Origin: Spirochaetales bacterium
GTDB lineage: Bacteria > Spirochaetota > Spirochaetia > Sphaerochaetales > Sphaerochaetaceae
DNA: 64,000 bases
Reading direction: 5' to 3'
Assembly (NCBI GenBank): GCA_017614375.1
Contig: JAGABZ010000007.1
Coordinates: 62,001-126,000 of the forward strand
Below, piece after piece: positions 1 through 64,000 of the stretch. Every line of letters begins with the position of its first letter. The first letter of the stretch is position 1. The notes below the pieces were generated by a model. The model saw only the letters and a program-made list of their open reading frames with translations, ran no database searches and was not told where the DNA came from. The translations under genes and the position numbers were made by a program.

Positions 1-34
1 GGGCTTTGCTTTGTGTTTTTTCTGCTTCTTTCAT
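1..34 (-). CDS. Start of the next gene of the peptide ABC operon (partial, probably the second permease)
   Basis: An ATG at position 34 opens a frame that runs off the window after 11 codons (MKEAEKTQSKA). It follows the upstream permease stop by 11 nt and has a GGGGGTG ribosome site just before the ATG. A peptide ABC operon with one permease and two ATPases normally has a second OppC/DppC-type permease, and a short charged cytoplasmic N-terminus fits that. The identity is inferred from operon logic only, because no diagnostic residues lie inside the window. Confidence 0.55.
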   Translation of the reverse strand, partial: MKEAEKTQSKA

Positions 35-45
35 CACACACCCCC

Positions 46-981
46 TTACTTGAACGACTCGCGGATTTTCGGGTTCAGGAATCCGTAACTTACGTCGACG
101 AGGATGTTGACGAAAGTCACCGAGAAAGCGACCAGAAGGATTCCGTACTGGACGGTCGGGAAGTCTCTCTGTTTTGCCGAATTGACCAGCATCTGTCCCA
201 TTCCGGGCCAGGCAAATACCGTCTCGACGACTACCGCTCCGCTGATGATGTTTCCAATCTGGGTTCCGACGGAAGTCACGACCGGAATCAGCGAGTTGCG
301 AAGGGCGTGCTTGATCAGGACGGTGCGTTCGCTCAAGCCCTTCATCCTGGCACCGTCGATGTACTCCTTTGTCATGACGTCAAGCAACGAACCTCTGGTG
401 AGCCTGGCTATGGAGGACATCGGGCCCCAGGCCAGGGTCAGCATCGGCATGACCAGGTGCTTCCAGGCGTCTGCCCCGCGGCCGGTTCCGAAGGTCGGAA
501 GCCAGCCTAATTGAACGCTGAAGATGATTATCAATATTATGCCGAAACAGAAGCTCGGCATCGTGTGGCCTATTATGGTAATCATCATCAGCACCCTGTC
601 AAAGATCGTGTTGTGTTTCAGGGCCGCGATTATGCCGAAAGACACCCCGATGATTATCGCCACGATAAAGGCCGGGATGGCCAGCCGGACCGTGTTCTGA
701 AGGCGCTCCGAGTAGAGTTTGCGCACATCCTGCTTGTAGTAGTAACTCCGGCCGGCGTCACCTTTGAGGAGGTCACCCAGCGAATCGACATACTGCTTTG
801 TCAGAGGTTCGTCGAGGTGCATGGCCTCCCGCAGTTCCTTGACCGCAGCTGAAGTCGCTCCGTCGGGAAGCATCCAGCCGGTCGGGTCCCCGGTGAGGCG
901 GACGAGGAAGAAAATCAGGGTCCATATGAACCATACGCAGAGCAAACCCTTGAGCACTCTCTTGACGATGAAACTAAGCAT
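46..981 (-). CDS. Peptide ABC transporter permease, OppB/DppB type
   Basis: This 311-aa inner-membrane protein forms half of the channel that imports oligopeptides or dipeptides. It shows an N-terminal membrane anchor (LSFIVKRVLKGLL), about six hydrophobic segments and the cytoplasmic EAA loop (DGARMKGLSERTVLIKHAL) that docks on the ATPases. I chose the ATG at 981 rather than the GTG/ATG upstream because GGGAGGTGG lies 4 nt before it. It overlaps the ATPase gene before it by 8 nt, so translation is probably coupled. Substrate specificity cannot be read from this subunit. Confidence 0.9.
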   Translation of the reverse strand: MLSFIVKRVLKGLLCVWFIWTLIFFLVRLTGDPTGWMLPDGATSAAVKELREAMHLDEPLTKQYVDSLGDLLKGDAGRSYYYKQDVRKLYSERLQNTVRLAIPAFIVAIIIGVSFGIIAALKHNTIFDRVLMMITIIGHTMPSFCFGIILIIIFSVQLGWLPTFGTGRGADAWKHLVMPMLTLAWGPMSSIARLTRGSLLDVMTKEYIDGARMKGLSERTVLIKHALRNSLIPVVTSVGTQIGNIISGAVVVETVFAWPGMGQMLVNSAKQRDFPTVQYGILLVAFSVTFVNILVDVSYGFLNPKIRESFK

Positions 982-1972
982 TCTCCACCTCCCTTTCAGC
1001 ACCGTGGCACAGGTGGCAGGAAACCATATGTCCGTTGCCCATATCGGTCAGGTGCGGAGTCTCTTCCGAGCATCGCGCCGTGGCGTACGGACAGCGTTCG
1101 TGGAACGAGCAGCCCTTGGGAGGATTGATCGGGCTGGGAGGCTCCCCCGTAAGGTCGGCCTTCATCGACTCGACGGTCGGGTCGGGCACCGGGATGGCGT
1201 TCATCAGAGCTTTTGTGTAAGGATGCAGGGTGTTGTCGAAAAGCTCCTTCTTGTCGGCGAGTTCGACGATCTTTCCCAGGTACATGACGGCGATTCTGTC
1301 GGACACGTGCTTGATGACGCTCATGTCGTGGGAGATGAACAGGTAGGAGAACCCCAGTTCCTTCTGCAGGCCTTTGAACAGGTTCAGGACCTGGGCCTGG
1401 ATCGACATGTCCAGGGCCGAGACCGGCTCGTCACAGATCAGGAGTTCCGGGTTTGTGACCATCGCCCTGGCGATTCCGATTCTCTGTCTCTGGCCGCCCG
1501 AGAACTCGTGCGGGTACTTGACCAGAGCCTCGTACTCGATTCCGACCTTTGCGACAACCGGTCTGACTATCTCCTCCTTCTGAACGGCGGTCAGACCCTT
1601 CATATGGACCCGAAGCGGCTCTTCGATGATCCTGCCGACGCTCATGCGCGGATCGAGGGAGGAGTACGGATCCTGGAAAACCATCTGCACCTGGCGTCTG
1701 AACTGCATGATGTTTTCCGGTGTGACCTTGTTTCCCTTGTAATAGACTTCGCCGGCGGTGGCGGGTACCAGCTGCATGATCACCCTGGCCAGAGTGGACT
1801 TGCCGCAACCGGATTCACCGATGACCCCGAGGGTCTCGCCCTTGTACAGGACCAGGCTCACTCCGTCCAGCGCTTTGACGGTCTTGCGCTCTCCGCGTTC
1901 GAACCACCCCCTCTTTACGGGGAAGTACTTCTTCACGTTGACCGCTTCTATCAGAACTTCTCTGTTATCCAT
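974..1972 (-). CDS. Peptide ABC transporter ATP-binding protein, OppF/DppF type
   Basis: This 332-aa ATPase powers peptide import. It has a Walker A motif (GESGCGKST), an ABC signature (FSGGQRQR), a Walker B motif (LLICDEP) and the C-terminal oligopeptide-transporter extension with four spaced cysteines (HERCPYATARC...), which in DppD-like proteins bind an iron-sulfur cluster. The ATG at 1972 overlaps the stop codon of the preceding gene (TGATG), so the two ATPases are translationally coupled. The longer open frame upstream is not used because it would run deep into the neighbour. Confidence 0.93.
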   Translation of the reverse strand: MDNREVLIEAVNVKKYFPVKRGWFERGERKTVKALDGVSLVLYKGETLGVIGESGCGKSTLARVIMQLVPATAGEVYYKGNKVTPENIMQFRRQVQMVFQDPYSSLDPRMSVGRIIEEPLRVHMKGLTAVQKEEIVRPVVAKVGIEYEALVKYPHEFSGGQRQRIGIARAMVTNPELLICDEPVSALDMSIQAQVLNLFKGLQKELGFSYLFISHDMSVIKHVSDRIAVMYLGKIVELADKKELFDNTLHPYTKALMNAIPVPDPTVESMKADLTGEPPSPINPPKGCSFHERCPYATARCSEETPHLTDMGNGHMVSCHLCHGAEREVENA

Positions 1973-2958
1973 CAGTCCCACTCCCTGTCTGCGAAGACGC
2001 ATCTGGCCTTGTGTCCCGGCCCTACATCCCTGAGTTCGGGTTCGGCGCAGCGGCACTGCTCAGTTGCGTGGGGGCATCTGTCGGCGAAGCGGCAGGTGGT
2101 CACGGGAACTGTGAATGTCGGGACGGTACCCGGAATCGAGAACAGTTCATCCCTGTCCTCGGAGAGGCTGGGAATGGCCTTTAGCAGGCCGCGGGTGTAC
2201 GGATGTTTGGGGTTCTTGAAGATATCGTAGCAACTGCCCTCTTCGACCACGGCCCCTCCGTACATTACCAGAATCCGGTCGCACATGTTGGCGACGATGC
2301 CCAGATTATGCGAAATGAGTATGACACTCATCTGAAATTCATCTTTCAGGTCACGGATCAGCTCCAGAACCTGTGCCTGGACGGTGACGTCCAAAGCGGT
2401 GGTGGGCTCGTCCGCAATCAGGATATCCGGGCGGCAGGCCAGCGCGATGGCAATCATGATGCGCTGCTGCATTCCTCCGGACAGCTGGTACGGATAGTCC
2501 TTTATCCTCATCTCCGGCGAGGGGATTCCGACCTTTTTCATCAGGTCGATTATGATTCTGCGCTCCTCATGCCGGTCAATCTTTTCCTTTGAGTGGGCCC
2601 TCATGACCTCGGCTATCTGGTTGCCGACGGTGTACACGGGGCTGAGCGAAACGAAGGGGTCCTGGAAGATCATCGAAATCCTGTTGCCCCTGATGTGGGA
2701 GAGTTCCCTGGGCGTGGCCTTTGAGAGGTCCATGTTGTCAAACAGAATCTCACCCGCTTCGATTCTCGCAGTGTTTTTGTTTATCAGTCTGACCAGGGAC
2801 CTGGCGACGGTGGTTTTTCCGCAACCCGACTCCCCTACGATTCCGAGCACCTCACCTTTCTTCATCGAAAAGGTCACGTCATCTGCGGCGGGAATGACTT
2901 TGGTCGCGGTGTAGTAGTAGGTTTTCAAACCGCGGACTTCAATGATGTTCTCGTCCAA
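1972..2958 (-). CDS. Peptide ABC transporter ATP-binding protein, OppD/DppD type
   Basis: This 328-aa ATPase pairs with the OppF-like subunit. Walker A is GESGCGKTT, the signature is LSGGMQQR and Walker B is ILIADEP, followed by the D-loop. The C-terminal extension carries the Cys cluster of this family ([14 protein letters not shown]). The start is a TTG at 2958, supported by GGAGG seven bases upstream; no ATG fits the conserved N-terminus (ENIIEVRGL). A strong hairpin lies between this gene and the binding-protein gene, suggesting the two parts of the operon are expressed at different levels. Confidence 0.93.
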
Positions 2959-2981
2959 AACAGTCCTCCAGTCAAATACAA

Positions 2982-3012
2982 GATGTTCTGCGCCGCGGGG
3001 GCGCAGAACATC
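2982..3012 (-). other. Strong intercistronic hairpin between oppA-like and oppD-like genes
   Basis: A perfect 13-bp stem (GATGTTCTGCGCC and its complement) closes a 5-nt loop. There is no T-run after it on the minus strand, so it is unlikely to be an efficient terminator. By analogy with other binding-protein operons it probably stabilises the 3' end of the binding-protein mRNA or cuts transcription of the membrane genes. The structure is read directly; the role is inferred. Confidence 0.7.
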
Positions 3013-3037
3013 AACCCTATTTCAGGCGGGGATTAAA

Positions 3038-4594
3038 TCAGCTTTCCTTCCACTTGAGGTGGTCAGCTCTGAAGTTGTATCCCTTTCCGGGCTGGTAGTC
3101 CCAGTCCATGTCGTTTCTGATGGCCCAAATCGAGTCGGGGCAGTACCAGATGATTCCGGGGACCTCGTCGTCCCAGATTTCCATCATCTCGCGGTAGATT
3201 GCCCTTCTCTTCTGGACATCGGTCTCGACCAGCAGCTGGTGTCCGAGTTCGTTGAACCTCTCGGTTCCCTCGGTGTGCCACAGATGGGTCTGCAACGTTA
3301 CGCCCTCACCCCAGAGTACCCAGAGGCCTCCGATCGGGTCGTCGAAGCGCAGTCCGTTGGACCAGGTCAGCAGTCCCTCGATTCCCTTGATGGTCCAGTT
3401 GTCGACGAAGGTGACCTGGGCGTTGATTCCGACCTTTTTCCACATGTCGACGATCGCCTCGGCGGCTTCGTTGCCCATCTTGTAGTAGCCGTTGACCAGC
3501 CTGTACTGGATGACCCTGCCGTCGTAGCCGGAGTTCTTGACCAGCTCGGCCGCCTTTTCAGGATTGTACTCGTACTCGGGGTAGTCCTCGATGTAGTACT
3601 CGCCGAAGCAGTCGTAGTTGTATCCGTTCGGAACAAAGGCCATTCCGCCCCAGAGGTTGTCGATCAGGGCCTGGCGGTCGATGGCCAGACTCATCGCCTG
3701 ACGGACTTCCTTCCAGGGTACTCCCTCTTCGTTGCAGTTGATTCTGCACAGGTGCGAAGCGGTGTAGTGCTTGTTGATGATGTCGACGTCCTTGTTTCCG
3801 TTCAGGGCATCCCAGGAGGTCTTTGAGAGGTCCGGGGCGATGTCGATCTCGCCGGTCATGATGGCCGCGATAAGTGCGGATTCCTCGGGGATGTAGCAGA
3901 ACTCGACGTTCTCGGCAATCGGCTTTTCTCCGTAGTATCCGTCATAGTAGGTCAGCATGATGCTCTCGCCGGTCAGCTCGACGACCTTGTACGGGCCGGT
4001 TCCAATCGGGTTGGTGGCAAAGACTTCCTCACCCTGGGTCTCGAAGTAGTTCTTCGAAATCACGTATACGCTCATGTAGCCGGCCAGTCTCTGGAAGATG
4101 ACCGGGTCGGGCTGTACGGTGATGATCCTGAAGGTCAGGTCGTCGAGGACCTCGCAGTGGTCGATTGTGTTGACGATGGTTTTGACGTTCGCATCGATGT
4201 AGCCGGCCCTGTACTCGAACGGCCTCATCAGGCTGTAGGCGACATCCTCTGCCGTCAGCGGGGAACCGTCGTGGAACGTGATGCCCGGCTTGAGGTGGTA
4301 CTCGGTGGTGCAATCATCGATTCTGGTCCACGAGTCACAGATGTAGCTGGAAATCGTTCCGTCGTTCTCGCAGTAGAGAACAGTGTCGAAGACTTCATAC
4401 AGCCAGCGGACGTTGGCCAGTCCCATTCCGCGTCCGGGGTCGAGGGTCTTCGGCCAGGATGCGACTCCGATTCTGAGCATGTCGACGTATTTTCCGTCGG
4501 CTGCGGCGTCCTTCTTCGATTCCGACGAACCGCCGGCGAAGGCGATTGCCGCCACGAGAGAAAGGACAATGAGCACTGTTGCAAGTTTCTTCAT
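3038..4594 (-). CDS. Peptide ABC transporter substrate-binding protein (SBP family 5)
   Basis: This 518-aa exported protein captures peptides for the transporter. The N-terminus is a signal peptide (MKKLATVLIVLSLVAAIAFA) followed by GGSSES, a pattern common in spirochaete binding proteins; it lacks a lipobox cysteine, so signal peptidase I cleavage is likely. The mature part has family 5 signatures: the DxGRG start, the SYICDSW segment, ...HLKPGITFHDGSPLTAEDV and the YEYNPEKAAELV segment. AAGGAGA precedes the ATG. It is first in the operon, 164 nt downstream of a LysR gene. The peptide specificity is unknown. Confidence 0.93.
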   Translation of the reverse strand: MKKLATVLIVLSLVAAIAFAGGSSESKKDAAADGKYVDMLRIGVASWPKTLDPGRGMGLANVRWLYEVFDTVLYCENDGTISSYICDSWTRIDDCTTEYHLKPGITFHDGSPLTAEDVAYSLMRPFEYRAGYIDANVKTIVNTIDHCEVLDDLTFRIITVQPDPVIFQRLAGYMSVYVISKNYFETQGEEVFATNPIGTGPYKVVELTGESIMLTYYDGYYGEKPIAENVEFCYIPEESALIAAIMTGEIDIAPDLSKTSWDALNGNKDVDIINKHYTASHLCRINCNEEGVPWKEVRQAMSLAIDRQALIDNLWGGMAFVPNGYNYDCFGEYYIEDYPEYEYNPEKAAELVKNSGYDGRVIQYRLVNGYYKMGNEAAEAIVDMWKKVGINAQVTFVDNWTIKGIEGLLTWSNGLRFDDPIGGLWVLWGEGVTLQTHLWHTEGTERFNELGHQLLVETDVQKRRAIYREMMEIWDDEVPGIIWYCPDSIWAIRNDMDWDYQPGKGYNFRADHLKWKES

Positions 4595-4642
4595 TCTTTT
4601 TCTCCTTTTGCAAATGATACAGCCGGAAACCCGGCACTTACG

Positions 4643-4671
4643 ATGTTACATCCCCCCGTGCGCGGGTACAA
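4643..4671 (-). promoter_or_regulatory. Candidate sigma70 promoter of the peptide ABC operon
   Basis: On the minus strand TTGTAC is followed after 17 nt by TAACAT. Predicted transcription would start about 40 nt before the binding-protein ATG. Both hexamers are only partial matches, so an activator may be needed; a LysR gene lies immediately upstream. Confidence 0.4.
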
Positions 4672-4687
4672 TTTAGCTGTAGTGATA

Positions 4688-4709
4688 CCATTATTAACGA
4701 AACTAATGG
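4688..4709. promoter_or_regulatory. Inverted repeat, candidate LysR operator
   Basis: CCATTA and TAATGG form a perfect inverted repeat with 10 nt between the arms. It sits about 17 nt upstream of the predicted -35 of the peptide operon, where a LysR-type activator would be expected to bind. The repeat is seen; the function is inferred. Confidence 0.4.
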
Positions 4710-4758
4710 AAACGCCGATAACCGGATTGCAATATTTCTCTTCCGGAACGGCAATTAC

Positions 4759-5697
4759 TCAGATTGATGCTATTGAGCGGTACTGTTCGAGGGCGTCTAT
4801 GAACCAATGCTCGGGTTTCGACAGAGTCTTGCCCGGGCAGAAACAGGCCACGACGCTGTGCCTGAGGTTGGCCGGGCTGATTCTGTAGAAGGCCACCCTT
4901 CTGTCGCTGTCCGGGGTGGAGGTGCATTCAAGTTCGTCGATAAGCGCCACGCGGTTTCCGGCGCGGACATAGTCCATCAGGTAGCTCCACACGGTGCTGG
5001 TCTCACGGACGTCGGGCTGGAAACCGAGCGAATCGACGAATCCTTCGATTATCGTCTGGGTCCGGCGGTAGTTCGGCAGGGCCATGGGGAAATCCCGGAA
5101 GCCGGCGGAGAACTCCTCCGGGGTAATCGAGGAAATCTCGGAAAAGCCCTTGAAGGGATGCTCCATGCAGAACGGATGTGAGGCGGGCACGGCCAGAAGC
5201 AGTTCGGTCTTGAAGACGGGAATCCGGGCCAGGGAGTTGACCGCAACCGGCTCCCAGACCAGGGCGAGGTTTGCCTTTTCGGTTTCGGCCTGAACCTCCG
5301 CCTCGGTGGATGACACCGACTCGACGGCGTTAATCGTGACCTCGGGGTGCTTATGGGAGAATTCCCTGATTACTGAGGGCAGAAAACTCTTGTAGAACAG
5401 CGGAGGCGCATAGATGGTCAGCTGTTTCTCGTTCATGGCGGTGTAGTTGCGCAGCTTGTCCTCGAAGTTGTTCCAGCGGTCCATCACGGGTTTTCCGTCA
5501 TGGACGACCTGCTGTCCGAACGTAGTCAGACGGGTTTTGACCCCGCCGCGGAAGAAAAGCTTGAATCCCAGTTCGCCCTCGACCTTTCTGATAGCCTGAC
5601 TCATGGCCGACTGGGTGACGTTGAGTTTCTCCGCCGCCATCGAGAAGTTGCCGTACTCGGCTATCGTAAGGATGTAGAGAAGTTCCCTGTTGGTCAT
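4759..5697 (-). CDS. LysR-family transcriptional regulator
   Basis: This 312-aa protein has the LysR winged helix-turn-helix at residues 1-60 (NFSMAAEKLNVTQSAMSQAI) and a substrate-binding domain from about 90 to 300. It ends 164 nt before the peptide-binding-protein gene on the same strand and is divergent from thrC. The most likely targets are therefore the peptide transporter operon and perhaps thrC. AAGGTG precedes the ATG. The effector is unknown. Confidence 0.88.
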   Translation of the reverse strand: MTNRELLYILTIAEYGNFSMAAEKLNVTQSAMSQAIRKVEGELGFKLFFRGGVKTRLTTFGQQVVHDGKPVMDRWNNFEDKLRNYTAMNEKQLTIYAPPLFYKSFLPSVIREFSHKHPEVTINAVESVSSTEAEVQAETEKANLALVWEPVAVNSLARIPVFKTELLLAVPASHPFCMEHPFKGFSEISSITPEEFSAGFRDFPMALPNYRRTQTIIEGFVDSLGFQPDVRETSTVWSYLMDYVRAGNRVALIDELECTSTPDSDRRVAFYRISPANLRHSVVACFCPGKTLSKPEHWFIDALEQYRSIASI

Positions 5698-5742
5698 GAG
5701 CGCACCTTAACCTTTGCTTATAGCATACACCCTGTTCAGTTT

Positions 5743-5770
5743 TTCTTCAACCGCGGCGGAAGTTGAAGAA
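5743..5770. promoter_or_regulatory. Inverted repeat between lysR-like gene and thrC
   Basis: TTCTTCAAC and GTTGAAGAA form a perfect 9-bp inverted repeat with a 10-nt centre. It overlaps the predicted -35 of thrC and lies 46 nt upstream of the LysR start codon, so it may be an operator. It could also fold as an RNA hairpin in the lysR leader. Confidence 0.45.
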
Positions 5771-5791
5771 CAGCGTCAAAAATACTATCAT
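5763..5791 (+). promoter_or_regulatory. Candidate thrC promoter
   Basis: TTGAAG and TATCAT are spaced by 17 nt, placing a start site near 5798 and a short leader before the ATG at 5813. The -35 half overlaps the inverted repeat at 5743-5770. Confidence 0.4.
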
Positions 5792-5812
5792 GGCCGAAAA
5801 GCGAGGCGGGAT

Positions 5813-7252
5813 ATGGAGTATCAGAGCACACGCAGCAACTACACCCTGGATTCGAAGTCGGCCGTTCTGGCCGGTATCGCCCCGGACGGGGGACTGTTCG
5901 TCCACCCCGACATCGGCTCACTGGGCTTCGATGCCTCTCTGGCCGTCACCCTTCCGACGCTGAAGATCATGGAGTACGTCATCTCCACCCTGCTTCCGGA
6001 CTTCAAGGACATCCCCTCCCTGGTAAGCCAGGCCTTCGAGGGCAAATTCGAGACTCCCGACCTTACCCCGCTGGTCAAGGCGGGTGACAACTACGTGCTC
6101 GAACTGTTCCGCGGACCTACCAGCGCGTTCAAGGATGTGGCGCTCTCCCTGCTGCCGGTGCTGATCCGCCATGCCGGAGCCAAAGACACGGTGACCGTAC
6201 TCACCGCCACGAGCGGGGACACTGGAAAGGCAGCCCTCGAGGGCTTCCACGACGTACCGGGTACGAGAATCGTGGTCTTTTACCCCCACGGGGGAGTTTC
6301 CGAAATCCAAAAGGCCCAGATGGTAACCCAGCAGGGCTCCAATGTGCACGTCTGTGCCGTGCGCGGCAATTTCGACAACTGCCAGACCGGGGTCAAAAAG
6401 GCCTTTGCCGACCTGGCCTCACGCGGTCTCTCATCGGCAAACTCAATCAACATCGGGCGGCTGGTGCCGCAGATCGTCTATTACTTCTCTGCCTACCGCG
6501 ACCTGATTGCCCGCGGGGTAATCACCTTCGGCGACAAGGTCGACTTCGTCGTCCCGACGGGGAATTTCGGAGACATCCTGGCCGGTTACTACGCCCTGCT
6601 CCTGGGGCTGCCGGTGGGCCGTCTGGTCTGCGCCTCGAACGAAAACAAGATCCTCGACGACTTTCTGAAAACCGGTGTCTATGACAAGCGCCGTCCGTTC
6701 TTCAGGACCGACTCACCTTCGATGGACATCCTCGTCTCGTCCAACCTGGAGCGGCTTCTGTTCCTGGCCGGAGGAAAAACAACCGTGAAGGTCAGGCAGT
6801 GGATGGAGAGTCTGGGCAGGGACGGAATCTTCAGGGTCGATGACGAAACACTCAGGGCCATTAGCGACGTCTTTGTATCGGGACATGCCACACGGGAGAT
6901 GACGGCAGAGGCAATCAGGATGGCCTGGGAAAAGGCCGGCTACCTCTGCGACCCGCATACGGCGGTGGCCTGGCATGTGGCTCAACAGTACAAAACCGAA
7001 AGCAAAACGGGAAATCCGGTCGTCATTCTTTCAACCGCCTCACCGTACAAATTCCCCCAGGCGGTGCTCGGAGCGCTCGGAAGGGATACCGCCGGAGTCG
7101 GTGAATTCGAGATGATGCGCATTCTGAACGCCATTACGGGAGTCCCGGTTCCGAAGAACCTGGCCTCGCTTGAGGGCAGGCCTGCGCGCTTTGACACCGT
7201 CATCGACATCGGGGAAATCACACCCTATGTCGAATCGGTCCTCAACGGCTGA
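5813..7252 (+). CDS. thrC: Threonine synthase
   Basis: This 479-aa PLP enzyme converts O-phosphohomoserine to threonine. The family opening (ST-SNYTLDSKSAVLAGIAPDGGLF) and the PLP-lysine motif GPTSAFKD (Lys107) are present, followed by the TATSGDTGKAAL phosphate-binding loop. The ATG at 5813 is preferred because AGGCGGG precedes it and the conserved N-terminus starts there. It is convergent with thrH, 1 nt apart. ThrH homologues can phosphorylate homoserine in vitro, so the pair may supply the last two steps of threonine synthesis. Confidence 0.95.
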   Translation: MEYQSTRSNYTLDSKSAVLAGIAPDGGLFVHPDIGSLGFDASLAVTLPTLKIMEYVISTLLPDFKDIPSLVSQAFEGKFETPDLTPLVKAGDNYVLELFRGPTSAFKDVALSLLPVLIRHAGAKDTVTVLTATSGDTGKAALEGFHDVPGTRIVVFYPHGGVSEIQKAQMVTQQGSNVHVCAVRGNFDNCQTGVKKAFADLASRGLSSANSINIGRLVPQIVYYFSAYRDLIARGVITFGDKVDFVVPTGNFGDILAGYYALLLGLPVGRLVCASNENKILDDFLKTGVYDKRRPFFRTDSPSMDILVSSNLERLLFLAGGKTTVKVRQWMESLGRDGIFRVDDETLRAISDVFVSGHATREMTAEAIRMAWEKAGYLCDPHTAVAWHVAQQYKTESKTGNPVVILSTASPYKFPQAVLGALGRDTAGVGEFEMMRILNAITGVPVPKNLASLEGRPARFDTVIDIGEITPYVESVLNG

Positions 7253-7253
7253 A

Positions 7254-7859
7254 TCAGCCTCGGACAAAATCCTCTATCTCGGCAAACAGCTCGTCGTAGG
7301 TCAGACAGAGCTTGACGTCCTTTTCGGTCTCCAGGATCTTCTGCGGGGCGCGGAACAGACAGCCGCGGTCGGCGCAGCGGATCATCGACAGGTCGTTGTA
7401 GCTGTCGCCCGAGGCGAAGGTCCTCAGCCCCATGTTTCTGAAACCCTCGACGGCGTGTCTCTTGCCATCGGTCTGCCTCAGGCGCATCCCGCAGAGCATG
7501 TTGTCCTTATCCACCACCAGAGTGTTGCAGAGAATCGTCGGCCAGCCGAGCTGTTTCATAAGCGGACGGGCGAACTGGTCAAAGGTATCGCTGAGGATCA
7601 CGACCTGGGTGACCGAACGGACCTTTGACAGAAACTCCCCTGCCCCTTCAAGCGGCCTGATGGTCGCGATTGTGTCCTGGATGTCGGAGAGGGTCAGGTT
7701 GTTCCGCCTGAGGATGTCCATGCGGAAATCCATAAGTTTGGCATAGTCCGGTTCGTCCCTGGTGGTTCTCTCCAGCTCGGGGATTCCGACCTTTTTTGCA
7801 AAGGCAATCCAGATTTCGGGGACGAGCACACCCTCCAGATCGAGACAGACAATTTCCAT
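7254..7859 (-). CDS. thrH: Bifunctional phosphoserine phosphatase / homoserine phosphotransferase ThrH
   Basis: This 201-aa HAD protein closely resembles Pseudomonas ThrH, which dephosphorylates phosphoserine and can pass the phosphate to homoserine. The HAD nucleophile motif is CLDLEGVLVPEIW (Asp7), motif II is VILSDTF, and motif IV is ASGDSYNDLSM. The family feature DIQDTIATIRPLEGA is also present. GGAGGG precedes the ATG. It is convergent with thrC with one base between stops. Which of the two activities matters in vivo cannot be decided here. Confidence 0.92.
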   Translation of the reverse strand: MEIVCLDLEGVLVPEIWIAFAKKVGIPELERTTRDEPDYAKLMDFRMDILRRNNLTLSDIQDTIATIRPLEGAGEFLSKVRSVTQVVILSDTFDQFARPLMKQLGWPTILCNTLVVDKDNMLCGMRLRQTDGKRHAVEGFRNMGLRTFASGDSYNDLSMIRCADRGCLFRAPQKILETEKDVKLCLTYDELFAEIEDFVRG

Positions 7860-7927
7860 ACGGCCCTCCGGTTTCGCTTTTACGACAAATTAGCCCAATT
7901 CAGGCTCTTTTTCAAGGCAGAACTGCG

Positions 7928-7957
7928 TTGACAGTCCGCCTGCAGCGGTGCTAGGAT
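7928..7957 (+). promoter_or_regulatory. Candidate pyrG promoter
   Basis: A consensus TTGACA is followed after 18 nt by TAGGAT. Transcription would begin near 7964, just before the terminator-like stem of the leader. Confidence 0.55.
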
Positions 7958-7968
7958 GCGCCCATGAT

Positions 7969-8017
7969 GACAGGGGAGGTGCGGAGGCGTACCTTCCCTG
8001 TCTCTTTTTGTACAGGG
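7969..8017 (+). promoter_or_regulatory. pyrG leader with attenuator-like terminator and competing hairpin
   Basis: GACAGGGGAGGT (7969-7980) pairs with ACCTTCCCTGTC (7991-8002), a 12-bp stem with one G-U pair and a 10-nt loop, directly followed by TCTTTTTG. That is the form of an intrinsic terminator between promoter and gene. The CCCTGT arm (7996-8001) can instead pair with ACAGGG at 8012-8017, which overlaps the pyrG ribosome site. The two folds exclude each other. Regulation by nucleotide supply is inferred; the predicted start base is not the GGG needed for the Bacillus slippage mechanism. Confidence 0.6.
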
Positions 8018-8026
8018 GGAAAAGCC

Positions 8027-9640
8027 ATGGCCAAGTACATTTTCGTCACCGGCGGAGTCGTTTCGGGACTGGGCAAGGGAATCACCGCCGCCAGTCTGGG
8101 CCGCCTGCTTAAAAACCGCGGTCTTAAGGTTGCCGCGCAGAAGCTCGACCCCTACATGAACGTCGACCCGGGCACCATGAGCCCGCTGCAGCACGGAGAA
8201 GTCTTCGTAACCGAGGACGGAGCCGAAACCGACCTAGACCTGGGCCACTACGAGCGCTTCATCGACGAGAACCTGAACAAATACTCCAACCTGACCAGCG
8301 GAAAGACCTACTGGAACGTTCTGCACAAGGAACGCGCAGGTGAATACCTCGGTCACACCGTCCAGATCATCCCCCACGTCACCGACGAAATCAAACGCTT
8401 CATCTACGCCGTCGGCTCAAAGACAAATGCCGATATCGTAATCACCGAAATCGGCGGCACCGTCGGAGACATCGAGAGCCAGCCTTTTCTGGAGGCAATC
8501 CGTCAGGTCGGCCATGAGGTCGGGGAGCAGAGCCGGCTGTTCATCCACGTCACCCTCGTTCCCTACCTCAGTTCCAGCGGTGAACTCAAAAGCAAACCGA
8601 CCCAGCACTCGGTAAAGGAGATGCAGAGTCTGGGAATCTTCCCCGACATCATAGTCCTGCGCAGCGAACACCCGATCGACCAGGACACGATGGACAAGAT
8701 TTCGATGTTCTGCAACGTCGACGAGGACTGCGTCATCGAGAACAGGACCCTAAAAAGTCTCTACGAAGTCCCGGCGATGCTCCACAGCCAGAGGCTGGAT
8801 GACATCGTCTGCTCGAAACTCAGAATCAGGACACCGCGCTGCGACATGAGCCAGTGGAACAGGATGGTTGCCCGGGTACAGGCGGCCAAGGAGTCAGGCC
8901 GGACGGTGACAATCGCCATGGTCGGAAAGTACACCGCCCTTCACGATGCCTATCTGTCGGTGGTCGAGGCGCTGCACCACGCCTCGTTCGCCAACTGCTG
9001 CGATCTTCAGATCAAGTGGATTGAGTCGGAGGATATCACTTCGGATGCCAAGGCAAAGGAGCTTCTGGGTTCCGTCGACGGTATCCTCGTGCCCGGAGGC
9101 TTCGGGGACAGGGGAATCGAGGGGATGATCCTCGCCGCCCGTTACGCCCGCGAAAACAACAAGCCCTATCTGGGAATCTGCCTCGGAATGCAGATTGCCT
9201 GCGTGGAATTCGCCAGGAACGTCATCGGCTGGAAGGACTCCCACTCCACCGAGTTCGCACCGGAGACGACGCACCCGGTCATCGACATCATGCCCGACCA
9301 GCGCAACATTCACCAGAAGGGCGGCACGATGAGGCTCGGAGTTTACCCCTGCTCGGTGCGGGAGGGAACATTGCTCCGCGAACTGTATTCAGAGGCGGAG
9401 ATCCAGGAGCGCCACCGCCACAGGTATGAGTTCAACAACGATTACCGCGAGGATTTCACCAGGTCGGGAATGACGCTCTGCGGAACCGCGCCGGACGACA
9501 GTCTGGTCGAAGCGGTCGAGCTTCCCCGGAGTACCCACCCGTTCTTCATCGGAGTCCAGTTCCACCCGGAGTTCAAGAGCAGACCGACAAAGGCCCACCC
9601 CCTGTTCGACGGTTTCGTGGCCGCTTCCCTGGGCAACTGA
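8027..9640 (+). CDS. pyrG: CTP synthase
   Basis: This 537-aa cytosolic enzyme aminates UTP to CTP using glutamine. The N-terminal amidoligase domain begins [17 protein letters not shown], with the P-loop, and the C-terminal class I glutaminase has Cys385 (GICLGMQ) and the His513/Glu515 pair (QFHPE). The length is typical of the family. The ATG at 8027 follows AGGGGGA and starts the conserved domain; an upstream ATG at 7964 lies inside the predicted leader. It stands alone on the plus strand, divergent from thrH. Confidence 0.97.
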
Positions 9641-9645
9641 TCCTG

Positions 9646-9672
9646 AAATCCGGACCCATTGAACCGGTTTTT
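9646..9672 (+). terminator. Weak terminator after pyrG
   Basis: AAATCCGG and CCGGTTTTT form a short stem (four G-C pairs, a T-T mismatch and three A-T pairs) that ends in a T-run. It lies 6 nt after the pyrG stop. Confidence 0.4.
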
Positions 9673-9689
9673 CAAAAGAACTGAAAGAT

Positions 9690-9711
9690 CAGCCCGCGTT
9701 GCCGCGGGCTG
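9690..9711 (-). terminator. Terminator-like hairpin after the feo operon
   Basis: CAGCCCGCG and CGCGGGCTG form a perfect 9-bp stem with a TTGC loop. On the minus strand it is followed by a T-rich stretch (ATCTTTCAGTTCTTTTG), so it most likely ends the feo transcript 17 nt after its last gene. Confidence 0.55.
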
Positions 9712-9727
9712 AAGGTCATAAGAAAAG

Positions 9728-9889
9728 TCACTTTGCGCTTTGAGCCTTGTGGCACTGTCCGCGCATCGGACAGCAGAGGCAGTTCGCCCCGCAGGTGCAG
9801 CGTCCTCGGCGCCGGTCGCGGATAAGCGACCTGACGATCAGAAACACCGCACCCAGAAGAATCAGGCTGATGATGACAGTCCAAAGCAT
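9728..9889 (-). CDS. FeoB-associated cysteine-rich membrane protein
   Basis: This 53-aa protein has one N-terminal membrane helix (LWTVIISLILLGAVFLIV), a basic linker (RDRRRGR) and a cysteine cluster (CTCGANCLCCPMRGQC). That matches the small FeoB-associated family found beside many bacterial feoB genes; some may play the role of FeoC. Its ATG lies 2 nt upstream of the last base of the feoB stop, so translation is coupled to feoB. It probably sits in the inner membrane with FeoB and may bind iron or a Fe-S cluster, which is not shown by sequence. Confidence 0.85.
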   Translation of the reverse strand: MLWTVIISLILLGAVFLIVRSLIRDRRRGRCTCGANCLCCPMRGQCHKAQSAK

Positions 9890-9890
9890 C

Positions 9891-12395
9891 TCAGGCTCTC
9901 CCCTTCATCTGCAGACCGGCAGGCTCCCTGTACTTCTTGAAGAAGAGCATGTACACCATCAAGGCCAGCAGGCCCAGGGCGCAGATCAGTCCGGCCAACC
10001 GGACCTCACCGTTAAAGAGACTTCCGAACTGAAAGATCATCAGTGACACGGCATATGCGAAGCAGCACTGGTAACTGATGGCGAACCAGGTCCAGCGGGG
10101 GTTGTTCATCTCCCTGCGGATGGCTCCGATTGCCGCGAAGCACGGTGCGCAGAGCAGGTTGAAGACCATGAACGAGTAGCCGCTCAGGCCAGTGAACACC
10201 GAGTTGAGGTTGGCATATACAGTGCCGACTCCAGTTGAATACAGTATCCCCATTGTGCCTACTATGTTCTCTTTGGCAATCAGACCTGTAAATGAGGCCA
10301 CCGTTGCCTGCCATGTTCCCCACCCCAGCGGAGAAAAGACCCATGCCAGCGCACCGCCGATTGCGGCGAGAATCGAGCAGCCCAGTTCATCCTCCTCAAG
10401 CATTCTGAAAACTCCGTCGGCCACTCCGAAACGGCTGGTGAACCACACGAGGATTGTCGAGAGCAGGATGATTGTCCCGGCCTTTCTGATGAACGACCAA
10501 CCGCGCTCCCAGGTGGAACGGAGGACGTTGGAAACAGTCGGCAGATGGTATGCAGGCAGTTCCATCACAAACGGAGCAGGCTCTCCGGCGAACGGGCGGG
10601 TCTTTTTGAGCATGATTCCGGAGATGATTATCGCAGCCATGCCGATGAAGTAGGCCGACGTGGCAACCAGCGCGCTGCCTCCGAACAGGGCGCCCGCAAT
10701 CATCGAGATGAACGGGACCTTGGCTCCGCACGGGATGAACGTCGTCGTCATGATCGTCATACGCCTGTCACGTTCGTTTTCTATCGTCCTGGAGGCCATG
10801 ATTCCGGGAATCCCGCAACCTGTTCCGATCAGCATCGGGATGAACGACTTGCCCGACAATCCGAACTTGCGGAATATCCTGTCCAGAACGAACGCAATCC
10901 TGGCCATGTAGCCGCAGGCTTCGAGGATGGCCAGCAGCAAAAAGAGCACCAGCATCTGAGGCACGAATCCCAGCACGGCACCGACTCCGGCGATGATTCC
11001 GTCGCAGATCAGGCCGGTCAGCCAATCCGCAGCTCCCAGACTCTGAAGAGTGTCGGCAGCCAGCACTCCGATGCCCGGGACCCAAACACCATACTCAGCC
11101 GGATCCGGGGCCCCGTACGAACTCTTGTACGACGTATCAAGATACTGGTCCACCGCCTCGATCAGCTGATCTTTGCCCGTTTCCGCGAACTCCTCGACAG
11201 CCAGAGTCTCATCATCCTCGACCAGATAGGTCACCGAGGCGTCTGCCGGAGTGGCCGAAATCAACTGCCTTAGGGCAAGCCTGGACTGCTCCTCATCGAA
11301 GTCCTCCGACTCAGTATCGATTGCATCCGCGATTACGTCGTTGCCGTAAGCCTCGACAAAGGCCGCGATTATCCGGTCCGAGTCTCCGTAGTTCTCCTCC
11401 GCTTCGGCTGCGGCTTTGGATCCGATGCCAAAAAGATGCCAGCCGTCTCCGAAAAGCCCGTCGTTGGTCCAGTCGGTGGCACTCTTTCCCACCCCCACCA
11501 TGGAGATGTAGTACACGAGGAACATGATGACGGCGAAAACCGGCAGACCCAGCCAGCGGTTCGTCACGACCCGGTCGATTCTGTCCGAGGCGGAAAGCTC
11601 ACCGCTGCGGTTCTTTCTGTAACAGGCCTTGATGATGCCTCCGATACAGATGTAGCGCTCGTTGGTGATGATGCTTTCTGCATCGTCATCCAGTTCCTTT
11701 TCCGCGGCTTTGATGTCCTCCTCGATGTGTCTGAGCGTCTCAGCGGGAATATTCAGCTGTTTCAGGACCTTTTCGTCCCTCTCGAAAACCTTGATTGCGT
11801 ACCAGCGCTGGCGCTCCTCGGGCAGGTCGTGCACCACCGCTTCCTCGATGTGGGCCAGTGCGTGTTCAACCGGTCCGCTGAAGGTGTGCAGCGGCACCGC
11901 CTTTCCGCAGCGGGCAGCCTTTATCGCCTCCGCCGCCGCCTCTGCGATCCCGGTCCCGCGCAGAGCAGAAATCTCGCAGACCGGACATCCGATCTGGCGT
12001 GAAAGCTCCTGGACGTTGATTCTGTCGCCGTTCTTTCTGACGACATCGATCATGTTGATTGCGACTACGACGGGGATTCCCAGTTCGGTCAGCTGGGTCG
12101 TCAGATAGAGGTTGCGTTCCAGATTGGTTCCGTCGACGATGTTGAGGATCGCGTCGGGTCTTTCGTTTATCAGGTAGTTCCTGGCTACCACCTCTTCAAG
12201 CGTATAGGGCGAAAGAGAGTAGATTCCCGGAAGGTCGGTGATGACGACTCCCTCATGCTTCTTGAGTTTTCCTTCCTTCTTCTCCACCGTCACTCCGGGC
12301 CAGTTTCCGACGAACTGGTTCGATCCTGTCAGCGTGTTGAAGAGCGTTGTCTTGCCGCTGTTGGGGTTTCCTGCCAGAGCGATTTTCAGTTCCAT
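9891..12395 (-). CDS. feoB: Ferrous iron transporter FeoB
   Basis: This 834-aa inner-membrane protein imports Fe2+. The N-terminal G domain has G1 GNPNSGKTT, G3 DLPG and a NMID G4-like motif, followed by a helical GDI region. The membrane part has the two gate motifs GTGCGIPG and IPCGAKVPF. It is longer than the usual 650-780 aa because of an acidic extracytoplasmic insertion of roughly 120 residues (about 310-440) between the first two membrane segments. AAGGAG precedes the ATG. It lies downstream of two feoA genes and an operator-like palindrome. Confidence 0.96.
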   Translation of the reverse strand: MELKIALAGNPNSGKTTLFNTLTGSNQFVGNWPGVTVEKKEGKLKKHEGVVITDLPGIYSLSPYTLEEVVARNYLINERPDAILNIVDGTNLERNLYLTTQLTELGIPVVVAINMIDVVRKNGDRINVQELSRQIGCPVCEISALRGTGIAEAAAEAIKAARCGKAVPLHTFSGPVEHALAHIEEAVVHDLPEERQRWYAIKVFERDEKVLKQLNIPAETLRHIEEDIKAAEKELDDDAESIITNERYICIGGIIKACYRKNRSGELSASDRIDRVVTNRWLGLPVFAVIMFLVYYISMVGVGKSATDWTNDGLFGDGWHLFGIGSKAAAEAEENYGDSDRIIAAFVEAYGNDVIADAIDTESEDFDEEQSRLALRQLISATPADASVTYLVEDDETLAVEEFAETGKDQLIEAVDQYLDTSYKSSYGAPDPAEYGVWVPGIGVLAADTLQSLGAADWLTGLICDGIIAGVGAVLGFVPQMLVLFLLLAILEACGYMARIAFVLDRIFRKFGLSGKSFIPMLIGTGCGIPGIMASRTIENERDRRMTIMTTTFIPCGAKVPFISMIAGALFGGSALVATSAYFIGMAAIIISGIMLKKTRPFAGEPAPFVMELPAYHLPTVSNVLRSTWERGWSFIRKAGTIILLSTILVWFTSRFGVADGVFRMLEEDELGCSILAAIGGALAWVFSPLGWGTWQATVASFTGLIAKENIVGTMGILYSTGVGTVYANLNSVFTGLSGYSFMVFNLLCAPCFAAIGAIRREMNNPRWTWFAISYQCCFAYAVSLMIFQFGSLFNGEVRLAGLICALGLLALMVYMLFFKKYREPAGLQMKGRA

Positions 12396-12409
12396 ATTGT
12401 CTCCTTTTG

Positions 12410-12425
12410 ATTAGCCATGGCTAAC
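12410..12425. promoter_or_regulatory. Operator-like palindrome between feoA and feoB
   Basis: ATTAGCCATGGCTAAC matches the GTTAGC-N4-GCTAAC pattern found twice in front of the operon. It lies 15 nt upstream of the feoB ATG. A weak internal promoter (TTAACG, 17 nt, CTAATC on the minus strand) would contain the site, suggesting that feoB has an additional iron-responsive start. Confidence 0.6.
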
Positions 12426-12441
12426 TAATACCGTTAAAAAA

Positions 12442-12663
12442 TTACTCGACCTCGATCATCCCGGCGTCAGCTTTCCGAAGCGACAGTTCGTATCCGCGGA
12501 CCGTTACCTCAATCGGATCCCCGAGGGGGGCTACCTTGCGGACATAGACCTCAACCCCGCGGGTGATTCCCATGTCCATGATTCTGCGTTTGACCGCGCC
12601 CTCTCCGTGAAGGCGCACAACCTTTACCGTCTGACCGATTTGAGTCTGCCTGAGTGTATTCAT
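12442..12663 (-). CDS. feoA: FeoA family protein (first copy next to feoB)
   Basis: This 73-aa SH3-like beta-barrel protein belongs to the cytosolic FeoA family that supports FeoB. Family features are the GEGAVKRRIMDMGITRG segment, then VEVTVRGYELSLRKADA. CACGGAGG precedes the ATG. It is the second gene of the operon, 17 nt after the other FeoA-like gene and 46 nt before feoB. Confidence 0.92.
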   Translation of the reverse strand: MNTLRQTQIGQTVKVVRLHGEGAVKRRIMDMGITRGVEVYVRKVAPLGDPIEVTVRGYELSLRKADAGMIEVE

Positions 12664-12680
12664 TCTTTTCCTCCGTGTAT

Positions 12681-12893
12681 TCAGACCATTATCCTGCGGG
12701 CCATATCATCGTTGATTGCGACCCTGGATTCCTTTACCTTGACGATGAGATTGCCCCCCAGCGTGTTGACCACGCTCACGAGGCTTCCCGGCACGAAGCC
12801 GAGATTCTCCAGATGCTGACGGACTTCGGGACTTCCTCCCACCCGGCGGATTATCACTTCCTCTCCCCTTCCGGCCAAACTCAACGGCATCAT
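12681..12893 (-). CDS. FeoA family protein (first gene of the feo operon)
   Basis: This 70-aa FeoA-like protein has the family fold pattern: VGGSPEVRQHLENLGFVPGS, then a VIVKV-type strand pair and a basic C-terminus with MARRIMV. It shares only the fold pattern with the next gene, so the two FeoA proteins probably have distinct roles, as in other anaerobes with two feoA genes. AAAGGAG precedes the ATG. The start could also be the second Met one codon later. Confidence 0.88.
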   Translation of the reverse strand: MMPLSLAGRGEEVIIRRVGGSPEVRQHLENLGFVPGSLVSVVNTLGGNLIVKVKESRVAINDDMARRIMV

Positions 12894-12918
12894 CCGTACT
12901 CCTTTGCCTCCGCATCAA

Positions 12919-12934
12919 GTTAGCGGCGGCTAAC
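12919..12934. promoter_or_regulatory. Operator palindrome downstream of the feo start site
   Basis: GTTAGCGGCGGCTAAC is a perfect 6-bp inverted repeat around a 4-nt centre. It lies between the predicted feo -10 and the first feoA ATG, where a bound repressor would block elongation or initiation. The half-site TTAGC/GCTAA resembles those of DtxR/IdeR-type metalloregulators. Confidence 0.65.
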
Positions 12935-12940
12935 AAGCAC

Positions 12941-12970
12941 ATGATAGTTACCTATGGCTAACTTTGTCAA
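12941..12970 (-). promoter_or_regulatory. feo operon promoter with operator in its spacer
   Basis: On the minus strand TTGACA and TATCAT are 18 nt apart. The spacer contains a 16-nt operator copy (12947-12962, GTTACCTATGGCTAAC on the plus strand, one half-site mismatch). Binding there would exclude RNA polymerase, the standard arrangement for an iron-dependent repressor. Confidence 0.68.
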
Positions 12971-12992
12971 CACCTTGTCCGCAACCTAAATT
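12964..12992 (+). promoter_or_regulatory. Candidate promoter of the DtxR/MntR-type regulator
   Basis: TTGTCA and TAAATT are 17 nt apart, with a start expected near 12999 and the ATG at 13022. The -35 region overlaps the feo -35 region and abuts the operator at 12947-12962, so the regulator may control itself. Confidence 0.42.
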
Positions 12993-13021
12993 TGAGTTAA
13001 GTTTTATGCAAGGAGCCGGGC

Positions 13022-13387
13022 ATGCAGGAATCAGGTGAAATGTATCTGGAAACCATTCTCGTCCTGTCCATGGAAAACAGCATGGTCAGGGCAATCGACG
13101 TCAGTGAGAGGATGGGTTATTCCAAGCCCTCGGTCAGCAGGGCGCTGGGCATCCTGAAAAACCGCGGAATGATCAGCGTCGATGCCCACGGCTCGATTAC
13201 CCTCACCACCGCCGGGAGGGAACACGCCGAGAGGATCTACGACCGGCACAACGTGCTTACCAGGCTGCTGGAGCACTACGGGGTGGATACAAAAACGGCG
13301 ACCGAGGATGCCTGCCGCATAGAACACTACATCAGCGACACCTCGGTCAGGGCAATCAAGGAATATATGAAAAAGGCGGTGGACTGA
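13022..13387 (+). CDS. DtxR/MntR-family metal-dependent regulator
   Basis: This 121-aa protein has the DtxR-family winged helix (DVSERMGYSKPSVSRALGIL) and the dimerisation/metal domain (RIYDRHNVLTRLLEHYGV, then EDACRIEHYISD). Metal-ligand candidates are the Glu, Cys and His residues of DACRIEH. It lacks the C-terminal SH3/FeoA-like domain of DtxR and so resembles the short MntR class. It is divergent from feo, and three palindromes around that operon are probably its sites. Iron rather than manganese is the likely signal, by context. Confidence 0.88.
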   Translation: MQESGEMYLETILVLSMENSMVRAIDVSERMGYSKPSVSRALGILKNRGMISVDAHGSITLTTAGREHAERIYDRHNVLTRLLEHYGVDTKTATEDACRIEHYISDTSVRAIKEYMKKAVD

Positions 13388-13624
13388 TCAGTCGGTCAGA
13401 CCTTTGTCGTTCTTAAGAAACTCCAGCACATCCCCGACGGTCTTGAAGTCGACCGGAGCGTCGAAGTGAAATCCGAACGCGTCCTCAATCTCCATCGACA
13501 CCAGCATCATCGCCAGGCTGTCCATCCCCAGGTCGGCCCTCAGGTCGGTCTGCGGTCCGAGTTTCTCCAGATCGAAATCCGGTGCCACCTTTTTGATTAT
13601 CTGTCTGAGTTTTTCGGTTACCAT
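13388..13624 (-). CDS. Acyl carrier protein
   Basis: This 78-aa acidic protein has the phosphopantetheine site LGMDSL with Ser36 and the usual four-helix length. It ends immediately next to the convergent metalloregulator (TGATCA). GGGAGG precedes the ATG. It is the last gene of an operon with FakA, PlsX, a FakB-like protein and a GNAT protein, so it probably carries acyl chains released from or delivered to acyl-phosphate by PlsX. It need not be the main fatty-acid-synthesis ACP. Confidence 0.88.
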   Translation of the reverse strand: MVTEKLRQIIKKVAPDFDLEKLGPQTDLRADLGMDSLAMMLVSMEIEDAFGFHFDAPVDFKTVGDVLEFLKNDKGLTD

Positions 13625-13637
13625 GTCAGTCCTCCCT

Positions 13638-14762
13638 TCAGATTGTCTTGCAGAACGAACGTCTGCGTTTGTGCTGGACCGCCCTGAAATACTTCCACTG
13701 GGCCTGGACGGCCAGGTTGTCCTCGAGGTTGAGGTTGGTCTCGCAGTATTCGACCGAGGTGTTCTCGTACATCGACAGCTGTCCGTCGATCATGACGGCG
13801 TTGACCCCGCGGGCCTGGTATTCGGGCAGGACCGCCACCAGGGCCAGATCGAGGATCTTCGGATCCTTGAGGGCCTTCATCAGCCTGATCAGGCATCCGG
13901 GGGTGAGCCTTCCGCCGCTCTTCTGGACCGCACGGCTGATCGAGGGCAGGCAAAGTCCGAAGGCGACGACCTTTTCGTTTTCGTCGCAGACTATGACCAG
14001 AAACTGCTTGTTGACGATCAGCAGGAACTGGTCAATCAGCTGCTTTTTCATCTCCTCGGTGAACGGGACGGTTCCGTAGAGTTTGGCGTAGCACTCGTCG
14101 AGGCAGTCGAAGATTCCGTCCTTGTACTTGGCGATGTAGGCCCGTTTTGAGTACTGGGCAGGATCAACCACATGGAGGCGGTTCATCTCCAGGGCGCGCC
14201 TGGCGACCTGCTTTATCATCGGGTTCACCACTTTGGGCGGATAGAGCTTGTACTCGAGCCAGTCGACTTCCTTGGCATAACCCTCGCCCTCGATCAGGCT
14301 CTGGTAGTATGGGTAGTTGTACTGCTCCTCAAAGGTGTTCAGCTCATCGAATCCGCTTATCAGCAGGCCCTCGCGCTCGAGGTCGCTGTAGCCCAGCGGA
14401 CCGCAGCAGACGTTCATCCCCTGCTCCCTGCCCCAGGCCTCGACCGACTTGAACAGTTCATGGACCACTTCACGGTCATCGATTGCGTCGAAGCGGGTGA
14501 AGCGGACCCTTTTCTCGTTGTGGATCTCGTTGAACTGTCTCTGGATGATACCCTGGATCCGGCCGACGGTCTGTCCGTCGCGGACCGCCAGGAAAAAGGC
14601 ATCGTCGCAGGTGTTGCGATAGACGTTCCTGTCCGTGAAGCACTTCATCTCGTCACCGTACAGGGGCGGTACGAAGTTGGGATTGTCCTTGTACAGCCTC
14701 AGCGGAAACTCGACGAACTCCTTCCGGTCGGCCCGGGTGAGGACCTTTCTAATTTCAACCAT
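13638..14762 (-). CDS. GNAT-fold acyltransferase-like protein of unknown substrate
   Basis: This 374-aa protein opens with a conserved block (FVEFPLRLYKDNPNFVPPLY, followed by a DEM segment) found in large GNAT-family proteins, then GRIQGIIQRQFNE in the acyl-CoA-binding region. A second half (about 230-370) again looks GNAT-like (LDLALVAVLPEYQARGVNAV), so it may be a tandem GNAT. There is no signal peptide. GGAGGAG precedes the ATG. The operon neighbours, FakB and ACP, suggest an acyl-transfer job in lipid or lipoprotein metabolism, but the substrate cannot be told. Confidence 0.75.
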   Translation of the reverse strand: MVEIRKVLTRADRKEFVEFPLRLYKDNPNFVPPLYGDEMKCFTDRNVYRNTCDDAFFLAVRDGQTVGRIQGIIQRQFNEIHNEKRVRFTRFDAIDDREVVHELFKSVEAWGREQGMNVCCGPLGYSDLEREGLLISGFDELNTFEEQYNYPYYQSLIEGEGYAKEVDWLEYKLYPPKVVNPMIKQVARRALEMNRLHVVDPAQYSKRAYIAKYKDGIFDCLDECYAKLYGTVPFTEEMKKQLIDQFLLIVNKQFLVIVCDENEKVVAFGLCLPSISRAVQKSGGRLTPGCLIRLMKALKDPKILDLALVAVLPEYQARGVNAVMIDGQLSMYENTSVEYCETNLNLEDNLAVQAQWKYFRAVQHKRRRSFCKTI

Positions 14763-14771
14763 AGGCTCCTC

Positions 14772-15671
14772 CTACTCAAGAGGCTCGTCAGCCCGGCGCA
14801 ACGGCAGATAGCCGTAACCTGCGAGCCACGGGCCGTTGTGGCAGCCGGAAACCGGAGACATTATCACCGCTTCGTGGTTGGTCTGCACTCCGTATCCGCC
14901 CTCGATTTCCTCCATGTAGGAAATCAGGGACTTTCCGGTGTATACGTGGAACAGGATGTAGTCCTCAGGCGCACGGTCGCCGATAATCTGCTTCATGATT
15001 TCGCAGGTCTTGGCCACAGCTTTTTTCGGAGTCCTGACGGTGCACAGCGAGACGCATTCACCCTCGCGGGTGAAGTGCACGACCGGGCAGATGTTCAGCA
15101 TCTTGCCCATAAAGGCGCTGCCGCCCTTTAAGCGGCCGTTGTAAATCAGGTAGTCGAGCTTGCCGTCGACCCCGATGAACTCCTGGTGCTGCATCATCCA
15201 GTGGATTTCCTTGACGATGTCCTCGGTCGGGATGCCCTTTTGGACCATCTCGTGGGCCTTGATCGCCAGCAGACCTTCGCCGAAACAAGTGATCTTGCTG
15301 TCGATGACTGTGATTTTCATCTTGTCCTTAAAGTCCTCGGCTACCAGGCGTACGAGATTGTATGTCCCGCCGAGATAAGAACTTATGCAGATAACGATGA
15401 TTTCGTCATATCCCTTGTCATAGGCCTCCTGGAACTGCGCGGCCACCGTCTCGGGAAGGGGCATCGCCGTCTTCGGCAGGTGGTCTTTGGGGTTTTCCAG
15501 CGTTTCAAGCTGTGAATAGAACCAGTCGGGGTCGAACTCGGGACCCTCGAGATAGTCCTTTCCGTTGAAAAGAATGTGTACTCTTATGATTCCTATGTCC
15601 AGTTTTCTGTAGCGCTCCGGCGCATACTCGATGCAACCTGTCGAAGTGCACATCACATAACGTTTTCCCAT
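14772..15671 (-). CDS. DegV family fatty-acid-binding protein (FakB type)
   Basis: This 299-aa protein belongs to the DegV/FakB family that holds a fatty acid while FakA phosphorylates it. The family features are a CISSYLGGTY loop in the position of the usual SSxLSGTY and the VIDSKITCFGEGLLAIKA segment. It starts with an unusual MCTSTGCIEY where most DegV proteins have DSS. AAGGAGG precedes the ATG. It lies 1 nt after plsX and in the same operon as fakA, which supports the FakB role. Confidence 0.87.
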   Translation of the reverse strand: MGKRYVMCTSTGCIEYAPERYRKLDIGIIRVHILFNGKDYLEGPEFDPDWFYSQLETLENPKDHLPKTAMPLPETVAAQFQEAYDKGYDEIIVICISSYLGGTYNLVRLVAEDFKDKMKITVIDSKITCFGEGLLAIKAHEMVQKGIPTEDIVKEIHWMMQHQEFIGVDGKLDYLIYNGRLKGGSAFMGKMLNICPVVHFTREGECVSLCTVRTPKKAVAKTCEIMKQIIGDRAPEDYILFHVYTGKSLISYMEEIEGGYGVQTNHEAVIMSPVSGCHNGPWLAGYGYLPLRRADEPLE

Positions 15672-15672
15672 T

Positions 15673-16650
15673 TTATTCCTCCTTGTAGATGTCCCTGTTC
15701 TCCGCCAGATTCAGGAGCATCCCGATTGTGTTCACTATCGAAGCCTCGTTGGCCGCGCCGTGTGCCTTTATAACCGGCTTCGGCACCCCGAGGACTATTC
15801 CTCCGCCGAGGGAGTTGAAGTCGTACATCGCCATCAGATGACCGGCCAGTTCCATGAACTTCGGCTCACCGGTCTTTTTGGCGTACCGGACGATGTCGGT
15901 GATTATCCTTCTGGCGATCCCCTCGGAGTTCTTCAGCACCTGATTTCCGGCAAATCCGTCACAGACCAGGACATCGCAGTCCCCGCTGAGGGCGTTGGTT
16001 CCCTCGATGTTGCCGATGAAATTCAGACCGGCCTCGGATTTGAGAATCTGGTGGGTTTCCTTGACCAGTTTGTTTCCCTTGGTCTCTTCCGCGCCGTTTG
16101 AAAGCAGGCCCACCCTGGGTTTCTCAAGGCGGTACAACCTGCGCATGAAGTCCGACCCCTGGTGGGCGAACTGGACAAGCATGGCGGGGGTGCAGTCAAT
16201 GTTCGCCCCGGTATCGACCAGACAGGTAAACCCGCCCGCCTCTGCAGGAAGAACCGCCGCCAGCGCCGGACGGGTACGTTCACCGGGTTTGGAGAGGAAC
16301 ATGACCGAACCTGCCAAAAGGGCACCGGTGCTGCCCGCGTTCACGAGCCCTTCACAGTCAGGATTGTTCCTGAGCTCGGTCAACGCCTTTACCAGCGAGG
16401 AGTTACGCTTCTGATTCAGCGCCGCGACCGGGTGGTCGTAGTTGGTGATGATTTCAGGAGCGTCGATGATATACACCCTGCCGGTATCGGCGCCGTTTTC
16501 TGCAAGGCAGGCTTCGATTACGGAGCGGTCCCCTGTCAGACACAATCTGAGATCAGCAAACTTATCCAGAGCCTGGCAGGCTCCCTTGATGACACTCGAC
16601 GGGCCCTTGTCACTTCCCTGGGTGTCGACGATAATCGTATGGGTTTTCAC
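15673..16650 (-). CDS. plsX: Phosphate acyltransferase PlsX
   Basis: This 325-aa cytosolic enzyme interconverts acyl-ACP and acyl-phosphate, the acyl donor for glycerol-3-phosphate acylation. Features are IVDTQGSDKGPSSVIKGA at the start, the VSAGSTGALLAG-type glycine motif (VNAGSTGALLAG) and the NGAEETKGN segment. The start is GTG at 16650 with AAAGGA upstream. It sits between fakA and fakB, so acyl-phosphate made from scavenged fatty acids can be passed to ACP for elongation or used directly by PlsY, which is not in this window. Confidence 0.93.
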   Translation of the reverse strand: MKTHTIIVDTQGSDKGPSSVIKGACQALDKFADLRLCLTGDRSVIEACLAENGADTGRVYIIDAPEIITNYDHPVAALNQKRNSSLVKALTELRNNPDCEGLVNAGSTGALLAGSVMFLSKPGERTRPALAAVLPAEAGGFTCLVDTGANIDCTPAMLVQFAHQGSDFMRRLYRLEKPRVGLLSNGAEETKGNKLVKETHQILKSEAGLNFIGNIEGTNALSGDCDVLVCDGFAGNQVLKNSEGIARRIITDIVRYAKKTGEPKFMELAGHLMAMYDFNSLGGGIVLGVPKPVIKAHGAANEASIVNTIGMLLNLAENRDIYKEE

Positions 16651-16661
16651 TGTATATTCCT

Positions 16662-18308
16662 TTACTCAAAACCGAGATAGAAGCTGTAGACTTCCTGACC
16701 GCCGTAGTATGTGTCAACCTCGAGGTCAGGGAATCTCCGCCTGATGATTTCATAGGCCTTCAGACTGTCGGCCTCGGTAACCCCATTGCCCCAGAATAGG
16801 GTGAGAATCTCCATGTCCTCAATTCCCTCGATGTCGTCCAGCAGATCCGACAGAGCTTCGAACATGCTCTGCCGGGCGCAGACGATGTGGTCCTTGCGGT
16901 ACATGGCGATGAAATCACCCTTTTTTACTTCCAGTCCGTCCAGAACGGCATCGCGGGTGGCGCAGGCAATCTGTGCGCTGGTGACATTCGATGCCGCATC
17001 GGTCATATCCGCAACTAATCCTTCCGTGCTCGGCACATCAGGCGTGTATATACTAAGAGCACTGAAGCCTTCCTGAACCGTTTTCGTCGGAACGACAAAG
17101 ACATTCGCGCCCTTTACCATCTCACTTGCCTGCTGCGCCGCCATCATGACATTCGCATCATCCGGCAGAATCAGATAGTTCTCGGCATCGATTGAGGAAA
17201 TAGCGTTTACAAAATCCCCGGTTGACGGGTTGTCCCCGAGTGTTATGTCCGCCCCCTGCCCTCTGAAGACCTCGGCAATCCCCTCCCCGGGTGCCACGGC
17301 AATGACGGCGATGTTCTTTTTCGGAGCCTTTTTCATCAGTACTTCCTGATGCTGAAGGGCCATGTTCTCGATTTTTACAGTCAGGAACTCACCGTATTTT
17401 CTGCACTGCTGCAGAACCAGGCCCGGATCGGGGGTATGGACGTGAATCTTTATCACATCGCCGTCCTTGAAGCAGACTATCGAATCTCCGCCAATGGACT
17501 GCAGATAATCAAGAATCACCTGCGGGTCAAAGCTTTCAACATCAACCTTTGCGCTTTGAAGCCTGAGAAGCAACTCGGTACAGTATCCGAACTGAAGCTC
17601 ACTGTCGCGGGTGAAGGCATCGAGATTGATATCGGTCCCTGAGGGTTTGCCGGCGTTCTCCTGATGCTGCGACGGCTTGAAAGCCGGATCCTCAAGAGCC
17701 TGCTTCATTCCCTGGGCGATATAGCAGTACCCGGCCCCGCCGCTGTCGATTACACCGGCCTTTGCCAGAATCGGGAGCATCTCGGTCGTTCTTTTCAGAG
17801 TATCATCCGCCTGAAGAACGTGAATCTCCAGGAGTTGTTCAATTGTTTCTATTGATTCAAGTTGCTTTGAAACCGCCTCCGAGGCCTCCCTGAATACGGT
17901 GAGGATCGTTCCCTCGGTCGGATTGACTACCGCCGCGTAAGCCTGTTTAACTCCGCTTTCAAAAGCCCCGGCCAATTCTGCAACGCCCGCTGTTTCCAGA
18001 CCGCTGAGGGCGTTTGCGAATCCCCGGAAGAACTGCGAAAGAATAACCCCTGAATTTCCCCTGGCTCCGAGAACCGTCCCCGAAGCAAATGCCGAGGCAA
18101 TCCTGCCCAACGGCGTCGCGGGTTCAAGTCCGCTGATGTCGGCCAGACCCTTGTCCATGGTACAGCACATATTGCTGCCCGTATCCCCGTCCGGAACGGG
18201 AAAGACGTTCAGGTCGTTGATGTATTCTTCGTTGGCTCGTATGTTATCAGCTCCGCCGGCCAGCATGCGGGCGAAAGTCCGCCCGTCAAGCGTCTTGGTG
18301 CTGCTCAT
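16662..18308 (-). CDS. Fatty acid kinase catalytic subunit FakA (DhaL/YloV type)
   Basis: This 548-aa protein has an N-terminal DhaL-like kinase domain with the metal/nucleotide motif VPDGDTGSNM near residue 40 and ARGNSGVILSQ, then a middle domain and a DegV-like C-terminal domain. With a FakB protein it phosphorylates fatty acids. The ATG at 18308 follows AGGAGATAG and begins the conserved part. It heads the lipid operon, 75 nt after an ABC-2 permease gene on the same strand, so a promoter of its own is not certain. Confidence 0.9.
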   Translation of the reverse strand: MSSTKTLDGRTFARMLAGGADNIRANEEYINDLNVFPVPDGDTGSNMCCTMDKGLADISGLEPATPLGRIASAFASGTVLGARGNSGVILSQFFRGFANALSGLETAGVAELAGAFESGVKQAYAAVVNPTEGTILTVFREASEAVSKQLESIETIEQLLEIHVLQADDTLKRTTEMLPILAKAGVIDSGGAGYCYIAQGMKQALEDPAFKPSQHQENAGKPSGTDINLDAFTRDSELQFGYCTELLLRLQSAKVDVESFDPQVILDYLQSIGGDSIVCFKDGDVIKIHVHTPDPGLVLQQCRKYGEFLTVKIENMALQHQEVLMKKAPKKNIAVIAVAPGEGIAEVFRGQGADITLGDNPSTGDFVNAISSIDAENYLILPDDANVMMAAQQASEMVKGANVFVVPTKTVQEGFSALSIYTPDVPSTEGLVADMTDAASNVTSAQIACATRDAVLDGLEVKKGDFIAMYRKDHIVCARQSMFEALSDLLDDIEGIEDMEILTLFWGNGVTEADSLKAYEIIRRRFPDLEVDTYYGGQEVYSFYLGFE

Positions 18309-18383
18309 TTCTATCTCCTGTGGAAGATATATATCCACAATCGACAATAGCACAATGACCGGTCGGAATCAACAGAAAGCGTT

Positions 18384-18980
18384 TCAGGCAAAGGACCGGC
18401 GGTCAAGCAATCTGACTGAAAAGGCCGAAGACACGCACACAAGGACGCAGGAGGCCGCGAACAGTCCGATAGAAGCTGCCGTACCGAGATGCACGATGTA
18501 GTCTCCGCGGCTTCCCAGAACCAGCATTCCGAAGAAAAGGAACATGAAGACCACCCGGGACTTGTCCGAGCCCAGACTGTAAAGCACGGGGAACATCACC
18601 GCCGCGAAAAGCAGTGAGAGCGAGGAGCCGAACGCCAGGCTTTCCAGACTCTCCGCCCAAGGGGTGCCGAGGGCGAGCGTTACTCCGACATGCAGAACAG
18701 CTGTAAACACAATCATAATCAGAGCAAAGAGATAACGTGCACGAACAATCTGAGCTGTACTTATCGGAAGTGTACGGACATAGGCGTTGAAGCCTGATTT
18801 CTCGTCGTAGCCGAAGGCCAGCATCGCCGTGACCATCATCAGCACCGGTTCCATCGAGGCGAAGAAACCCAGACTCTTGATAAAAAAAACGGTCGCTCCG
18901 ACATAAAGGGCGAGAAGCCCGAACACCACTATGTACTGCGAAAGGACGGTCTTGAAATCCTTATAAACCAAACCGCGCAT
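18384..18980 (-). CDS. ABC-2 type membrane subunit
   Basis: This 198-aa protein has about six hydrophobic segments and opens with a short amphipathic helix (RGLVYKDFKTVLSQ), typical of the small ABC-2 permeases partnered with a separate ATPase. An alternate start 33 codons upstream was rejected; GGGAGGAGG lies just before the ATG at 18980. It overlaps the ATPase gene by 20 nt. With that partner it may export or protect against a small molecule, or move an envelope component. The substrate cannot be told. Confidence 0.78.
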   Translation of the reverse strand: MRGLVYKDFKTVLSQYIVVFGLLALYVGATVFFIKSLGFFASMEPVLMMVTAMLAFGYDEKSGFNAYVRTLPISTAQIVRARYLFALIMIVFTAVLHVGVTLALGTPWAESLESLAFGSSLSLLFAAVMFPVLYSLGSDKSRVVFMFLFFGMLVLGSRGDYIVHLGTAASIGLFAASCVLVCVSSAFSVRLLDRRSFA

Positions 18981-19773
18981 CCCTGGCCTCCTCCCTGCGT
19001 ACGAAACATCCGGCAATCTGGGCAAGCGTCGGCTCGGACAGATTGAAACGGTTCTCCTTGAAGTCCTCCCGGCGGACAAGGGCCTTTGTTCCCGAAGCGG
19101 TTCTGCGGGCCCCGATCAGTTTCCGCCGGTTCACGGTCTGCATTTCCTTTTCATCCAGGGTAATGACCCTGTACATCTCCTTCAGGGCCCGGACACTGTC
19201 GCAGAACAGCAGACTGCCGGCATACATCAGACCCGCGCGGTCACAGCAGGCCACATCGGCGGCGCTCCGGGCCGAAAGCAGCACCGAGCCCCCTGTTTCC
19301 TTCAGGTAAGACATGACCCGTTCCCCGACCCACGACGGGCAGTCAGGCGGACAGTCGACTACCAGCAGATCCGTCCTGCGGGCCATGGCTGCGCAAAAGG
19401 CCAGTCTCATCTGCCCGTCGGTGTTGAGTGCCCCGGATTTGACCTTTTCCCCGAGTCCCATCTCCGCAAGCAGAGCGGAGTATTTTCCGCTGTCCCAGGA
19501 ATCATGGATCATTCCGAGCATCCTGCCGATCTGCGAAAGGGTCATCGAACCGGGGAAACCGGCTCCCGCCACCACAGCACCCACCGAAGTATTCTCAGCG
19601 ATGGAAATCTCTCCGCCAAAGCGGCGGATCATGCCCAAAACAAGCCTGACCACCGCCGAACGTCCGCTGTCATTCTCTCCGAAAAGCCCCAGTGAACCTG
19701 AGCGCGGCAGTTCGAACGACACGTTTTTGACGTTCCCGTAATCCAGTCCCGATACGCTGAGGATGTTCTGCAT
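18961..19773 (-). CDS. Degenerate ABC transporter ATPase-like protein
   Basis: This 270-aa protein aligns with BcrA/YtrB-type ABC ATPases, but key residues have changed. The Walker A site reads GENDSGRSA, with Arg38 for the invariant Lys and Ala for Thr. The signature position reads LNTDGQ instead of LSGGQ. Walker B reads LLVVDCP, without the catalytic Glu. The H-loop region reads LLSARSAAD, without His. ATP hydrolysis is therefore doubtful. It lies 9 nt after a caspase-like gene and overlaps the permease gene, so it still seems to be maintained as part of an operon. Confidence 0.8.
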   Translation of the reverse strand: MQNILSVSGLDYGNVKNVSFELPRSGSLGLFGENDSGRSAVVRLVLGMIRRFGGEISIAENTSVGAVVAGAGFPGSMTLSQIGRMLGMIHDSWDSGKYSALLAEMGLGEKVKSGALNTDGQMRLAFCAAMARRTDLLVVDCPPDCPSWVGERVMSYLKETGGSVLLSARSAADVACCDRAGLMYAGSLLFCDSVRALKEMYRVITLDEKEMQTVNRRKLIGARRTASGTKALVRREDFKENRFNLSEPTLAQIAGCFVRREEARDARFGL

Positions 19774-19782
19774 CGGACCTCC

Positions 19783-20778
19783 CTACAATCTCAGACCGTC
19801 GAACAGGACCAGATCGTCGCTGCTTCCGGTGATCTTCATATGTTGTTTCGTTCTACCGCCAACATCCTCGCTTCTGAGCACCTCAACCGCTGCGGCGGCA
19901 AGGTTTCCCAGGCAGACGGTATCTCCGCTCTGGGCGGGAATGGTGTCCTCAAGCGTCGATGACGCGCCGTTCCATCCCAGGGCCTTGAGGATGCCGTAGG
20001 TAAAGATTCCGTGCTCCAGTGAATCACTCTCCCAGGACTGCTCATACGGCTTGCAGGCCGTCAGGATGTACAGTCCGTCATTGGATATCGCCGGAGACTG
20101 CGAAAAGAGCAGCTCCAGAGTGCTGACGGAGTTGGCGGATGTGGCGTAGATGGTGCTGTCGGTCGTAACGTTGTTCTCACCGATCAGTGAGCCGCTGTAG
20201 CAGAAATCGCAGATCAGCGCTTTTTTGCCGGGAAAACAGTTCAAAGTGGAAATCAGATCTTCGCCTGTTACGTAGTCCACATACAGTTTGGGCCCGGAGG
20301 GGCTGAGCACCGCCAGCCCGCAGTTGTTCTGCCATTTGTTGGAATCGTAGTAGCTGTAATGCGATTTGTTCTCACTGCCGTTGTTGTAGCCGTGGGAAGA
20401 GACGAATACGACCAGCAGGTCATCCTCTGAGGCCAGAGCGCCGAAGGAGAGGATTTTCGCGTCTATTCTCGTCCTGGTCGGATAGTGGTCATCGGACCTG
20501 GTGTAGTCGTCGCTGAAGTCAAACAGCTCACATTCCCTGCCGGTCTCGTTGCACAGGGCCTGGAAGCACAGCCCGATCTGCCGTGCATCGGCACGGGTGT
20601 ATTTGAGTTTGGTGACCGATTCGTCCGAGCCCGGGACCAAAGCGTTCTCATACCCGATTCCGATTGTGACGATGTACATCTTTCCCCGGGTGGCCAGAGC
20701 CCTGAACAGGTCGCAGCCGCACAGACAGAGGAGAATCGCAACGCAAACGGCAAACGCGGGAATCAGGCGCCTTTTCAC
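19783..20778 (-). CDS. Caspase-like (peptidase C14 fold) lipoprotein
   Basis: This 331-aa protein has a signal with a lipobox-like LCGC (Cys22), so it is likely lipid-anchored and faces the periplasm or the surface. The rest is a caspase-type domain: catalytic His129 in VFVSSHGYN and Cys193 in ICDFCYSGS, the D-x-C-x-S-G form of bacterial caspase homologues. The start is GTG with GGGAGGTG upstream and overlaps the preceding gene by 4 nt (GTGA). It precedes a degenerate ABC pair. Proteolytic activity and targets are unknown. Confidence 0.85.
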   Translation of the reverse strand: MKRRLIPAFAVCVAILLCLCGCDLFRALATRGKMYIVTIGIGYENALVPGSDESVTKLKYTRADARQIGLCFQALCNETGRECELFDFSDDYTRSDDHYPTRTRIDAKILSFGALASEDDLLVVFVSSHGYNNGSENKSHYSYYDSNKWQNNCGLAVLSPSGPKLYVDYVTGEDLISTLNCFPGKKALICDFCYSGSLIGENNVTTDSTIYATSANSVSTLELLFSQSPAISNDGLYILTACKPYEQSWESDSLEHGIFTYGILKALGWNGASSTLEDTIPAQSGDTVCLGNLAAAAVEVLRSEDVGGRTKQHMKITGSSDDLVLFDGLRL

Positions 20779-21341
20779 AGTTCACCTCCCCGCGGATAGC
20801 CGTCAAATCCGACTCTCAGCCCGACTCCCGCACAGACTCCCAGGATGTCCTTACGGTACGAAACCTCCAGCGGTACGCTGAGGGCCAGAAAAACAGAACC
20901 GTCGTCGACCAGCGTGAACAGAGCCCCAAGCGACCCGGAAACGAAGCCGAACCGCACATCGCCGTCGTAATAGCCCTTCCCCAGGGTTCCGGACAGCTCA
21001 AACGCCAGAAAATCGTCCCAATAAAACGAAACGGCGGCTCTCCCGCCCACGCTGCGGAAACTCTTCAGCCGCGTCTGGTCGTACACAGGGGAACGTGTGA
21101 CGAAACCGAGCACACCGGAAACGGAAAAACCGACCCTGCCTGCCTTGATTGACACCGGGTTGAGAATCAGCTGCCCGAAGCCCTGCGTCCGAAACGGAAC
21201 ATCCGTCTTAAGCGAATCGGCCAGCGGTACAGCTCCGTAGTATCCCAGTCTGATTTCAGCCGACGGAACCCAGGCGGCGCCTGCGTACAGCACGCCCGCG
21301 GTCAGCAGAAGAATCAATACAGGAATACACCTTTTGGTCAT
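20775..21341 (-). CDS. Small exported beta-rich protein, possibly an outer-membrane barrel
   Basis: This 188-aa protein has a signal peptide (PVLILLLTAGVLYAGAAW) and then alternating hydrophobic/polar strands with many Gly, Tyr and Phe (EIRLGYYGAVPL, AAVSFYWDDFLAFELSGTL, FLALSVPLEVSYR), ending in GVGLRVGF. That is typical of a small outer-membrane beta-barrel. I do not recognise the family. It is the first gene of a four-gene operon and overlaps the caspase-like gene by 4 nt, suggesting that both work in the envelope. Confidence 0.65.
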   Translation of the reverse strand: MTKRCIPVLILLLTAGVLYAGAAWVPSAEIRLGYYGAVPLADSLKTDVPFRTQGFGQLILNPVSIKAGRVGFSVSGVLGFVTRSPVYDQTRLKSFRSVGGRAAVSFYWDDFLAFELSGTLGKGYYDGDVRFGFVSGSLGALFTLVDDGSVFLALSVPLEVSYRKDILGVCAGVGLRVGFDGYPRGGEL

Positions 21342-21459
21342 AAGGCAAGTCTAGCACATCCGCCGCGGTCGCATGCAACAGGATTCGGCAAAAAACATAC
21401 CCGCTATGAACAACCCGAAGGCCGCCGGGGCGACCTCCGGGAAGTTTTTCACTGAGATC

Positions 21460-22080
21460 TTAGGCGCTCTGGGCAGGTGAATCAGGCTGCACTGATGCCG
21501 CAGGGGCCTGTGGAGCCGGGGCCTGGACCGGGGCCGGGGTTTGGGACTGAGGGGCGGGAGCGGATGCGGGAGCGGGGTTTTCCGCGGGGATACCGGAAAC
21601 GCTGCCGGTGGTGTTCTGCTGCCGGGCCTCGGCGGTCGCGTCGAAGTTCATCTCGATGACCTTCTTGTCCGGCACATCGTACGAAGGATCGGAAATCTCC
21701 ACGACCTGCTGAGGCACGGGTCTGGCGGCCGGTTTGGGCTGGGCCTGATGCGGCTGGTTCTGGAATTCCACATGCTCGGCCACGACGACGATCTTTTCGC
21801 GGGATTCCTCCCTGTCGTTCTTCCAGCGCTCCTGCTTAAGCCGCCCCAGAATCCTCACACCTCTGCCTTTCTGCAGGTGCTTTGCGCAGAGTTCGGCCGT
21901 CTTCCCCCATGTGACGATGCTGAAAAACGATGATTCGGTGGTCAGCTCCTTCATTTTGTTTATGAATGAGCGGTTCACGCCGATGCTGAATCTGGTCATC
22001 GGGACGTTTCCGTCCAGGGTCATTACATCCGGGTCACGTGTCAGGTTTCCTTCGAGCAGTACTGAGTTGAGATTATTCAT
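21460..22080 (-). CDS. ssb: Single-stranded DNA-binding protein
   Basis: This 206-aa protein has an N-terminal OB fold (NNLNSVLLEGNLTRDPDV, TRFSIGVNRSF, FFSIVTWGKTAELCAKHLQKG) of about 110 residues. The tail from about 125 is Pro/Ala/Gln-rich. It ends QPDSPAQSA rather than in the acidic DDDIPF-like tip through which most bacterial SSBs recruit partners. The ATG at 22080 starts the conserved domain and has GAGGCGA before it. A second SSB may exist elsewhere in the genome. Confidence 0.93.
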   Translation of the reverse strand: MNNLNSVLLEGNLTRDPDVMTLDGNVPMTRFSIGVNRSFINKMKELTTESSFFSIVTWGKTAELCAKHLQKGRGVRILGRLKQERWKNDREESREKIVVVAEHVEFQNQPHQAQPKPAARPVPQQVVEISDPSYDVPDKKVIEMNFDATAEARQQNTTGSVSGIPAENPAPASAPAPQSQTPAPVQAPAPQAPAASVQPDSPAQSA

Positions 22081-22270
22081 ATTCGCCTCACATCGGGAGA
22101 AGTGCAAAGCGGCGCCCGGGAACCTGCAACGCAGCATCCGGACGCCTGACAGCCCTTTCCTCGCCCTACTATCCGCGCGAAACCCGCTTTTGCTGAGAAA
22201 AAAAAGCAAAAAATCCAAAAATCCTTTTCACGTTTTCCCTGTGAGTCCGATATTTCCGACTTTCAGGCCG
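22081..22270. other. ssb upstream region
   Basis: No gene of good quality is seen. The stretch has A/T-rich blocks (AAAAAAAAGCAAAAAATCC) that could act upstream of an ssb promoter on the minus strand; I see no convincing -35/-10 pair or operator. Confidence 0.35.
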
Positions 22271-22317
22271 AAAAAAAGGGTGTCCGGCATATCCTGCAGA
22301 GGACTGGCCGAACACCC
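22271..22317 (-). terminator. Intrinsic terminator of module 1 transport operon
   Basis: On the minus strand GGGTGTTCGGC pairs with GCCGGACACCC (one mismatch) and is followed by seven T. It starts 23 nt after the binding-protein stop and separates module 1 from ssb. Confidence 0.85.
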
Positions 22318-22340
22318 CGGTAAACCGGAACAGGTCAGGT

Positions 22341-23696
22341 TTACTTGTTGGTAAGGTTGTACATCTTAAAGGCTTCGTTGATGGTCTCGCACATCTGATC
22401 GATGGATGCCTGGACATCAGCGCCGTTTATGACAGCCTCAAGACAGGTAGCACCGGCGGGTGAATAGATGTTGTTGACCGCGGTAAAGGCGTAGAACGCG
22501 CTGTAGTCGGACTTTCCGAGTTCCTCGAGGACCCTGGCGGTGTAGTTGTCGGAAGCGAGGATTTCCTTGTACTCCGGAGTCTGTGCAACCGCGTCATACA
22601 TGGGCAGATAACCGGTCTTGGCCATCCAGCGGAGCTGGACAGACGGGGAATCGAAGTACTTGATGAACTCGTAGGCACCCTGCTGCTGATCCGGATGACC
22701 GTTGTTGATGATGAAGAAGCCGTTTCCGGAGGAGCAGAAGCCTGTCTGCTTTCCGTTGTCGGTCGCGGAGAACATCGGAACGAATCCATAGGTTCCGCCG
22801 GTCTGGCTGAATACATCATTCATTGTGCTCTTGTACGAGTTGGTGGTGATAATCATGGCCACTTCCTTCGCACCCAATGCCGGGGCGAGGGCCGTCTTGA
22901 CCTTTGCGCCGACCGGATAGACATATCCCTTGGCTCCGAGGTCTGCCCACTCCTTGTAGTAGTTGTAGCAGACGGTCTTCAGGGGTTCCTCATTGTAGAG
23001 AACCTTGGTCGGAAGTCCGTCGACACCGTTGTTGTTGTCGACAGTGTACAGGCCTTCTCTGTGGAAGCAGTAGTTTGCCCAGATTCCGGAGTGCTCCTCG
23101 GAAATCGCGTACTTCGCGTATCCGCCGTCTCCGATCTTCAAAGCCGCCTCATAGACCCTGTCGAAGCTGGTCAGAGAATACGGATCGATTCCTGCAGCCT
23201 CGAAAATCTCGGCATTGTAGAAGAAACCGGAAAGTGAGAATCCGAGGGGGATTCCTACCAGGCGGCCGTTTACACCGTAAGTCGCGACCAGGTTACCGTA
23301 GAAGTTGTAACTCCAGTTCTTGTCGGCGTCGATGAAGTCCTGAGCGTACTTCACCAGTCCGGAGTGGAGGTACGATCCGACGGTCTCGGACGAGCTGTTG
23401 CACATCGCGGGCAGGTTCTCCCTGTCGGTGGACATGAGCTTAGCGAACTGGTCGTAGTAGCCGCCGTTGTACTCAGGGACGACCTCGTACTTGTCCTGGC
23501 TCGCGTTGAACTCGGCGATGATTCCGTCTACGAATTCCGCTGAAGAACCGGTGTAGCACCTCCAATACGGGACGATAATCTTACCGTCTTCTGTTTTCGG
23601 GCTGTCTGATTCCGCGGCTTTTTCGCCTGATCCCTGTGCGAACAGGACGCACATGGCAACCAGAAGAACGCCGAACACCATAAGCAGTTTTTTCAT
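22341..23696 (-). CDS. Sugar-type ABC transporter substrate-binding protein (module 1)
   Basis: This 451-aa exported protein belongs to the extracellular solute-binding family 1. A signal peptide (MKKLLMVFGVLLVAMCVLFA) is followed by QGSGEKAAE, a spirochaete pattern. The mature part begins KIIVPYWRCYTG and has the NSSSETVGSYL segment also seen in the module 2 paralogue. The ATG at 23696 has AAAAGGAGAGG before it. It is the last gene of the operon, after the permeases, which is the reverse of the usual order. The family binds sugars, glycerol-phosphate or polyols; its ligand here is unknown. Confidence 0.92.
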   Translation of the reverse strand: MKKLLMVFGVLLVAMCVLFAQGSGEKAAESDSPKTEDGKIIVPYWRCYTGSSAEFVDGIIAEFNASQDKYEVVPEYNGGYYDQFAKLMSTDRENLPAMCNSSSETVGSYLHSGLVKYAQDFIDADKNWSYNFYGNLVATYGVNGRLVGIPLGFSLSGFFYNAEIFEAAGIDPYSLTSFDRVYEAALKIGDGGYAKYAISEEHSGIWANYCFHREGLYTVDNNNGVDGLPTKVLYNEEPLKTVCYNYYKEWADLGAKGYVYPVGAKVKTALAPALGAKEVAMIITTNSYKSTMNDVFSQTGGTYGFVPMFSATDNGKQTGFCSSGNGFFIINNGHPDQQQGAYEFIKYFDSPSVQLRWMAKTGYLPMYDAVAQTPEYKEILASDNYTARVLEELGKSDYSAFYAFTAVNNIYSPAGATCLEAVINGADVQASIDQMCETINEAFKMYNLTNK

Positions 23697-23711
23697 TTTT
23701 CCTCTCCTTTT

Positions 23712-23722
23712 CCGCAAAGCGG
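23712..23722 (-). other. Small hairpin before the module 1 binding-protein gene
   Basis: CCGC and GCGG with an AAA loop lie directly upstream of the ribosome site AAAAGGAGAGG. A similar but stronger hairpin occurs at the matching place in module 2 (59756-59771). It could protect a processed transcript. Confidence 0.4.
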
Positions 23723-23732
23723 TTGATTACTG

Positions 23733-24572
23733 CTAACCTTTGACTGCTCCGGCAGTCATACCCTTGACCAGGAATTTCTGGCCGAATATGAATACTATCA
23801 CCGCGGGAATTACGCAGAACGAAGCTCCCGCGAGGATGTATGCCACTTTTCCGTTCTCCCCTCCTTCCAGATAGGCCATTCCCAACTGGATTGTTCTCAT
23901 TCTGTCCTTGTCGACAACCAGCAGAGGCCAGAAGTACCTGTTGTAGATGGCAATGAACTCATAGATGGCCAGTGATGCCATCGAGGGAATCGACAGGGGG
24001 ACGGCGAACCTCCACATGAAGCCCAGTCTGCTGCACCCGTCTATCTCGGCCGCCTCCGCCAGTTCCTTCGGAATCGTCAGGTAGAACTGCCTCATCAGGA
24101 ATATACCCATTCCGCCGACGAGATACGGCAGCGCCATCCCGATGTGGGTGTTGGTCAGGTGCCAGCGCTGGATCTGGATGTAGTTGGAGATGACGATGAC
24201 GTCCCCGGGAATCATCACCGACATGAGGATGAGAATCCACAGGAATTTCTTTCCCTTGAATCTGTAAAAAACGATGGCGTAGGCCGCCATGCTGCAGAAA
24301 ACCAGCTGGCAGACTATGATGGAGAAGCACTGGATGAAGGTGTTCGTCAGATACTTCTGCATCCTGACCTTGGCCACGACATACCAGAAGTTCTCCAGAG
24401 TCGGGGCTTTCGGCAAGAAGGTGCTCAGGGTAGAGACCAGAAGCTCCCCGTTGGGTTTGAACGAGTAGAGAAAGCAGATCAGTATCGGAGATGTGAACAG
24501 CACTCCGACAAGCACCTTTATGATGTACGGCACCAACGTGCTGAGCCTTTTTTTCAATCGCATGCTGTTCAT
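23733..24572 (-). CDS. Sugar-type ABC permease, MalG/UgpE-like (module 1)
   Basis: This 279-aa inner-membrane protein has about six segments and the EAA loop (ELAEAAEIDGCSRLGFMWRF) of binding-protein-dependent permeases. The start at 24572 overlaps the upstream permease stop (ATGA). A second ATG three codons later is possible. No ATPase gene lies in the operon, so a shared MsmK/UgpC-type ATPase encoded elsewhere is probably used. Confidence 0.92.
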   Translation of the reverse strand: MNSMRLKKRLSTLVPYIIKVLVGVLFTSPILICFLYSFKPNGELLVSTLSTFLPKAPTLENFWYVVAKVRMQKYLTNTFIQCFSIIVCQLVFCSMAAYAIVFYRFKGKKFLWILILMSVMIPGDVIVISNYIQIQRWHLTNTHIGMALPYLVGGMGIFLMRQFYLTIPKELAEAAEIDGCSRLGFMWRFAVPLSIPSMASLAIYEFIAIYNRYFWPLLVVDKDRMRTIQLGMAYLEGGENGKVAYILAGASFCVIPAVIVFIFGQKFLVKGMTAGAVKG

Positions 24573-25462
24573 TTGTAGAATACCAACCTCCCTTCCAGAG
24601 CGTTCTGTATCCTGTTTGCAATCAGCAGGATGGCGAAAAGAATCAGCGCATCGACACACGCCGTCTCATAGCGTGAGTTCTTGATCGCGTTCTCATACAT
24701 CTCATAGATTATCGTCTTTGTCGCGTTGTTCGGTCCTCCGGCTGTAAGGAGCTTGATCTGGCCGAACGCCTTGAAGCTGCTGTTTATGTTCAGGAACACG
24801 ACGAAGAAAATCTGCGGGGACGCTATCGGGATGAAGATCCTCAGCGCCTTTTTCACCGGACCGGCACCGTCGAGTGTGGCGCATTCAACCAGCTCCTGAG
24901 GCACATTTCTGAATCCCACGAGCAGGAAAATGAAACTGGAGCCTATATGGAGCCAGACAGTGACCAGAGCGACTGCGAAAAGAGCCCACTTCGGATCCTG
25001 AAGCCAGGCAATGCTCGTCCCGAGGACGCTGTTGAGCAATCCTCCGTCTTTTTTCATCATGAACTCGAAAATGACCGAGGCCGGGACGGAGGCAACGGCC
25101 ATCGGGATGGCAAACATTACTTCATAAACCCTGCTGCCCCTCTCCCTGGATGCGCTGACCAGGGCGAAAACCATGGCAAAAAACAGGGTTCCGGCTCCGA
25201 CCATCAGGGCGAAGCGGAAGGTATTGCCCATGATCTTCGGGAAGAGAGTTGACTTGAATACCCTCACGTAGTTGTCAAAGCCCGCCCACTGTACGAACTC
25301 ACCATACTTGTTCGTATAGGAAAGCGAGAGGAAGATGGTCTTGAAGAACGGATAGAATGTAAATACTCCGAACAGCGTAATCGCGGGCAGCATGAGAAGG
25401 TACGGTGCCACCTCGAACTTCCGCTTGCGGGGAATCAGTGAAGGGTTCCTATCTTTTGCCAT
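24569..25462 (-). CDS. Sugar-type ABC permease, MalF/UgpA-like (module 1)
   Basis: This 297-aa inner-membrane protein opens with a basic cytoplasmic segment (NPSLIPRKRKFEVAPYL) and has about six membrane segments and the EAA loop (QELVECATLDGAGPVKKALR). It lies 12 nt after the M81 gene on the same strand and overlaps the partner permease. It is similar to its counterpart in module 2 (KSIVLSFTVTNQRGEFVKW versus SYTNKYGEFVQWAGFDNY), supporting duplication of the whole unit. Confidence 0.92.
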   Translation of the reverse strand: MAKDRNPSLIPRKRKFEVAPYLLMLPAITLFGVFTFYPFFKTIFLSLSYTNKYGEFVQWAGFDNYVRVFKSTLFPKIMGNTFRFALMVGAGTLFFAMVFALVSASRERGSRVYEVMFAIPMAVASVPASVIFEFMMKKDGGLLNSVLGTSIAWLQDPKWALFAVALVTVWLHIGSSFIFLLVGFRNVPQELVECATLDGAGPVKKALRIFIPIASPQIFFVVFLNINSSFKAFGQIKLLTAGGPNNATKTIIYEMYENAIKNSRYETACVDALILFAILLIANRIQNALEGRLVFYK

Positions 25463-25474
25463 GAAACCTCCTTT

Positions 25475-26977
25475 TCACCTGAGAGCAACCGGCTCCGGAA
25501 TCCTGTAGCCGGACAGGTCGTTGAACGGATAGAAAGTCTTGGGCAACCTTCTGTACTTAAGGGCCCTGAGGTTGATCGGAGCCGTCCCCGGGGTGTCCGT
25601 CTCGCAGATTTCCTGGGCAATGGACTCGTACGCAGCCCTGAACGAAGTGCAGGCCTTGACGTTGACAAGTTGGTAGAACTCAGGCTCAACACCGAAATGC
25701 CTGTAAATCTGGGGATCTCCGGGGAAGCTTATCGACTCACAGATTACGATGTCGACGTTTCTCCACCTGACCGTCACTACCCTGCCGCAGTCATGCAGGG
25801 TCCCCCTTCCGGAAGGCCCCTCGGCCATGTACACTCCGTTGTGTACGGAAAGGACTTCGACCTCAACATCAACCGGCTTGTAGTAGTCGTGGCACAGGGT
25901 GGCACCGAGCCGTATTCTCTGCACCGAACCCACGCCGCGGTTCCACAGTTCGTTGACCGCCGGCGCGTCCTTGATGTAGAAGGCAGCCCGGACGTTGGAC
26001 CCCAGTTCCTTGATTCTCTCAAGGACGGCGGGGCTGTCGCCGCAGGCGCCGGCGTTCGGGGAGTCGGGGGAATCGACCAGGACAATCGGCTTTCCGGAAT
26101 TGTTTCCCTCGGCTTTTCTGATCACCTCGTCAATTGTATAGAGATTCTGCTTGAAGCTGTCCCTCATGTTGAAAAGCTTCCCGGCCAGATCCGATGCGAC
26201 AGCCTTGGCGGCTTTTTCATCCTCACCCACGGTTACCACGCAGGTTCCGCCCTGCTCCACATCGAGCCAGGGCTGCATCTGAAAAATCGTGTAGTCCAGA
26301 ATCTTCTTTGAATCAACCTGGGCGTGGGCGTATTCGGCCAGGGCACCGAAGGGGCCGCGGAGAGTGGTGTATGAACTGGCCGGGACAATCATGGGAATCA
26401 CGGTCCGGTAGGTTCTGGCGTGGATCTTTCCGGAGAGGGTACCGATGAGAAGCCTCGCGGCCCTGGCGCCGGTACTGAAGAAGTCCACATGCGGATAGGT
26501 CTGGTAACCGCAGATGAAATCAGCGTTCTGCTGGACCTTTGCCGTGATGTTGGCATGAAGGTCAAAGGAGGCGGAAATAACCGCTTCGGGCCCTACCTTG
26601 TCCCTGATGGCCTCCAGAATGTATCCGCACACATCCTCTATGCTTTCGGACTGCGTGGCTCCGTGCATGGAAACCAGAACCCCGTCCACGGGGAGCTCTC
26701 CGGTCAGAAGGATGGTCGTCTTTTCAATGAAGTGGCGGACCACGGCGTCCCTGACGGGTCCACCGCTGTCGGAATGCATCGAGAAAAGCATGACGGGCTC
26801 GATTCCGGCCTTTTCAAGTTCATCGAGCATCCCGCCCACGGCAACCTGCTTGCCGTAAAGGGCGTCACGGAACTTCCGTCCCTCGTAGACACCGCCTCTT
26901 TCAAAGAAGTCGAAATCCGACAAGACGGGGTTGAAGGCGTCCGATTCCTGTCTGAACTCACAAATTGCAATCTTCAT
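25475..26977 (-). CDS. M81 family (MlrC-like) metallopeptidase (module 1)
   Basis: This 500-aa cytosolic protein belongs to the M81/MlrC family, named for the enzyme that degrades linearised microcystin. The N-terminal domain has KIAICEFRQESDAFNP, the SMHGATQSE segment and the metal-site motifs SFDLHANIT and TYPHVDF; the C-terminal MlrC domain begins around residue 290. In MlrC the Asp-x-His and the later His bind zinc. It is the first gene of the module 1 operon, so imported substrates are presumably its target. The natural substrate of most family members, including this one, is unknown. Confidence 0.9.
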   Translation of the reverse strand: MKIAICEFRQESDAFNPVLSDFDFFERGGVYEGRKFRDALYGKQVAVGGMLDELEKAGIEPVMLFSMHSDSGGPVRDAVVRHFIEKTTILLTGELPVDGVLVSMHGATQSESIEDVCGYILEAIRDKVGPEAVISASFDLHANITAKVQQNADFICGYQTYPHVDFFSTGARAARLLIGTLSGKIHARTYRTVIPMIVPASSYTTLRGPFGALAEYAHAQVDSKKILDYTIFQMQPWLDVEQGGTCVVTVGEDEKAAKAVASDLAGKLFNMRDSFKQNLYTIDEVIRKAEGNNSGKPIVLVDSPDSPNAGACGDSPAVLERIKELGSNVRAAFYIKDAPAVNELWNRGVGSVQRIRLGATLCHDYYKPVDVEVEVLSVHNGVYMAEGPSGRGTLHDCGRVVTVRWRNVDIVICESISFPGDPQIYRHFGVEPEFYQLVNVKACTSFRAAYESIAQEICETDTPGTAPINLRALKYRRLPKTFYPFNDLSGYRIPEPVALR

Positions 26978-27031
26978 CCGAATCTGTTCTTCCCCTGTCA
27001 GACAGGGCGGGGAGCCGCTGCCGACAGGTAA

Positions 27032-27059
27032 ATTATAAAGCATGAAATGCAGTCGTCAA
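27032..27059 (-). promoter_or_regulatory. Module 1 operon promoter with shared extended motif
   Basis: On the minus strand TTGACG is followed after 16 nt by TATAAT. The extended parts (TTGACGACTGC and TTTATAATTTACCTG) match the promoters at 29073-29101 and 61649-61677. Transcription would start about 50 nt before the M81 ATG. Confidence 0.7.
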
Positions 27060-27226
27060 CATTCAATATTGTGCAAATGCTTGGAATCCAACCTCGAAAA
27101 CTCAAAGCATATATTGCAATTCTGCACACTTTTATGGCTTAATCATGGCATAATATAGCACATTTGCAACAAAACCGGCTAACCCAGCCGGGTTGCACCG
27201 GGAAGTGCTGAATCAGGAGGAACAGG
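27060..27226. other. Divergent regulatory region between M81 and deoR-type genes
   Basis: No gene is present. The stretch is much more AT-rich than its surroundings. It repeats related words: ATTGTGCAAATGC at 27068, ATATTGCA at 27111, CTGCACA at 27122 and GCACATTTGCAA at 27158. ATATTGCACA also occurs upstream of the second deoR-type gene (61840). A CATAAT at 27149 may be the -10 for the plus-strand regulator. These words are candidates for DeoR binding sites. Confidence 0.45.
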
Positions 27227-28015
27227 ATGCTGGCCAGGGAAAGGAGAAACGAGATACTCAAGACGCTCAGGGGCAACGGCGGCCTTATCAAGATGAAGGA
27301 GATAATAAGCCACTACGGGGTATCCCACGAAACCGCCAGAAGGGACATAGAGGCTCTTCAGGACAAGGGTTACGTCAAGAGAATCTTCGGCGGCGCGATT
27401 CTCAATTCAAAGATGATGCCTCTTGATTTCACAATCGGCTCCGATACCGAAGAACGGGGCATGGAGGAAAGGGAGGCTATCGGTCTGGTGGCCTCGACCC
27501 TGATCAATGAGGGGGAATCCGTACTCCTGGCAAACGGGACCACCGTCCTGGAGGTAGCCAGGCACCTCAAACGCTTCAAGCACCTGACGATAATCACCAA
27601 CTCCCTTCCGGTGATAAACGAACTCATCGGCACGGATTTCGACATATATGTCCTGGGCGGGAAGATTGACAACAACGAGCTGAACATGTCGGGGTATCTG
27701 GGTGTCCAGTCCCTGCAGAACATATACGCCGACAAGGCCTTTATAGGCGCCGGAGGGGTAACGCTGGATCACGGAATTTCAGACTACTCCATTTATGACG
27801 CCAGCCTGAGGGAGGAGATAGTCAGGCACGCCGGCTCGGTCATTCTGGTAACCCACAGTGAAAAGTTCGGCAACAACGCCTTTTCAATAGGCATACCGCT
27901 CAACTCAGTAAGCACGATCGTCACCGACAAGGGCCTGTCCGGAGAATACATCAAGGGACTCTCCGAGCAAGGGGTGAGGGTCATCATCGCTGACAAGGCG
28001 AATCTACCGGAGTAA
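27227..28015 (+). CDS. DeoR-family transcriptional regulator (module 1)
   Basis: This 262-aa protein has the DeoR helix-turn-helix (MKEIISHYGVSHETARRDIE) in residues 1-60 and the DeoRC sugar-phosphate sensor domain (VLLANGTTVLEVARHL, TNSLPVINELI, VLGGKIDNNELNMSG, FIGAGGV). GGAGG precedes the ATG. It is divergent from the M81-ABC operon and convergent with the MBL gene, 17 nt apart. The same length and domain layout occur in the module 2 regulator. A phosphorylated sugar or related metabolite is the usual effector of the family. Confidence 0.92.
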   Translation: MLARERRNEILKTLRGNGGLIKMKEIISHYGVSHETARRDIEALQDKGYVKRIFGGAILNSKMMPLDFTIGSDTEERGMEEREAIGLVASTLINEGESVLLANGTTVLEVARHLKRFKHLTIITNSLPVINELIGTDFDIYVLGGKIDNNELNMSGYLGVQSLQNIYADKAFIGAGGVTLDHGISDYSIYDASLREEIVRHAGSVILVTHSEKFGNNAFSIGIPLNSVSTIVTDKGLSGEYIKGLSEQGVRVIIADKANLPE

Positions 28016-28032
28016 CGGCGCTTCCGAACAGC

Positions 28033-29043
28033 CTATTGTCCGGCGAAGGCCTCCGGTCCGTATCCCACATACATCCTGATTGTCCGCTCCTTGCTGTGCT
28101 CGTAATCAAGACCTGTGCCGTCGGACCATACATGGACATAGCCGTCACAGAAGTCCATCAGGACCTGTGCCCCTGTCCTGGTGTAACTCATGTAGCTGTT
28201 CAGATCCATAGCCACATGGCTCGTCGCCACGGCGAGCTTGGGAGTGACCGCCGCTCCGAATTCCCTCGTGCTTGATGTGTTGTGTCCATGGTGGGGAACC
28301 TTGAGCAAATCGACATCCAGAAGCCCGGGGAAACGCTCTACGAGGTCCCATTCTTTGGCGGCGTAGATATCTCCGGTAAACAGGGCGGAGAAATCGCCGT
28401 AATCCATTCTGAAGACAATCGAGCTGTTGTTGACGTCGGGAGTCAATGTATAGACGGTACCCGCGACATCCGCCGGGGGATTGAGCACCCGGAAAGAGAC
28501 CCCGCCCAATTCGAACTCATCACCTTCTTTGAGAACCTCCCTCGGCACACCGTAGTCGTCGAGAATGTCCTCCATCTGATGGATGTTGGCCCAGGAGTTG
28601 TTATACGCTCCGTTGTAGTAGCATTTGCCGACCTCGAAGTACTGCAGGATGGTTTTCTCGCGGTTATAGATGCCCGCGGCGTGGTCGTTGTGGGGATGGG
28701 TGATTATGACGCAGTCTATCTTTCTGACCCCCATCTTCATCAGGTTCAGAGCCAGAAGAGGGGCATAGTCGGCCATGCCGGCGTCGACAAGTACGGTTTG
28801 CCCGTCCGGAAGCAGGATCAGGCATGAATCCCCCCACTTCTGGGCATCGCTGTCGGTGTTGGTCATTTTCATTCCCATACTGGCCATGAAGTAGAAATGA
28901 AGATTGCCGTCCTTATTGAGTCGGTACGGCGTGCAGTACTGCTCATAGGAGAGCAGCTCTTTCGGAACAGCCGTCGACGCGCACGAAACGACGATGAGTA
29001 CGGTGAGAATCCCGATAAGGGCAAAACCTAAGAACCTCTTCAT
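28033..29043 (-). CDS. Metallo-beta-lactamase-fold lipoprotein, ComEC-like (module 1)
   Basis: This 336-aa protein starts with a lipoprotein signal (IVVSC, then AST) and carries a complete metallo-beta-lactamase-type domain with the zinc motif THPHNDH, then the ALFTGDI and KVPHHGHNTS segments typical of the ComEC-type nuclease/hydrolase group. The ATG at 29043 follows GGAGGG. It has its own promoter of the module type and a paralogue in module 2. It probably acts outside the inner membrane; whether on nucleic acid, phosphodiester or another substrate is unknown. Confidence 0.87.
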   Translation of the reverse strand: MKRFLGFALIGILTVLIVVSCASTAVPKELLSYEQYCTPYRLNKDGNLHFYFMASMGMKMTNTDSDAQKWGDSCLILLPDGQTVLVDAGMADYAPLLALNLMKMGVRKIDCVIITHPHNDHAAGIYNREKTILQYFEVGKCYYNGAYNNSWANIHQMEDILDDYGVPREVLKEGDEFELGGVSFRVLNPPADVAGTVYTLTPDVNNSSIVFRMDYGDFSALFTGDIYAAKEWDLVERFPGLLDVDLLKVPHHGHNTSSTREFGAAVTPKLAVATSHVAMDLNSYMSYTRTGAQVLMDFCDGYVHVWSDGTGLDYEHSKERTIRMYVGYGPEAFAGQ

Positions 29044-29072
29044 GACGAGCCCTCCTTTTGTGTCACGGTTAA

Positions 29073-29101
29073 ACGCTAAACCACAGGCGGGCAATTGTCA
29101 A
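29073..29101 (-). promoter_or_regulatory. Promoter of the module 1 MBL gene with shared extended motif
   Basis: On the minus strand TTGACA and TAGCGT are 17 nt apart. The extended parts (TTGACAATTGC and TTTAGCGTTTAACCG) match the module 2 promoter closely. GGTTTAGCGTTTAACC around the -10 is also an imperfect dyad and could be the regulator site. Confidence 0.68.
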
Positions 29102-29145
29102 ACGTCGGAAACGGCAAATCATACAACCGTGCCGGCAGACGGTCA

Positions 29146-30168
29146 TCAGTTGCGCCGGCTGTTTTTTCTGAGGTTCAGAAACAACGGCAGAGGGTCGGCA
29201 AAGCCGGGCGCAAACGGCTGGTCGCGGTTGAAATCGGGAATCCACATCCGCTCGGCCTCAAAGCCGGCGTCTTCCCCGTACTCCTGATAGAAACCGTCGT
29301 CTATTTCCAGTTCGTCCAGACGGTTCATCAGGCGGTCGTACTGCTCCCGGGTCAGTTCGGGGAGGGTTTTATCCCCGTCGGGCGGCACGAACTGGACCAT
29401 CAGCGACAGATAGCACCGGTACTTGTATCCGGCGGCATACCAGTCAAGAAATGACATCGTCGCCTCCAGGGTTCCGGGGAAGACCAGGTGCCTGACGAGG
29501 ATGCCGTACAGATGCCCTTTCCGCATAAAGGTCCTCGGATGAGTCGAGCGCAGATACTCCATGGCCGGGACAATCACATCCGGGTAGGCAGACCCGCCGC
29601 AGAATGCAGTCGCCACGGACTTGTCCAGTGTCTTGACGTCGATCAGGTACAGATCGACCAGCGGGTCAATCAGACGCAGTGCCTCGACCGTCTCGAAACC
29701 CGAGGTATTGTAGACCACCGGAAGCTTGAGCCCCTGCCTCCGGGCCCGTTTCAAGGCGATTATCACGGTCGGCAGGAAATGACTGGAAGTCACCAGATTC
29801 AGGCAATGCGCCCCCTGCTCCTGCAGAGCCAGCATCAGGGAAACCAAGGTCGGAATGTCCGTCGGGACACCCGGGGAATCGGTTCCTGAGAGGGAAATCT
29901 GACTGTTCTGACAGTAGCGGCAGTGCAGGCTGCACCCGTTGAAAAACACCATCCCCGCCCCTTTTTTCCCGCTGACGGGAGGCTCCTCACCGCGGTGCAG
30001 GCCACAGAAGGAAATCAGCGGAACCGCAGTGCTTGCACACAGCCCCGTCTCCCCGGCAAGCCTGTCGACGGCGCATCGGTTCGGGCAGAGGGTGCAGCGG
30101 GAGTACAGCTGCAGAAGCTGTCTCTCATCGTCTGTCGGTGTGATTCCGGTCAGTGCCTCAAAGTCCAT
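29146..30168 (-). CDS. Radical SAM protein, PflA-like
   Basis: This 340-aa protein has the radical SAM cluster CSLHCRYC and the FFNGC lead-in of the PflA-like group, plus an N-terminal cysteine set (CTLCPNRCAVD) as in MJ0808/YfkB-type proteins that resemble pyruvate formate-lyase activases. It probably makes a glycyl radical or modifies another protein; no partner gene is beside it. The ATG at 30168 follows GGAAAGG; a TTG eight codons upstream is less likely. It is divergent from the patatin gene. Confidence 0.82.
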   Translation of the reverse strand: MDFEALTGITPTDDERQLLQLYSRCTLCPNRCAVDRLAGETGLCASTAVPLISFCGLHRGEEPPVSGKKGAGMVFFNGCSLHCRYCQNSQISLSGTDSPGVPTDIPTLVSLMLALQEQGAHCLNLVTSSHFLPTVIIALKRARRQGLKLPVVYNTSGFETVEALRLIDPLVDLYLIDVKTLDKSVATAFCGGSAYPDVIVPAMEYLRSTHPRTFMRKGHLYGILVRHLVFPGTLEATMSFLDWYAAGYKYRCYLSLMVQFVPPDGDKTLPELTREQYDRLMNRLDELEIDDGFYQEYGEDAGFEAERMWIPDFNRDQPFAPGFADPLPLFLNLRKNSRRN

Positions 30169-30212
30169 GTTTATTGACCTTTCCGAGGACAATATAACAT
30201 AATTCCCGCATT

Positions 30213-31295
30213 ATGAAGAATCCGGTCTACCCCTCCATCGATAGGATTGAGATGACTCCCGGCCCGAAGTCCGCGGGCAGCGACAGGTTCGTGCTGTGCC
30301 TGGACGGCGGAGGGATGAGAGGCATCATCTCCACGGCGGTATTGGAGGAATTCACCGACGTACTCCGTTCGATGGGTTTCAACCGGCCGGTCGGAGAGAC
30401 CTTTGACATGGTCGCCGGAACCTCGACCGGGGGACTGATCGCCTGCGCCCTTACCTGCCCCTCGATCCTCGGAGCCGGACAGGACGGAAAACCCGGACTG
30501 GTCTCGTTGCACAAACTCGCTTCGGTTTACCTCGAGCACGGAGATGAGATTTTCGCCGACCCGGTCCACGGAATCCGCTCCACATTCACCGACAAATACT
30601 CCGTCGAGAATCTCGAGAGACTGCTGATGGGCTGGTACGGGGCGGCGCGTTTTTCAGATTGTGTCCTGCCGACCCTGATCATGGGTTACGATGTAACCGA
30701 AGGCACTCCGTTCCCGATGGCCAGCACCCAGAACACGGATATGGCGACCTGGGAGGTCTGCCGCTGCACCTCGGCCGCCCCGACATATTTCGCTCCGTTC
30801 AACCATGAAGGGCACCTGATTGTGGACGGCGGCGTGGTGGCCAACAACCCCAGCCTGTACGCCTACCAGTACGCCCGCTCCATGTGGCCGGACAGCCGCA
30901 GGATCCACATCCTCTCCGTCGGGACGAGCAGTGCCGTATACAGATACAAATCGATGGCCTCATACGGCATTTCAAGCTGGACCGGAGTACACAAAGTATT
31001 CGCCAGCGCCCAGATGCAGACGGTGGACGAGACGATGCAGTTCATCCCCGATGCCCTCTACACCCGGATTTACCGCGAGCTGGACAGCGAAATCGAGATG
31101 GACGACGCCTCCGAAGCCTCGCTCAGGACTCTCCAGGATTTCGGGAGGGAACTCGGCAGGGAATTCCGCCCGCAGCTTGAGCAGTTCGCCCGCGCCCTGG
31201 TGGCATCAAAGGCCCCCGAACCGTCGGTTCCCCAGGAAATACCCACCGGAAAACCCGGGCTGTGGGCCAGGCTCAAATCCTGGCTGGGGAAGTGA
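30213..31295 (+). CDS. Patatin-like phospholipase
   Basis: This 360-aa protein has the patatin set: oxyanion loop CLDGGGMRG, nucleophile Ser71 in AGTSTGG and catalytic Asp205 in VDGG. There is no signal peptide, so it probably acts in the cytosol on phospholipids or acylated molecules. The first ATG has no ribosome site and lies about 3 nt after a predicted start of transcription (TTGACC at 30174, CATAAT at 30198), so it may be leaderless. An ATG at 30252 has AGGA in good position and is a real alternative. A small gene follows with a 1-nt overlap. Confidence 0.9.
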   Translation: MKNPVYPSIDRIEMTPGPKSAGSDRFVLCLDGGGMRGIISTAVLEEFTDVLRSMGFNRPVGETFDMVAGTSTGGLIACALTCPSILGAGQDGKPGLVSLHKLASVYLEHGDEIFADPVHGIRSTFTDKYSVENLERLLMGWYGAARFSDCVLPTLIMGYDVTEGTPFPMASTQNTDMATWEVCRCTSAAPTYFAPFNHEGHLIVDGGVVANNPSLYAYQYARSMWPDSRRIHILSVGTSSAVYRYKSMASYGISSWTGVHKVFASAQMQTVDETMQFIPDALYTRIYRELDSEIEMDDASEASLRTLQDFGRELGREFRPQLEQFARALVASKAPEPSVPQEIPTGKPGLWARLKSWLGK

Positions 31296-31696
31296 TGGAA
31301 GACTTCAGGCAACAGGCATTGGAACAGACCCTCTCGAGGATGTGCTCCGATCTGGACAACTATCTCGAGGACAAGTACGGCAGGACCTATCCCGTCCACC
31401 CCAACCGGCCGATCAGGGGCAAGGCCGCGAATCCTGCCCACGACGGACTGTTTTCCACCGGAACGATGTTCACCCTCGGATTCGGGTCGAAGTACGGACG
31501 GGGCTACATCCTGGACATGGAGATCCGCACCCTCACCCCTGTCGACCCGGCCACCCGCAGAATGATCGAGGAGGACGGGGTTTCATACCTTTCAGCCCGT
31601 CTGAAGGATTACTTCCCGGACCGGGACCTGAGAATCGAGCGGGACGGCAGGGTCTGGAAAATCGTGGGGGACTTCTCTCTCGGCACTGCTTCCTGA
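31295..31696 (+). CDS. Conserved-looking small protein coupled to the patatin gene
   Basis: I do not recognise this 133-aa protein. It has no signal peptide and no membrane segment. It reads as a helix (EDFRQQALEQTLSRMCSDL), a short basic region and an alpha/beta part ending in a strand pair (LRIERDGRVWKIVGDF). The ATG overlaps the patatin stop (TGATG), so it is translationally coupled and may act with the patatin. Codon use is like its neighbours. Confidence 0.72.
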   Translation: MEDFRQQALEQTLSRMCSDLDNYLEDKYGRTYPVHPNRPIRGKAANPAHDGLFSTGTMFTLGFGSKYGRGYILDMEIRTLTPVDPATRRMIEEDGVSYLSARLKDYFPDRDLRIERDGRVWKIVGDFSLGTAS

Positions 31697-31756
31697 TTAA
31701 ACCTTGGAAACTGCCCGATGGTGTGATATTCTATAATTTGCATCATAGGAGGCGGT

Positions 31757-32491
31757 ATGGACTTTGCTGACATTATGAGGGCCAACTTTTCGACCCTACA
31801 GATACTTGAGCTCTGTCTGAGGATGGTTCTCGCCTGCATAATCGGCGCGGGAATCGGACTTGAGAGGATTTCCCACTCCAAGGGAGTCGGACCGTTCACC
31901 CACGCCATAACCTGCTTCGCGGCAGCGCTTATCATGATTACTTCCAAATACGGATTCGGCGACCTCGGTGACTCCGTCGGAGGATTCCTCCTCGGCACCA
32001 AGGGAGCGGACCCGTCCAGAATCGCATCACAGGCCATCACCGGCATAAGCTTTCTCTGCGCGGGACTGATTTTCAAGACCGGCTCTTCGGTCAGGGGACT
32101 GACGACCGCCGCCGGGATGTGGCTGACACTGACCCTGGGGCTTTCCCTCGGAGCGGGAATGTACTTCATGACCCTCTGCGGAGTGGTCCTGCTGCTGATC
32201 CTCCACTTCATCTTCCGCAGGCTGCGCATCGGCTACGGCATCCACGCCAACCAGCTTTCTTTCACGGTCAAAGGTGACAGGGACGCCTTCAACGCCGCTT
32301 TGGAAAACCAGCTGAAAATCTGGGATGTAAAGACGGTCACCGACAAAAAGACCATCTGGAACGCCGACGACACGGCCACGTTCAAGCTCACGATTCACAC
32401 AAAGACGATGGTCGGATACGAAGAAGTCACCGCGTTCATGGAGGAATGCGGCTGTATCACGTCCGCCTCGAGCGAACCGCTTCCGAACTGA
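31757..32491 (+). CDS. MgtC/SapB family membrane protein
   Basis: This 244-aa inner-membrane protein has about four membrane helices with the MgtC signature (LRMVLACIIGAGIGLER, GPFTHAITCFAAALIM, TGISFLCAGLIFK) and a C-terminal soluble ACT-like domain. TAGGAGG precedes the ATG. MgtC proteins are linked to growth at low Mg2+ and to control of membrane ATPases, but the biochemical activity is not settled. It is followed by the convergent kinase gene one base away. Confidence 0.92.
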   Translation: MDFADIMRANFSTLQILELCLRMVLACIIGAGIGLERISHSKGVGPFTHAITCFAAALIMITSKYGFGDLGDSVGGFLLGTKGADPSRIASQAITGISFLCAGLIFKTGSSVRGLTTAAGMWLTLTLGLSLGAGMYFMTLCGVVLLLILHFIFRRLRIGYGIHANQLSFTVKGDRDAFNAALENQLKIWDVKTVTDKKTIWNADDTATFKLTIHTKTMVGYEEVTAFMEECGCITSASSEPLPN

Positions 32492-32492
32492 A

Positions 32493-33350
32493 TCAGCGTT
32501 TTTCTCTCGTCCAGAGCGCCGTCGAGATTCCGTGACGGTGCTCGTACCCCGCTTTCAGCGACAATCTGATGCAAAGGCGTGTCTGCCTGCCGGCTTCCTC
32601 GACCGCTTCAAAGAAAGGCATGCCCTGAAGCATCGCGGATACCATCACACTGCAAAAGAAATCACCGCTTCCGGGAAGTGAGTGAGCCTCTCTTTCGTGC
32701 GAGAGCCACCTGAAATCCCCGTCACGGGACAGGCAGGCAATCATGACCCTGTCTGAAGGAACCCCCCGCAGAGGAACATCTGTCATGGCGATATCGGCTG
32801 TGCATATGCTGCGCAGGCTCTCCAGCACCATGGTCACCTCGGCTTCTTCCGGCTCGGCCACATAGGGCACTCCGGTCAGCAGACAGCCTTCGGTCCAGTT
32901 CGGCTTGATGACATCCGCCCCCTCCAGGTTCCGGCGTACCGCGCCCACCATCGGAGAGCCGAATCCGCTGTACAGCCGGCCGTAATCACCGAGAACCGGG
33001 TCAACGGCAACCAGAGCTCCGGGAAAGAGCAGGCTGCGCAGGCTGCGGGCCAGACCGGCTGTCTTCGGAGTGGAGAGAAATCCCGTATAGAGGCAGTCGA
33101 ACCTGATGTCCTCCCGCCTGAGGCAGGCGCTGATCTCCCTGGCGCAGTGATCGAGGTTCCGGTGAAAAACATCCTCGAACCCGTCAAGCTGGGTCGAGAG
33201 GACAGCCGTGGGAAGCGGACAGACCTCCACCCCCAGGGCTTCCATCACGGGAATGACCACACTGAGCGAACTTTTTGCGTAGGTACACAGATCGTGCACC
33301 GCCAGGCAGGTCGGGACGCGTGAAACGTTGTTTTCCGCGGATGTCTTCAT
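32493..33350 (-). CDS. PfkB-family kinase, pyridoxal/pyridoxine kinase type
   Basis: This 285-aa protein resembles PdxY/PdxK-type kinases: CLAVHDLCTYAKSSLSVV, TGFLSTPKTAGL, DPVLGDYGRLYSGF, the IKPNWTE segment and the ATP/anion-hole motif LPGSGDFFCS. It would phosphorylate vitamin B6 vitamers. The ATG at 33350 has no ribosome site, and a promoter (TTGTCA at 33381-33386, 17 nt, TAAAAT at 33358-33363) would start transcription at or next to it, so it may be leaderless. A TTG at 33431 would overlap the divergent gene and is less likely. Confidence 0.82.
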   Translation of the reverse strand: MKTSAENNVSRVPTCLAVHDLCTYAKSSLSVVIPVMEALGVEVCPLPTAVLSTQLDGFEDVFHRNLDHCAREISACLRREDIRFDCLYTGFLSTPKTAGLARSLRSLLFPGALVAVDPVLGDYGRLYSGFGSPMVGAVRRNLEGADVIKPNWTEGCLLTGVPYVAEPEEAEVTMVLESLRSICTADIAMTDVPLRGVPSDRVMIACLSRDGDFRWLSHEREAHSLPGSGDFFCSVMVSAMLQGMPFFEAVEEAGRQTRLCIRLSLKAGYEHRHGISTALWTREKR

Positions 33351-33357
33351 GGTGGAT

Positions 33358-33388
33358 ATTTTATTCCAATTGTCGGATAATGACAATT
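33358..33388. promoter_or_regulatory. Divergent promoter region with inverted repeat (pdx-type kinase / phosphohexomutase)
   Basis: AATTGTC (33368-33374) and GACAATT (33382-33388) form a perfect 7-bp inverted repeat with a 7-nt centre. The right arm overlaps the -35 (TTGTCA, minus strand) of the kinase promoter whose -10 is TAAAAT at 33358-33363. It may be an operator for one or both genes. Confidence 0.5.
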
Positions 33389-33407
33389 CAAGGGGGCTGC
33401 GGGAAAC

Positions 33408-35084
33408 ATGGGTCCGGAAAAGCTTGTTCAATCTGTCGGAAAGGCAAACGAAGACTTCATCGTCTCCGCCAGCGGGTGGAGAAAGGTCTTCAGCGACGGC
33501 GGACCGGAATCGTTCAGTCCGGCTGTAGGAACAGCTGACAGCCTGATGGCCAAGGCAGTAGGTCTGGCCCTGGCCAGGAATATGAAACCGGGTGAACGCG
33601 TCCTGGTCGGAACCGACACGAGGCCTACCGGTCCGGTTCTGGCCGACCTGGTCATGACGGTCTTTGTCCGGTGCGGGTTGGAGGTCTGCTATCTCGGAAT
33701 CAGCGCCGCTCCCGAAATCATGGCCTTTTCACACCGGGGCTTCGACCGTTTCTTTTACATCTCAGCCAGCCACAACCCGGTCGGACACAATGGCTTCAAA
33801 TTCGGCTCCGATGGCGGAGTTTTTGACAAACAGCGCTCAGAGGACATCGTAAAGGCCTTTCGCGCAATCTGCGCCTCGGAGGAGGACCTGAGCGGACTCG
33901 ACGCTGCCGAAACTCTCCACTTCGAACCGGACCGGGCCCTGAAATCCGCGGCTCTTGATTATTACCGGAGTTTTGTCCTGCGTACGGTGGGCGACCTGAC
34001 CGGCCTGAAGGGCAAAGAGTTCGGAGTGGTAATCGACTTCAACGGAAGCGCCCGGGCCGCGTCGATAGACCTTCAGCTGTTGGACAGCCTGGGGATCAGG
34101 CACAGGGAAATCAACGCCCGGCCGGGCGAAATCGCCCACGCAATAGTCCCCGAGGCGGAGAATCTGGAACCCTGCCGGCTGTTGCTTGAGCAGGCACACC
34201 GGCAAGACCCGTCTTTTATCCTCGGATACATGCCGGACAACGACGGGGACCGCGGAAACCTGGTTTATATCGATGAAAACTCCCGGGCACGGATTCTCCC
34301 GGCCCAGACCGTCTTTGCCCTGAGCGTCCTCTGTTCGCTCGCCGCTTCCCTACCCGGCAACCTTGCCGTAGCAGCAAACGGGCCTACTTCGGGACGGACA
34401 GACGAAATCTGCGCAGCCTTCGGCGCCGGGTGTTTCCGCGCCGAGGTCGGTGAGGCCAACGCCGTGAACCTGGCCCAGAAGCTGAGGGATGACGGGATGA
34501 CTGTCCCCCTCTGCGGCGAGGGTTCAAACGGCGGAGTTATCATGCACCCCTCCAAAGTCCGCGACCCGGCCGACACACTGCTGTGCATCCTGCGCTTTTT
34601 GTCCGACAGTGCCGCAATTAAGCGGTGGACCGGCAACGGCGGCTGCACAATCGGGCAACTGGTTTCTTCCCTGCCCGTCTACACAACAACCGACGCGTTT
34701 TCGCCGTTGGCGGGGATGCGGGTAACGACCAATGACTTCTCCGCCTTCAAGGACCTGTTCGAGCAGCTCTGGGAGGAAAACACCTCGATCCTCAAGGAAA
34801 ACGGCATAGCCTCCTGGGTGGAGTACCAATTGGAGGGAATTTCAAACCGCAGGGCATCCGGGCCGGGCGGAAGGAGCGGAAACTGCCGCGGAGGGCTTAA
34901 GTACGAGCTCTATGACTCCGAAGGCTCCCATCTCGGTTTCGTCTGGATGCGCCCGAGCGGAACCGAGCCGCTTCTGAGGTTGCTTGTGGACCTGAGGGGT
35001 GACAGACCTGCGCTGCACGACCTGCTGCTCAAGCACCTGCGCTCTTTGGTTGCGCTGACCGACCGGCGTTTGGCCGCTTTTTGA
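33408..35084 (+). CDS. Alpha-D-phosphohexomutase (phosphoglucomutase/phosphomannomutase family)
   Basis: This 558-aa protein has all four family sites: catalytic Ser121 in SASHNPVGHNGFK, the metal loop PDNDGDRGN, the sugar-binding GEGSNGG and the C-terminal phosphate loop RPSGTEPLLR. It moves phosphate between C1 and C6 of hexoses; glucose versus mannose is not decided by these motifs. The ATG at 33408 follows AAGGGGG. It is convergent with a hexokinase gene, so glucose phosphorylation and phosphosugar mutation are encoded together, although on opposite strands. Confidence 0.9.
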   Translation: MGPEKLVQSVGKANEDFIVSASGWRKVFSDGGPESFSPAVGTADSLMAKAVGLALARNMKPGERVLVGTDTRPTGPVLADLVMTVFVRCGLEVCYLGISAAPEIMAFSHRGFDRFFYISASHNPVGHNGFKFGSDGGVFDKQRSEDIVKAFRAICASEEDLSGLDAAETLHFEPDRALKSAALDYYRSFVLRTVGDLTGLKGKEFGVVIDFNGSARAASIDLQLLDSLGIRHREINARPGEIAHAIVPEAENLEPCRLLLEQAHRQDPSFILGYMPDNDGDRGNLVYIDENSRARILPAQTVFALSVLCSLAASLPGNLAVAANGPTSGRTDEICAAFGAGCFRAEVGEANAVNLAQKLRDDGMTVPLCGEGSNGGVIMHPSKVRDPADTLLCILRFLSDSAAIKRWTGNGGCTIGQLVSSLPVYTTTDAFSPLAGMRVTTNDFSAFKDLFEQLWEENTSILKENGIASWVEYQLEGISNRRASGPGGRSGNCRGGLKYELYDSEGSHLGFVWMRPSGTEPLLRLLVDLRGDRPALHDLLLKHLRSLVALTDRRLAAF

Positions 35085-35092
35085 AGGATAAT

Positions 35093-35125
35093 GAAAAAAG
35101 AGGCCAGAATTTTGGCCTGGTTTTT
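35093..35125. terminator. Bidirectional terminator between phosphohexomutase and hexokinase
   Basis: AGGCCA and TGGCCT form a 6-bp stem with a 6-nt loop, flanked by an A-run on the left and a T-run on the right, so it can act in both directions. It starts 8 nt after the mutase stop. Confidence 0.65.
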
Positions 35126-35153
35126 CAAAAACTTGCGAAAAGTGGCCAATGAG

Positions 35154-35232
35154 TTGGCCTCGTTTTTGCAAAAACGCCCGCAGCGAGGCCAAAAACGACC
35201 TCGCAATTGCAAAAACGCCCGCAGCAAGGCCA
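35154..35232. repeat. Palindromic and direct repeats in the convergent gap
   Basis: Two 26-nt copies differ at one base and start 41 nt apart (35166-35191 and 35207-35232); each begins TTGCAAAAACGCCCGCAGC and ends AGGCCA. TTGGCCTCG (35154-35162) and CGAGGCCAA (35184-35192) form a 9-bp stem around the first copy, and TTTTTGCAAAAA is an inner palindrome. A decayed third copy seems to lie at 35133-35147. This is a small family-like repeat cluster with no gene. Confidence 0.7.
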
Positions 35233-35237
35233 GAGAA

Positions 35238-36527
35238 TCAAAAGGTTGAGACGGCTGTTCCTACAATCGGCGAATCGTCGATCTTCACCAGTCTGAAGTA
35301 TCTGCCCTTCTTTTCCGTCAGATAGCCGCTGAGGGTGGCCTGGGTGCACTCTGCCAGGCCGGGAGTCCTGTAATAAGTCGTCCCGTCGACGTTGACGCAC
35401 ACCGGCCTGTCGGGGCGGGAACCGCAGCCGGATTTGAGGATTGTCGCACTCAACGCGGCGGCCGACAGCCTGGCCGAACGACGGACCACGGATTCGGCGA
35501 TAGCCTGCAGTCTCGACGCATCGGAGGATGAATAATCCCCGCCGAGGCAGTCAGTCAGGACTCCGCACCCGGATTGCGAAAGCAAGGCGCTCAGATCCCC
35601 GGTTTCAAGCTTTTGGACTTTTTCAAAGCGGTGCGCGAATGCCGCTGAGAAAAGCCCCTGCTCCACCGCCTTTGAGGTGGCCAGCCAGGCCAGAGGTCCG
35701 AGATAGGCACCGGAAGTCATCTTTTCCAGCCAGTGGATATCAGGGCCGTCGGTCATCGAGCGCAGAAGCGGGTCGATCGGCCCGAGATCACAGCGGAACT
35801 CTCCGCACTCGGTGTTGATTATCATCGATTCCGGCAGGTCGCGCTGGCCGGCGATCTTTCCGATGCCCGCCGTCGGCTGGACATAGGCGATGTTCAGCCC
35901 GGTGCCCAGGATGAATCCGACATAGCCGTCGAATCCTGCGCCGGCGCGGGAGCAACCCGCCAGAAGGGTGGAGACGGTGTCGTTGACGACGCGGACGGTC
36001 AAGCCTTGGCCGGAAACACCCGAGCGGACCAGCTGCTCTTTCAGGGTGGCTCCGAGCCTGATGCCCTTAAGCCCGTCGATGCGGACCTCCTTGGAGAAGC
36101 TTATCGGAACGGCGTCTCCGTCGGGGGTGTTCTGGATGTCGTATGAAAAGCAGAAGCCGAGTCTGTCGGTCCGTGAAAGAAGCGGGCCTACGCGGCGGAC
36201 AAGCTCATCAAAGAACTCAGCGGCACTGACGGCGCCGTGCGAGCCGGGAATCGGAGTGCGGACAAAATCGGAGATGACCGGGCCGTCAGGACCGAAGGTG
36301 ACCAGGCAGGTCCTCAGATTGGTTCCGCCGGCGTCGACCACGGCGACGCTTGCCCCGGGTTCGGGACGGCAGTCAGAACCGGTGTAGGTCGGAATCATCC
36401 TCAGGACACTTCCGCCCTCGACCCTGAGTCCGGCATCCATGTCATCCAGGAAAGCACGGCTCACGGCTTCAATATCGACGCAGGAGGGATCAAGCCCCCA
36501 TTCTTTCAGAAAAGTTCCGATACTCAT
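35238..36527 (-). CDS. Hexokinase, eukaryote-like family
   Basis: This 429-aa protein belongs to the eukaryote-type hexokinase family also found in spirochaetes and Bacteroidetes, not to the small bacterial glucokinases. It has the phosphate-1 loop DAGGTNLR, the sugar-binding FSYDIQNTPDGDAVPISFSKE region, the VVNDTVSTLLAG segment and the GFILGTGLN block. It phosphorylates glucose or related hexoses with ATP. The ATG overlaps the stop of the gene before it (ATGA). Confidence 0.88.
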   Translation of the reverse strand: MSIGTFLKEWGLDPSCVDIEAVSRAFLDDMDAGLRVEGGSVLRMIPTYTGSDCRPEPGASVAVVDAGGTNLRTCLVTFGPDGPVISDFVRTPIPGSHGAVSAAEFFDELVRRVGPLLSRTDRLGFCFSYDIQNTPDGDAVPISFSKEVRIDGLKGIRLGATLKEQLVRSGVSGQGLTVRVVNDTVSTLLAGCSRAGAGFDGYVGFILGTGLNIAYVQPTAGIGKIAGQRDLPESMIINTECGEFRCDLGPIDPLLRSMTDGPDIHWLEKMTSGAYLGPLAWLATSKAVEQGLFSAAFAHRFEKVQKLETGDLSALLSQSGCGVLTDCLGGDYSSSDASRLQAIAESVVRRSARLSAAALSATILKSGCGSRPDRPVCVNVDGTTYYRTPGLAECTQATLSGYLTEKKGRYFRLVKIDDSPIVGTAVSTF

Positions 36528-37210
36528 ATCAACCCCGACAGGCCCCAGTTAAGCCTGAACTTCACATTTCCCTTTTCGTACACAATCCCGTCCACCTTCA
36601 GACCTTTGTCAAAACCGACGCAGACCGCCCCGCTTTCAAGACTGACTGAAAAGGTTCCGTTCACCGGAATCCGGCGCCCGAAGTGCTCACCTTCCACGAC
36701 CATGTCCACATCCACCGTCCCGACCGGCCCATCCGAACTGCCTCCGGCGGCCAGCAGACCGATGATTTCCAGGGCGGTGAAACGCCCGTTGCCGGAGAAA
36801 GCCATCATCCCGGAGAGGACATGCGACCCGGGGACGTAACCCCTGCCCGACATGGCGCCGTAGCAGGCGGTTGTGTACACCGACTGCTTTTTCTGCCCTC
36901 CGACCAGCCCTGACAGGAGACCGGAAAGCATGCCGGCCACATCATCCTCCGGCCGGATCGACTCCAGCATCGTGTACAGATCGGCCCGGTCAAAGACTAT
37001 GATATCGGGCAGACCCTTGTCGGCCCCGATCACGCTGACACCCTTCTGGCCCGGTTCGATTCCCGAAACCGACCTGCTGAGGATAATCGCCACGGCATCG
37101 GTTCCGGTCCAGATGCACTCGACCAGCCCGTCCGTGTCCAGCTCCTCCGCTCCCAGCCCGGCGCAGACGCAGAGAATCAGTACCAGGACGGGGAAAAGGC
37201 GGGCTTTCAT
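36524..37210 (-). CDS. Exported protein of unknown function
   Basis: I do not recognise this 228-aa protein. It starts with a signal peptide (LFPVLVLILCVCAGLGA) and the mature part is Gly/Ser/Val-rich with beta-strand character. A Gly-rich middle (GMLSGLLSGLVGGQ) is followed by a strand-rich end. There is no ribosome site; a promoter (TTGATA at 37241-37246, 18 nt, TAGAAT at 37217-37222) would begin transcription at the ATG, so it may be leaderless. It is coupled to the hexokinase gene by a 4-nt overlap. Confidence 0.65.
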   Translation of the reverse strand: MKARLFPVLVLILCVCAGLGAEELDTDGLVECIWTGTDAVAIILSRSVSGIEPGQKGVSVIGADKGLPDIIVFDRADLYTMLESIRPEDDVAGMLSGLLSGLVGGQKKQSVYTTACYGAMSGRGYVPGSHVLSGMMAFSGNGRFTALEIIGLLAAGGSSDGPVGTVDVDMVVEGEHFGRRIPVNGTFSVSLESGAVCVGFDKGLKVDGIVYEKGNVKFRLNWGLSGLI

Positions 37211-37270
37211 GGTGAGATTCTAGCTTTGTTTTGACTTTATTATCAATCGGTTTTTTGCTAGAGTTGAACC

Positions 37271-38686
37271 ATGAGAACCGCTCCGACATTCTTCTGGTAT
37301 GACCTGGAAACCTTCGGTCTGGACCCCTGTTACGACAAGATCGCCCAGTTCGCCGGACAGCGGACCGACATGGACCTCAATCCGGTCGGGGACCCCGTCG
37401 TCCTGTACTGCAAGCCCCCCATGGACTACCTGCCCGACCCGCTTTCCTGCCTGGTCACGGGAATCACCCCGCAGACAGCCCTGAAAAACGGCCTGCCGGA
37501 GTATGAGTTCATCGAGCAGATAAACGACATCTTCAGCGTCCCCAACACCACCGTCTGCGGCTTCAACTCGCTGAGGTTCGACGACGAGTTCATACGCAAC
37601 GCGCTGTACCGGAACTTCCTGGACCCGTACCGCCGCGAATGGGCCAACGGAAACAGCAGATGGGACATCCTCGATCTGGTCAGGGCCGCCCATGACCTGA
37701 GGCCGGAGGGGTTCAACTGGCCGCCTAAGAATCCCGAAACCGGCAACCCTGTTTTCAAGCTGACCGAGCTGACGGCGGCCAATTCAATCGACCAGACCGG
37801 GGCACACGACGCGATGGTCGATGTCAGGGCGACGATCGCCGTGGCGAAACTGATCAAACAAAAGGCTCCGAGACTGTTCGACTACTTCTACAGGCTCCGT
37901 TCAAAGGCGGAGGTCAAGAATCTCATCGGAAACCCGTTTGCCACACCCTGTCTGCTGACCTGCGCCGCCTTTACCCGGCCGGAGGGCTGCACCTCGATGA
38001 TTGTCCCGCTGACTCCGTCGTACAACTCCGGTTCGACAATCATATGCTTCGACCTCAGGCAGGACATCGATGCCCTGATTTCGGCATCTTCCGCGGAAAT
38101 ACTGAGTGTTCCGGGCATAATCAGGGTATCAATCACCAAATGCCCCGCCCTCTCACCGCTTTCGGTACTCACCCCGGAGACGGCAGTCAGACTCGGCATC
38201 AACCGGGCAGCCTGCCTGTCCCGCTGGGAAAAGCTCAAGCAGCATCCTGAGCTGGTTTCGAAGATCCACGAGTGCGAAAAGACGGCCGTCTTCAACGAAG
38301 TCGACGACACCGACTTCCAGTTGTACAAGGATTTCTTCCCCGACTCCGACCGTGCGAACTTCGACCTGCTCCGTCAGGTTCCGCCGGCGGAGAAGCTGAC
38401 GCTCAACCTCCGCTTCACCGACACGCGCTGTCAGCAGATGCTCTGGAGGATGGTATGCCGCAGCTATCCCGGCTCGCTGGACCCGGACAACCGGCGCAAG
38501 TACATGTCTTTCTGCGCCAACCGCCTGCTCTGCCCGCCCGGCGACGTACAGAACAACCTCCAGTTCTTTGAGCGCAAGATTGCCGAGAAACTCGGCAGCA
38601 CCGACACACCGGCCCAGTCCAAGCAGGTTCTTCTGGATCTGCGCACCTACGGTGAGTATCTGAAAAAGAAAGTCTTCGGGAATTGA
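37271..38686 (+). CDS. sbcB: Exodeoxyribonuclease I
   Basis: This 471-aa protein is the 3'-5' single-strand DNA exonuclease ExoI. The DEDDh domain starts FFWYDLETFG (Asp11, Glu13), continues with VCGFNSLRFDDEF and ends with QTGAHDAMVDVRAT; SH3-like and helical domains follow as in E. coli. The length is typical of the family. A weak TAGAG precedes the ATG. It is divergent from the exported-protein gene and stops one base from the convergent RelA/SpoT gene. Confidence 0.94.
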   Translation: MRTAPTFFWYDLETFGLDPCYDKIAQFAGQRTDMDLNPVGDPVVLYCKPPMDYLPDPLSCLVTGITPQTALKNGLPEYEFIEQINDIFSVPNTTVCGFNSLRFDDEFIRNALYRNFLDPYRREWANGNSRWDILDLVRAAHDLRPEGFNWPPKNPETGNPVFKLTELTAANSIDQTGAHDAMVDVRATIAVAKLIKQKAPRLFDYFYRLRSKAEVKNLIGNPFATPCLLTCAAFTRPEGCTSMIVPLTPSYNSGSTIICFDLRQDIDALISASSAEILSVPGIIRVSITKCPALSPLSVLTPETAVRLGINRAACLSRWEKLKQHPELVSKIHECEKTAVFNEVDDTDFQLYKDFFPDSDRANFDLLRQVPPAEKLTLNLRFTDTRCQQMLWRMVCRSYPGSLDPDNRRKYMSFCANRLLCPPGDVQNNLQFFERKIAEKLGSTDTPAQSKQVLLDLRTYGEYLKKKVFGN

Positions 38687-38687
38687 A

Positions 38688-40700
38688 TCAGCTGTAAAGC
38701 GGACTTATCTGGATGATGTTCGGGATTGAGCGGATGCTCTTGACGATGTTCGAGAAGCTGTCCTCCCGGTCGCATTCGATTGTGAACGTCCCGACCAGCT
38801 GACCTTCCTCACCGTCGTCCAGACGGCCCTCGATCAGATGGCCCTTGTACTTGCGCATGGCCCCCTCGATTTCCGAAAAGAGGTCCAATGTGCGCCGGGA
38901 TGTGACCTTGAAGCGCCGGATTATCATGCTCTCCGAGCTCTCCCACTCAACCGGAATCGAGCGCTGCTCGATTTCCGACATGTTGCGCAGGTTGTGGCAG
39001 TCGGTACGGTGGACGATGATTCCACGCCCTCTGGAAACGTAGCCGACGATATCGTCACCCGGTTTGGGGTTGCAGCACTGGGCAATTGAGATCATCAGAT
39101 TCTTTTGCTGCCCCACGACGAGGGATGCCTTTGAGGTGGTCTGGACGCTGCGGACGATGTCCTCATCGCTGAAGTTCTGCTCGGCCGGAGCAGCCTGGGA
39201 AGCTTCCAGATCTTCCTTTGAGGGCTTTGCGATGATGTTCTTCTGCAGAATCAGGCTCTCGTCGTTTCTGTTGAGCCAGGCGCGGATCTTGCGCTTCGCG
39301 CTGCTGGTGTGGGCGTACTTGAGCCAGGCCAGCTTCGGATGCGCGTTAGGCGAAGTGAGGATCTCTATGACCTGGGTGTGCTTCAGCGGCTGGCTCAGGG
39401 GGATGATCGATCCGTTGGCCTTCGCGCCGACAGTGTGCACCCCGATGTCGGTGTGGATTTTAAAGGCGAAATCCAGGGCGGTGGCGTTGACCGGCAGGTC
39501 AATCGGGTTGCCCTTCGGGGTGAATACTATGATCGAGTCCTTGAGAAGCTCGCTTTTGATGTCGTCCATGAACGACTCGGACTGGGTGATTTCGTTTTTC
39601 CAGTTGCGCAGCCTCATGAAGATGTCGGTGTACTCCCCTCCGGTGGGGGCCTTTTCGCTTCCGGTGGATGCCTTGTATGCCCAGTGCGCCGCGACACCGA
39701 AATCGGCAACCTCGTCCATCTCCTTTGTCCGGATCTGGATTTCCATCAGCTTGCCGCCGACGGCCATGACCGTGGTATGCAGGCTCTGGTAGTTGTTCGC
39801 CTTCGGCATGGCGATGTAGTCTTTAAACCGCCCCGCAATCGGCGGCCACAGGCTGTGGATGATTCCCAAAAGCGAATAGCAGTCGGACACGCTGTCGCAG
39901 ATGATCCTGATTCCGATCAGGTCATAGATCTCGTCGATGTCCTTGTTCCGCTTCTTCATCTTCATGTAGATCGAATACGGATGCTTGATTCTCCAGGAAA
40001 TGTCGACCTTGTACCCCGCCTCGTGGCTCTTGCGGGCAATCATCCCCCGGATGTTCTGGGTGTATTCCTCGTACTCGATCTTCTTCGAATCCAGATAGCC
40101 GTTGATGTACTCGTACACATCCGGCTTGATGGTCTTCAGCGAAAGATCCTGCAGCTCGTCCTTAAGCCACGCGATTCCGAGCCTGTCCGCCAGCGGAGCG
40201 TAGATGTCCAGACACTCGTTGGCGATCTCGACGGCCCGTTTGGGCTTGAGGTACTGAAGCGTGCGCATGTTGTGCAGCTTGTCCGCCAGCTTGATGATGA
40301 TGACCCGGATGTCCTTGGGCATCGTCAGAAAGAGTTTGCGGATCGTCTCGTACTCCTGGACGGACTTGTTCTGCGCCTTTATCGTGGAGATTTTCGTCGC
40401 GCCCTCGACCATGTTCCCCACCGCCAGACCGAACTGCTCGACGATCTCGTCAAGCGTCGTCCCGGTGTCCTCGATCAGGTCGTGCATCAGCCCGCCGCAA
40501 ATCGTGTCGGCATCGCTTTTAAGCTGTACGAGAATCTCGGCGACCGCTATCGGGTGGATGAAATACGGCTCCCCGCTGGCCCTCTTCTGATCCTGATGCT
40601 TTGTGTCGGCGAGCACGGCGGCACGGCGGATCTTGTCCTGATCCGCCTTTGAATACATCGAGACCTTGGACATCAGATCCTTGATCAGCTGTTCATGCAT
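38688..40700 (-). CDS. RelA/SpoT bifunctional (p)ppGpp synthetase/hydrolase
   Basis: This 670-aa protein has, in order, an HD hydrolase domain (FIHPIAV and MHDLIEDT), the synthetase domain (DEIYDLIGIRII, MPKANNYQSLHTTV, EIQIRT), a TGS domain (ITVFTPKGNPIDLPVNATAL-type segment) and a C-terminal ACT domain. Both catalytic sites look intact, so it should make and break (p)ppGpp. The ATG at 40700 follows GGAGG and overlaps prmC by 8 nt. It appears to be the only long RSH in this window. Confidence 0.95.
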   Translation of the reverse strand: MHEQLIKDLMSKVSMYSKADQDKIRRAAVLADTKHQDQKRASGEPYFIHPIAVAEILVQLKSDADTICGGLMHDLIEDTGTTLDEIVEQFGLAVGNMVEGATKISTIKAQNKSVQEYETIRKLFLTMPKDIRVIIIKLADKLHNMRTLQYLKPKRAVEIANECLDIYAPLADRLGIAWLKDELQDLSLKTIKPDVYEYINGYLDSKKIEYEEYTQNIRGMIARKSHEAGYKVDISWRIKHPYSIYMKMKKRNKDIDEIYDLIGIRIICDSVSDCYSLLGIIHSLWPPIAGRFKDYIAMPKANNYQSLHTTVMAVGGKLMEIQIRTKEMDEVADFGVAAHWAYKASTGSEKAPTGGEYTDIFMRLRNWKNEITQSESFMDDIKSELLKDSIIVFTPKGNPIDLPVNATALDFAFKIHTDIGVHTVGAKANGSIIPLSQPLKHTQVIEILTSPNAHPKLAWLKYAHTSSAKRKIRAWLNRNDESLILQKNIIAKPSKEDLEASQAAPAEQNFSDEDIVRSVQTTSKASLVVGQQKNLMISIAQCCNPKPGDDIVGYVSRGRGIIVHRTDCHNLRNMSEIEQRSIPVEWESSESMIIRRFKVTSRRTLDLFSEIEGAMRKYKGHLIEGRLDDGEEGQLVGTFTIECDREDSFSNIVKSIRSIPNIIQISPLYS

Positions 40701-41541
40701 CCCTGTATCCTCCGACGCACCTCGGCCTGCCGCCCAGGTCCTCCAGCACAAAGCACCGCCCAAGCCCCGCCTTTTCCATCAGGCTTTTGACATCGGACGC
40801 CTGGGTGCAGCCGCACTCGACCAGCAGAAGTCCTCCGTTTTCGAGCAAGCCCGGACCGTCTCCGGCTATTCTGGCCAGAACCTCCATTCCGAAGTCCCCG
40901 GCAAACAGCGCCAGCGGCGGTTCGCAGAGCACCTCGGGGGCAAGCATGGACTTTTCCCGGGGATCGATGTAGGGCGGATTTGCCGTGATCAGGTTGAACC
41001 GGCACCCCTCAAAAGCCCCGAAAAGGTCGCTTTTGACACACTTTGCATCATTTCCGATGATTTGTCTACAATTGCGGCGGGCAAAGCGAAGCGCCTGAGG
41101 GGATATGTCGGACAGGGTAAGCGCACAGGATTTTCCCTCCGAGGCCAGCGCGGATTTGAGCGAAATCCCTATACAGCCGCTGCCTGTGCAGATGTCCAGA
41201 ACCGACGGGCAGTCGATCCCCCTCAGAAACTCCAGGGCGGCCTCTACGAGGATCTCCGTGTCGGGACGCGGCACGAGCACACCCGGTCCCACGGCAAAAT
41301 CGTGCCCGTAGAACTCCTTTTTGCCGATGATGTAAGCCACGCTCCGGCCGTTGCACCTTTTCTGAAGCGCGTTCATGAACCGCATCACCTGGGCAGGTGT
41401 AAGCGAAGCTTCGGATGTCAGGATTTCACCCTGGCTCAGGCCGGTGATCCAGCCCAGGATGATTCTGGTGTCCAGTGCCGGAGTGTCGGAATAGGAGCGC
41501 AGAATCTGGAAACCCGACTTCCTTGCCTCCGGGAGGTTCAT
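40693..41541 (-). CDS. prmC: Peptide chain release factor glutamine methyltransferase
   Basis: This 282-aa protein methylates the GGQ glutamine of release factors. It has the SAM-binding DICTGSGCIGISL, the catalytic NPPYI and the N-terminal helical domain. The gene starts at the prfA stop (TGATG), so its substrate RF1 is encoded directly upstream and translation is coupled. It overlaps the RelA/SpoT gene by 8 nt at its end. Confidence 0.94.
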   Translation of the reverse strand: MNLPEARKSGFQILRSYSDTPALDTRIILGWITGLSQGEILTSEASLTPAQVMRFMNALQKRCNGRSVAYIIGKKEFYGHDFAVGPGVLVPRPDTEILVEAALEFLRGIDCPSVLDICTGSGCIGISLKSALASEGKSCALTLSDISPQALRFARRNCRQIIGNDAKCVKSDLFGAFEGCRFNLITANPPYIDPREKSMLAPEVLCEPPLALFAGDFGMEVLARIAGDGPGLLENGGLLLVECGCTQASDVKSLMEKAGLGRCFVLEDLGGRPRCVGGYRDA

Positions 41542-42605
41542 CAGGCCTCCTTGAGCGCAGCCTCACCGGCGGCGATCTTCAGGGCCTCGATGACCTCGTC
41601 GAGGTTCCCCTGCATGACCTGGTCAAGCTTGTAGAGAGTCAGGTTGATACGATGGTCCGTAAGCCTGTTCTGCGGGAAATTATAGGTGCGGATCCGCTCG
41701 CTGCGGTCACCGCTGCCGACCATGCTCCGCCTGGCCTCGGCCCTTTCCTTCTGCTTCTTGGATTCCTCCAGGTCAAACAGACGGGCCCTGAGGACGCGCA
41801 TCGCCTTGGCCTTGTTCTTTATCTGGGACTTCTCATCCTGCTGGATTACGACGCTGCCGGTCGGGATGTGGGTTATGCGCACGGCGCTGTCGGTCGTGTT
41901 GACGCACTGACCTCCCGGACCGCCGGCCCTCATGACGTCGATCTTCAGGTCTTCCTGTCTGATCTGGATGTCGGTCTCCTCCATCTCCGGAAGGACCGCC
42001 ACCGTGCAGGCAGAGGTATGGATTCTGCCCCCGGATTCGGTTTCCGGGACGCGCTGGACGCGGTGCACCCCGCTTTCCCAGCGGAGGTTTCCGTAGACCT
42101 CACGGCCGGAGACGGAGAGGACGATCTCCTTGATTCCCCCCAGGCCGGTCTCGTTGAGGCTCATGATTTCGGTCCTGAAGCCCATCCGCTCGCAGTAGTG
42201 GGTGTACATCCTGTACAAATCGGAGGCGAAAAGCGCGGCTTCCTCCCCTCCCGTGCCTGCGCGGATTTCCATGATTATGTTCTTGCCTTCCAGCGGGTCG
42301 GGCGGAACGAGGAGCATCTTGCACCTGTTTTCGGTGACGGTCTGCTGTTCCTTGAGCCGGGACAGTTCGTCGCGGGCCATCTCGACCAGGTCCGGGTCCT
42401 TTTCCGAACGCATCATCTGCTCGGCATCGGTTATGTCGGAGACAATCTGCCCGAGTTCGCGCAGAGCCTCGACCACCGGCATCAGATGCGAGCGGTCCAC
42501 CATGAGCTGGCGGTACAGTTTCATGTCCCGGGTCACCTCGGGGTCTGATAGCCGTCCGTCCAGCTCGGCCAGCTGTTTCTCGAAATCAGGCAGTTTCTCA
42601 AGCAT
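41541..42605 (-). CDS. prfA: Peptide chain release factor 1
   Basis: This 354-aa protein terminates translation at UAA/UAG. The catalytic GGQ motif sits in [18 protein letters not shown], and the codon-recognition tripeptide region reads [15 protein letters not shown], the RF1 type. The gene starts directly after the stop of the GPH transporter gene (TAAATG) and overlaps prmC by 1 nt. Confidence 0.96.
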
Positions 42606-44012
42606 TTACAGATTCAGTTCCTTCAGAGCCTCGGCGTTGGCGGCGGTCTTTGCCGGATTGAGGGTATTCATCTTCCAGAACAGCAGGGCGGCGGCCAGGA
42701 AGAACAGACCGGGAATCAGTCCGATGTGCAGCGCTATGCCCCACTTGGCGGTTTCGGTCTGAACGGCGCCGTCGGCGGCGTTGTAACCGGTAGCCCGGTG
42801 GCAGACGGCCAGGACCAGAGCCTCGGAGGCGTAGGCAAAGCGCATGAAGAACGCCCTCAGTCCCATTATGATTCCGTCATCCCTCTTTTTCTGCTGCAGG
42901 ACCGTCTGGTCGACCACATCGGCCATCGCCGGGGTCATGTAGGTCCAGAATCCGCTGAAGCCCATGCCCCAGAGGGCCATTCCGATTGTAAATCCCAGCT
43001 GCGAGCGAAGCAGGGTCATCGGTATGGCGACACAGCCCATGCAGATGGCGGTCATGATCATCATCTTCTGGTTGTTGCACAGCTTCTTCTGAATCCGCGA
43101 CCAGATCAGGACTCCGATCAGGGCACCGACAATCATTCCCGCCATGACCGGCACGGTCTGGCTGCTCTGAAGCCCGAGGATGCCCTCCACGACGTAGTTT
43201 ACCGAACCGGTCATGCACATGCAGCCGCTCTGGTACAAAAACAGACACAGCAGCATTGCCAGCAGGTCACGGTTCCTGAACGAACTCTTCAGGGCACTGA
43301 TGAACGAGGTCGTCTCCTCCGGGTGGGCCTTGTCATACTCCTGTTTGCGCACGAAGCGCTCGATCATATTGGGAGTTTCGCGGACTCCGGGCATCAGGGC
43401 AAAGGCCCCGAGGATTCCGATTCCGGCGACGATCAGGGAGGCAATCAGGTAGCTTTCCTTGACTCCGTAGTCATAGAACAGCGGGGGCAGGACGAAACCG
43501 AGGGTCATTCCCACCACGCCGATCGGGGTGGCGATTTCAATCGTCCTGGTCCTGACCTTCTGGGAGCGGAACTTGTCGGGGAAGATTGCCTGATAGTTCA
43601 GTTCCCAGAGCGAATAGAGCAGATCATACAGGCAGAGGAAAATCACCAGCCACAAAAACAGACCGATCTGGTTGGTCCCGGCCCACGAGGCGGGAACGGC
43701 AAAGATCAGCGCGAACGAAGCGGCGCAGAGGACCAGACCGAGGATGATCCACGGGAACCGTCTGCCCAGACGGCGGGACATCGGCGCCCCCTTGTTGGTC
43801 AGAAAGCCGACCAGAGGGTCGTTGATGGCGTTCCACACCGAATAGATGACCAGGGCAAGCATCGCCAGCCATGAGTTGAGTTTCATTTCCTTCTCAAAGA
43901 AGTAAAAGGCCATGACGCCCTCGGCTCCGGTCAGGAATTCCGCCAGGAACTTTCCGATGCCGTAGCTGATCATCGTCCCTATACCGGGCTCAAGATCGAT
44001 GTCCTTGTCCAT
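42606..44012 (-). CDS. GPH-family sugar:cation symporter
   Basis: This 468-aa inner-membrane protein has about 12 segments and the glycoside-pentoside-hexuronide signature (WNAINDPLVGFLTNKG and the following charged loop). It imports sugars or glycosides with Na+ or H+. AGGGAGAG precedes the ATG, and a strong promoter lies 50 nt upstream. The gene leads a run with prfA, prmC and relA/spoT. The sugar cannot be predicted. Confidence 0.88.
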   Translation of the reverse strand: MDKDIDLEPGIGTMISYGIGKFLAEFLTGAEGVMAFYFFEKEMKLNSWLAMLALVIYSVWNAINDPLVGFLTNKGAPMSRRLGRRFPWIILGLVLCAASFALIFAVPASWAGTNQIGLFLWLVIFLCLYDLLYSLWELNYQAIFPDKFRSQKVRTRTIEIATPIGVVGMTLGFVLPPLFYDYGVKESYLIASLIVAGIGILGAFALMPGVRETPNMIERFVRKQEYDKAHPEETTSFISALKSSFRNRDLLAMLLCLFLYQSGCMCMTGSVNYVVEGILGLQSSQTVPVMAGMIVGALIGVLIWSRIQKKLCNNQKMMIMTAICMGCVAIPMTLLRSQLGFTIGMALWGMGFSGFWTYMTPAMADVVDQTVLQQKKRDDGIIMGLRAFFMRFAYASEALVLAVCHRATGYNAADGAVQTETAKWGIALHIGLIPGLFFLAAALLFWKMNTLNPAKTAANAEALKELNL

Positions 44013-44061
44013 ATTCTCTCCCTATTTCTTACACAATAACGTCTGTTGTCAGGATACAGGC

Positions 44062-44090
44062 ATTTTAAAAGGCTCAAATACCCATGTCAA
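44062..44090 (-). promoter_or_regulatory. Strong sigma70 promoter of the GPH-prfA-prmC-RSH operon
   Basis: On the minus strand TTGACA and TAAAAT are 17 nt apart. The start of transcription would be near 44055, leaving a leader of about 43 nt before the ATG. Confidence 0.65.
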
Positions 44091-44121
44091 TTACAAGGTT
44101 GAGCGACCGGGTAACCGAAAC

Positions 44122-44565
44122 CTAACGGCCCTCGAGTGCCATCATCTTTTCCACGCGCCGGGCGTGTCTGCCGCCCTGGAACGAGGCGTCGATGTAGGCA
44201 TCGAGCATGGCCAGAGGCGGCTCGGGATAGTCGATCCGCCCTCCGAAGGCTATGAAGTTCGCGTCGTTGTGCTCCCTGCACATCCGGGCGGCGAAGATGT
44301 TCTGCGGCAGGGCGCAGCGGATGCCCTTCATCTTGTTGGCGGCAACCGAGATTCCGATTCCGGTCCCGCAGCAGAGCACGCCAAAGGCGTATCCGCCCCT
44401 GCGGAACTCTTCGACGGCCTTCTGCGCCATGTCCGGGTAGTCGACCGATTCTTCGGTGAACACCCCCAGATGGCAGACCTCAAAGCCCCGGCTCTCGAGG
44501 TGCTTTCTGATTGCCGCGGCCAGATCAACCGCTCCGTGGTCGTTTGCCAGTACGACTTTTTCCAT
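44122..44565 (-). CDS. rpiB: Ribose-5-phosphate isomerase B
   Basis: This 147-aa protein belongs to the RpiB/LacAB family: LANDHGAVDL, the catalytic Cys loop CCGTGIGISVAANK, RCALPQNIFAARMCREHNDA and the final HARRVEKM. It isomerises ribose-5-P and ribulose-5-P. The start at 44565 follows GGGGGG. It is the last gene of a nine-gene operon that begins with glyA, 8 nt after a small exported protein. A role for allose-6-P or a related sugar is possible. Confidence 0.93.
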   Translation of the reverse strand: MEKVVLANDHGAVDLAAAIRKHLESRGFEVCHLGVFTEESVDYPDMAQKAVEEFRRGGYAFGVLCCGTGIGISVAANKMKGIRCALPQNIFAARMCREHNDANFIAFGGRIDYPEPPLAMLDAYIDASFQGGRHARRVEKMMALEGR

Positions 44566-44573
44566 AATCCCCC

Positions 44574-45095
44574 CTATTTGTAGAAATCCAGAATGAACGC
44601 CGAGAAAAACAGCGTCACCTCTCCCGAACATAAGTTCCATGCCACCCCGAGAGGCAGGATGCGTTCCCTCCTGCCGGTGCGCGGGCTGCCGTCGGTAAGC
44701 GGAGTAATCCTCAGCGTCAGGATGCCCGGCACAAAGCGCGAACCGGGGTTGTGGTCATTGGCCCACAGCCCGATTGAAATCAGCGTGTTGATTCCCAGTC
44801 CGGCGTTGTCGTAGTCAAAGACCCTCTCCCCCAGCAGAGCCCAGGCCAGTTCCACCCCTACCGTAGCAGTTCCGAAGGGATGGGGCGTGAGCATGATCTG
44901 GGCCTGCAGGTCCAGTTCCAGACGCTCGGTCAGCCCGATGCACAGTCCGGTCATCATCCCCGCCCCGCTTTCCTCATAGGAATCGAACAGGAAGTTTCCG
45001 TGCCCGAAGCTGATTCCGATGTCCCCGAACGCCACGGAGGCAAACAGTGACAGGCAGCAGAGCATCAGAAGCACAGTCGCAAAGACACGTTTCAT
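44574..45095 (-). CDS. Small exported beta-rich protein B
   Basis: This 173-aa protein begins with a signal peptide (VFATVLLMLCCLSLFASVAFG) and has alternating strands with an aromatic C-terminus (VTLFFSAFILDFYK), so it may be an outer-membrane barrel or a related beta protein. I do not recognise the family. The true start is the ATG at 45095 after GGAGGGAG. It and the protein encoded next to it look like related small exported proteins. Confidence 0.65.
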   Translation of the reverse strand: MKRVFATVLLMLCCLSLFASVAFGDIGISFGHGNFLFDSYEESGAGMMTGLCIGLTERLELDLQAQIMLTPHPFGTATVGVELAWALLGERVFDYDNAGLGINTLISIGLWANDHNPGSRFVPGILTLRITPLTDGSPRTGRRERILPLGVAWNLCSGEVTLFFSAFILDFYK

Positions 45096-45103
45096 ACTCC
45101 CTC

Positions 45104-45601
45104 CTACCACAGCCCGGTACACCGGAATACCAGGATTCCCGGCCTGAACATACCGTCGCAACCGATCGAAACAAACGGCGTCAGATACTCGTACACCGCG
45201 TCCTTTTCCATGAATCTCAGCAGCGAAAGCTGGACATAGCCGGCAATCGAGCCGTCCTCCAGTTCGCAGCCGCCAAGCAGCGCCGGGGCCCAGGCTGTCG
45301 GGTTGGCGCTGATAAAGCCCAGAGGATGGTCCTTCAGATAGAACAGTTCCAGTCCCGCGCCGGCACGCGCCCCGCCGAATTCCAGAGTCGTGTCCGAAAG
45401 CTGAACGTAACTCTCCAAAAAGAGGAAAAGCCCGGCGCCCTGAGTGTGGACCAGGTACACCTCCAGACCGCCTGAAGCCTGCAGGACGCTGTCGCTCCTG
45501 CCGCCCAGGGAGAACCACTGTCCCCCCGGAGCGTCAAAGGCCGAGGCCCAAAGGGCCGCGCAGAGCATCAGGATTACCGGCAGCAGAAGCGCTTTTTTCA
45601 T
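45104..45601 (-). CDS. Small exported beta-rich protein A
   Basis: This 165-aa protein begins with a signal peptide (ALLLPVILMLCAALWASAFDA). It has beta-strand-like stretches (LEVYLVHTQGAGLFLFLESY, AGLELFYLKDHPLGF) and ends in LVFRCTGLW. The family is not recognised. It lies 1 nt after the phospholipase D-like lipoprotein gene and 8 nt before the second exported protein, so all three probably act together in the envelope. Confidence 0.65.
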   Translation of the reverse strand: MKKALLLPVILMLCAALWASAFDAPGGQWFSLGGRSDSVLQASGGLEVYLVHTQGAGLFLFLESYVQLSDTTLEFGGARAGAGLELFYLKDHPLGFISANPTAWAPALLGGCELEDGSIAGYVQLSLLRFMEKDAVYEYLTPFVSIGCDGMFRPGILVFRCTGLW

Positions 45602-45602
45602 C

Positions 45603-46868
45603 TCAGCCCCCGAAAAACCCGAAGATGAAGCTGAAAAGGTTGCTTTTCTTTCTCATCTGCTGCGCCGCATCTCTGTCAAGAACATAGGTATCCTGTTTCA
45701 ACGTCTCGAAATGCTCCGTGACCTTCGAGGCGAGTTCCTCGTCGTCGAGGACGATCATTATCTCATTTGAGAGGTTCATCGAGCGGTAGTTGAAGTTCGA
45801 CGAGCCGAAGCAGACGTACCGCCCGTCGACGACCATCAGCTTTTCGTGAAGCAGCCCCATCCGGTCCGCCCCATCGTTTTCGACCCTGATCTGTACCCCG
45901 GTATCCACCAGATCGGGCATCATGTAGTAGGTGGCCTTCTTCTGCCCCTGACGCGAATCAAACGGCACGATCATCGTCAGATCCACACCGCGCCGGACGG
46001 TTTCGGCCAGAGCCTTTTGCATGTTGGCGTCGCTGTACGGCAGAAAAGGCAGACAGTCGACCTTCTGCCGGGCCAATCCCAGAAGAGTTCCGTACATCCG
46101 GCTCATCAGCAGATTGTCCCCGTACTGGTTCGCCAGATATCCGGTCAAGTCCTCGCCGTCCGTCCTCTGCGCGGGGCTGAACCGTTCCAGGCTGATTTCA
46201 TCCCAGCTCTGGGAATTCCAGAACTCAACGAAATCCTCGGTCAGTTTCCTGCCCGCGTCGGCGGAAAAGAAGTTGTACATGCTGTCGCGCTGTCCGCCCT
46301 GACCCACCGGGGACAGAGAGATGTAGTTGAGGTTCATTCCCCCTATGGCCACCTGACTGCCGTCGATGATTATGAACTTGCGGTGGTCACGCTGGATGAG
46401 GTTCCACGGATTTACGATCCTGGTCACCGAGAACGGATGGTACTCCAGAACATGGATTCCCTCGATTTCAGCCAGGTCCGAAAGCGGCTTGAGATGGTAC
46501 CTGGACTCTGTCATGTCGAAAGCCCCGGTGCCGTCATAGACCAGGTACACCGGAACCCCGCTTTCGGCCTTTGCGATTATCGCGTCGATTACCTTCTGGT
46601 TTTCAGGACAGATCGAGCCGAGAAAGACAGTGATGATTACGTACTGCTCGGCGCTCTCCACCATGGAGGCGAACTTTTCCATCCACTGTGAACCGTCGTA
46701 GAAAACTTCGGGCCGGCTCATCAGCACCTCTGTCAGCCCGGCCTGCTTGAGGGCCTCTCCCATCTCCTGCCGTCCGAGGTCCGGCCCCGGGTCGGCCATC
46801 ATCGAGGTGGAACAGCCGGCCAGAATCAGGATGAAAACCAGCGGGAAAAGGAGCAGCAGGCGCTTCAT
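45603..46868 (-). CDS. Phospholipase D/cardiolipin synthase-like lipoprotein
   Basis: This 421-aa protein has a lipobox (ILAGC) and two HKD motifs, HRKFIIIDGSQVAIGGMN and HEKLMVVDGRYVCFGSSN, the paired sites of the PLD superfamily. The lipid anchor and length fit a cardiolipin synthase-like or phosphodiesterase enzyme facing the periplasm. The ATG overlaps the stop of the dihydropyrimidinase-like gene (TGATG). No usual cardiolipin-synthase membrane helices are seen, so the substrate is open. Confidence 0.88.
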   Translation of the reverse strand: MKRLLLLFPLVFILILAGCSTSMMADPGPDLGRQEMGEALKQAGLTEVLMSRPEVFYDGSQWMEKFASMVESAEQYVIITVFLGSICPENQKVIDAIIAKAESGVPVYLVYDGTGAFDMTESRYHLKPLSDLAEIEGIHVLEYHPFSVTRIVNPWNLIQRDHRKFIIIDGSQVAIGGMNLNYISLSPVGQGGQRDSMYNFFSADAGRKLTEDFVEFWNSQSWDEISLERFSPAQRTDGEDLTGYLANQYGDNLLMSRMYGTLLGLARQKVDCLPFLPYSDANMQKALAETVRRGVDLTMIVPFDSRQGQKKATYYMMPDLVDTGVQIRVENDGADRMGLLHEKLMVVDGRYVCFGSSNFNYRSMNLSNEIMIVLDDEELASKVTEHFETLKQDTYVLDRDAAQQMRKKSNLFSFIFGFFGG

Positions 46869-48247
46869 CAGTTCTTCCCGTACACGCTGGCGGTGTCCTG
46901 AAACAGCAGTTTGCCGCTTCCGGGGACACCGAAATAGTCGTTTCCGTCCACCAGTTTCTCTCCGCGGCGGAACGTCATCCGGACCTGGCCACAGACTTCG
47001 AACCCGTCATAGATCGAATACCCGGCGGCACTGTGGGCCGTTTTGTCGGTGATTGTCCGCTTTTTCTCCGGATCGAAGAGAACCAGATCGGCATCCGCAC
47101 CGGGGGCTATCAGACCTTTTTTCGGGAACAGGCCGAAAAGAGAGGCCGGATTGGACGTCACCAGGGGGAGTATCTTTGAAAAAGGCACCCCGGAGTTGAC
47201 CGAGAAGGTGTGCAGAAGCACCAGAAGCTCTTCCGAACCCGGTGTTCCCGGATAGATGGTGCGGCAGTCGCGGCTCTCAAGTTTCTGCTCATAGGTAAAC
47301 GAGCAGTGGTCGGTGGCGACCACCTGGATTTCGCCGTCCGAGAGTGCCCGCTGCAGGGCCAGATTGTCCTCCCTGCTCCGAAGCGGAGGTGTCATCAGGT
47401 ACAGCGGCCCGCGGACCGGGTCGTCCAGGGCGGACTTGTCCAGAAACAGGTAGTGCGGAGTCGTCTCGACGATGATCTGCGCTCCGCGCCGTCTGAGGCT
47501 GCGGACAGCCTCCAGCCCCTCGGCGCTTGACAGATGGACTATGTACAGCGGCACATCGTTTTTCAGGGCCAGTTCGCCCAGACCGGCAATCGCCAGGGCT
47601 TCCGCGCGCGGCGGACGCAGCGCAGCGTGGTCGATCGGTCTGTACTGCCCCTTCCAACTGTCGTTGATGCTCTGAATCAGATTGTCATCCTCGCAGTGCA
47701 CCGTCACAAGCAGAGCGCATCTGCGGCATTCGCGAAGCAGAATCTCCAGCTGCCGGGGGTCGTCGATCATGTAGCCGACGTTCCGGTAAGTGGTAAAGAG
47801 CTTGATTGCGTTTATTCCCGCGGCTTTGAGGCTTTCAAGCTGGGAGCCGATGTCCGGTTTCATGCCGTAGACGCCCTGATGAAGGGCAAAGTCCACCGCC
47901 ATGCCTTGCCTCATCTGTCCGATGCGGCTTTCCGCGCTCCCCAAAAGGGTCGTGCTCTTGTCATGGTCGGCGAAATCTACCACCGTGGTCACTCCGCCGA
48001 ATGCGGCGCAGCGGCTTCCCTGGGGGAAACTGTCGGCGGTTACCGTGCCGCGGGACACCAGATGGTAGTGGGTGTGGGCATCGATTATTCCGGGCAGGAC
48101 ATACAACCCCCCGGCGTCGATGACCGGGCCCTGATAATCCGGGCAGTCCCCGACCGCGGCAATCTTCTGGCCGCTTACCAGCACATCGGTCTTTGAAAAG
48201 CCGTCTGCGGTGAAAACCGTTCCGCCCTTTACCAGAAAGCCCCGCAT
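46868..48247 (-). CDS. Dihydropyrimidinase / D-hydantoinase family amidohydrolase
   Basis: This 459-aa cytosolic protein has the binuclear zinc site of the family: DAHTHYH (His58, His60), the carbamylated Lys149 in NAIKLFTTY, the VHCEDD and VHLSS histidines and ATDHCSF. It opens cyclic amides such as dihydropyrimidines or hydantoins. It is coupled to gcvPB by a TGATG overlap and precedes the PLD lipoprotein gene, so expression with glycine cleavage is almost certain. The link to glycine metabolism is not obvious; allantoinase or another ring hydrolase is possible. Confidence 0.9.
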   Translation of the reverse strand: MRGFLVKGGTVFTADGFSKTDVLVSGQKIAAVGDCPDYQGPVIDAGGLYVLPGIIDAHTHYHLVSRGTVTADSFPQGSRCAAFGGVTTVVDFADHDKSTTLLGSAESRIGQMRQGMAVDFALHQGVYGMKPDIGSQLESLKAAGINAIKLFTTYRNVGYMIDDPRQLEILLRECRRCALLVTVHCEDDNLIQSINDSWKGQYRPIDHAALRPPRAEALAIAGLGELALKNDVPLYIVHLSSAEGLEAVRSLRRRGAQIIVETTPHYLFLDKSALDDPVRGPLYLMTPPLRSREDNLALQRALSDGEIQVVATDHCSFTYEQKLESRDCRTIYPGTPGSEELLVLLHTFSVNSGVPFSKILPLVTSNPASLFGLFPKKGLIAPGADADLVLFDPEKKRTITDKTAHSAAGYSIYDGFEVCGQVRMTFRRGEKLVDGNDYFGVPGSGKLLFQDTASVYGKN

Positions 48248-49716
48248 CAGTCCTCCTGATACTTCAGCACCGGCTGCTTGACAGCCCTGACCTCGTCGAC
48301 CCTGCCGATGATCGTTCCGACCGGGGCGCCGTGGAGGGCTCCCGCGTCGGTCCGGGCTGTTTCACAGAGGCTGTGCATCGCCTGACTGAGGCTGTCCAGA
48401 GTGTCCTTGGATTCGGACTCGGTCGGCTCGAACATCAGAGCCTCGTGGACTATCGTCGGGAAGTACATCGTAGGCGGGTGGAATCCCAGGTCAATAAGGC
48501 CCTTTGCCATATCCAGGGCGCTGACTCCCGTTTCCTCTCTGAACCGTGCCAGACCCAGGACGAACTCATGCTTGCACAGGCTGCCGTAGGCAGGGCTGAA
48601 GATGTCCTGCATGCTCACCCGCAGGTAGTTGGCATTCAGAACCGCATAGGTCGACGCGGCCCTGAGCCCGTCGCTTCCCATGGCCAGGATGTAGGCATAG
48701 GCCCGCACCACCACCAGGAAGTTGCCCCAGAAGGCGCAGACCTTTGTCCGCCGCCGGCCCCTGCCCCAGGAGAGGGCATATCTGCCGTCGGACTTGTGCC
48801 TGACGACCGTCGGTCTCGGGACAAACGGCCTGAGATGCTCCTTGGCCAGAACCGGGCCGGAGCCGGGACCGCCGCCGCCGTGGGGTGTGGAAAAGGTCTT
48901 GTGCAGGTTCAGATGAACCACGTCAAAGCCCATGTCTCCCGGTCGCGCCCAACCCATCAGGGCGTTGAAGTTCGCCCCGTCGTAGTACATCAGCCCGCCC
49001 TTTTCATGGACGAGGCGGGAGATTTCCAGGATGTCCGTCTCAAAAAGCCCCAGGGTGTTGGGGTTGGTCAGCATCAGGGCGGCGGTATTCTCATCGAGCT
49101 TTGAGCGCAGGTCGTCCATGTCGACCAGTCCGTCGGAGGAGGAGGCGACCTCCACGACCTCAAATCCGTTGACGTTGGCGCTGGCGGGGTTGGTACCGTG
49201 GGCCGATACCGGAATCAGGATCCGGTTGCGGTTGCTTTGCCCCTTGTCGTGGAAGTAGGAGCGGATAATCTTCAGTCCGGTGTATTCACCGTGCGCTCCC
49301 GCGCAGGGAGCCAGGGTACAGCAGGGCATCCCGACCAGTTCGGACAGGGACTCCTGCATCCTGTACATCAGTTCCAGAGCTCCCTGAACGGTATCCTCGT
49401 CCTGAAGCGGATGAAGGGCCGTGAACCCGTCCAGCGAGGCGCAGGCCTCGTTGAGCTTGGGGTTGTACTTCATCGTGCACGAACCCAGGGGATAGGGTCC
49501 CATATCCACCCCGAATGTCATCGAGGCAAGCCTGGTGAAGTGTCTGACCGTATCAAGCTCGGAGGCCTGCGGCAGGAGAACCCCGCCCTCCCTTCTTATA
49601 GCAGAATCCGGCTCCTGCGCTCTCGGAACGTCCGATGCGGCGAACTTAAAGCCCCTTCTGCCGGGGACGGAGAGCTCTATAAGCAGAGGTTCGATGACTT
49701 TGAGTGTCTCATCCAT
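48247..49716 (-). CDS. gcvPB: Glycine decarboxylase subunit 2
   Basis: This 489-aa PLP protein is the C-terminal half of the two-subunit P-protein. The PLP lysine lies in LNLHKTFSTPHGGGGPG. It decarboxylates glycine and loads the aminomethyl group on GcvH lipoate. Its ATG overlaps the gcvPA stop (TGATG). The pair replaces the single long GcvP of other bacteria. Confidence 0.96.
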   Translation of the reverse strand: MDETLKVIEPLLIELSVPGRRGFKFAASDVPRAQEPDSAIRREGGVLLPQASELDTVRHFTRLASMTFGVDMGPYPLGSCTMKYNPKLNEACASLDGFTALHPLQDEDTVQGALELMYRMQESLSELVGMPCCTLAPCAGAHGEYTGLKIIRSYFHDKGQSNRNRILIPVSAHGTNPASANVNGFEVVEVASSSDGLVDMDDLRSKLDENTAALMLTNPNTLGLFETDILEISRLVHEKGGLMYYDGANFNALMGWARPGDMGFDVVHLNLHKTFSTPHGGGGPGSGPVLAKEHLRPFVPRPTVVRHKSDGRYALSWGRGRRRTKVCAFWGNFLVVVRAYAYILAMGSDGLRAASTYAVLNANYLRVSMQDIFSPAYGSLCKHEFVLGLARFREETGVSALDMAKGLIDLGFHPPTMYFPTIVHEALMFEPTESESKDTLDSLSQAMHSLCETARTDAGALHGAPVGTIIGRVDEVRAVKQPVLKYQED

Positions 49717-51071
49717 CAGCGGGCCTCCTTTTTTGCCAGGGAAAGGTACAGATCAAGCTCCTCCCGGGTCCTTTTCTCCGTCACGGCAACCAGCAGAACC
49801 GGAGCGTCTGCGGGTTTTCCGGTGAGCCGGCCGAGCCGCACTCCCGGGAAGATTCCCTTCTTTCTCATCGAGGCGATGAAATGCTCCATCTTCTTTTCCG
49901 AGGGGAACACAACGGGGAACTCGCACCAGAACCGCCCGTCGGCGACGGGAATCGTGTAGCCCAGGCTCCTTAAGCCCGTGCAGAGGTAGTGCGCCTTGTC
50001 ATAGGACAAAACGGCGGCCTCCTTCAGCCCTTCCCAACCGAGAAGCGAGGTGTAGATCACGCTGGTGATGCAGCACAGGGCCTCGTTCGAACAGATGTTG
50101 CTGGTGGCCCTCTCACGCTTGATGTGCTGCTCGCGGGCCTGCAGGGTCAGTACATATGCCCTGTTGCCCCTGTCATCCGCCGTCTGGCCGACAATCCGGC
50201 CGGGAATCCGGCGCATCAGTTCCTTTCGGACTGCCATGTATCCGCAGGACGGTCCGCCGAAGCCCATCGACAGGCCCAGACTCTGGGCGTCTCCGATGGC
50301 GATGTCCGCACCCCACTGTGCCTGGGATTTCTGGATGGCCAGGCTCATCGGGTCGGACGATACGGCAAAAAGGGCTCCCTTTGCGTGAACTGTCTCGGCA
50401 ACCCCGGTGAAGTCCTCGAAGAGGCCGTATCGGTTGGGACTCTGGGCGATGAATACCGCCGTTTGGGGATTGAGCATACCGTCAAGGGCACACAAATTAC
50501 TGACTCCGTCCTTTTCAGGCAGAACCTTCACCACCCGGGAAGTCCCGTGCGCCCAGGTGTTCAGGCACATCAGGGTAAACGGGTGTACCGTCTCCGAAAC
50601 AATGACCTCGGTGGTTTTGCGTCTGTCGGACAGGGCAAGAGCGGCGGCTTCGACGGCGGCGGTGGCTCCGTCGTAGAGCGACGCGTTTGAAACATCCATC
50701 CCGGTCAGGGCGCAGATCATGCTCTGGTATTCGAAGATTGCCTCAAGCAGCCCCTGTGAGATCTCCGGCTGATACGGAGTATAGGCCGTGGTGAAGGCCG
50801 GAAGCGAGGACAGGGCCCTGACCGCCGACGGGATTATGTGGTCGTAGCACCCGGCTCCGAGGAAACAGATTCCCTTGGTGTTGCGGTCCGCCAGGGCTCG
50901 GATGCGGTCCAGGACCTCCTGTTCGCTCAGGCCCTCGGGCAGGTTCAGACCGCCGGGCAGCAGACAGCCGGCGGCGCGGACATCGGAAAAGAGTTCGTCC
51001 TCCGACGCCAGTCCGACCGCCTTGAGCATCAGGGCGGTTTCCTCCTCCGTGTGGGGAATATATGAGTACAT
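49716..51071 (-). CDS. gcvPA: Glycine decarboxylase subunit 1
   Basis: This 451-aa protein is the N-terminal half of the two-subunit P-protein (YIPHTEEETALMLKAVG, FTTAYTPYQPEISQGLLEAI, MGFGGPSCGYMAVR). It lacks the PLP lysine, as expected for this subunit. AAGAGGC precedes the ATG. It lies between gcvH and gcvPB and is coupled to gcvPB. Confidence 0.95.
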   Translation of the reverse strand: MYSYIPHTEEETALMLKAVGLASEDELFSDVRAAGCLLPGGLNLPEGLSEQEVLDRIRALADRNTKGICFLGAGCYDHIIPSAVRALSSLPAFTTAYTPYQPEISQGLLEAIFEYQSMICALTGMDVSNASLYDGATAAVEAAALALSDRRKTTEVIVSETVHPFTLMCLNTWAHGTSRVVKVLPEKDGVSNLCALDGMLNPQTAVFIAQSPNRYGLFEDFTGVAETVHAKGALFAVSSDPMSLAIQKSQAQWGADIAIGDAQSLGLSMGFGGPSCGYMAVRKELMRRIPGRIVGQTADDRGNRAYVLTLQAREQHIKRERATSNICSNEALCCITSVIYTSLLGWEGLKEAAVLSYDKAHYLCTGLRSLGYTIPVADGRFWCEFPVVFPSEKKMEHFIASMRKKGIFPGVRLGRLTGKPADAPVLLVAVTEKRTREELDLYLSLAKKEAR

Positions 51072-51080
51072 CGGTGCCTC

Positions 51081-51461
51081 TTATTTCAGGGTTTCGAGGT
51101 AACTGCCGTACTGAGCGGCGTCCATCAGGTCATCCGGTTCACTGATGTCCTCAAGCTTGAAGATGAACGTTCCGTAACAGTCGTCGTTGAGAAGCTCGGG
51201 GCTGTCGGACAGAGTCTCGTTGACGGCACAGACAGTGCCGGAGACGGGACAGAGGACTTCGCTGGCGGCCTTGACCGATTCGATGTCGCATGCGGACTCG
51301 CCCGCCTCAAAGGACGAACCGACTTCCGGGAGCTCGACGAAAACAACCTCCCCGAGAGAATCCTGGGCGTAGTCGGTGATTCCCACAACGGCTGCGGTTC
51401 CTTCGATTCTGACCCATTCATGGTCCTTTGAATACTTGAGTCCTTCCAAAATCTTGCTCAT
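51081..51461 (-). CDS. gcvH: Glycine cleavage system H protein
   Basis: This 126-aa lipoyl carrier has the modified Lys64 in DIESVKAASE and the usual N-terminal block (YSKDHEWVRIEGTAAVVGITDYAQD). It shuttles the aminomethyl group between the P and T proteins. It is the second gene of the operon, 20 nt after glyA. No T protein (gcvT) or lipoamide dehydrogenase gene lies in the cluster. Confidence 0.97.
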   Translation of the reverse strand: MSKILEGLKYSKDHEWVRIEGTAAVVGITDYAQDSLGEVVFVELPEVGSSFEAGESACDIESVKAASEVLCPVSGTVCAVNETLSDSPELLNDDCYGTFIFKLEDISEPDDLMDAAQYGSYLETLK

Positions 51462-51481
51462 ATCAACTCCTTGATGGAAAA

Positions 51482-52996
51482 CTATTCTTCATCGGTACAA
51501 AAAGCGTTCTGCAGGAAATCCAGATCCAGACCGGGATAAAGCAGGAACTTTCCGAGCAGGGCTTTGACCCTGGCGCGGGCCTCTTCTACGACGGCAGGGT
51601 CGGTAACCGCCTTTGACAGGGACAACGTCCCGGCCTTCGGCCCCTTTGTGATCTTTGCCGGTCGGGTGTTCTGAAGCACGGTGGTGATGATTGAGGCAAT
51701 CTCCTCCATCTCCGGAGCGCCCATGCCCAGGGTAGTCACGGCGGGGGTGCCGATCCGCAGCCCGCTGGTATACCACGGCCCGTTGGGGTCAAACGGCAGG
51801 GCGTTGCGGTTGAGGGTGATTCCGGCGTTGATCAGGGCGGATTCGGCCTGTCTGCCGTTGATTCCGAAACCGGTTACATCAATCAGGAGCAGGTGGTTGT
51901 CCGTCCCGCCGGTCTGCACGGGAATTCCCTTTGCTGCGAAACAACTTGCCAGGGCGGCTGCGTTTCTGACTATGTTATGCGCATAGGTACCGAACCCGGG
52001 TCTGAGGGCTTCGGTCAGGGCTACGGCCTTTGCGGCGATCATCTGGGGAAGCGGTCCTCCGATTACCAGCGGACAGCCCTTGTCCACGGCCTCGGCGAAT
52101 TCGTCGGTGCACAGGACCATGCCGCCGCGCGGTCCGCGGAGGGTCTTGTGGGTGGTGGTGGTTACGACATCGGCCCAGAGAACCGGGTTGTATTCCCCGG
52201 TGAACACACCTCCGGCCACCAGTCCGGCGAAGTGGGACATGTCGACCATGAACACCGCGCCGCATTCCTTTGCGATTTCGGAGAGAATCCTGAAGTTGAC
52301 CTTTCTCGGATAGGCGCTGTACCCGGCCAGAAGAATCAGCGGCCTGACCTCCATGGCCTGCTTACGGATGGCCTCGTAGTCGAGCAGGCCGGTCTGTCTG
52401 TCCACCGAGTACGAATAGGCATCGAACATCTGGGCTGAAACGTTCTGTCTGTAGCCGTGTGTCAGGTGCCCGCCGCTGTAGTAGTCCATCCCCAGCAATC
52501 TCTGGTTCCCGGTCAGGGCACGGATATGGTTCCACTGCTCGCGGGTCAGGTTGGAGACGTTCATCTCCCCTATCTTTTCAAGCTCCGGGTTCTGAACCCG
52601 GGCGTTGATGATCGCCCAGTAGGCACAGAGGTTCGCGTCCGCTCCGCTGTGGGGCTGGACATAGGCGTGCTTCGCCCCGAAAAGCTCGCAGGCCTTTTTG
52701 CAGGCGTAGTCCTCGATGGCGTCGACGTTGGCGCAGCCGGCGTAGAACCGGTGGTAGGGAAATCCCTCGCAGTACTTGTCGGTAAGCAGGTTGCCCATGG
52801 CGGACTGGACGGCCAGGCTGCTGTAGTTCTCGCTGGCGATGAGCTTGAGGAAACTCCTCTGGTCGGCAAGTTCATCGACAATACGGGAAGCCACCACGGG
52901 GGCTACCGCCTTTATCTGTTCCAAAGCCGCAACATAGTGCGCCATCGACGGGTCTCTGCCGCCGCTTTCCAGGTATTTTCCGAGTTCGCCAGCCAT
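51482..52996 (-). CDS. glyA: Serine hydroxymethyltransferase, long form
   Basis: This 504-aa PLP enzyme interconverts serine and glycine with tetrahydrofolate. The family features are IASENYSSLAVQSA, HSGADANLCAYWAI and the PLP-lysine segment VVTTTTHKTLRGPRGG. It is about 80-90 residues longer than E. coli GlyA; the extra sequence is an insertion after YVQPHSGADANL (NARVQNPELEKIG... to SAQMFDAYSY), typical of the Treponema/Chlamydia-type SHMT. GGAGG precedes the ATG at 52996. It heads the nine-gene operon. Confidence 0.95.
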   Translation of the reverse strand: MAGELGKYLESGGRDPSMAHYVAALEQIKAVAPVVASRIVDELADQRSFLKLIASENYSSLAVQSAMGNLLTDKYCEGFPYHRFYAGCANVDAIEDYACKKACELFGAKHAYVQPHSGADANLCAYWAIINARVQNPELEKIGEMNVSNLTREQWNHIRALTGNQRLLGMDYYSGGHLTHGYRQNVSAQMFDAYSYSVDRQTGLLDYEAIRKQAMEVRPLILLAGYSAYPRKVNFRILSEIAKECGAVFMVDMSHFAGLVAGGVFTGEYNPVLWADVVTTTTHKTLRGPRGGMVLCTDEFAEAVDKGCPLVIGGPLPQMIAAKAVALTEALRPGFGTYAHNIVRNAAALASCFAAKGIPVQTGGTDNHLLLIDVTGFGINGRQAESALINAGITLNRNALPFDPNGPWYTSGLRIGTPAVTTLGMGAPEMEEIASIITTVLQNTRPAKITKGPKAGTLSLSKAVTDPAVVEEARARVKALLGKFLLYPGLDLDFLQNAFCTDEE

Positions 52997-53024
52997 AGAT
53001 GCCTCCGTGACTTGATTTATGTCA

Positions 53025-53054
53025 ATAATACCCCGTAGCAAGGCCTCTTTTCAA
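53025..53054 (-). promoter_or_regulatory. Promoter of the glyA-gcv operon
   Basis: On the minus strand TTGAAA and TATTAT are 18 nt apart. The start of transcription would be about 20 nt before the ATG, which leaves no room for a glycine riboswitch. Confidence 0.55.
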
Positions 53055-53085
53055 CATGTTTGAGGGTCCTGCGGGGTACGCAGAA

Positions 53086-53115
53086 TTGACAGATTAACGG
53101 CTTTTTACATATACT
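53086..53115 (+). promoter_or_regulatory. infA promoter
   Basis: A consensus TTGACA is followed after 18 nt by TATACT. Transcription would begin about 20 nt before the TTG start codon of infA. Confidence 0.68.
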
Positions 53116-53141
53116 CAAGCGGTAAAAAACAGGAGGATATC

Positions 53142-53360
53142 TTGGCTAAGGAAGAAGCTATCGAAGTCGAAGGACTTGTGAAGGAGTCACTGCCCAACAC
53201 GATGTTCCGCGTGGAACTCAGAAACGGTCACGTCATACTGGCGCACATTTCGGGAAAGATGCGAAAGAACCAGATCAAAATCGTGCCGGGCGACACAGTC
53301 AGAATCGAGATGTCCCCCTACGACCTGACAAAGGGCCGTATCGTTTACCGCGAAAGATAA
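53142..53360 (+). CDS. infA: Translation initiation factor IF-1
   Basis: This 72-aa S1/OB-fold protein ([20 protein letters not shown], then [20 protein letters not shown] and [20 protein letters not shown]) is complete and typical. The start codon is TTG at 53142, with AGGAGG in good position and no in-frame ATG nearby; an uncommon start may limit its level. It stands alone between a strong promoter and a terminator. Confidence 0.97.
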
Positions 53361-53380
53361 GTCATTCAGACGATGAAAAT

Positions 53381-53407
53381 AAACGCCCCGAATCCGGGGC
53401 GTTTTTT
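53381..53407. terminator. Bidirectional terminator between infA and larA-like gene
   Basis: CGCCCCG and CGGGGCG form a perfect 7-bp stem with an AATC loop, followed by six T on the plus strand and TTTATTTT on the minus strand. It ends both infA and the module 2 operon. Confidence 0.88.
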
Positions 53408-53415
53408 CGCTGCGC

Positions 53416-54786
53416 TCAGTCGGCGTGGGGCACCACGTACGGCCCGTCGGCGATCCAGGTGATGTCCATCTCACTCAGCGGGCGGCCCTCAGCCTCGGAA
53501 ATCGCCCGTAGCGCTCCGTCCAGGGCCTTTGCGAAGCACTCCGGGTCGCAGGGATCGGCGTCGGTGAATCTGTGCCCGTCGATGCCGGGAACAGGCTCGA
53601 AACGCTCCCCGGTCAGCTGCGGACTGAAGAAGATCAGATGGTCCATCGGAATCCGCCTGAAGACCTTGGCCCACTGCTGGACCTGCCACTGGTCGGGCAG
53701 GAACGTCCAGTCAGGCGAGCATATGGCCCTGAGGTATCCCTCGGGTCCGAAGATCTTAAGCAGGCCCAGGGCCGTCTTGTACCTGAGCGAGCCCACGATG
53801 TCGCCGGCATCGGTGTTGTCTGCCAGGATTACCAGCCAACCGCCCTCGCGGAGCACACCGAGACTCGCCACGGCGCACTTGGCGCACTGGTAATGGTTGA
53901 TTCCCACAAAGCCGGCGTTGGTGATTACGATGTCGGACCGGCGGGGAACCTTGACTCCGACAAAGGAGCGGATGAAATCCACCCCGGCGATATGGGCGGC
54001 CTGCAGATCTCCGAAGAAAAGCCCGGTGATTTCGAACCGGTGGTTGAGGGTGACGTTTGCCAGGAAATCCACACCTGCCATCAGCGCCACTTCCAGACTC
54101 TCCTGATGAACGGGATTCCCCTCAATCAGGAGGTCGCGTGAGTTCGGGTCGGCCATCAGCTCCGGACCGTGGAAAAGATAGGTCGTCTTCTCCCCTATCA
54201 CTCCCGGACAGACCGCCTTGCGCCCGCCGGAGGCACCGGCCATGAAGTGGCTCTCGATCAGTCCGGTGGCGATTTTCAGATCGGATTGCATGTAAAGCGA
54301 ATCAATCATCACCTCGGTCCCGCGCCGGGTTTTCCCGATGTTGACCAGCTTTGAGTCATCCCTGCAGTCATGGTTGACGACCCTCAGCCCGAGCTCAAAG
54401 ACACGCGGGTCGAGCATCCGCCTGATTTCGTCATCCTTCATCGCCCGATGGGTTCCGGTGGCTATGAGAACCGTAATTTCATCCGGGGAAAAACCGCATG
54501 AGAGCAGAACATCGACAATCGGCATCAGGATTCCCGCCTCTCCGGTATACGGAACCGGTCTGGTGTTGTCGCTGACCAGAATCACTGCGGTGGCGGCGGG
54601 ATCGGCCGCCTTTTTCGAGGCGGCGATCTCCGACAGAGGCCGACTGCCGATCGGGTTGCGTAGGGCCTGCTTTATCGCCTGGGCGATGTTCTCAACTACC
54701 GGGGCTTCGTTCATCCGGATTACGGAGCAGTTGTCCGGCAGGTACAGAGGGCCGTAGCCGGTAAAGGGGTTGTCGGTTCTTATCAT
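53416..54786 (-). CDS. LarA-family (nickel-pincer) racemase homologue
   Basis: This 456-aa protein belongs to the LarA family, which uses the nickel-pincer cofactor to racemise lactate or epimerise other 2-hydroxyacids. Motifs are SDNTRPVP, ATGTHR and IESHFMAGASGGRKAVCPG, which include the His residues and the Lys that carry and position the cofactor in LarA. No larB, larC or larE gene lies in the window. It is the last gene of module 2, 3 nt after the M81 gene. Known relatives include malate, hydroxyacid and sugar-acid enzymes, so the substrate is open. Confidence 0.88.
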   Translation of the reverse strand: MIRTDNPFTGYGPLYLPDNCSVIRMNEAPVVENIAQAIKQALRNPIGSRPLSEIAASKKAADPAATAVILVSDNTRPVPYTGEAGILMPIVDVLLSCGFSPDEITVLIATGTHRAMKDDEIRRMLDPRVFELGLRVVNHDCRDDSKLVNIGKTRRGTEVMIDSLYMQSDLKIATGLIESHFMAGASGGRKAVCPGVIGEKTTYLFHGPELMADPNSRDLLIEGNPVHQESLEVALMAGVDFLANVTLNHRFEITGLFFGDLQAAHIAGVDFIRSFVGVKVPRRSDIVITNAGFVGINHYQCAKCAVASLGVLREGGWLVILADNTDAGDIVGSLRYKTALGLLKIFGPEGYLRAICSPDWTFLPDQWQVQQWAKVFRRIPMDHLIFFSPQLTGERFEPVPGIDGHRFTDADPCDPECFAKALDGALRAISEAEGRPLSEMDITWIADGPYVVPHAD

Positions 54787-54789
54787 AGT

Positions 54790-56295
54790 TCAGCCCTTGG
54801 TAAATACGTTGGCTTCAACGTCAAAGGATGATATGTCATCGAACGGGTAAAACGGTCTGGGCAGACGCTCGAACGGCAGATGGACCAGATCGGCGGTGGC
54901 CGCGCACCCGGTATCGATGAACATCACCTCCGAGAGGATGCTGCCGTAGCTGGCATAGAACGAGGTGTTTGCCTTGACCATGACCAGCTTGTAAAAGGCC
55001 GGCTCGATTCCGAAATGCCTGTACAGTCCCGTATCCCCGGTACTTGCCATCGCCTGGGTGACCAGGATGTCGATCTGTCCGACGGAGATGACGGCGCACT
55101 TGCCTATGTGCCGGACAAGCCCGCGCGAGGGTCCCTCGAGCCTGAAGTCTCCGTCATGGAGCGAGCGCACCGTGGCTCTGACGGCCACCGGATGCGAACA
55201 ACGGTGGTCCCGGGTTCCTCCGAGGCGGAAATCGGCGGTGTTCCCCACTCCGGTCTCAAAGGCCTTCATCACCGCAGGGGTATCCGTGACAATCAGGGCG
55301 GTGGGGATGTCAGTGGCGTCGGCCCCGAGCATGGCCTCAAGGACGTTGCTGTTGTCCCCCGCCGCTCCGGCGTTGGCCGAGTCGGAGAAGTCCACCAGGA
55401 TGATTGGTTTGCCGGAGGTATTGGCCCGGGCGGCCTTGATTATGTCATCCGCCTTGAAGAGCTTTGGGGACATCAGGTTACGTATGCTCTTGTACTCCTC
55501 GGCCAGGTCGGCACAGACCGCGGCGGCCTTTTGCCTGTCTTCGGCGATGACGACCACAGCCGACCCTCCGGCTTTGACATCCAGCCAGGGCTGCATGTTG
55601 AATACGGTATAGTCCGAAATCTCACCGTCGGCGAGGGTTTTTCTCGCCCTGGCGACCATGGCCCCGAAGGCTCCGGTTTCGGTGGTATATCCGCTGGCCG
55701 GCTCAATCAGGGGCACCGGGCACCAGGCCATGTAGTTGTGCTTCTTTCCGAGAAGCTTCTCACAACCCAGTTTCGAAGCCCTGTAGCCGGTCTCATAGAA
55801 GTCGATGTGGGGATAGGTCTGGTAGCCGCAAACGAAGTCGGCGTTGTCGAAAATCCGCCGGGTGATGTTGGCGTGGAGATCGAACGAGGAGACAATCACC
55901 GCTTTGGGGCCGAGCAGTTCACGCACACCGCAGACCACGTCGCCGCAGACATCGTCGCTGAGAGTGCTCTGGGTCGCGCCGTGGAGCGAGAGAAATGCCC
56001 CGTCAAACGGCCCGGAGGCACGGACGGTTTCCCTGATTGTCTCCATCAGATGGTCATAGACCTCAGGCAGAATTTTGCCGCCGGCCTGGGCGCGCATCCT
56101 GATTGCGGGAACATAGTCGATTCCCGCCTCCTCGAGGGCGGTGAAAATGCCCTCCGATTCGATTCTTATGCCTTTTACAGCCTGTCTGTAGGCATTTCCG
56201 GTCACTATTCCGTAGCGCCTGTAATCCTCAAGCGTCGTAAGCACCGGGCAGAAGGAGTTGGACTCCTGACTCAGTTCCGCAACCAAAACCTTCAT
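54790..56295 (-). CDS. M81 family (MlrC-like) metallopeptidase (module 2)
   Basis: This 501-aa protein is a paralogue of the module 1 enzyme: VLVAELSQESNSFCPVL at the start, SLHGATQST, SSFDLHANIT and TYPHIDFYETG. The same metal-site residues are present in both. The two sequences differ over most of their length (for example MRAQAGG in place of MHSDSGG), so they probably have different substrates. It lies between the MBL gene and the LarA homologue. Confidence 0.9.
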   Translation of the reverse strand: MKVLVAELSQESNSFCPVLTTLEDYRRYGIVTGNAYRQAVKGIRIESEGIFTALEEAGIDYVPAIRMRAQAGGKILPEVYDHLMETIRETVRASGPFDGAFLSLHGATQSTLSDDVCGDVVCGVRELLGPKAVIVSSFDLHANITRRIFDNADFVCGYQTYPHIDFYETGYRASKLGCEKLLGKKHNYMAWCPVPLIEPASGYTTETGAFGAMVARARKTLADGEISDYTVFNMQPWLDVKAGGSAVVVIAEDRQKAAAVCADLAEEYKSIRNLMSPKLFKADDIIKAARANTSGKPIILVDFSDSANAGAAGDNSNVLEAMLGADATDIPTALIVTDTPAVMKAFETGVGNTADFRLGGTRDHRCSHPVAVRATVRSLHDGDFRLEGPSRGLVRHIGKCAVISVGQIDILVTQAMASTGDTGLYRHFGIEPAFYKLVMVKANTSFYASYGSILSEVMFIDTGCAATADLVHLPFERLPRPFYPFDDISSFDVEANVFTKG

Positions 56296-56302
56296 ATTCG
56301 GC

Positions 56303-57244
56303 TCACTTTGCTCCCGCCAGCTTTTTCATGAAGGCATCGTAGTACTTCTGGTAGAGAGGTATGTAGCCTTCCTTGTCCGCCGTCCATGTAACCGTCGTTC
56401 CGTCCATGACGACATCCACGTTTCCGTTCATCCACGACTGGGTCACTGTGGCCCCGCCGAGGACATAGATTCCGAACTGTTTGGTTCCCATCTGGAACTG
56501 GCCGGTGGTCGCCGCCAGAACAGGGGTCGTGGCGTCGAACAGCGCCTGACTGCTCGAGGTGGCCTTTCCGTGATGGGGGACCTTGAGCACGTCCACATCC
56601 AGAATGGTCGGGTCGTAGGCGTACATGGCCACGAGATCGGCCTCTCCGTCGGTGTAGATGTCACCGGTAAAGAGCGCCGAGGTGTTTCCGTAGGTTATCT
56701 TCAGAACCAGAGAGTGGTTGTTCATGTCGTTGTTGCTTCCCGTGCCGCTGATTGCCGCCGAGGTCTGCCCGAGATTGGCGAAATCCAGGTCCTCATACCG
56801 CGGCCAGAGCACGTCGAAGTGCACGTCTCCGATGTCGAACGAATCTCCGGCGGTCACCTTCCGATGGTCGATGTTGTTGGAGTCTATGCGGCCCAGCGCC
56901 CAGCGGTAGTTCGTCGGAAAGTATCCGGAGCTGTACAGGACCTTTACCGTGATTCCGGAATCAAGAAGCGAGGCAAAGCCGTTTACGTGGTCGCTGTGGC
57001 AGTGGGAAAAGACCGCGTAGTCCACAGTCGTAATCCCCTTTGATTTGAGCCACGATGCAATCTCGTATCCGTTGTCGATGACGCCCATGTCGATGAGCAT
57101 GTTCTCGCCGTTGGGGAACTGAAGGAACGCAGCATCCCCGTATTCGGCGACTTCCGAGCTGAAGAACCGGATCTTAAGCTCGCCGCCGAAGGCGCAGAGG
57201 CACACCATCAGCGCCACGGTCAGGGTCAGAATCAATCTTTTCAT
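56303..57244 (-). CDS. Exported metallo-beta-lactamase-fold protein, ComEC-like (module 2)
   Basis: This 313-aa protein has a signal peptide (LILTLTVALMVCLCAFGG) and the zinc motif SHCHSDH, then ALFTGDI and KVPHHGKATS. It matches the module 1 MBL protein in domain layout but lacks its lipobox, so it is likely soluble in the periplasm. GGGGGAGA precedes the ATG. It is placed between the PHP and M81 genes. Confidence 0.87.
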   Translation of the reverse strand: MKRLILTLTVALMVCLCAFGGELKIRFFSSEVAEYGDAAFLQFPNGENMLIDMGVIDNGYEIASWLKSKGITTVDYAVFSHCHSDHVNGFASLLDSGITVKVLYSSGYFPTNYRWALGRIDSNNIDHRKVTAGDSFDIGDVHFDVLWPRYEDLDFANLGQTSAAISGTGSNNDMNNHSLVLKITYGNTSALFTGDIYTDGEADLVAMYAYDPTILDVDVLKVPHHGKATSSSQALFDATTPVLAATTGQFQMGTKQFGIYVLGGATVTQSWMNGNVDVVMDGTTVTWTADKEGYIPLYQKYYDAFMKKLAGAK

Positions 57245-57268
57245 TATCTCTCCCCCGGTATATGCAGT

Positions 57269-58309
57269 TTAAGGCTGCAGGTTCTCCGTCCCCGGCGGGA
57301 GCGGTGTGTGCGGATCCTCGGCCAGGGCGGGGATACTGCTGCCGTCCCACGGTCCGGGGAACACCGGCTGACTCCATGCCTTTCTGCCCTGCTGATCCAC
57401 AAGCTCGACGCGGAAGTATTTGAGCCTGTCCTTTATCGGCCAGTCGATTGACTCCAGGGTGCCGCCCGGGTTGAAGAAACCCTTTGCGGTGAAGTCACGG
57501 CTGACGATCATCACGTTCTTTACAGGAGAGAACTCCATGTGAAGGACGTCGTTTTGTATTCTCATATCATGGATGACGGGTCCCATCGAGGCATAGAAAC
57601 TGCCGGCCTTGATTGCCGCCACCAGTCCTGCCCTGGAGAACTCGTCTGCCTGAAGCATCGTAAAGGCGGTGCCGCAGACAATCTGCTTGGGCCCGTAGTG
57701 GTGGGTATCGTCACCCGACAGGCCCAAAATCCTTCTGCCCTTTGACAGGCAGTAATCCCAATACCGCTCGTCGGTGCCGCAACCGTCTGTGTAGCAGCCC
57801 GAGTTGATCACTTCAAAAGCGGTGATTCCCCTTAAAGAAAGCAGATCCTCGTACGCCATGCGCGACCAGGATGGGTGGTTCACTATGACCAGCTGGTTCT
57901 TGCTGCGGCAGTAGTCGATGTAGTTCTGCCATGAATCCAGACCGTAGCACACCGGGCGCTTGAGCACCTGATTATGGGCAAAGCCGGGCTTGCCGACAGT
58001 CCAGTCGTTGATCAGGTTGACGTGCATGTGCGTGAAACGCGACTTGTCGCAGATCCACTTCGGCTCGGTCTCGGGGACAATGAAAGCGCTCTCGACACCC
58101 GAGAGCGCTATGAAATTCTCAGTATCGCATTCGTCGGAATCCCAGTACACCTCATGGTCGCTGACCAGGCAGAACTGATATCCCTTTGACTGATACTCGG
58201 ACAGCGCCTGCCGGTAAGGGCAGTCGCTGTCCCAGGAGCGGGCGGTATGCATGTGGAAGTTGCCCTTGTATTGACTCTTTGATTTGTCAACTAAAACACA
58301 ATCCCTCAT
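57269..58309 (-). CDS. PHP-domain metal-dependent hydrolase
   Basis: This 346-aa protein has PHP-type metal motifs: NFHMHTARSWDSD at the start, VSDHE, VNHPSW and SGDDTHH. PHP proteins hydrolyse phosphoesters, for example histidinol phosphate or 3',5'-nucleotides; the C-terminal part (about 250-346) looks like a beta-rich extra domain. GGGAGG precedes the ATG. It occurs only in module 2 and suggests a phosphorylated intermediate in the pathway. Confidence 0.82.
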   Translation of the reverse strand: MRDCVLVDKSKSQYKGNFHMHTARSWDSDCPYRQALSEYQSKGYQFCLVSDHEVYWDSDECDTENFIALSGVESAFIVPETEPKWICDKSRFTHMHVNLINDWTVGKPGFAHNQVLKRPVCYGLDSWQNYIDYCRSKNQLVIVNHPSWSRMAYEDLLSLRGITAFEVINSGCYTDGCGTDERYWDYCLSKGRRILGLSGDDTHHYGPKQIVCGTAFTMLQADEFSRAGLVAAIKAGSFYASMGPVIHDMRIQNDVLHMEFSPVKNVMIVSRDFTAKGFFNPGGTLESIDWPIKDRLKYFRVELVDQQGRKAWSQPVFPGPWDGSSIPALAEDPHTPLPPGTENLQP

Positions 58310-58330
58310 TTCTACCGCCTCCCTTTCAGA

Positions 58331-59734
58331 TTACGTGTTGGTCAGATACCACATGTACAGGGCGTCGTTCATCTCGTTCTCGTACTCGACGAACAGCTGG
58401 TCAAGATCGCCGCCGTTGAGGTAGGCGTTGAGCTTGTTGACGCCGATGGCAGAGGTCTCGGTGTAGACCGCCGAAATCGGGTGGTAGGTCTTTCCGTCAT
58501 CGTTCTTCTGGACTTCCATCAGGTAATCCAGTCCGAGGTTCGGTCTGGCGTTCTTGTAGTCCTGATAGGTCTTGGTGTTGAGGACTTCGTCGGTGAACGG
58601 CAGGTATCCGGTCAGTGCGCACCATCCGGCCATGTTGTCTCCGGTTCCGAAGAACTTGATGAATTCCCATGCACCCTTCATCTGGGCGAGGTTGCCGTTG
58701 TTGACGATGTAGAATCCGTTTCCGGAAGCGGGCTGTCCGGTGGACCTTCCGTCAGCGGTGACAGCAACCCACGGAACGAAGGTGGCGTTGATCGGGTCGG
58801 TGTGGACTTCGTTCCAGGCTCTCTCAACACGGCCGTATCCGCCGATGGTTCCGGTCAGCATGACGATATCCTGCTGGGCGAATGCCGGCAGAAGCTCGTT
58901 GCCCCAGGAGGTGCCCATCGTGTAGGCATAACCGGAGTCGTTGATTTCCTTCCAGATCTTGAAGAACTTCTTTCCGATCTCACCGACTTCCCCGGTGTTG
59001 TAGTAGCTGACCTGCGGGACTCCGAGACGGCCGTTCTCCTGGTCCTCGACGAACAGACCTTCGATAGCGAGGCTGTAGTTGAAGAAGCGGATGGTGTGCT
59101 CGAATCCGATTACCTTGGATCCGGGGAGCTTTCCGCTTTCACCGAGGGTGTAGATGATCTTCTGGAAGTCTTCGACGGACTTCATCGAATACGGGTCGAT
59201 TCCGACTTCGTTCATCACGTTCATGTTGAACAGACAGCCGGTCATGGAGTTGCCCATCGGATAGCCGTAGAGTTTTCCGTCCTTGTCTCCCCAGGCGGCG
59301 ACCATGTTCGGATAGATGGCATCCAGAATCGGCTGGTCGGCGGGGGCGTTGTCAGCGACGAACTCGGCGAGGGGCACTACATAATCGGTGTAGATGAACG
59401 AGCCGAGGGTCTCGGTGGTGCTGTTGATCAGAGCCGGGCGGTCAGCCTGGTCGGTGACCTGGAGCTTTGAATACAGGGCGTTCATGTTTCCGACATACTC
59501 GAGAGTGATGTGGTAGACACTCTGGCTGGCGTTGAACTTGTCAGCGATGTCCTGCAGATAGGCCAGGTTGTTCGATCCCCAGGTGTGCCAGTAGACGACT
59601 TCGATCGGCTCGCCGGGAGCTGCGGCTTCGGCCGGCTTCTCTTCGGCTGCCGGAGCGGCTTCCTTTCCGCCCTGTGCGAACACAACACCGAAAACCAGCA
59701 GGAGCATGAGCATCACAACTGCAATTTTCTTCAT
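58331..59734 (-). CDS. Sugar-type ABC transporter substrate-binding protein (module 2)
   Basis: This 467-aa exported family 1 binding protein has a signal ending FGVVFA, then QGGKEAAPAAEEKPAEAAAP, a disordered linker of about 20 residues, and the domain EVVYWHTWGSNN. NSTTETLGSFIY matches the NSSSETVGSYL of the module 1 protein. GGAGGAAG precedes the ATG. It follows its two permeases, as in module 1. Ligand unknown. Confidence 0.92.
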   Translation of the reverse strand: MKKIAVVMLMLLLVFGVVFAQGGKEAAPAAEEKPAEAAAPGEPIEVVYWHTWGSNNLAYLQDIADKFNASQSVYHITLEYVGNMNALYSKLQVTDQADRPALINSTTETLGSFIYTDYVVPLAEFVADNAPADQPILDAIYPNMVAAWGDKDGKLYGYPMGNSMTGCLFNMNVMNEVGIDPYSMKSVEDFQKIIYTLGESGKLPGSKVIGFEHTIRFFNYSLAIEGLFVEDQENGRLGVPQVSYYNTGEVGEIGKKFFKIWKEINDSGYAYTMGTSWGNELLPAFAQQDIVMLTGTIGGYGRVERAWNEVHTDPINATFVPWVAVTADGRSTGQPASGNGFYIVNNGNLAQMKGAWEFIKFFGTGDNMAGWCALTGYLPFTDEVLNTKTYQDYKNARPNLGLDYLMEVQKNDDGKTYHPISAVYTETSAIGVNKLNAYLNGGDLDQLFVEYENEMNDALYMWYLTNT

Positions 59735-59755
59735 TTTTCTTCCTCCATATTCTCA

Positions 59756-59771
59756 GGCGGCACAGGCCGCC
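59756..59771 (-). other. Hairpin before the module 2 binding-protein gene
   Basis: GGCGGC and GCCGCC form a 6-bp stem with a 4-nt loop between permease and binding-protein genes. There is no T-run. It could protect a processed binding-protein mRNA. Confidence 0.5.
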
Positions 59772-59781
59772 GTGATTGAGA

Positions 59782-60678
59782 TCAACCTTTGACTCCTCCG
59801 GAGACCATGCCCCGGATGATGTATTTCTGCCCGAACACAAAGACCAGGACAACCGGGACGATACAGATCACCGCGCCGGCCAGAATCAGGCCGAGGTTGT
59901 CGCCCTCGGAGCTCTTGAGCATGTCCATTCCTATCTGGATGGTGTACATGTTCGACCTCTTGGCCACCAGCAGCGGCCACAGATAGCGGTTGTAGATGGT
60001 CACGAACTCGTAGATGGCCATCGAGGCAATCGTCGGCACCGACAGCGGCAGGGCTATCCGGAACCAGAATCCTATGTCCCCGCAACCGTCGAGGATGGCC
60101 GCCTCCTTCAGTTCCTTGGGCAGGGACAGGTAGAACTGCCTGAGGGTGAAGATGCCCAGACTGGATACCAGCCCGGTAATCACCATCCCTATGTAGGTGT
60201 TCAGCATCCCCCACTTCTGAATCTGGAGGAAGTTGGTGATCACCGTAACCTCCCCGGGAATCATCATCGCGAACAGGATGCAGTTGAACAGGAAACTCTT
60301 GCCGTGGAATTTGAAGTTGGCAAAGGCATAGGCGGTCATGCTACAGAAGATGACCTGCGAGCCGACCATCAGCACATAGTGCAGGATGCTGTTTTTAAGA
60401 TAGGTCAGGACCGGAACGTAGACAAAGACCCACTGGTAGTTTTCGATTGTCCACACCCTGGGCAGCAACGTCACGCCGCGGGTCATCATGATTTCTGCAT
60501 CGGTCCGGAAACTGTAGGAGAGGCCCATCAGAAGCGGAGAGAGGAAAAGCACCGCGATGAGGAACTTCCACGCAAAGCCCACTGCCCTGCGGGCTCTGGT
60601 CCTGCGCATGGCCAGTACGGAAAGCCGGCTTCGGACGATGGAGTTTGCTCTGACTGTTTTCAGGTTGCTGTAAGACAT
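59782..60678 (-). CDS. Sugar-type ABC permease, MalG/UgpE-like (module 2)
   Basis: This 298-aa inner-membrane protein has a long basic N-terminus (NLKTVRANSIVRSRLSVLAM), about six membrane segments and the EAA loop (ELKEAAILDGCGDIGFWFRI). The ATG at 60678 follows GAGGGGGTGG. It lies 11 nt after the partner permease. It matches the module 1 MalG-like protein over the whole length. Confidence 0.92.
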   Translation of the reverse strand: MSYSNLKTVRANSIVRSRLSVLAMRRTRARRAVGFAWKFLIAVLFLSPLLMGLSYSFRTDAEIMMTRGVTLLPRVWTIENYQWVFVYVPVLTYLKNSILHYVLMVGSQVIFCSMTAYAFANFKFHGKSFLFNCILFAMMIPGEVTVITNFLQIQKWGMLNTYIGMVITGLVSSLGIFTLRQFYLSLPKELKEAAILDGCGDIGFWFRIALPLSVPTIASMAIYEFVTIYNRYLWPLLVAKRSNMYTIQIGMDMLKSSEGDNLGLILAGAVICIVPVVLVFVFGQKYIIRGMVSGGVKG

Positions 60679-60689
60679 ACCCCACCCCC

Positions 60690-61616
60690 TCACTGATAGA
60701 AGACGACTTTCTTTTCAAGGATGAACTGAATCCTCGAAACGAAGAAGATGACCAGAAACAGGATAAAGGCGTACGCGCAGGCCCGGTCGAACCTGGTGCC
60801 CAGTACGCCGACACGGTAGATGCTGTAGATCAGCGTCTCGGACGAGTAGTTGGGTCCGCCTCCTGTGAGCATCTTGATCTGTCCGAACGCCTTGAAAGAA
60901 CCGGTTATGTTGAGGAACACGACGAAGAAAACCTGGGGAGAGGCCATAGGCAACGTTATTCTGAAGAACTTGCGCCAGGGCCCTGCTCCGTCAATCGTAG
61001 CGCTCTCAAGGACTTCTTTGGAGACGGCCCTGAAACCGACGAGCAGAAAGATGAAACTCGAGCCTATTCTCAGCCACACCGTCACCACCGCCACTACGTA
61101 GAGTGTGTAGTTCGGATTGGTAATCCAGCTGATTTCGGTGCCGAAAATCTGGTTTACCAGACCGCTCTGTTTGAACAGGAACATCGCAATGGCCGAAGCA
61201 GGTGCCGAAGCGATTGCCATCGGCATGGCGAACATTGTCTGGTACACCCTGCCCCCCGGGGCCTCGGACGAACTGATCGCCGCGAAAAGCATGGCGAAAA
61301 AGAACGTACCCACCCCGACGATGGCGGCGAACACGAAGGTATTCCTGAACACCCTCCAGAAGTCATGGCTGTTGAACAGGTACTTGTAATTGTAGAGCCC
61401 CATCCATTTGACGAACTCACCGCGCTGGTTGGTGACGGTAAATGACAGGACTATGCTCTTTATGAAAGGATAAAAGGTGAAAGTGGTGAAAAAGGCAATC
61501 GCCGGGGCCAGCATAATAAACGGAGCGGGATTGAACCTCTGCTTACGTTTAAGCGGCACCGGGACCTCTACGGCTACGCCGTCACCCCTCTGGGCAGTAA
61601 TCGTCTGGGCTTTCAT
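60690..61616 (-). CDS. Sugar-type ABC permease, MalF/UgpA-like (module 2)
   Basis: This 308-aa inner-membrane protein has about six segments and the EAA loop (KEVLESATIDGAGPWRKFFR). A 30-residue cytoplasmic N-terminus (KAQTITAQRGDGVAVEVPVP) precedes the first helix and is absent from the module 1 protein. The ATG at 61616 is preferred over a TTG four codons before it, which lies directly on the GGAGGG. It is the first gene of the module 2 operon. Confidence 0.92.
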   Translation of the reverse strand: MKAQTITAQRGDGVAVEVPVPLKRKQRFNPAPFIMLAPAIAFFTTFTFYPFIKSIVLSFTVTNQRGEFVKWMGLYNYKYLFNSHDFWRVFRNTFVFAAIVGVGTFFFAMLFAAISSSEAPGGRVYQTMFAMPMAIASAPASAIAMFLFKQSGLVNQIFGTEISWITNPNYTLYVVAVVTVWLRIGSSFIFLLVGFRAVSKEVLESATIDGAGPWRKFFRITLPMASPQVFFVVFLNITGSFKAFGQIKMLTGGGPNYSSETLIYSIYRVGVLGTRFDRACAYAFILFLVIFFVSRIQFILEKKVVFYQ

Positions 61617-61648
61617 CGAAACGCGCAACCCTCCGTGGTATCAGTTAA

Positions 61649-61677
61649 ATGCTAAGTCCGCCCGGAGCAGTTGTCAA
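61649..61677 (-). promoter_or_regulatory. Module 2 operon promoter with shared extended motif
   Basis: On the minus strand TTGACA and TAGCAT are 17 nt apart. The extended parts (TTGACAACTGC and CTTAGCATTTAACTG) match the promoters at 27032-27059 and 29073-29101. A-rich sequence lies directly upstream of the -35. Confidence 0.7.
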
Positions 61678-61874
61678 CTTTTCTTTTTTGTTTTTGAAGT
61701 TTTTTGAGTCGTTTTCTGTTGTTTTGTGTCAGTTTTTGTGTGTTTTGCGAATCATTTCCTTTACACCAATACTATTACTGTTCACGGCATACAACACGGA
61801 AGCAACAGGCCGCTCCGACATAATTGCTTACGGACAAACATATTGCACAGCCTGTGGATTAAGTTGGTTTTTTC
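61678..61874. other. Divergent regulatory region of module 2, with phased A-tracts
   Basis: No gene is present. 61678-61752 is almost entirely T and G on the plus strand, so on the minus strand it forms A-tracts directly upstream of the module 2 -35, in the position of an UP element or a bent activating sequence. ATATTGCACA at 61840-61849 matches words in the module 1 regulatory region. No hairpin precedes the T-runs, so it is not a terminator. Confidence 0.5.
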
Positions 61875-61903
61875 TTGAAAAACCGCATTCACGAACTTAT
61901 ACT
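61875..61903 (+). promoter_or_regulatory. Promoter of the module 2 deoR-type gene
   Basis: TTGAAA and TATACT are 17 nt apart, placing a start near 61910 and a leader of about 27 nt before the ATG. Confidence 0.62.
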
Positions 61904-61936
61904 CATTGTGATGAATGAAATTGCGGAGGTTCGGAA

Positions 61937-62725
61937 ATGATTGCCCAGGAACGCTATGAGGTGATTCTCCAGATGCTCAAGGAGTCGAACGTCATCAGAA
62001 TCCAGAGCATAGCCGAGAAGCTCAACGTCTCCAACGAGACCGCCAGGCGCGACCTGGAGACCCTTCAGGACCAGAAACTGCTCAAACGCGTACACGGCGG
62101 GGCCATGCTCACCGACCAGGTCCAGAACATCCCGGGCACCGCCAGATCCCTGCCCAAAGTCGGAATCAGCTACGCCGAAAAGATGGCCATCGGCAAACTG
62201 GCCGCCTCCCTGGTAAAAAGCGGAGAGACGATTTTCCTCGACATCGGCAGCACCACACTGCAGGTGGCCCGCTTTCTCAAGGGTACCAAGAATCTCACCG
62301 TCCTCACCACTTCCCTGCCGATAGTGAACGAACTGGCCAACTCCAGCGTCAACGTCATAGTCCTCGGGGGCAAACTCCTCCAGGACGACCAGATGATCTT
62401 CTCCCCGTTTACATCGGAAATCTTCGAACGCTACTATGTCGACAAGTCCTTTATCGGCTGCGCCGGGATTACCCTTTCTGGCGGCGTGACCGACTACAGC
62501 GAGAACTGCCTCAACCGGAACGTCGTCCGTGAGCATTCGGCAAAGACCATACTGGTCACCAACAGCGAGAAGTTCGGCAAAAACGCCCTGGTCCAGGTCT
62601 GTCCCCTGAGCGCGATCGACATAATCTGCAGCGACGAGAACCTCAAGCGCGAATACGTGGACAACTGCCGCGAGCAGGGAATCGAGGTACTGCTCGCCCC
62701 AGCGGGGAAAAGAAGCGCTCAGTAG
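61937..62725 (+). CDS. DeoR-family transcriptional regulator (module 2)
   Basis: This 262-aa protein has the same length and layout as the module 1 regulator: helix-turn-helix QSIAEKLNVSNETARRDLET, then IFLDIGSTTLQVARFL, TTSLPIVNELAN, VLGGKLLQDDQMIFSP and FIGCAGI. GCGGAGG precedes the ATG. It is divergent from the module 2 operon and overlaps the convergent exonuclease gene by 7 nt. Which of the two regulators reads which promoter cannot be said. Confidence 0.92.
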   Translation: MIAQERYEVILQMLKESNVIRIQSIAEKLNVSNETARRDLETLQDQKLLKRVHGGAMLTDQVQNIPGTARSLPKVGISYAEKMAIGKLAASLVKSGETIFLDIGSTTLQVARFLKGTKNLTVLTTSLPIVNELANSSVNVIVLGGKLLQDDQMIFSPFTSEIFERYYVDKSFIGCAGITLSGGVTDYSENCLNRNVVREHSAKTILVTNSEKFGKNALVQVCPLSAIDIICSDENLKREYVDNCREQGIEVLLAPAGKRSAQ

Positions 62726-63330
62726 GGACGCAGATAGGACGGGCCGCCGCCACCGGTCCTGACGTCCTTCAGATACCTGATCTGCACTCCCCGGGTAATC
62801 AGGAACTTCCTCAGGTCAGTTAAATCCGACATGCGGTTCCCGCAGGCCTTTGCAAACACCTTGGCGCAGTTTCCCGCGTCGTCCAGAGCGTTGTGGGCGT
62901 TGTACTTCAGGCCGAACTTTTCGGAGAGGGCCTCCAGCGCGTGGCTGCCCAGAAGCGGCCACACCCTCCTGGACACCTCCAGCGAACAGAAATAGGCGGT
63001 ATCCGGAATCTCCAGCTTGTAGTATTCGAGCAGGGACTTGAGAACCCCCATGTCAAACCGGGCATTATGGGCGACAAGGACGCTCTCCCCGATGAACCAC
63101 CGGATATCCGGCCAGAGATAGGAAAAGTCATGGGCGTCCCTGACATCCCGGGCGCAGATGCCGTGGATGGCGGTGTTTCCCCGGGCGAAACGGCAGAAGT
63201 ACGGAGGCTTTATCAGCGAGTACCAGGTCCCCAGAACCTCGCCCTTCGGGCTCATCCGCACCAACCCCACCGAGCAGGCGCTCTCGGGATGCTCGTCGGC
63301 CGTCTCGAAGTCGATTGCCACAAAGTCCAT
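62719..63330 (-). CDS. DEDDh 3'-5' exonuclease (DnaQ-like)
   Basis: This 203-aa protein has the exonuclease motifs AIDFETAD (Asp7, Glu9), VAHNARFDMG and AHNALDDAGNCA. A short C-terminal extension ends GGGGPSYLRPY. It may be a stand-alone proofreading-like or nucleic-acid repair exonuclease, separate from the main polymerase. GGAGTCTGAC precedes the ATG. It overlaps the convergent deoR-type gene by 7 nt. Confidence 0.88.
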   Translation of the reverse strand: MDFVAIDFETADEHPESACSVGLVRMSPKGEVLGTWYSLIKPPYFCRFARGNTAIHGICARDVRDAHDFSYLWPDIRWFIGESVLVAHNARFDMGVLKSLLEYYKLEIPDTAYFCSLEVSRRVWPLLGSHALEALSEKFGLKYNAHNALDDAGNCAKVFAKACGNRMSDLTDLRKFLITRGVQIRYLKDVRTGGGGPSYLRPY

Positions 63331-63331
63331 G

Positions 63332-64000
63332 TCAGACTCCGGAATTGACGATTGCGGCGTAGGTTTCCTCGGGAATCATCGGCGAGTTGATTTCCTCAAG
63401 CAGGGCTGCGTCGACCGAGCCGACGGAGGCGAACTGCCTCCCGGCTTCCCTGATTTTCTGCAGACGCGGTCCGGTCACCGGCGCGGCCATCGGGACGCTG
63501 AACATCGGACTCTCCGGGACCGTGATGACCGTATTGTTTCCGGGGAAGCACAGACCGAACTGCGCGACGGCGGGCTCGAAGTTGTGCCGGCTGTTCGGGA
63601 AACCGCAGCCGCAGATCATCAGATAGCGCAGGCCTGAGAAATCCGCCTGGGAGACATGCTCGTACCTCTCCCCGACCTTTGTCATAGCCATGCTCGACAA
63701 CGGCAGTGTCCGGTCAACCAGAGCCTTGAGCGCGGCGGGCATCCCGTAGCAGTAAAGCGGGAAACTCAATACCAGCAGATCACTTTGGAGGATCTCGGCG
63801 AGAATCCCCTCCATATCATCTTCAATATAGCACTTGCCGCCGTTGTGCATGCACTGGAAACAGCCGGTGCAGTACTCGATATGGCTGTCGATGACGTTGA
63901 TGATATGCACGTCCTGCTTCCCTACCTCCTGCATGCCTTCGACAAAGGCACGGGTGATGTGCATCGTATCGCTGCTGTCCCCCTTGGGACTTCCGTTAAG
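63332..64000 (-). CDS. Flavodoxin/NADPH-dependent FMN reductase-like protein (5' end outside the window)
   Basis: The coding frame runs to the window edge, so the N-terminus is missing; the visible part begins LNGSPKGDSSDT, the FMN phosphate loop, then MHITRAFVEGM. It also has a cysteine cluster (CTGCFQCMHNGGKC) and the SFPLYCYGMPAALKALVDR segment of the iron-sulfur flavoprotein-like group. It would be a flavin oxidoreductase of 225-230 aa. It ends 1 nt before the exonuclease gene on the same strand. Confidence 0.85.
   Translation of the reverse strand, partial: LNGSPKGDSSDTMHITRAFVEGMQEVGKQDVHIINVIDSHIEYCTGCFQCMHNGGKCYIEDDMEGILAEILQSDLLVLSFPLYCYGMPAALKALVDRTLPLSSMAMTKVGERYEHVSQADFSGLRYLMICGCGFPNSRHNFEPAVAQFGLCFPGNNTVITVPESPMFSVPMAAPVTGPRLQKIREAGRQFASVGSVDAALLEEINSPMIPEETYAAIVNSGV

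Follow-up and report, generated by a model that had tools for sequence, protein, structure and literature searches.

A predicted outer-membrane beta-barrel and a putative lipoprotein metacaspase are encoded by a conserved gene pair in Sphaerochaetaceae

The role of bacterial metacaspases is a long-standing question that is usually framed around programmed cell death. Caspase-fold enzymes anchored at the outer membrane are, however, an already known theme: in the PorU-PorV system a beta-barrel protein serves as the outer-membrane anchor of a caspase-fold (clan CD) cysteine enzyme (PMC5562754). In RcsF/OMP complexes, a lipoprotein works together with an outer-membrane barrel (PMC4942254), and in the case of Slam the gene of an outer-membrane protein adjoins that of the lipoprotein that it serves (PMC5449769). 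Regarding metacaspases themselves, the available part of a 2012 survey describes signal-peptide-like helices and the presence of OmpA domains in 14 metacaspase operons, and a pair made of a small barrel and a metacaspase was not found in that part (PMC3501461). The open-licence full texts that we searched contained neither a barrel-metacaspase pair nor a metacaspase tied to a TPP riboswitch, and the gene pair presented here is apparently undescribed in that literature.

The locus lies in a stretch of 64,000 nucleotides (hereafter, the window) from the 1.54 Mb genome of a Spirochaetales bacterium (G000). According to the ORF list and the translations, four genes coding for a barrel protein, a caspase, an ABC ATPase and a permease are all located on the minus strand. 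The caspase gene overlaps the barrel stop codon by 4 nt, the ATPase gene follows after a gap of 9 nt, and the permease, when started at its ATG, overlaps the ATPase by 20 nt; the permease ORF as listed (231 aa, TTG at 19079) is too long. A consensus scan revealed no sigma-70-type promoter sites between 18000 and 22500. From its sequence, a hairpin in front of the barrel gene is a possible upstream boundary of the gene set. The sequence-only reading of this DNA had proposed a four-gene operon. Its genes, order and spacing are as described, but the operon lacks a downstream bound, because yloV, plsX and degV run on after the permease on the same strand. The features referred to below are the following:

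20775..21341, minus strand: barrel gene, first of the pair, 188 aa with signal peptide (ORF, AlphaFold2 model, homologues upstream of the caspase)
21282..21341, minus strand: predicted signal peptide of the barrel, about residues 1-20 (sequence, and helix 3-19 of the model)
19783..20778, minus strand: caspase gene, second of the pair, 331 aa, GTG start (Pfam, profile, AF2 fold)
20713..20715, minus strand: codon of the lipobox Cys22, in LCGC (sequence; Cys aligned in 56/57 pairs)
20587-20589, minus strand: codon of Asp64, second predicted S1 acid (invariant in 57 pairs; metacaspase-4 alignment)
20392..20394, minus strand: codon of the catalytic His129 (sequence; invariant in 57 pairs)
20206..20208, minus strand: codon of Asp191, predicted S1-pocket acid (invariant in 57 pairs; metacaspase-4 alignment)
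20200..20202, minus strand: codon of the catalytic Cys193, in D-F-C-Y-S-G (sequence; invariant in 57 pairs)
18961..19773, minus strand: ABC ATPase gene (Pfam ABC_tran, alignment with the congener)
19657..19680, minus strand: degenerate Walker A, GENDSGRS, of the ABC ATPase (sequence; GENGAGKT in the congener)
18384..18980, minus strand: ABC-2 permease gene (ABC2_membrane_5), 198 aa (Pfam, 89.6 bits)
21414..21441, minus strand: hairpin resembling a terminator, located between ssb and the barrel; its 12-bp stem contains 9 GC pairs and its U tail is weak (consensus match only)

The caspase matched Pfam Peptidase_C14 with 33.3 bits (curated cut-off 21.4) and gave no Pfam match to C25, and a profile built from its relatives matched metacaspase-4 at 8e-17. 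Its AF2 model (pLDDT 83) aligned with AtMCA4 (6w8r) with a Z of 22.9 over 231 residues and with Geobacter GSU0716 with a Z of 19.1. Residues D64, H129, D191, C193 and S195 were invariant in 57 out of 57 barrel-caspase pairs. In the alignment with metacaspase-4, D64 lies opposite the GCVNDV motif and D191 opposite the D of DSCHSG; both are predicted to be the S1-pocket acids that would confer Arg/Lys specificity. The N-terminus consists of a hydrophobic stretch followed by the lipobox, whose Cys is kept in all pairs but one. Taken together with the modelled structure, these features point to a metacaspase, probably a lipoprotein, with a predicted caspase fold. The intact His129/Cys193 dyad and the lipobox that had been read from this DNA at the outset are indeed encoded in it, and the loss of the dyad in most homologues, which would have spoken against the initial proposal, did not occur in any of the pairs. 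Two caspase paralogues of the congener G002, neither of which has a barrel of its own upstream and one of which lies at a contig edge, have lost the dyad. Caspases of Treponema bryantii and Clostridiales, which are longer and lack the barrel, were set aside as other families.

The barrel protein had no match in Pfam. Its AlphaFold2 model (pLDDT 92.1) comprises one N-terminal helix (3-19) and eight strands, and the best matches among solved structures were the E. coli OmpA model and NspA, both with a Z of 18.4. The first gene is thus predicted to encode an exported eight-stranded outer-membrane beta-barrel. When a C-terminal beta-signal was looked for, the 9 residues after the last strand (166-179) turned out to be a tail modelled with low confidence. 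The extracellular loops of small barrels are usually variable. In this protein, R51, S82, S84, F95, R163 and D165 are highly conserved and, by OmpA topology, would be located at the extracellular rim; F112, P157 and G174 are also highly conserved, but they lie off the end that this topology places outside.

We then considered how often the two genes occur together. Related loci were present in Sphaerochaeta, Pleomorphochaeta, Ca. Ornithospirochaeta and unclassified Sphaerochaetaceae and Spirochaetales. A single-sequence query recovered the caspase lipoprotein in 37 of 61 relatives. Using profiles on the 110 genomes of the family (Sphaerochaetaceae) included in the count, the caspase was detected in 103 and the barrel likewise in 103; 101 genomes carried both genes, 5 neither and 4 only one (Fisher p 3.5e-6, a value that ignores shared ancestry and treats genomes that are not independent as if they were). 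Among the four discordant genomes, two reflect assembly breaks (in G005 just 52 nt separate the end of the barrel from that of the contig; in G130 the caspase occupies bases 6-299). In a third, G066, a barrel does precede the caspase, at a distance of 23 nt, but its sequence is divergent, which leaves G001 as the sole genuine barrel-only case. The barrel gene was located directly upstream of the caspase, often with the 4-nt overlap, in 105 of the 150 caspase loci listed. A further 18 correspond to the second caspase of a tandem array, and the remaining 27 are explained in part by contig edges and by barrels whose divergence put them beyond the reach of the profile. The caspase of G014 is flanked on its other side by the gene of a barrel-like protein with a weak profile match. 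The pair was also found outside the family, in other Spirochaetia families (L048, L053, L070, L131, L183, L186 and L189). Judged from gene content, it is a nearly universal gene set of the family, co-inherited vertically and not patchy. The conserved core is, on the same grounds, the barrel-metacaspase pair, two genes and not four. The co-conservation in spirochaetes, which the sequence-only reading had suggested as a test, thus holds for the barrel and the caspase, although not for the ABC genes; its proposal of an envelope-anchored caspase-fold protease with an outer-membrane barrel partner is likewise in agreement with the predicted folds, the export signals and the co-conservation of the pair.

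The 57 non-redundant pairs were distributed among several sites: 37 lie by thi genes, 4 by typA and 16 elsewhere. This distribution indicates that the pair has moved as a unit between at least four genomic settings. Five loci contain two complete pairs each. In four of these five loci the first barrels group together, as do the first caspases, and the second copies behave likewise; the true pairing of the two copies was the best of 32 swaps at the five loci, with one swap nearly equal. A mirror-tree comparison of barrel and caspase gave an r of 0.76, a correlation that shared species history can also produce. From these groupings, the pair is seen to have been duplicated in tandem with matching paralogues.

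The usual site in relatives is the end of an operon for the import of thiamine (vitamin B1), with the order TPP riboswitch, thiB, thiP, thiQ, barrel and caspase, followed by a convergent uvrB and the gene of an HtrA-like protease. The riboswitch scored above the gathering threshold in all seven thi loci scanned, and across 39 loci the distance between thiQ and the barrel was between -53 and 111 nt. Because of its prevalence among the pairs, the end of the thi operon, the commonest site, is probably also the ancestral one. The window genome carries its thi locus, with a riboswitch, on another contig, where thiQ abuts uvrB with nothing between them; therefore, the pair appears to have left the thi site. 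The congener G002 carries a lone barrel at the old thi site and a full pair by typA. Barrels without a neighbouring caspase persist at the old thi locus in G001, G002 (C109) and G015 (C139), and the barrel may therefore be able to act without the caspase, which weighs against the docking mechanism proposed below. Overall, the gene order suggests thiamine control of the pair in relatives. This link applies to the relatives and not to the window copy, because Rfam revealed no RNA between 17500 and 23500.

On balance, we lean slightly towards a mechanism in which the barrel docks, displays or gates a lipid-anchored, basic-specific metacaspase that cuts envelope or surface proteins. According to this proposal, the barrel would insert in the outer membrane as an eight-stranded beta-barrel, and the metacaspase, after export and attachment of a lipid at Cys22, would be anchored beside it in the envelope. 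The barrel would then serve as docking or gating partner, that is, as an anchor, a display route or an activity switch, and the metacaspase would cleave proteins of the envelope or the surface on the C-terminal side of Arg or Lys. Since the pair stands last in a TPP-riboswitch-thiBPQ operon in most relatives, its expression there probably coincides with thiamine shortage; the window species would have relocated it to a position in front of an ABC-2 exporter cassette that takes no part in the core function. Gene content, co-inheritance and operon position are read directly from the DNA, as are the dyad and the lipobox, and from them and the predicted folds we infer the contact between both proteins, their location, the basic specificity, the proteolysis and the thiamine control. 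The residue at lipobox position +2 is mixed (Glu in 42 of 84, Ser in 21 of 84). In E. coli and Leptospira, acidic residues at this position can favour inner-membrane retention, which would place the barrel and the metacaspase in different membranes and thus counts against docking. A more specific version, in which the barrel displays or gates an outer-membrane metacaspase and the TPP riboswitch turns the pair on, so that the protease responds to thiamine, is in our opinion unlikely. If it were true, the surface protease of thiamine-starved cells would set free or let in material that bears the vitamin, or would reshape the cell surface, and it would represent a nutritional role for a bacterial caspase relative.

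The same operon position is open to another explanation, namely that the barrel takes part in thiamine acquisition as its outer-membrane component, while the metacaspase travels along as a linked passenger with a mechanism of its own. The succession of TPP riboswitch, thiBPQ and barrel with short gaps speaks for this, as does the persistence of caspase-free barrels at the thi locus in three genomes, and there is a precedent in Bacteroides OMthi, an outer-membrane thiamine transporter controlled by a TPP riboswitch (PMC5613172). We nevertheless give this explanation a low probability: the barrel and the caspase stay together away from thi in about 20 of the 57 pairs and have been co-duplicated, the window genome has its thiBPQ elsewhere with no barrel beside it, and an eight-stranded barrel does not offer a wide pore.

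A different relationship between the two proteins, which we consider rather improbable, would make the barrel the substrate, with the metacaspase clipping the first extracellular loop after a conserved Arg so that the barrel is opened, shed or turned over. Metacaspases cut after Arg or Lys, and both predicted S1 acids are kept without exception in the pairs. In the barrel, R51 is the residue with the highest conservation (43 of 57 pairs); it is situated at the boundary between L1 and strand 2 and is followed by Ser or Thr in most pairs (P49-F50-R51-T52 in the window, often P-x-R-[S/T]). However, by strand parity R51 probably faces the barrel interior, which suggests a structural role; 12 of the 57 pairs have neither R nor K at this position, some of them presenting W or Y; and the cleavage loop of dedicated protease-substrate pairs is usually less ordered.

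As for the ABC genes, the ATPase matched Pfam ABC_tran with 27.1 bits (cut-off 25) and the permease exceeded its own Pfam cut-off, also 25; the permease is 40% identical to the G002 copy. Alignment with the ATPase of G002, whose motifs are canonical (GENGAGKT, LDEP, LSTGM and SSH), confirmed the degeneration noted earlier, since Walker A (GENDSGRS), Walker B (...VVDCP), signature (NTDGQ) and H-loop (SAR) are all lost in the window protein. The best reading of these motifs is that the window ATPase has no catalytic motif intact and is decaying or has been repurposed. In G002, the ABC genes form an ordinary GntR-ABC-permease cassette headed by a GntR regulator of its own; the cassette occupies, and extends beyond, the 570-nt interval that follows the caspase. 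No GntR gene is found beside the window ABC pair, whose 9-nt gap to the caspase leaves no room for one at its head.

It could still be argued that all four genes constitute a single envelope export, stress or lipoprotein-processing device, since the order barrel, caspase, (GntR), ATPase and permease is the same in both pair-bearing species of the genus despite different flanks (ssb/yloV in the window, typA in G002). For this reason, a genus-level association of the ABC genes may exist. The four-component device proposed from the sequence alone is, by contrast, very unlikely, and we rejected it because the ABC pair separates from the caspase outside the genus: homologues of permease and ATPase adjoin the caspase in just two genomes, those of the window species and of the congener G002, from which the device draws its support, whereas in every relative of other genera that has them they lie far from it. 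The separate regulator in G002 and the lost ATPase motifs also speak against a single device. Gene order thus indicates that the ABC pair is a genus-level neighbour outside the conserved core. Finally, the pair might serve in anti-phage defence or cell death, the barrel sensing the phage and the caspase carrying out the killing. Such a device has a parallel in the caspase-fold proteases of defence systems such as TPR-CHAT/Csx29 (PMC10028731), but this idea, whose defence part had also been raised initially, is extremely improbable and was rejected because PADLOC was negative for all four proteins and the pair is distributed almost universally in the family, added to which the export signals place the pair outside the cytoplasm and mobile or defence neighbours were not recognised at most loci examined.

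A barrel that docks, displays or gates a metacaspase thus remains our preferred reading. In this clade, the metacaspase goes with a single fixed partner, the predicted barrel, and in most relatives with a riboswitch-linked operon site; cultured Sphaerochaeta strains are among the relatives with the riboswitch-linked pair. Given the fixed partner and the riboswitch-linked site, location, partner, inducer and substrate are directly testable. The pair points to an envelope or nutrient role for the metacaspase, not to cell death.

When compared with described systems, the ABC genes resemble the GntR-ABC-ABC2_membrane_5 cassettes of the YtrA/Pmt type in permease family and in the gene order of the congener, but the window copy lacks the adjacent GntR and its ATPase has lost the catalytic motifs. 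The barrel shares the eight-stranded fold of OmpA, NspA, OmpX and OmpW-type proteins and differs from such small barrels in that it has no Pfam match, is partly conserved at the rim and is linked to a metacaspase. The barrel of Slam is larger and carries a TPR domain at its N-terminus, in contrast to the bare eight-stranded barrel of 188 aa encoded in the window. RcsF senses stress, lacks a protease domain and threads through abundant porins, with no dedicated gene partner. With the metacaspases GSU0716, AtMCA4 and AtMCA9 the window enzyme has in common the fold, the His/Cys dyad and the predicted S1 acids; solved metacaspases are not known as lipoproteins with an outer-membrane partner, whereas the window metacaspase is predicted to be one. 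PorU belongs to the gingipain-type (C25) enzymes and acts as a sortase, and its partner PorV is a FadL-type barrel of much larger size; the window enzyme is instead a predicted C14 metacaspase lipoprotein, its barrel has eight strands and no T9SS genes are located near. Still, by joining a barrel to a caspase-fold enzyme, PorU-PorV is the nearest working analogue of the pair.

In the genome containing the window, the thi operon sits on a different contig from the barrel-caspase pair and its thiQ lies directly against uvrB. This junction is an empty site, the same place being occupied by the barrel and the caspase in relatives. In the related genome G001, which lacks the caspase, the order is thiQ, a lone barrel and a DUF1538 gene. 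An HtrA-like trypsin-PDZ protease gene comes after uvrB, adjoining the pair's usual site, and thus two envelope proteases share one neighbourhood.

L198 (G000:C5:156000-168000), 5580-9307: thi operon of the window genome, thiQ abutting uvrB
L161:903-3180: lone barrel between thiQ and the DUF1538 gene, G001
L047:9726-11087 and equivalents: HtrA-like protease gene, next after uvrB
L046:7942-8578, opposite strand: two genes separating a barrel candidate from its caspase
L031:11044-11991 and L060:26-997: caspase lipoprotein paralogues of congener G002, each with changed dyad motifs
G000:C1:168564-168812 (L197): second caspase-profile match, window genome
L049:7429-11127: biotin ECF importer-like genes, caspase and barrel-like gene, related genome G014

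The second of the intervening L046 genes showed a weak YafQ-toxin likeness, under the Pfam cut-off.

Neither G002 paralogue retains the catalytic dyad: GHG/SCY has become GKG/SAH in one and GQG/CDH in the other, and from these motifs both are candidate pseudoenzymes. The caspase profile search also returned a weak match (E 2.4e-7) inside a 1615-aa open frame of the window genome.

In G014, BioY-, ATPase- and EcfT-like genes lie upstream of the caspase and a barrel-like gene downstream. Judged by eye, the former resemble a biotin ECF importer, which would be a second vitamin importer adjoining the caspase.
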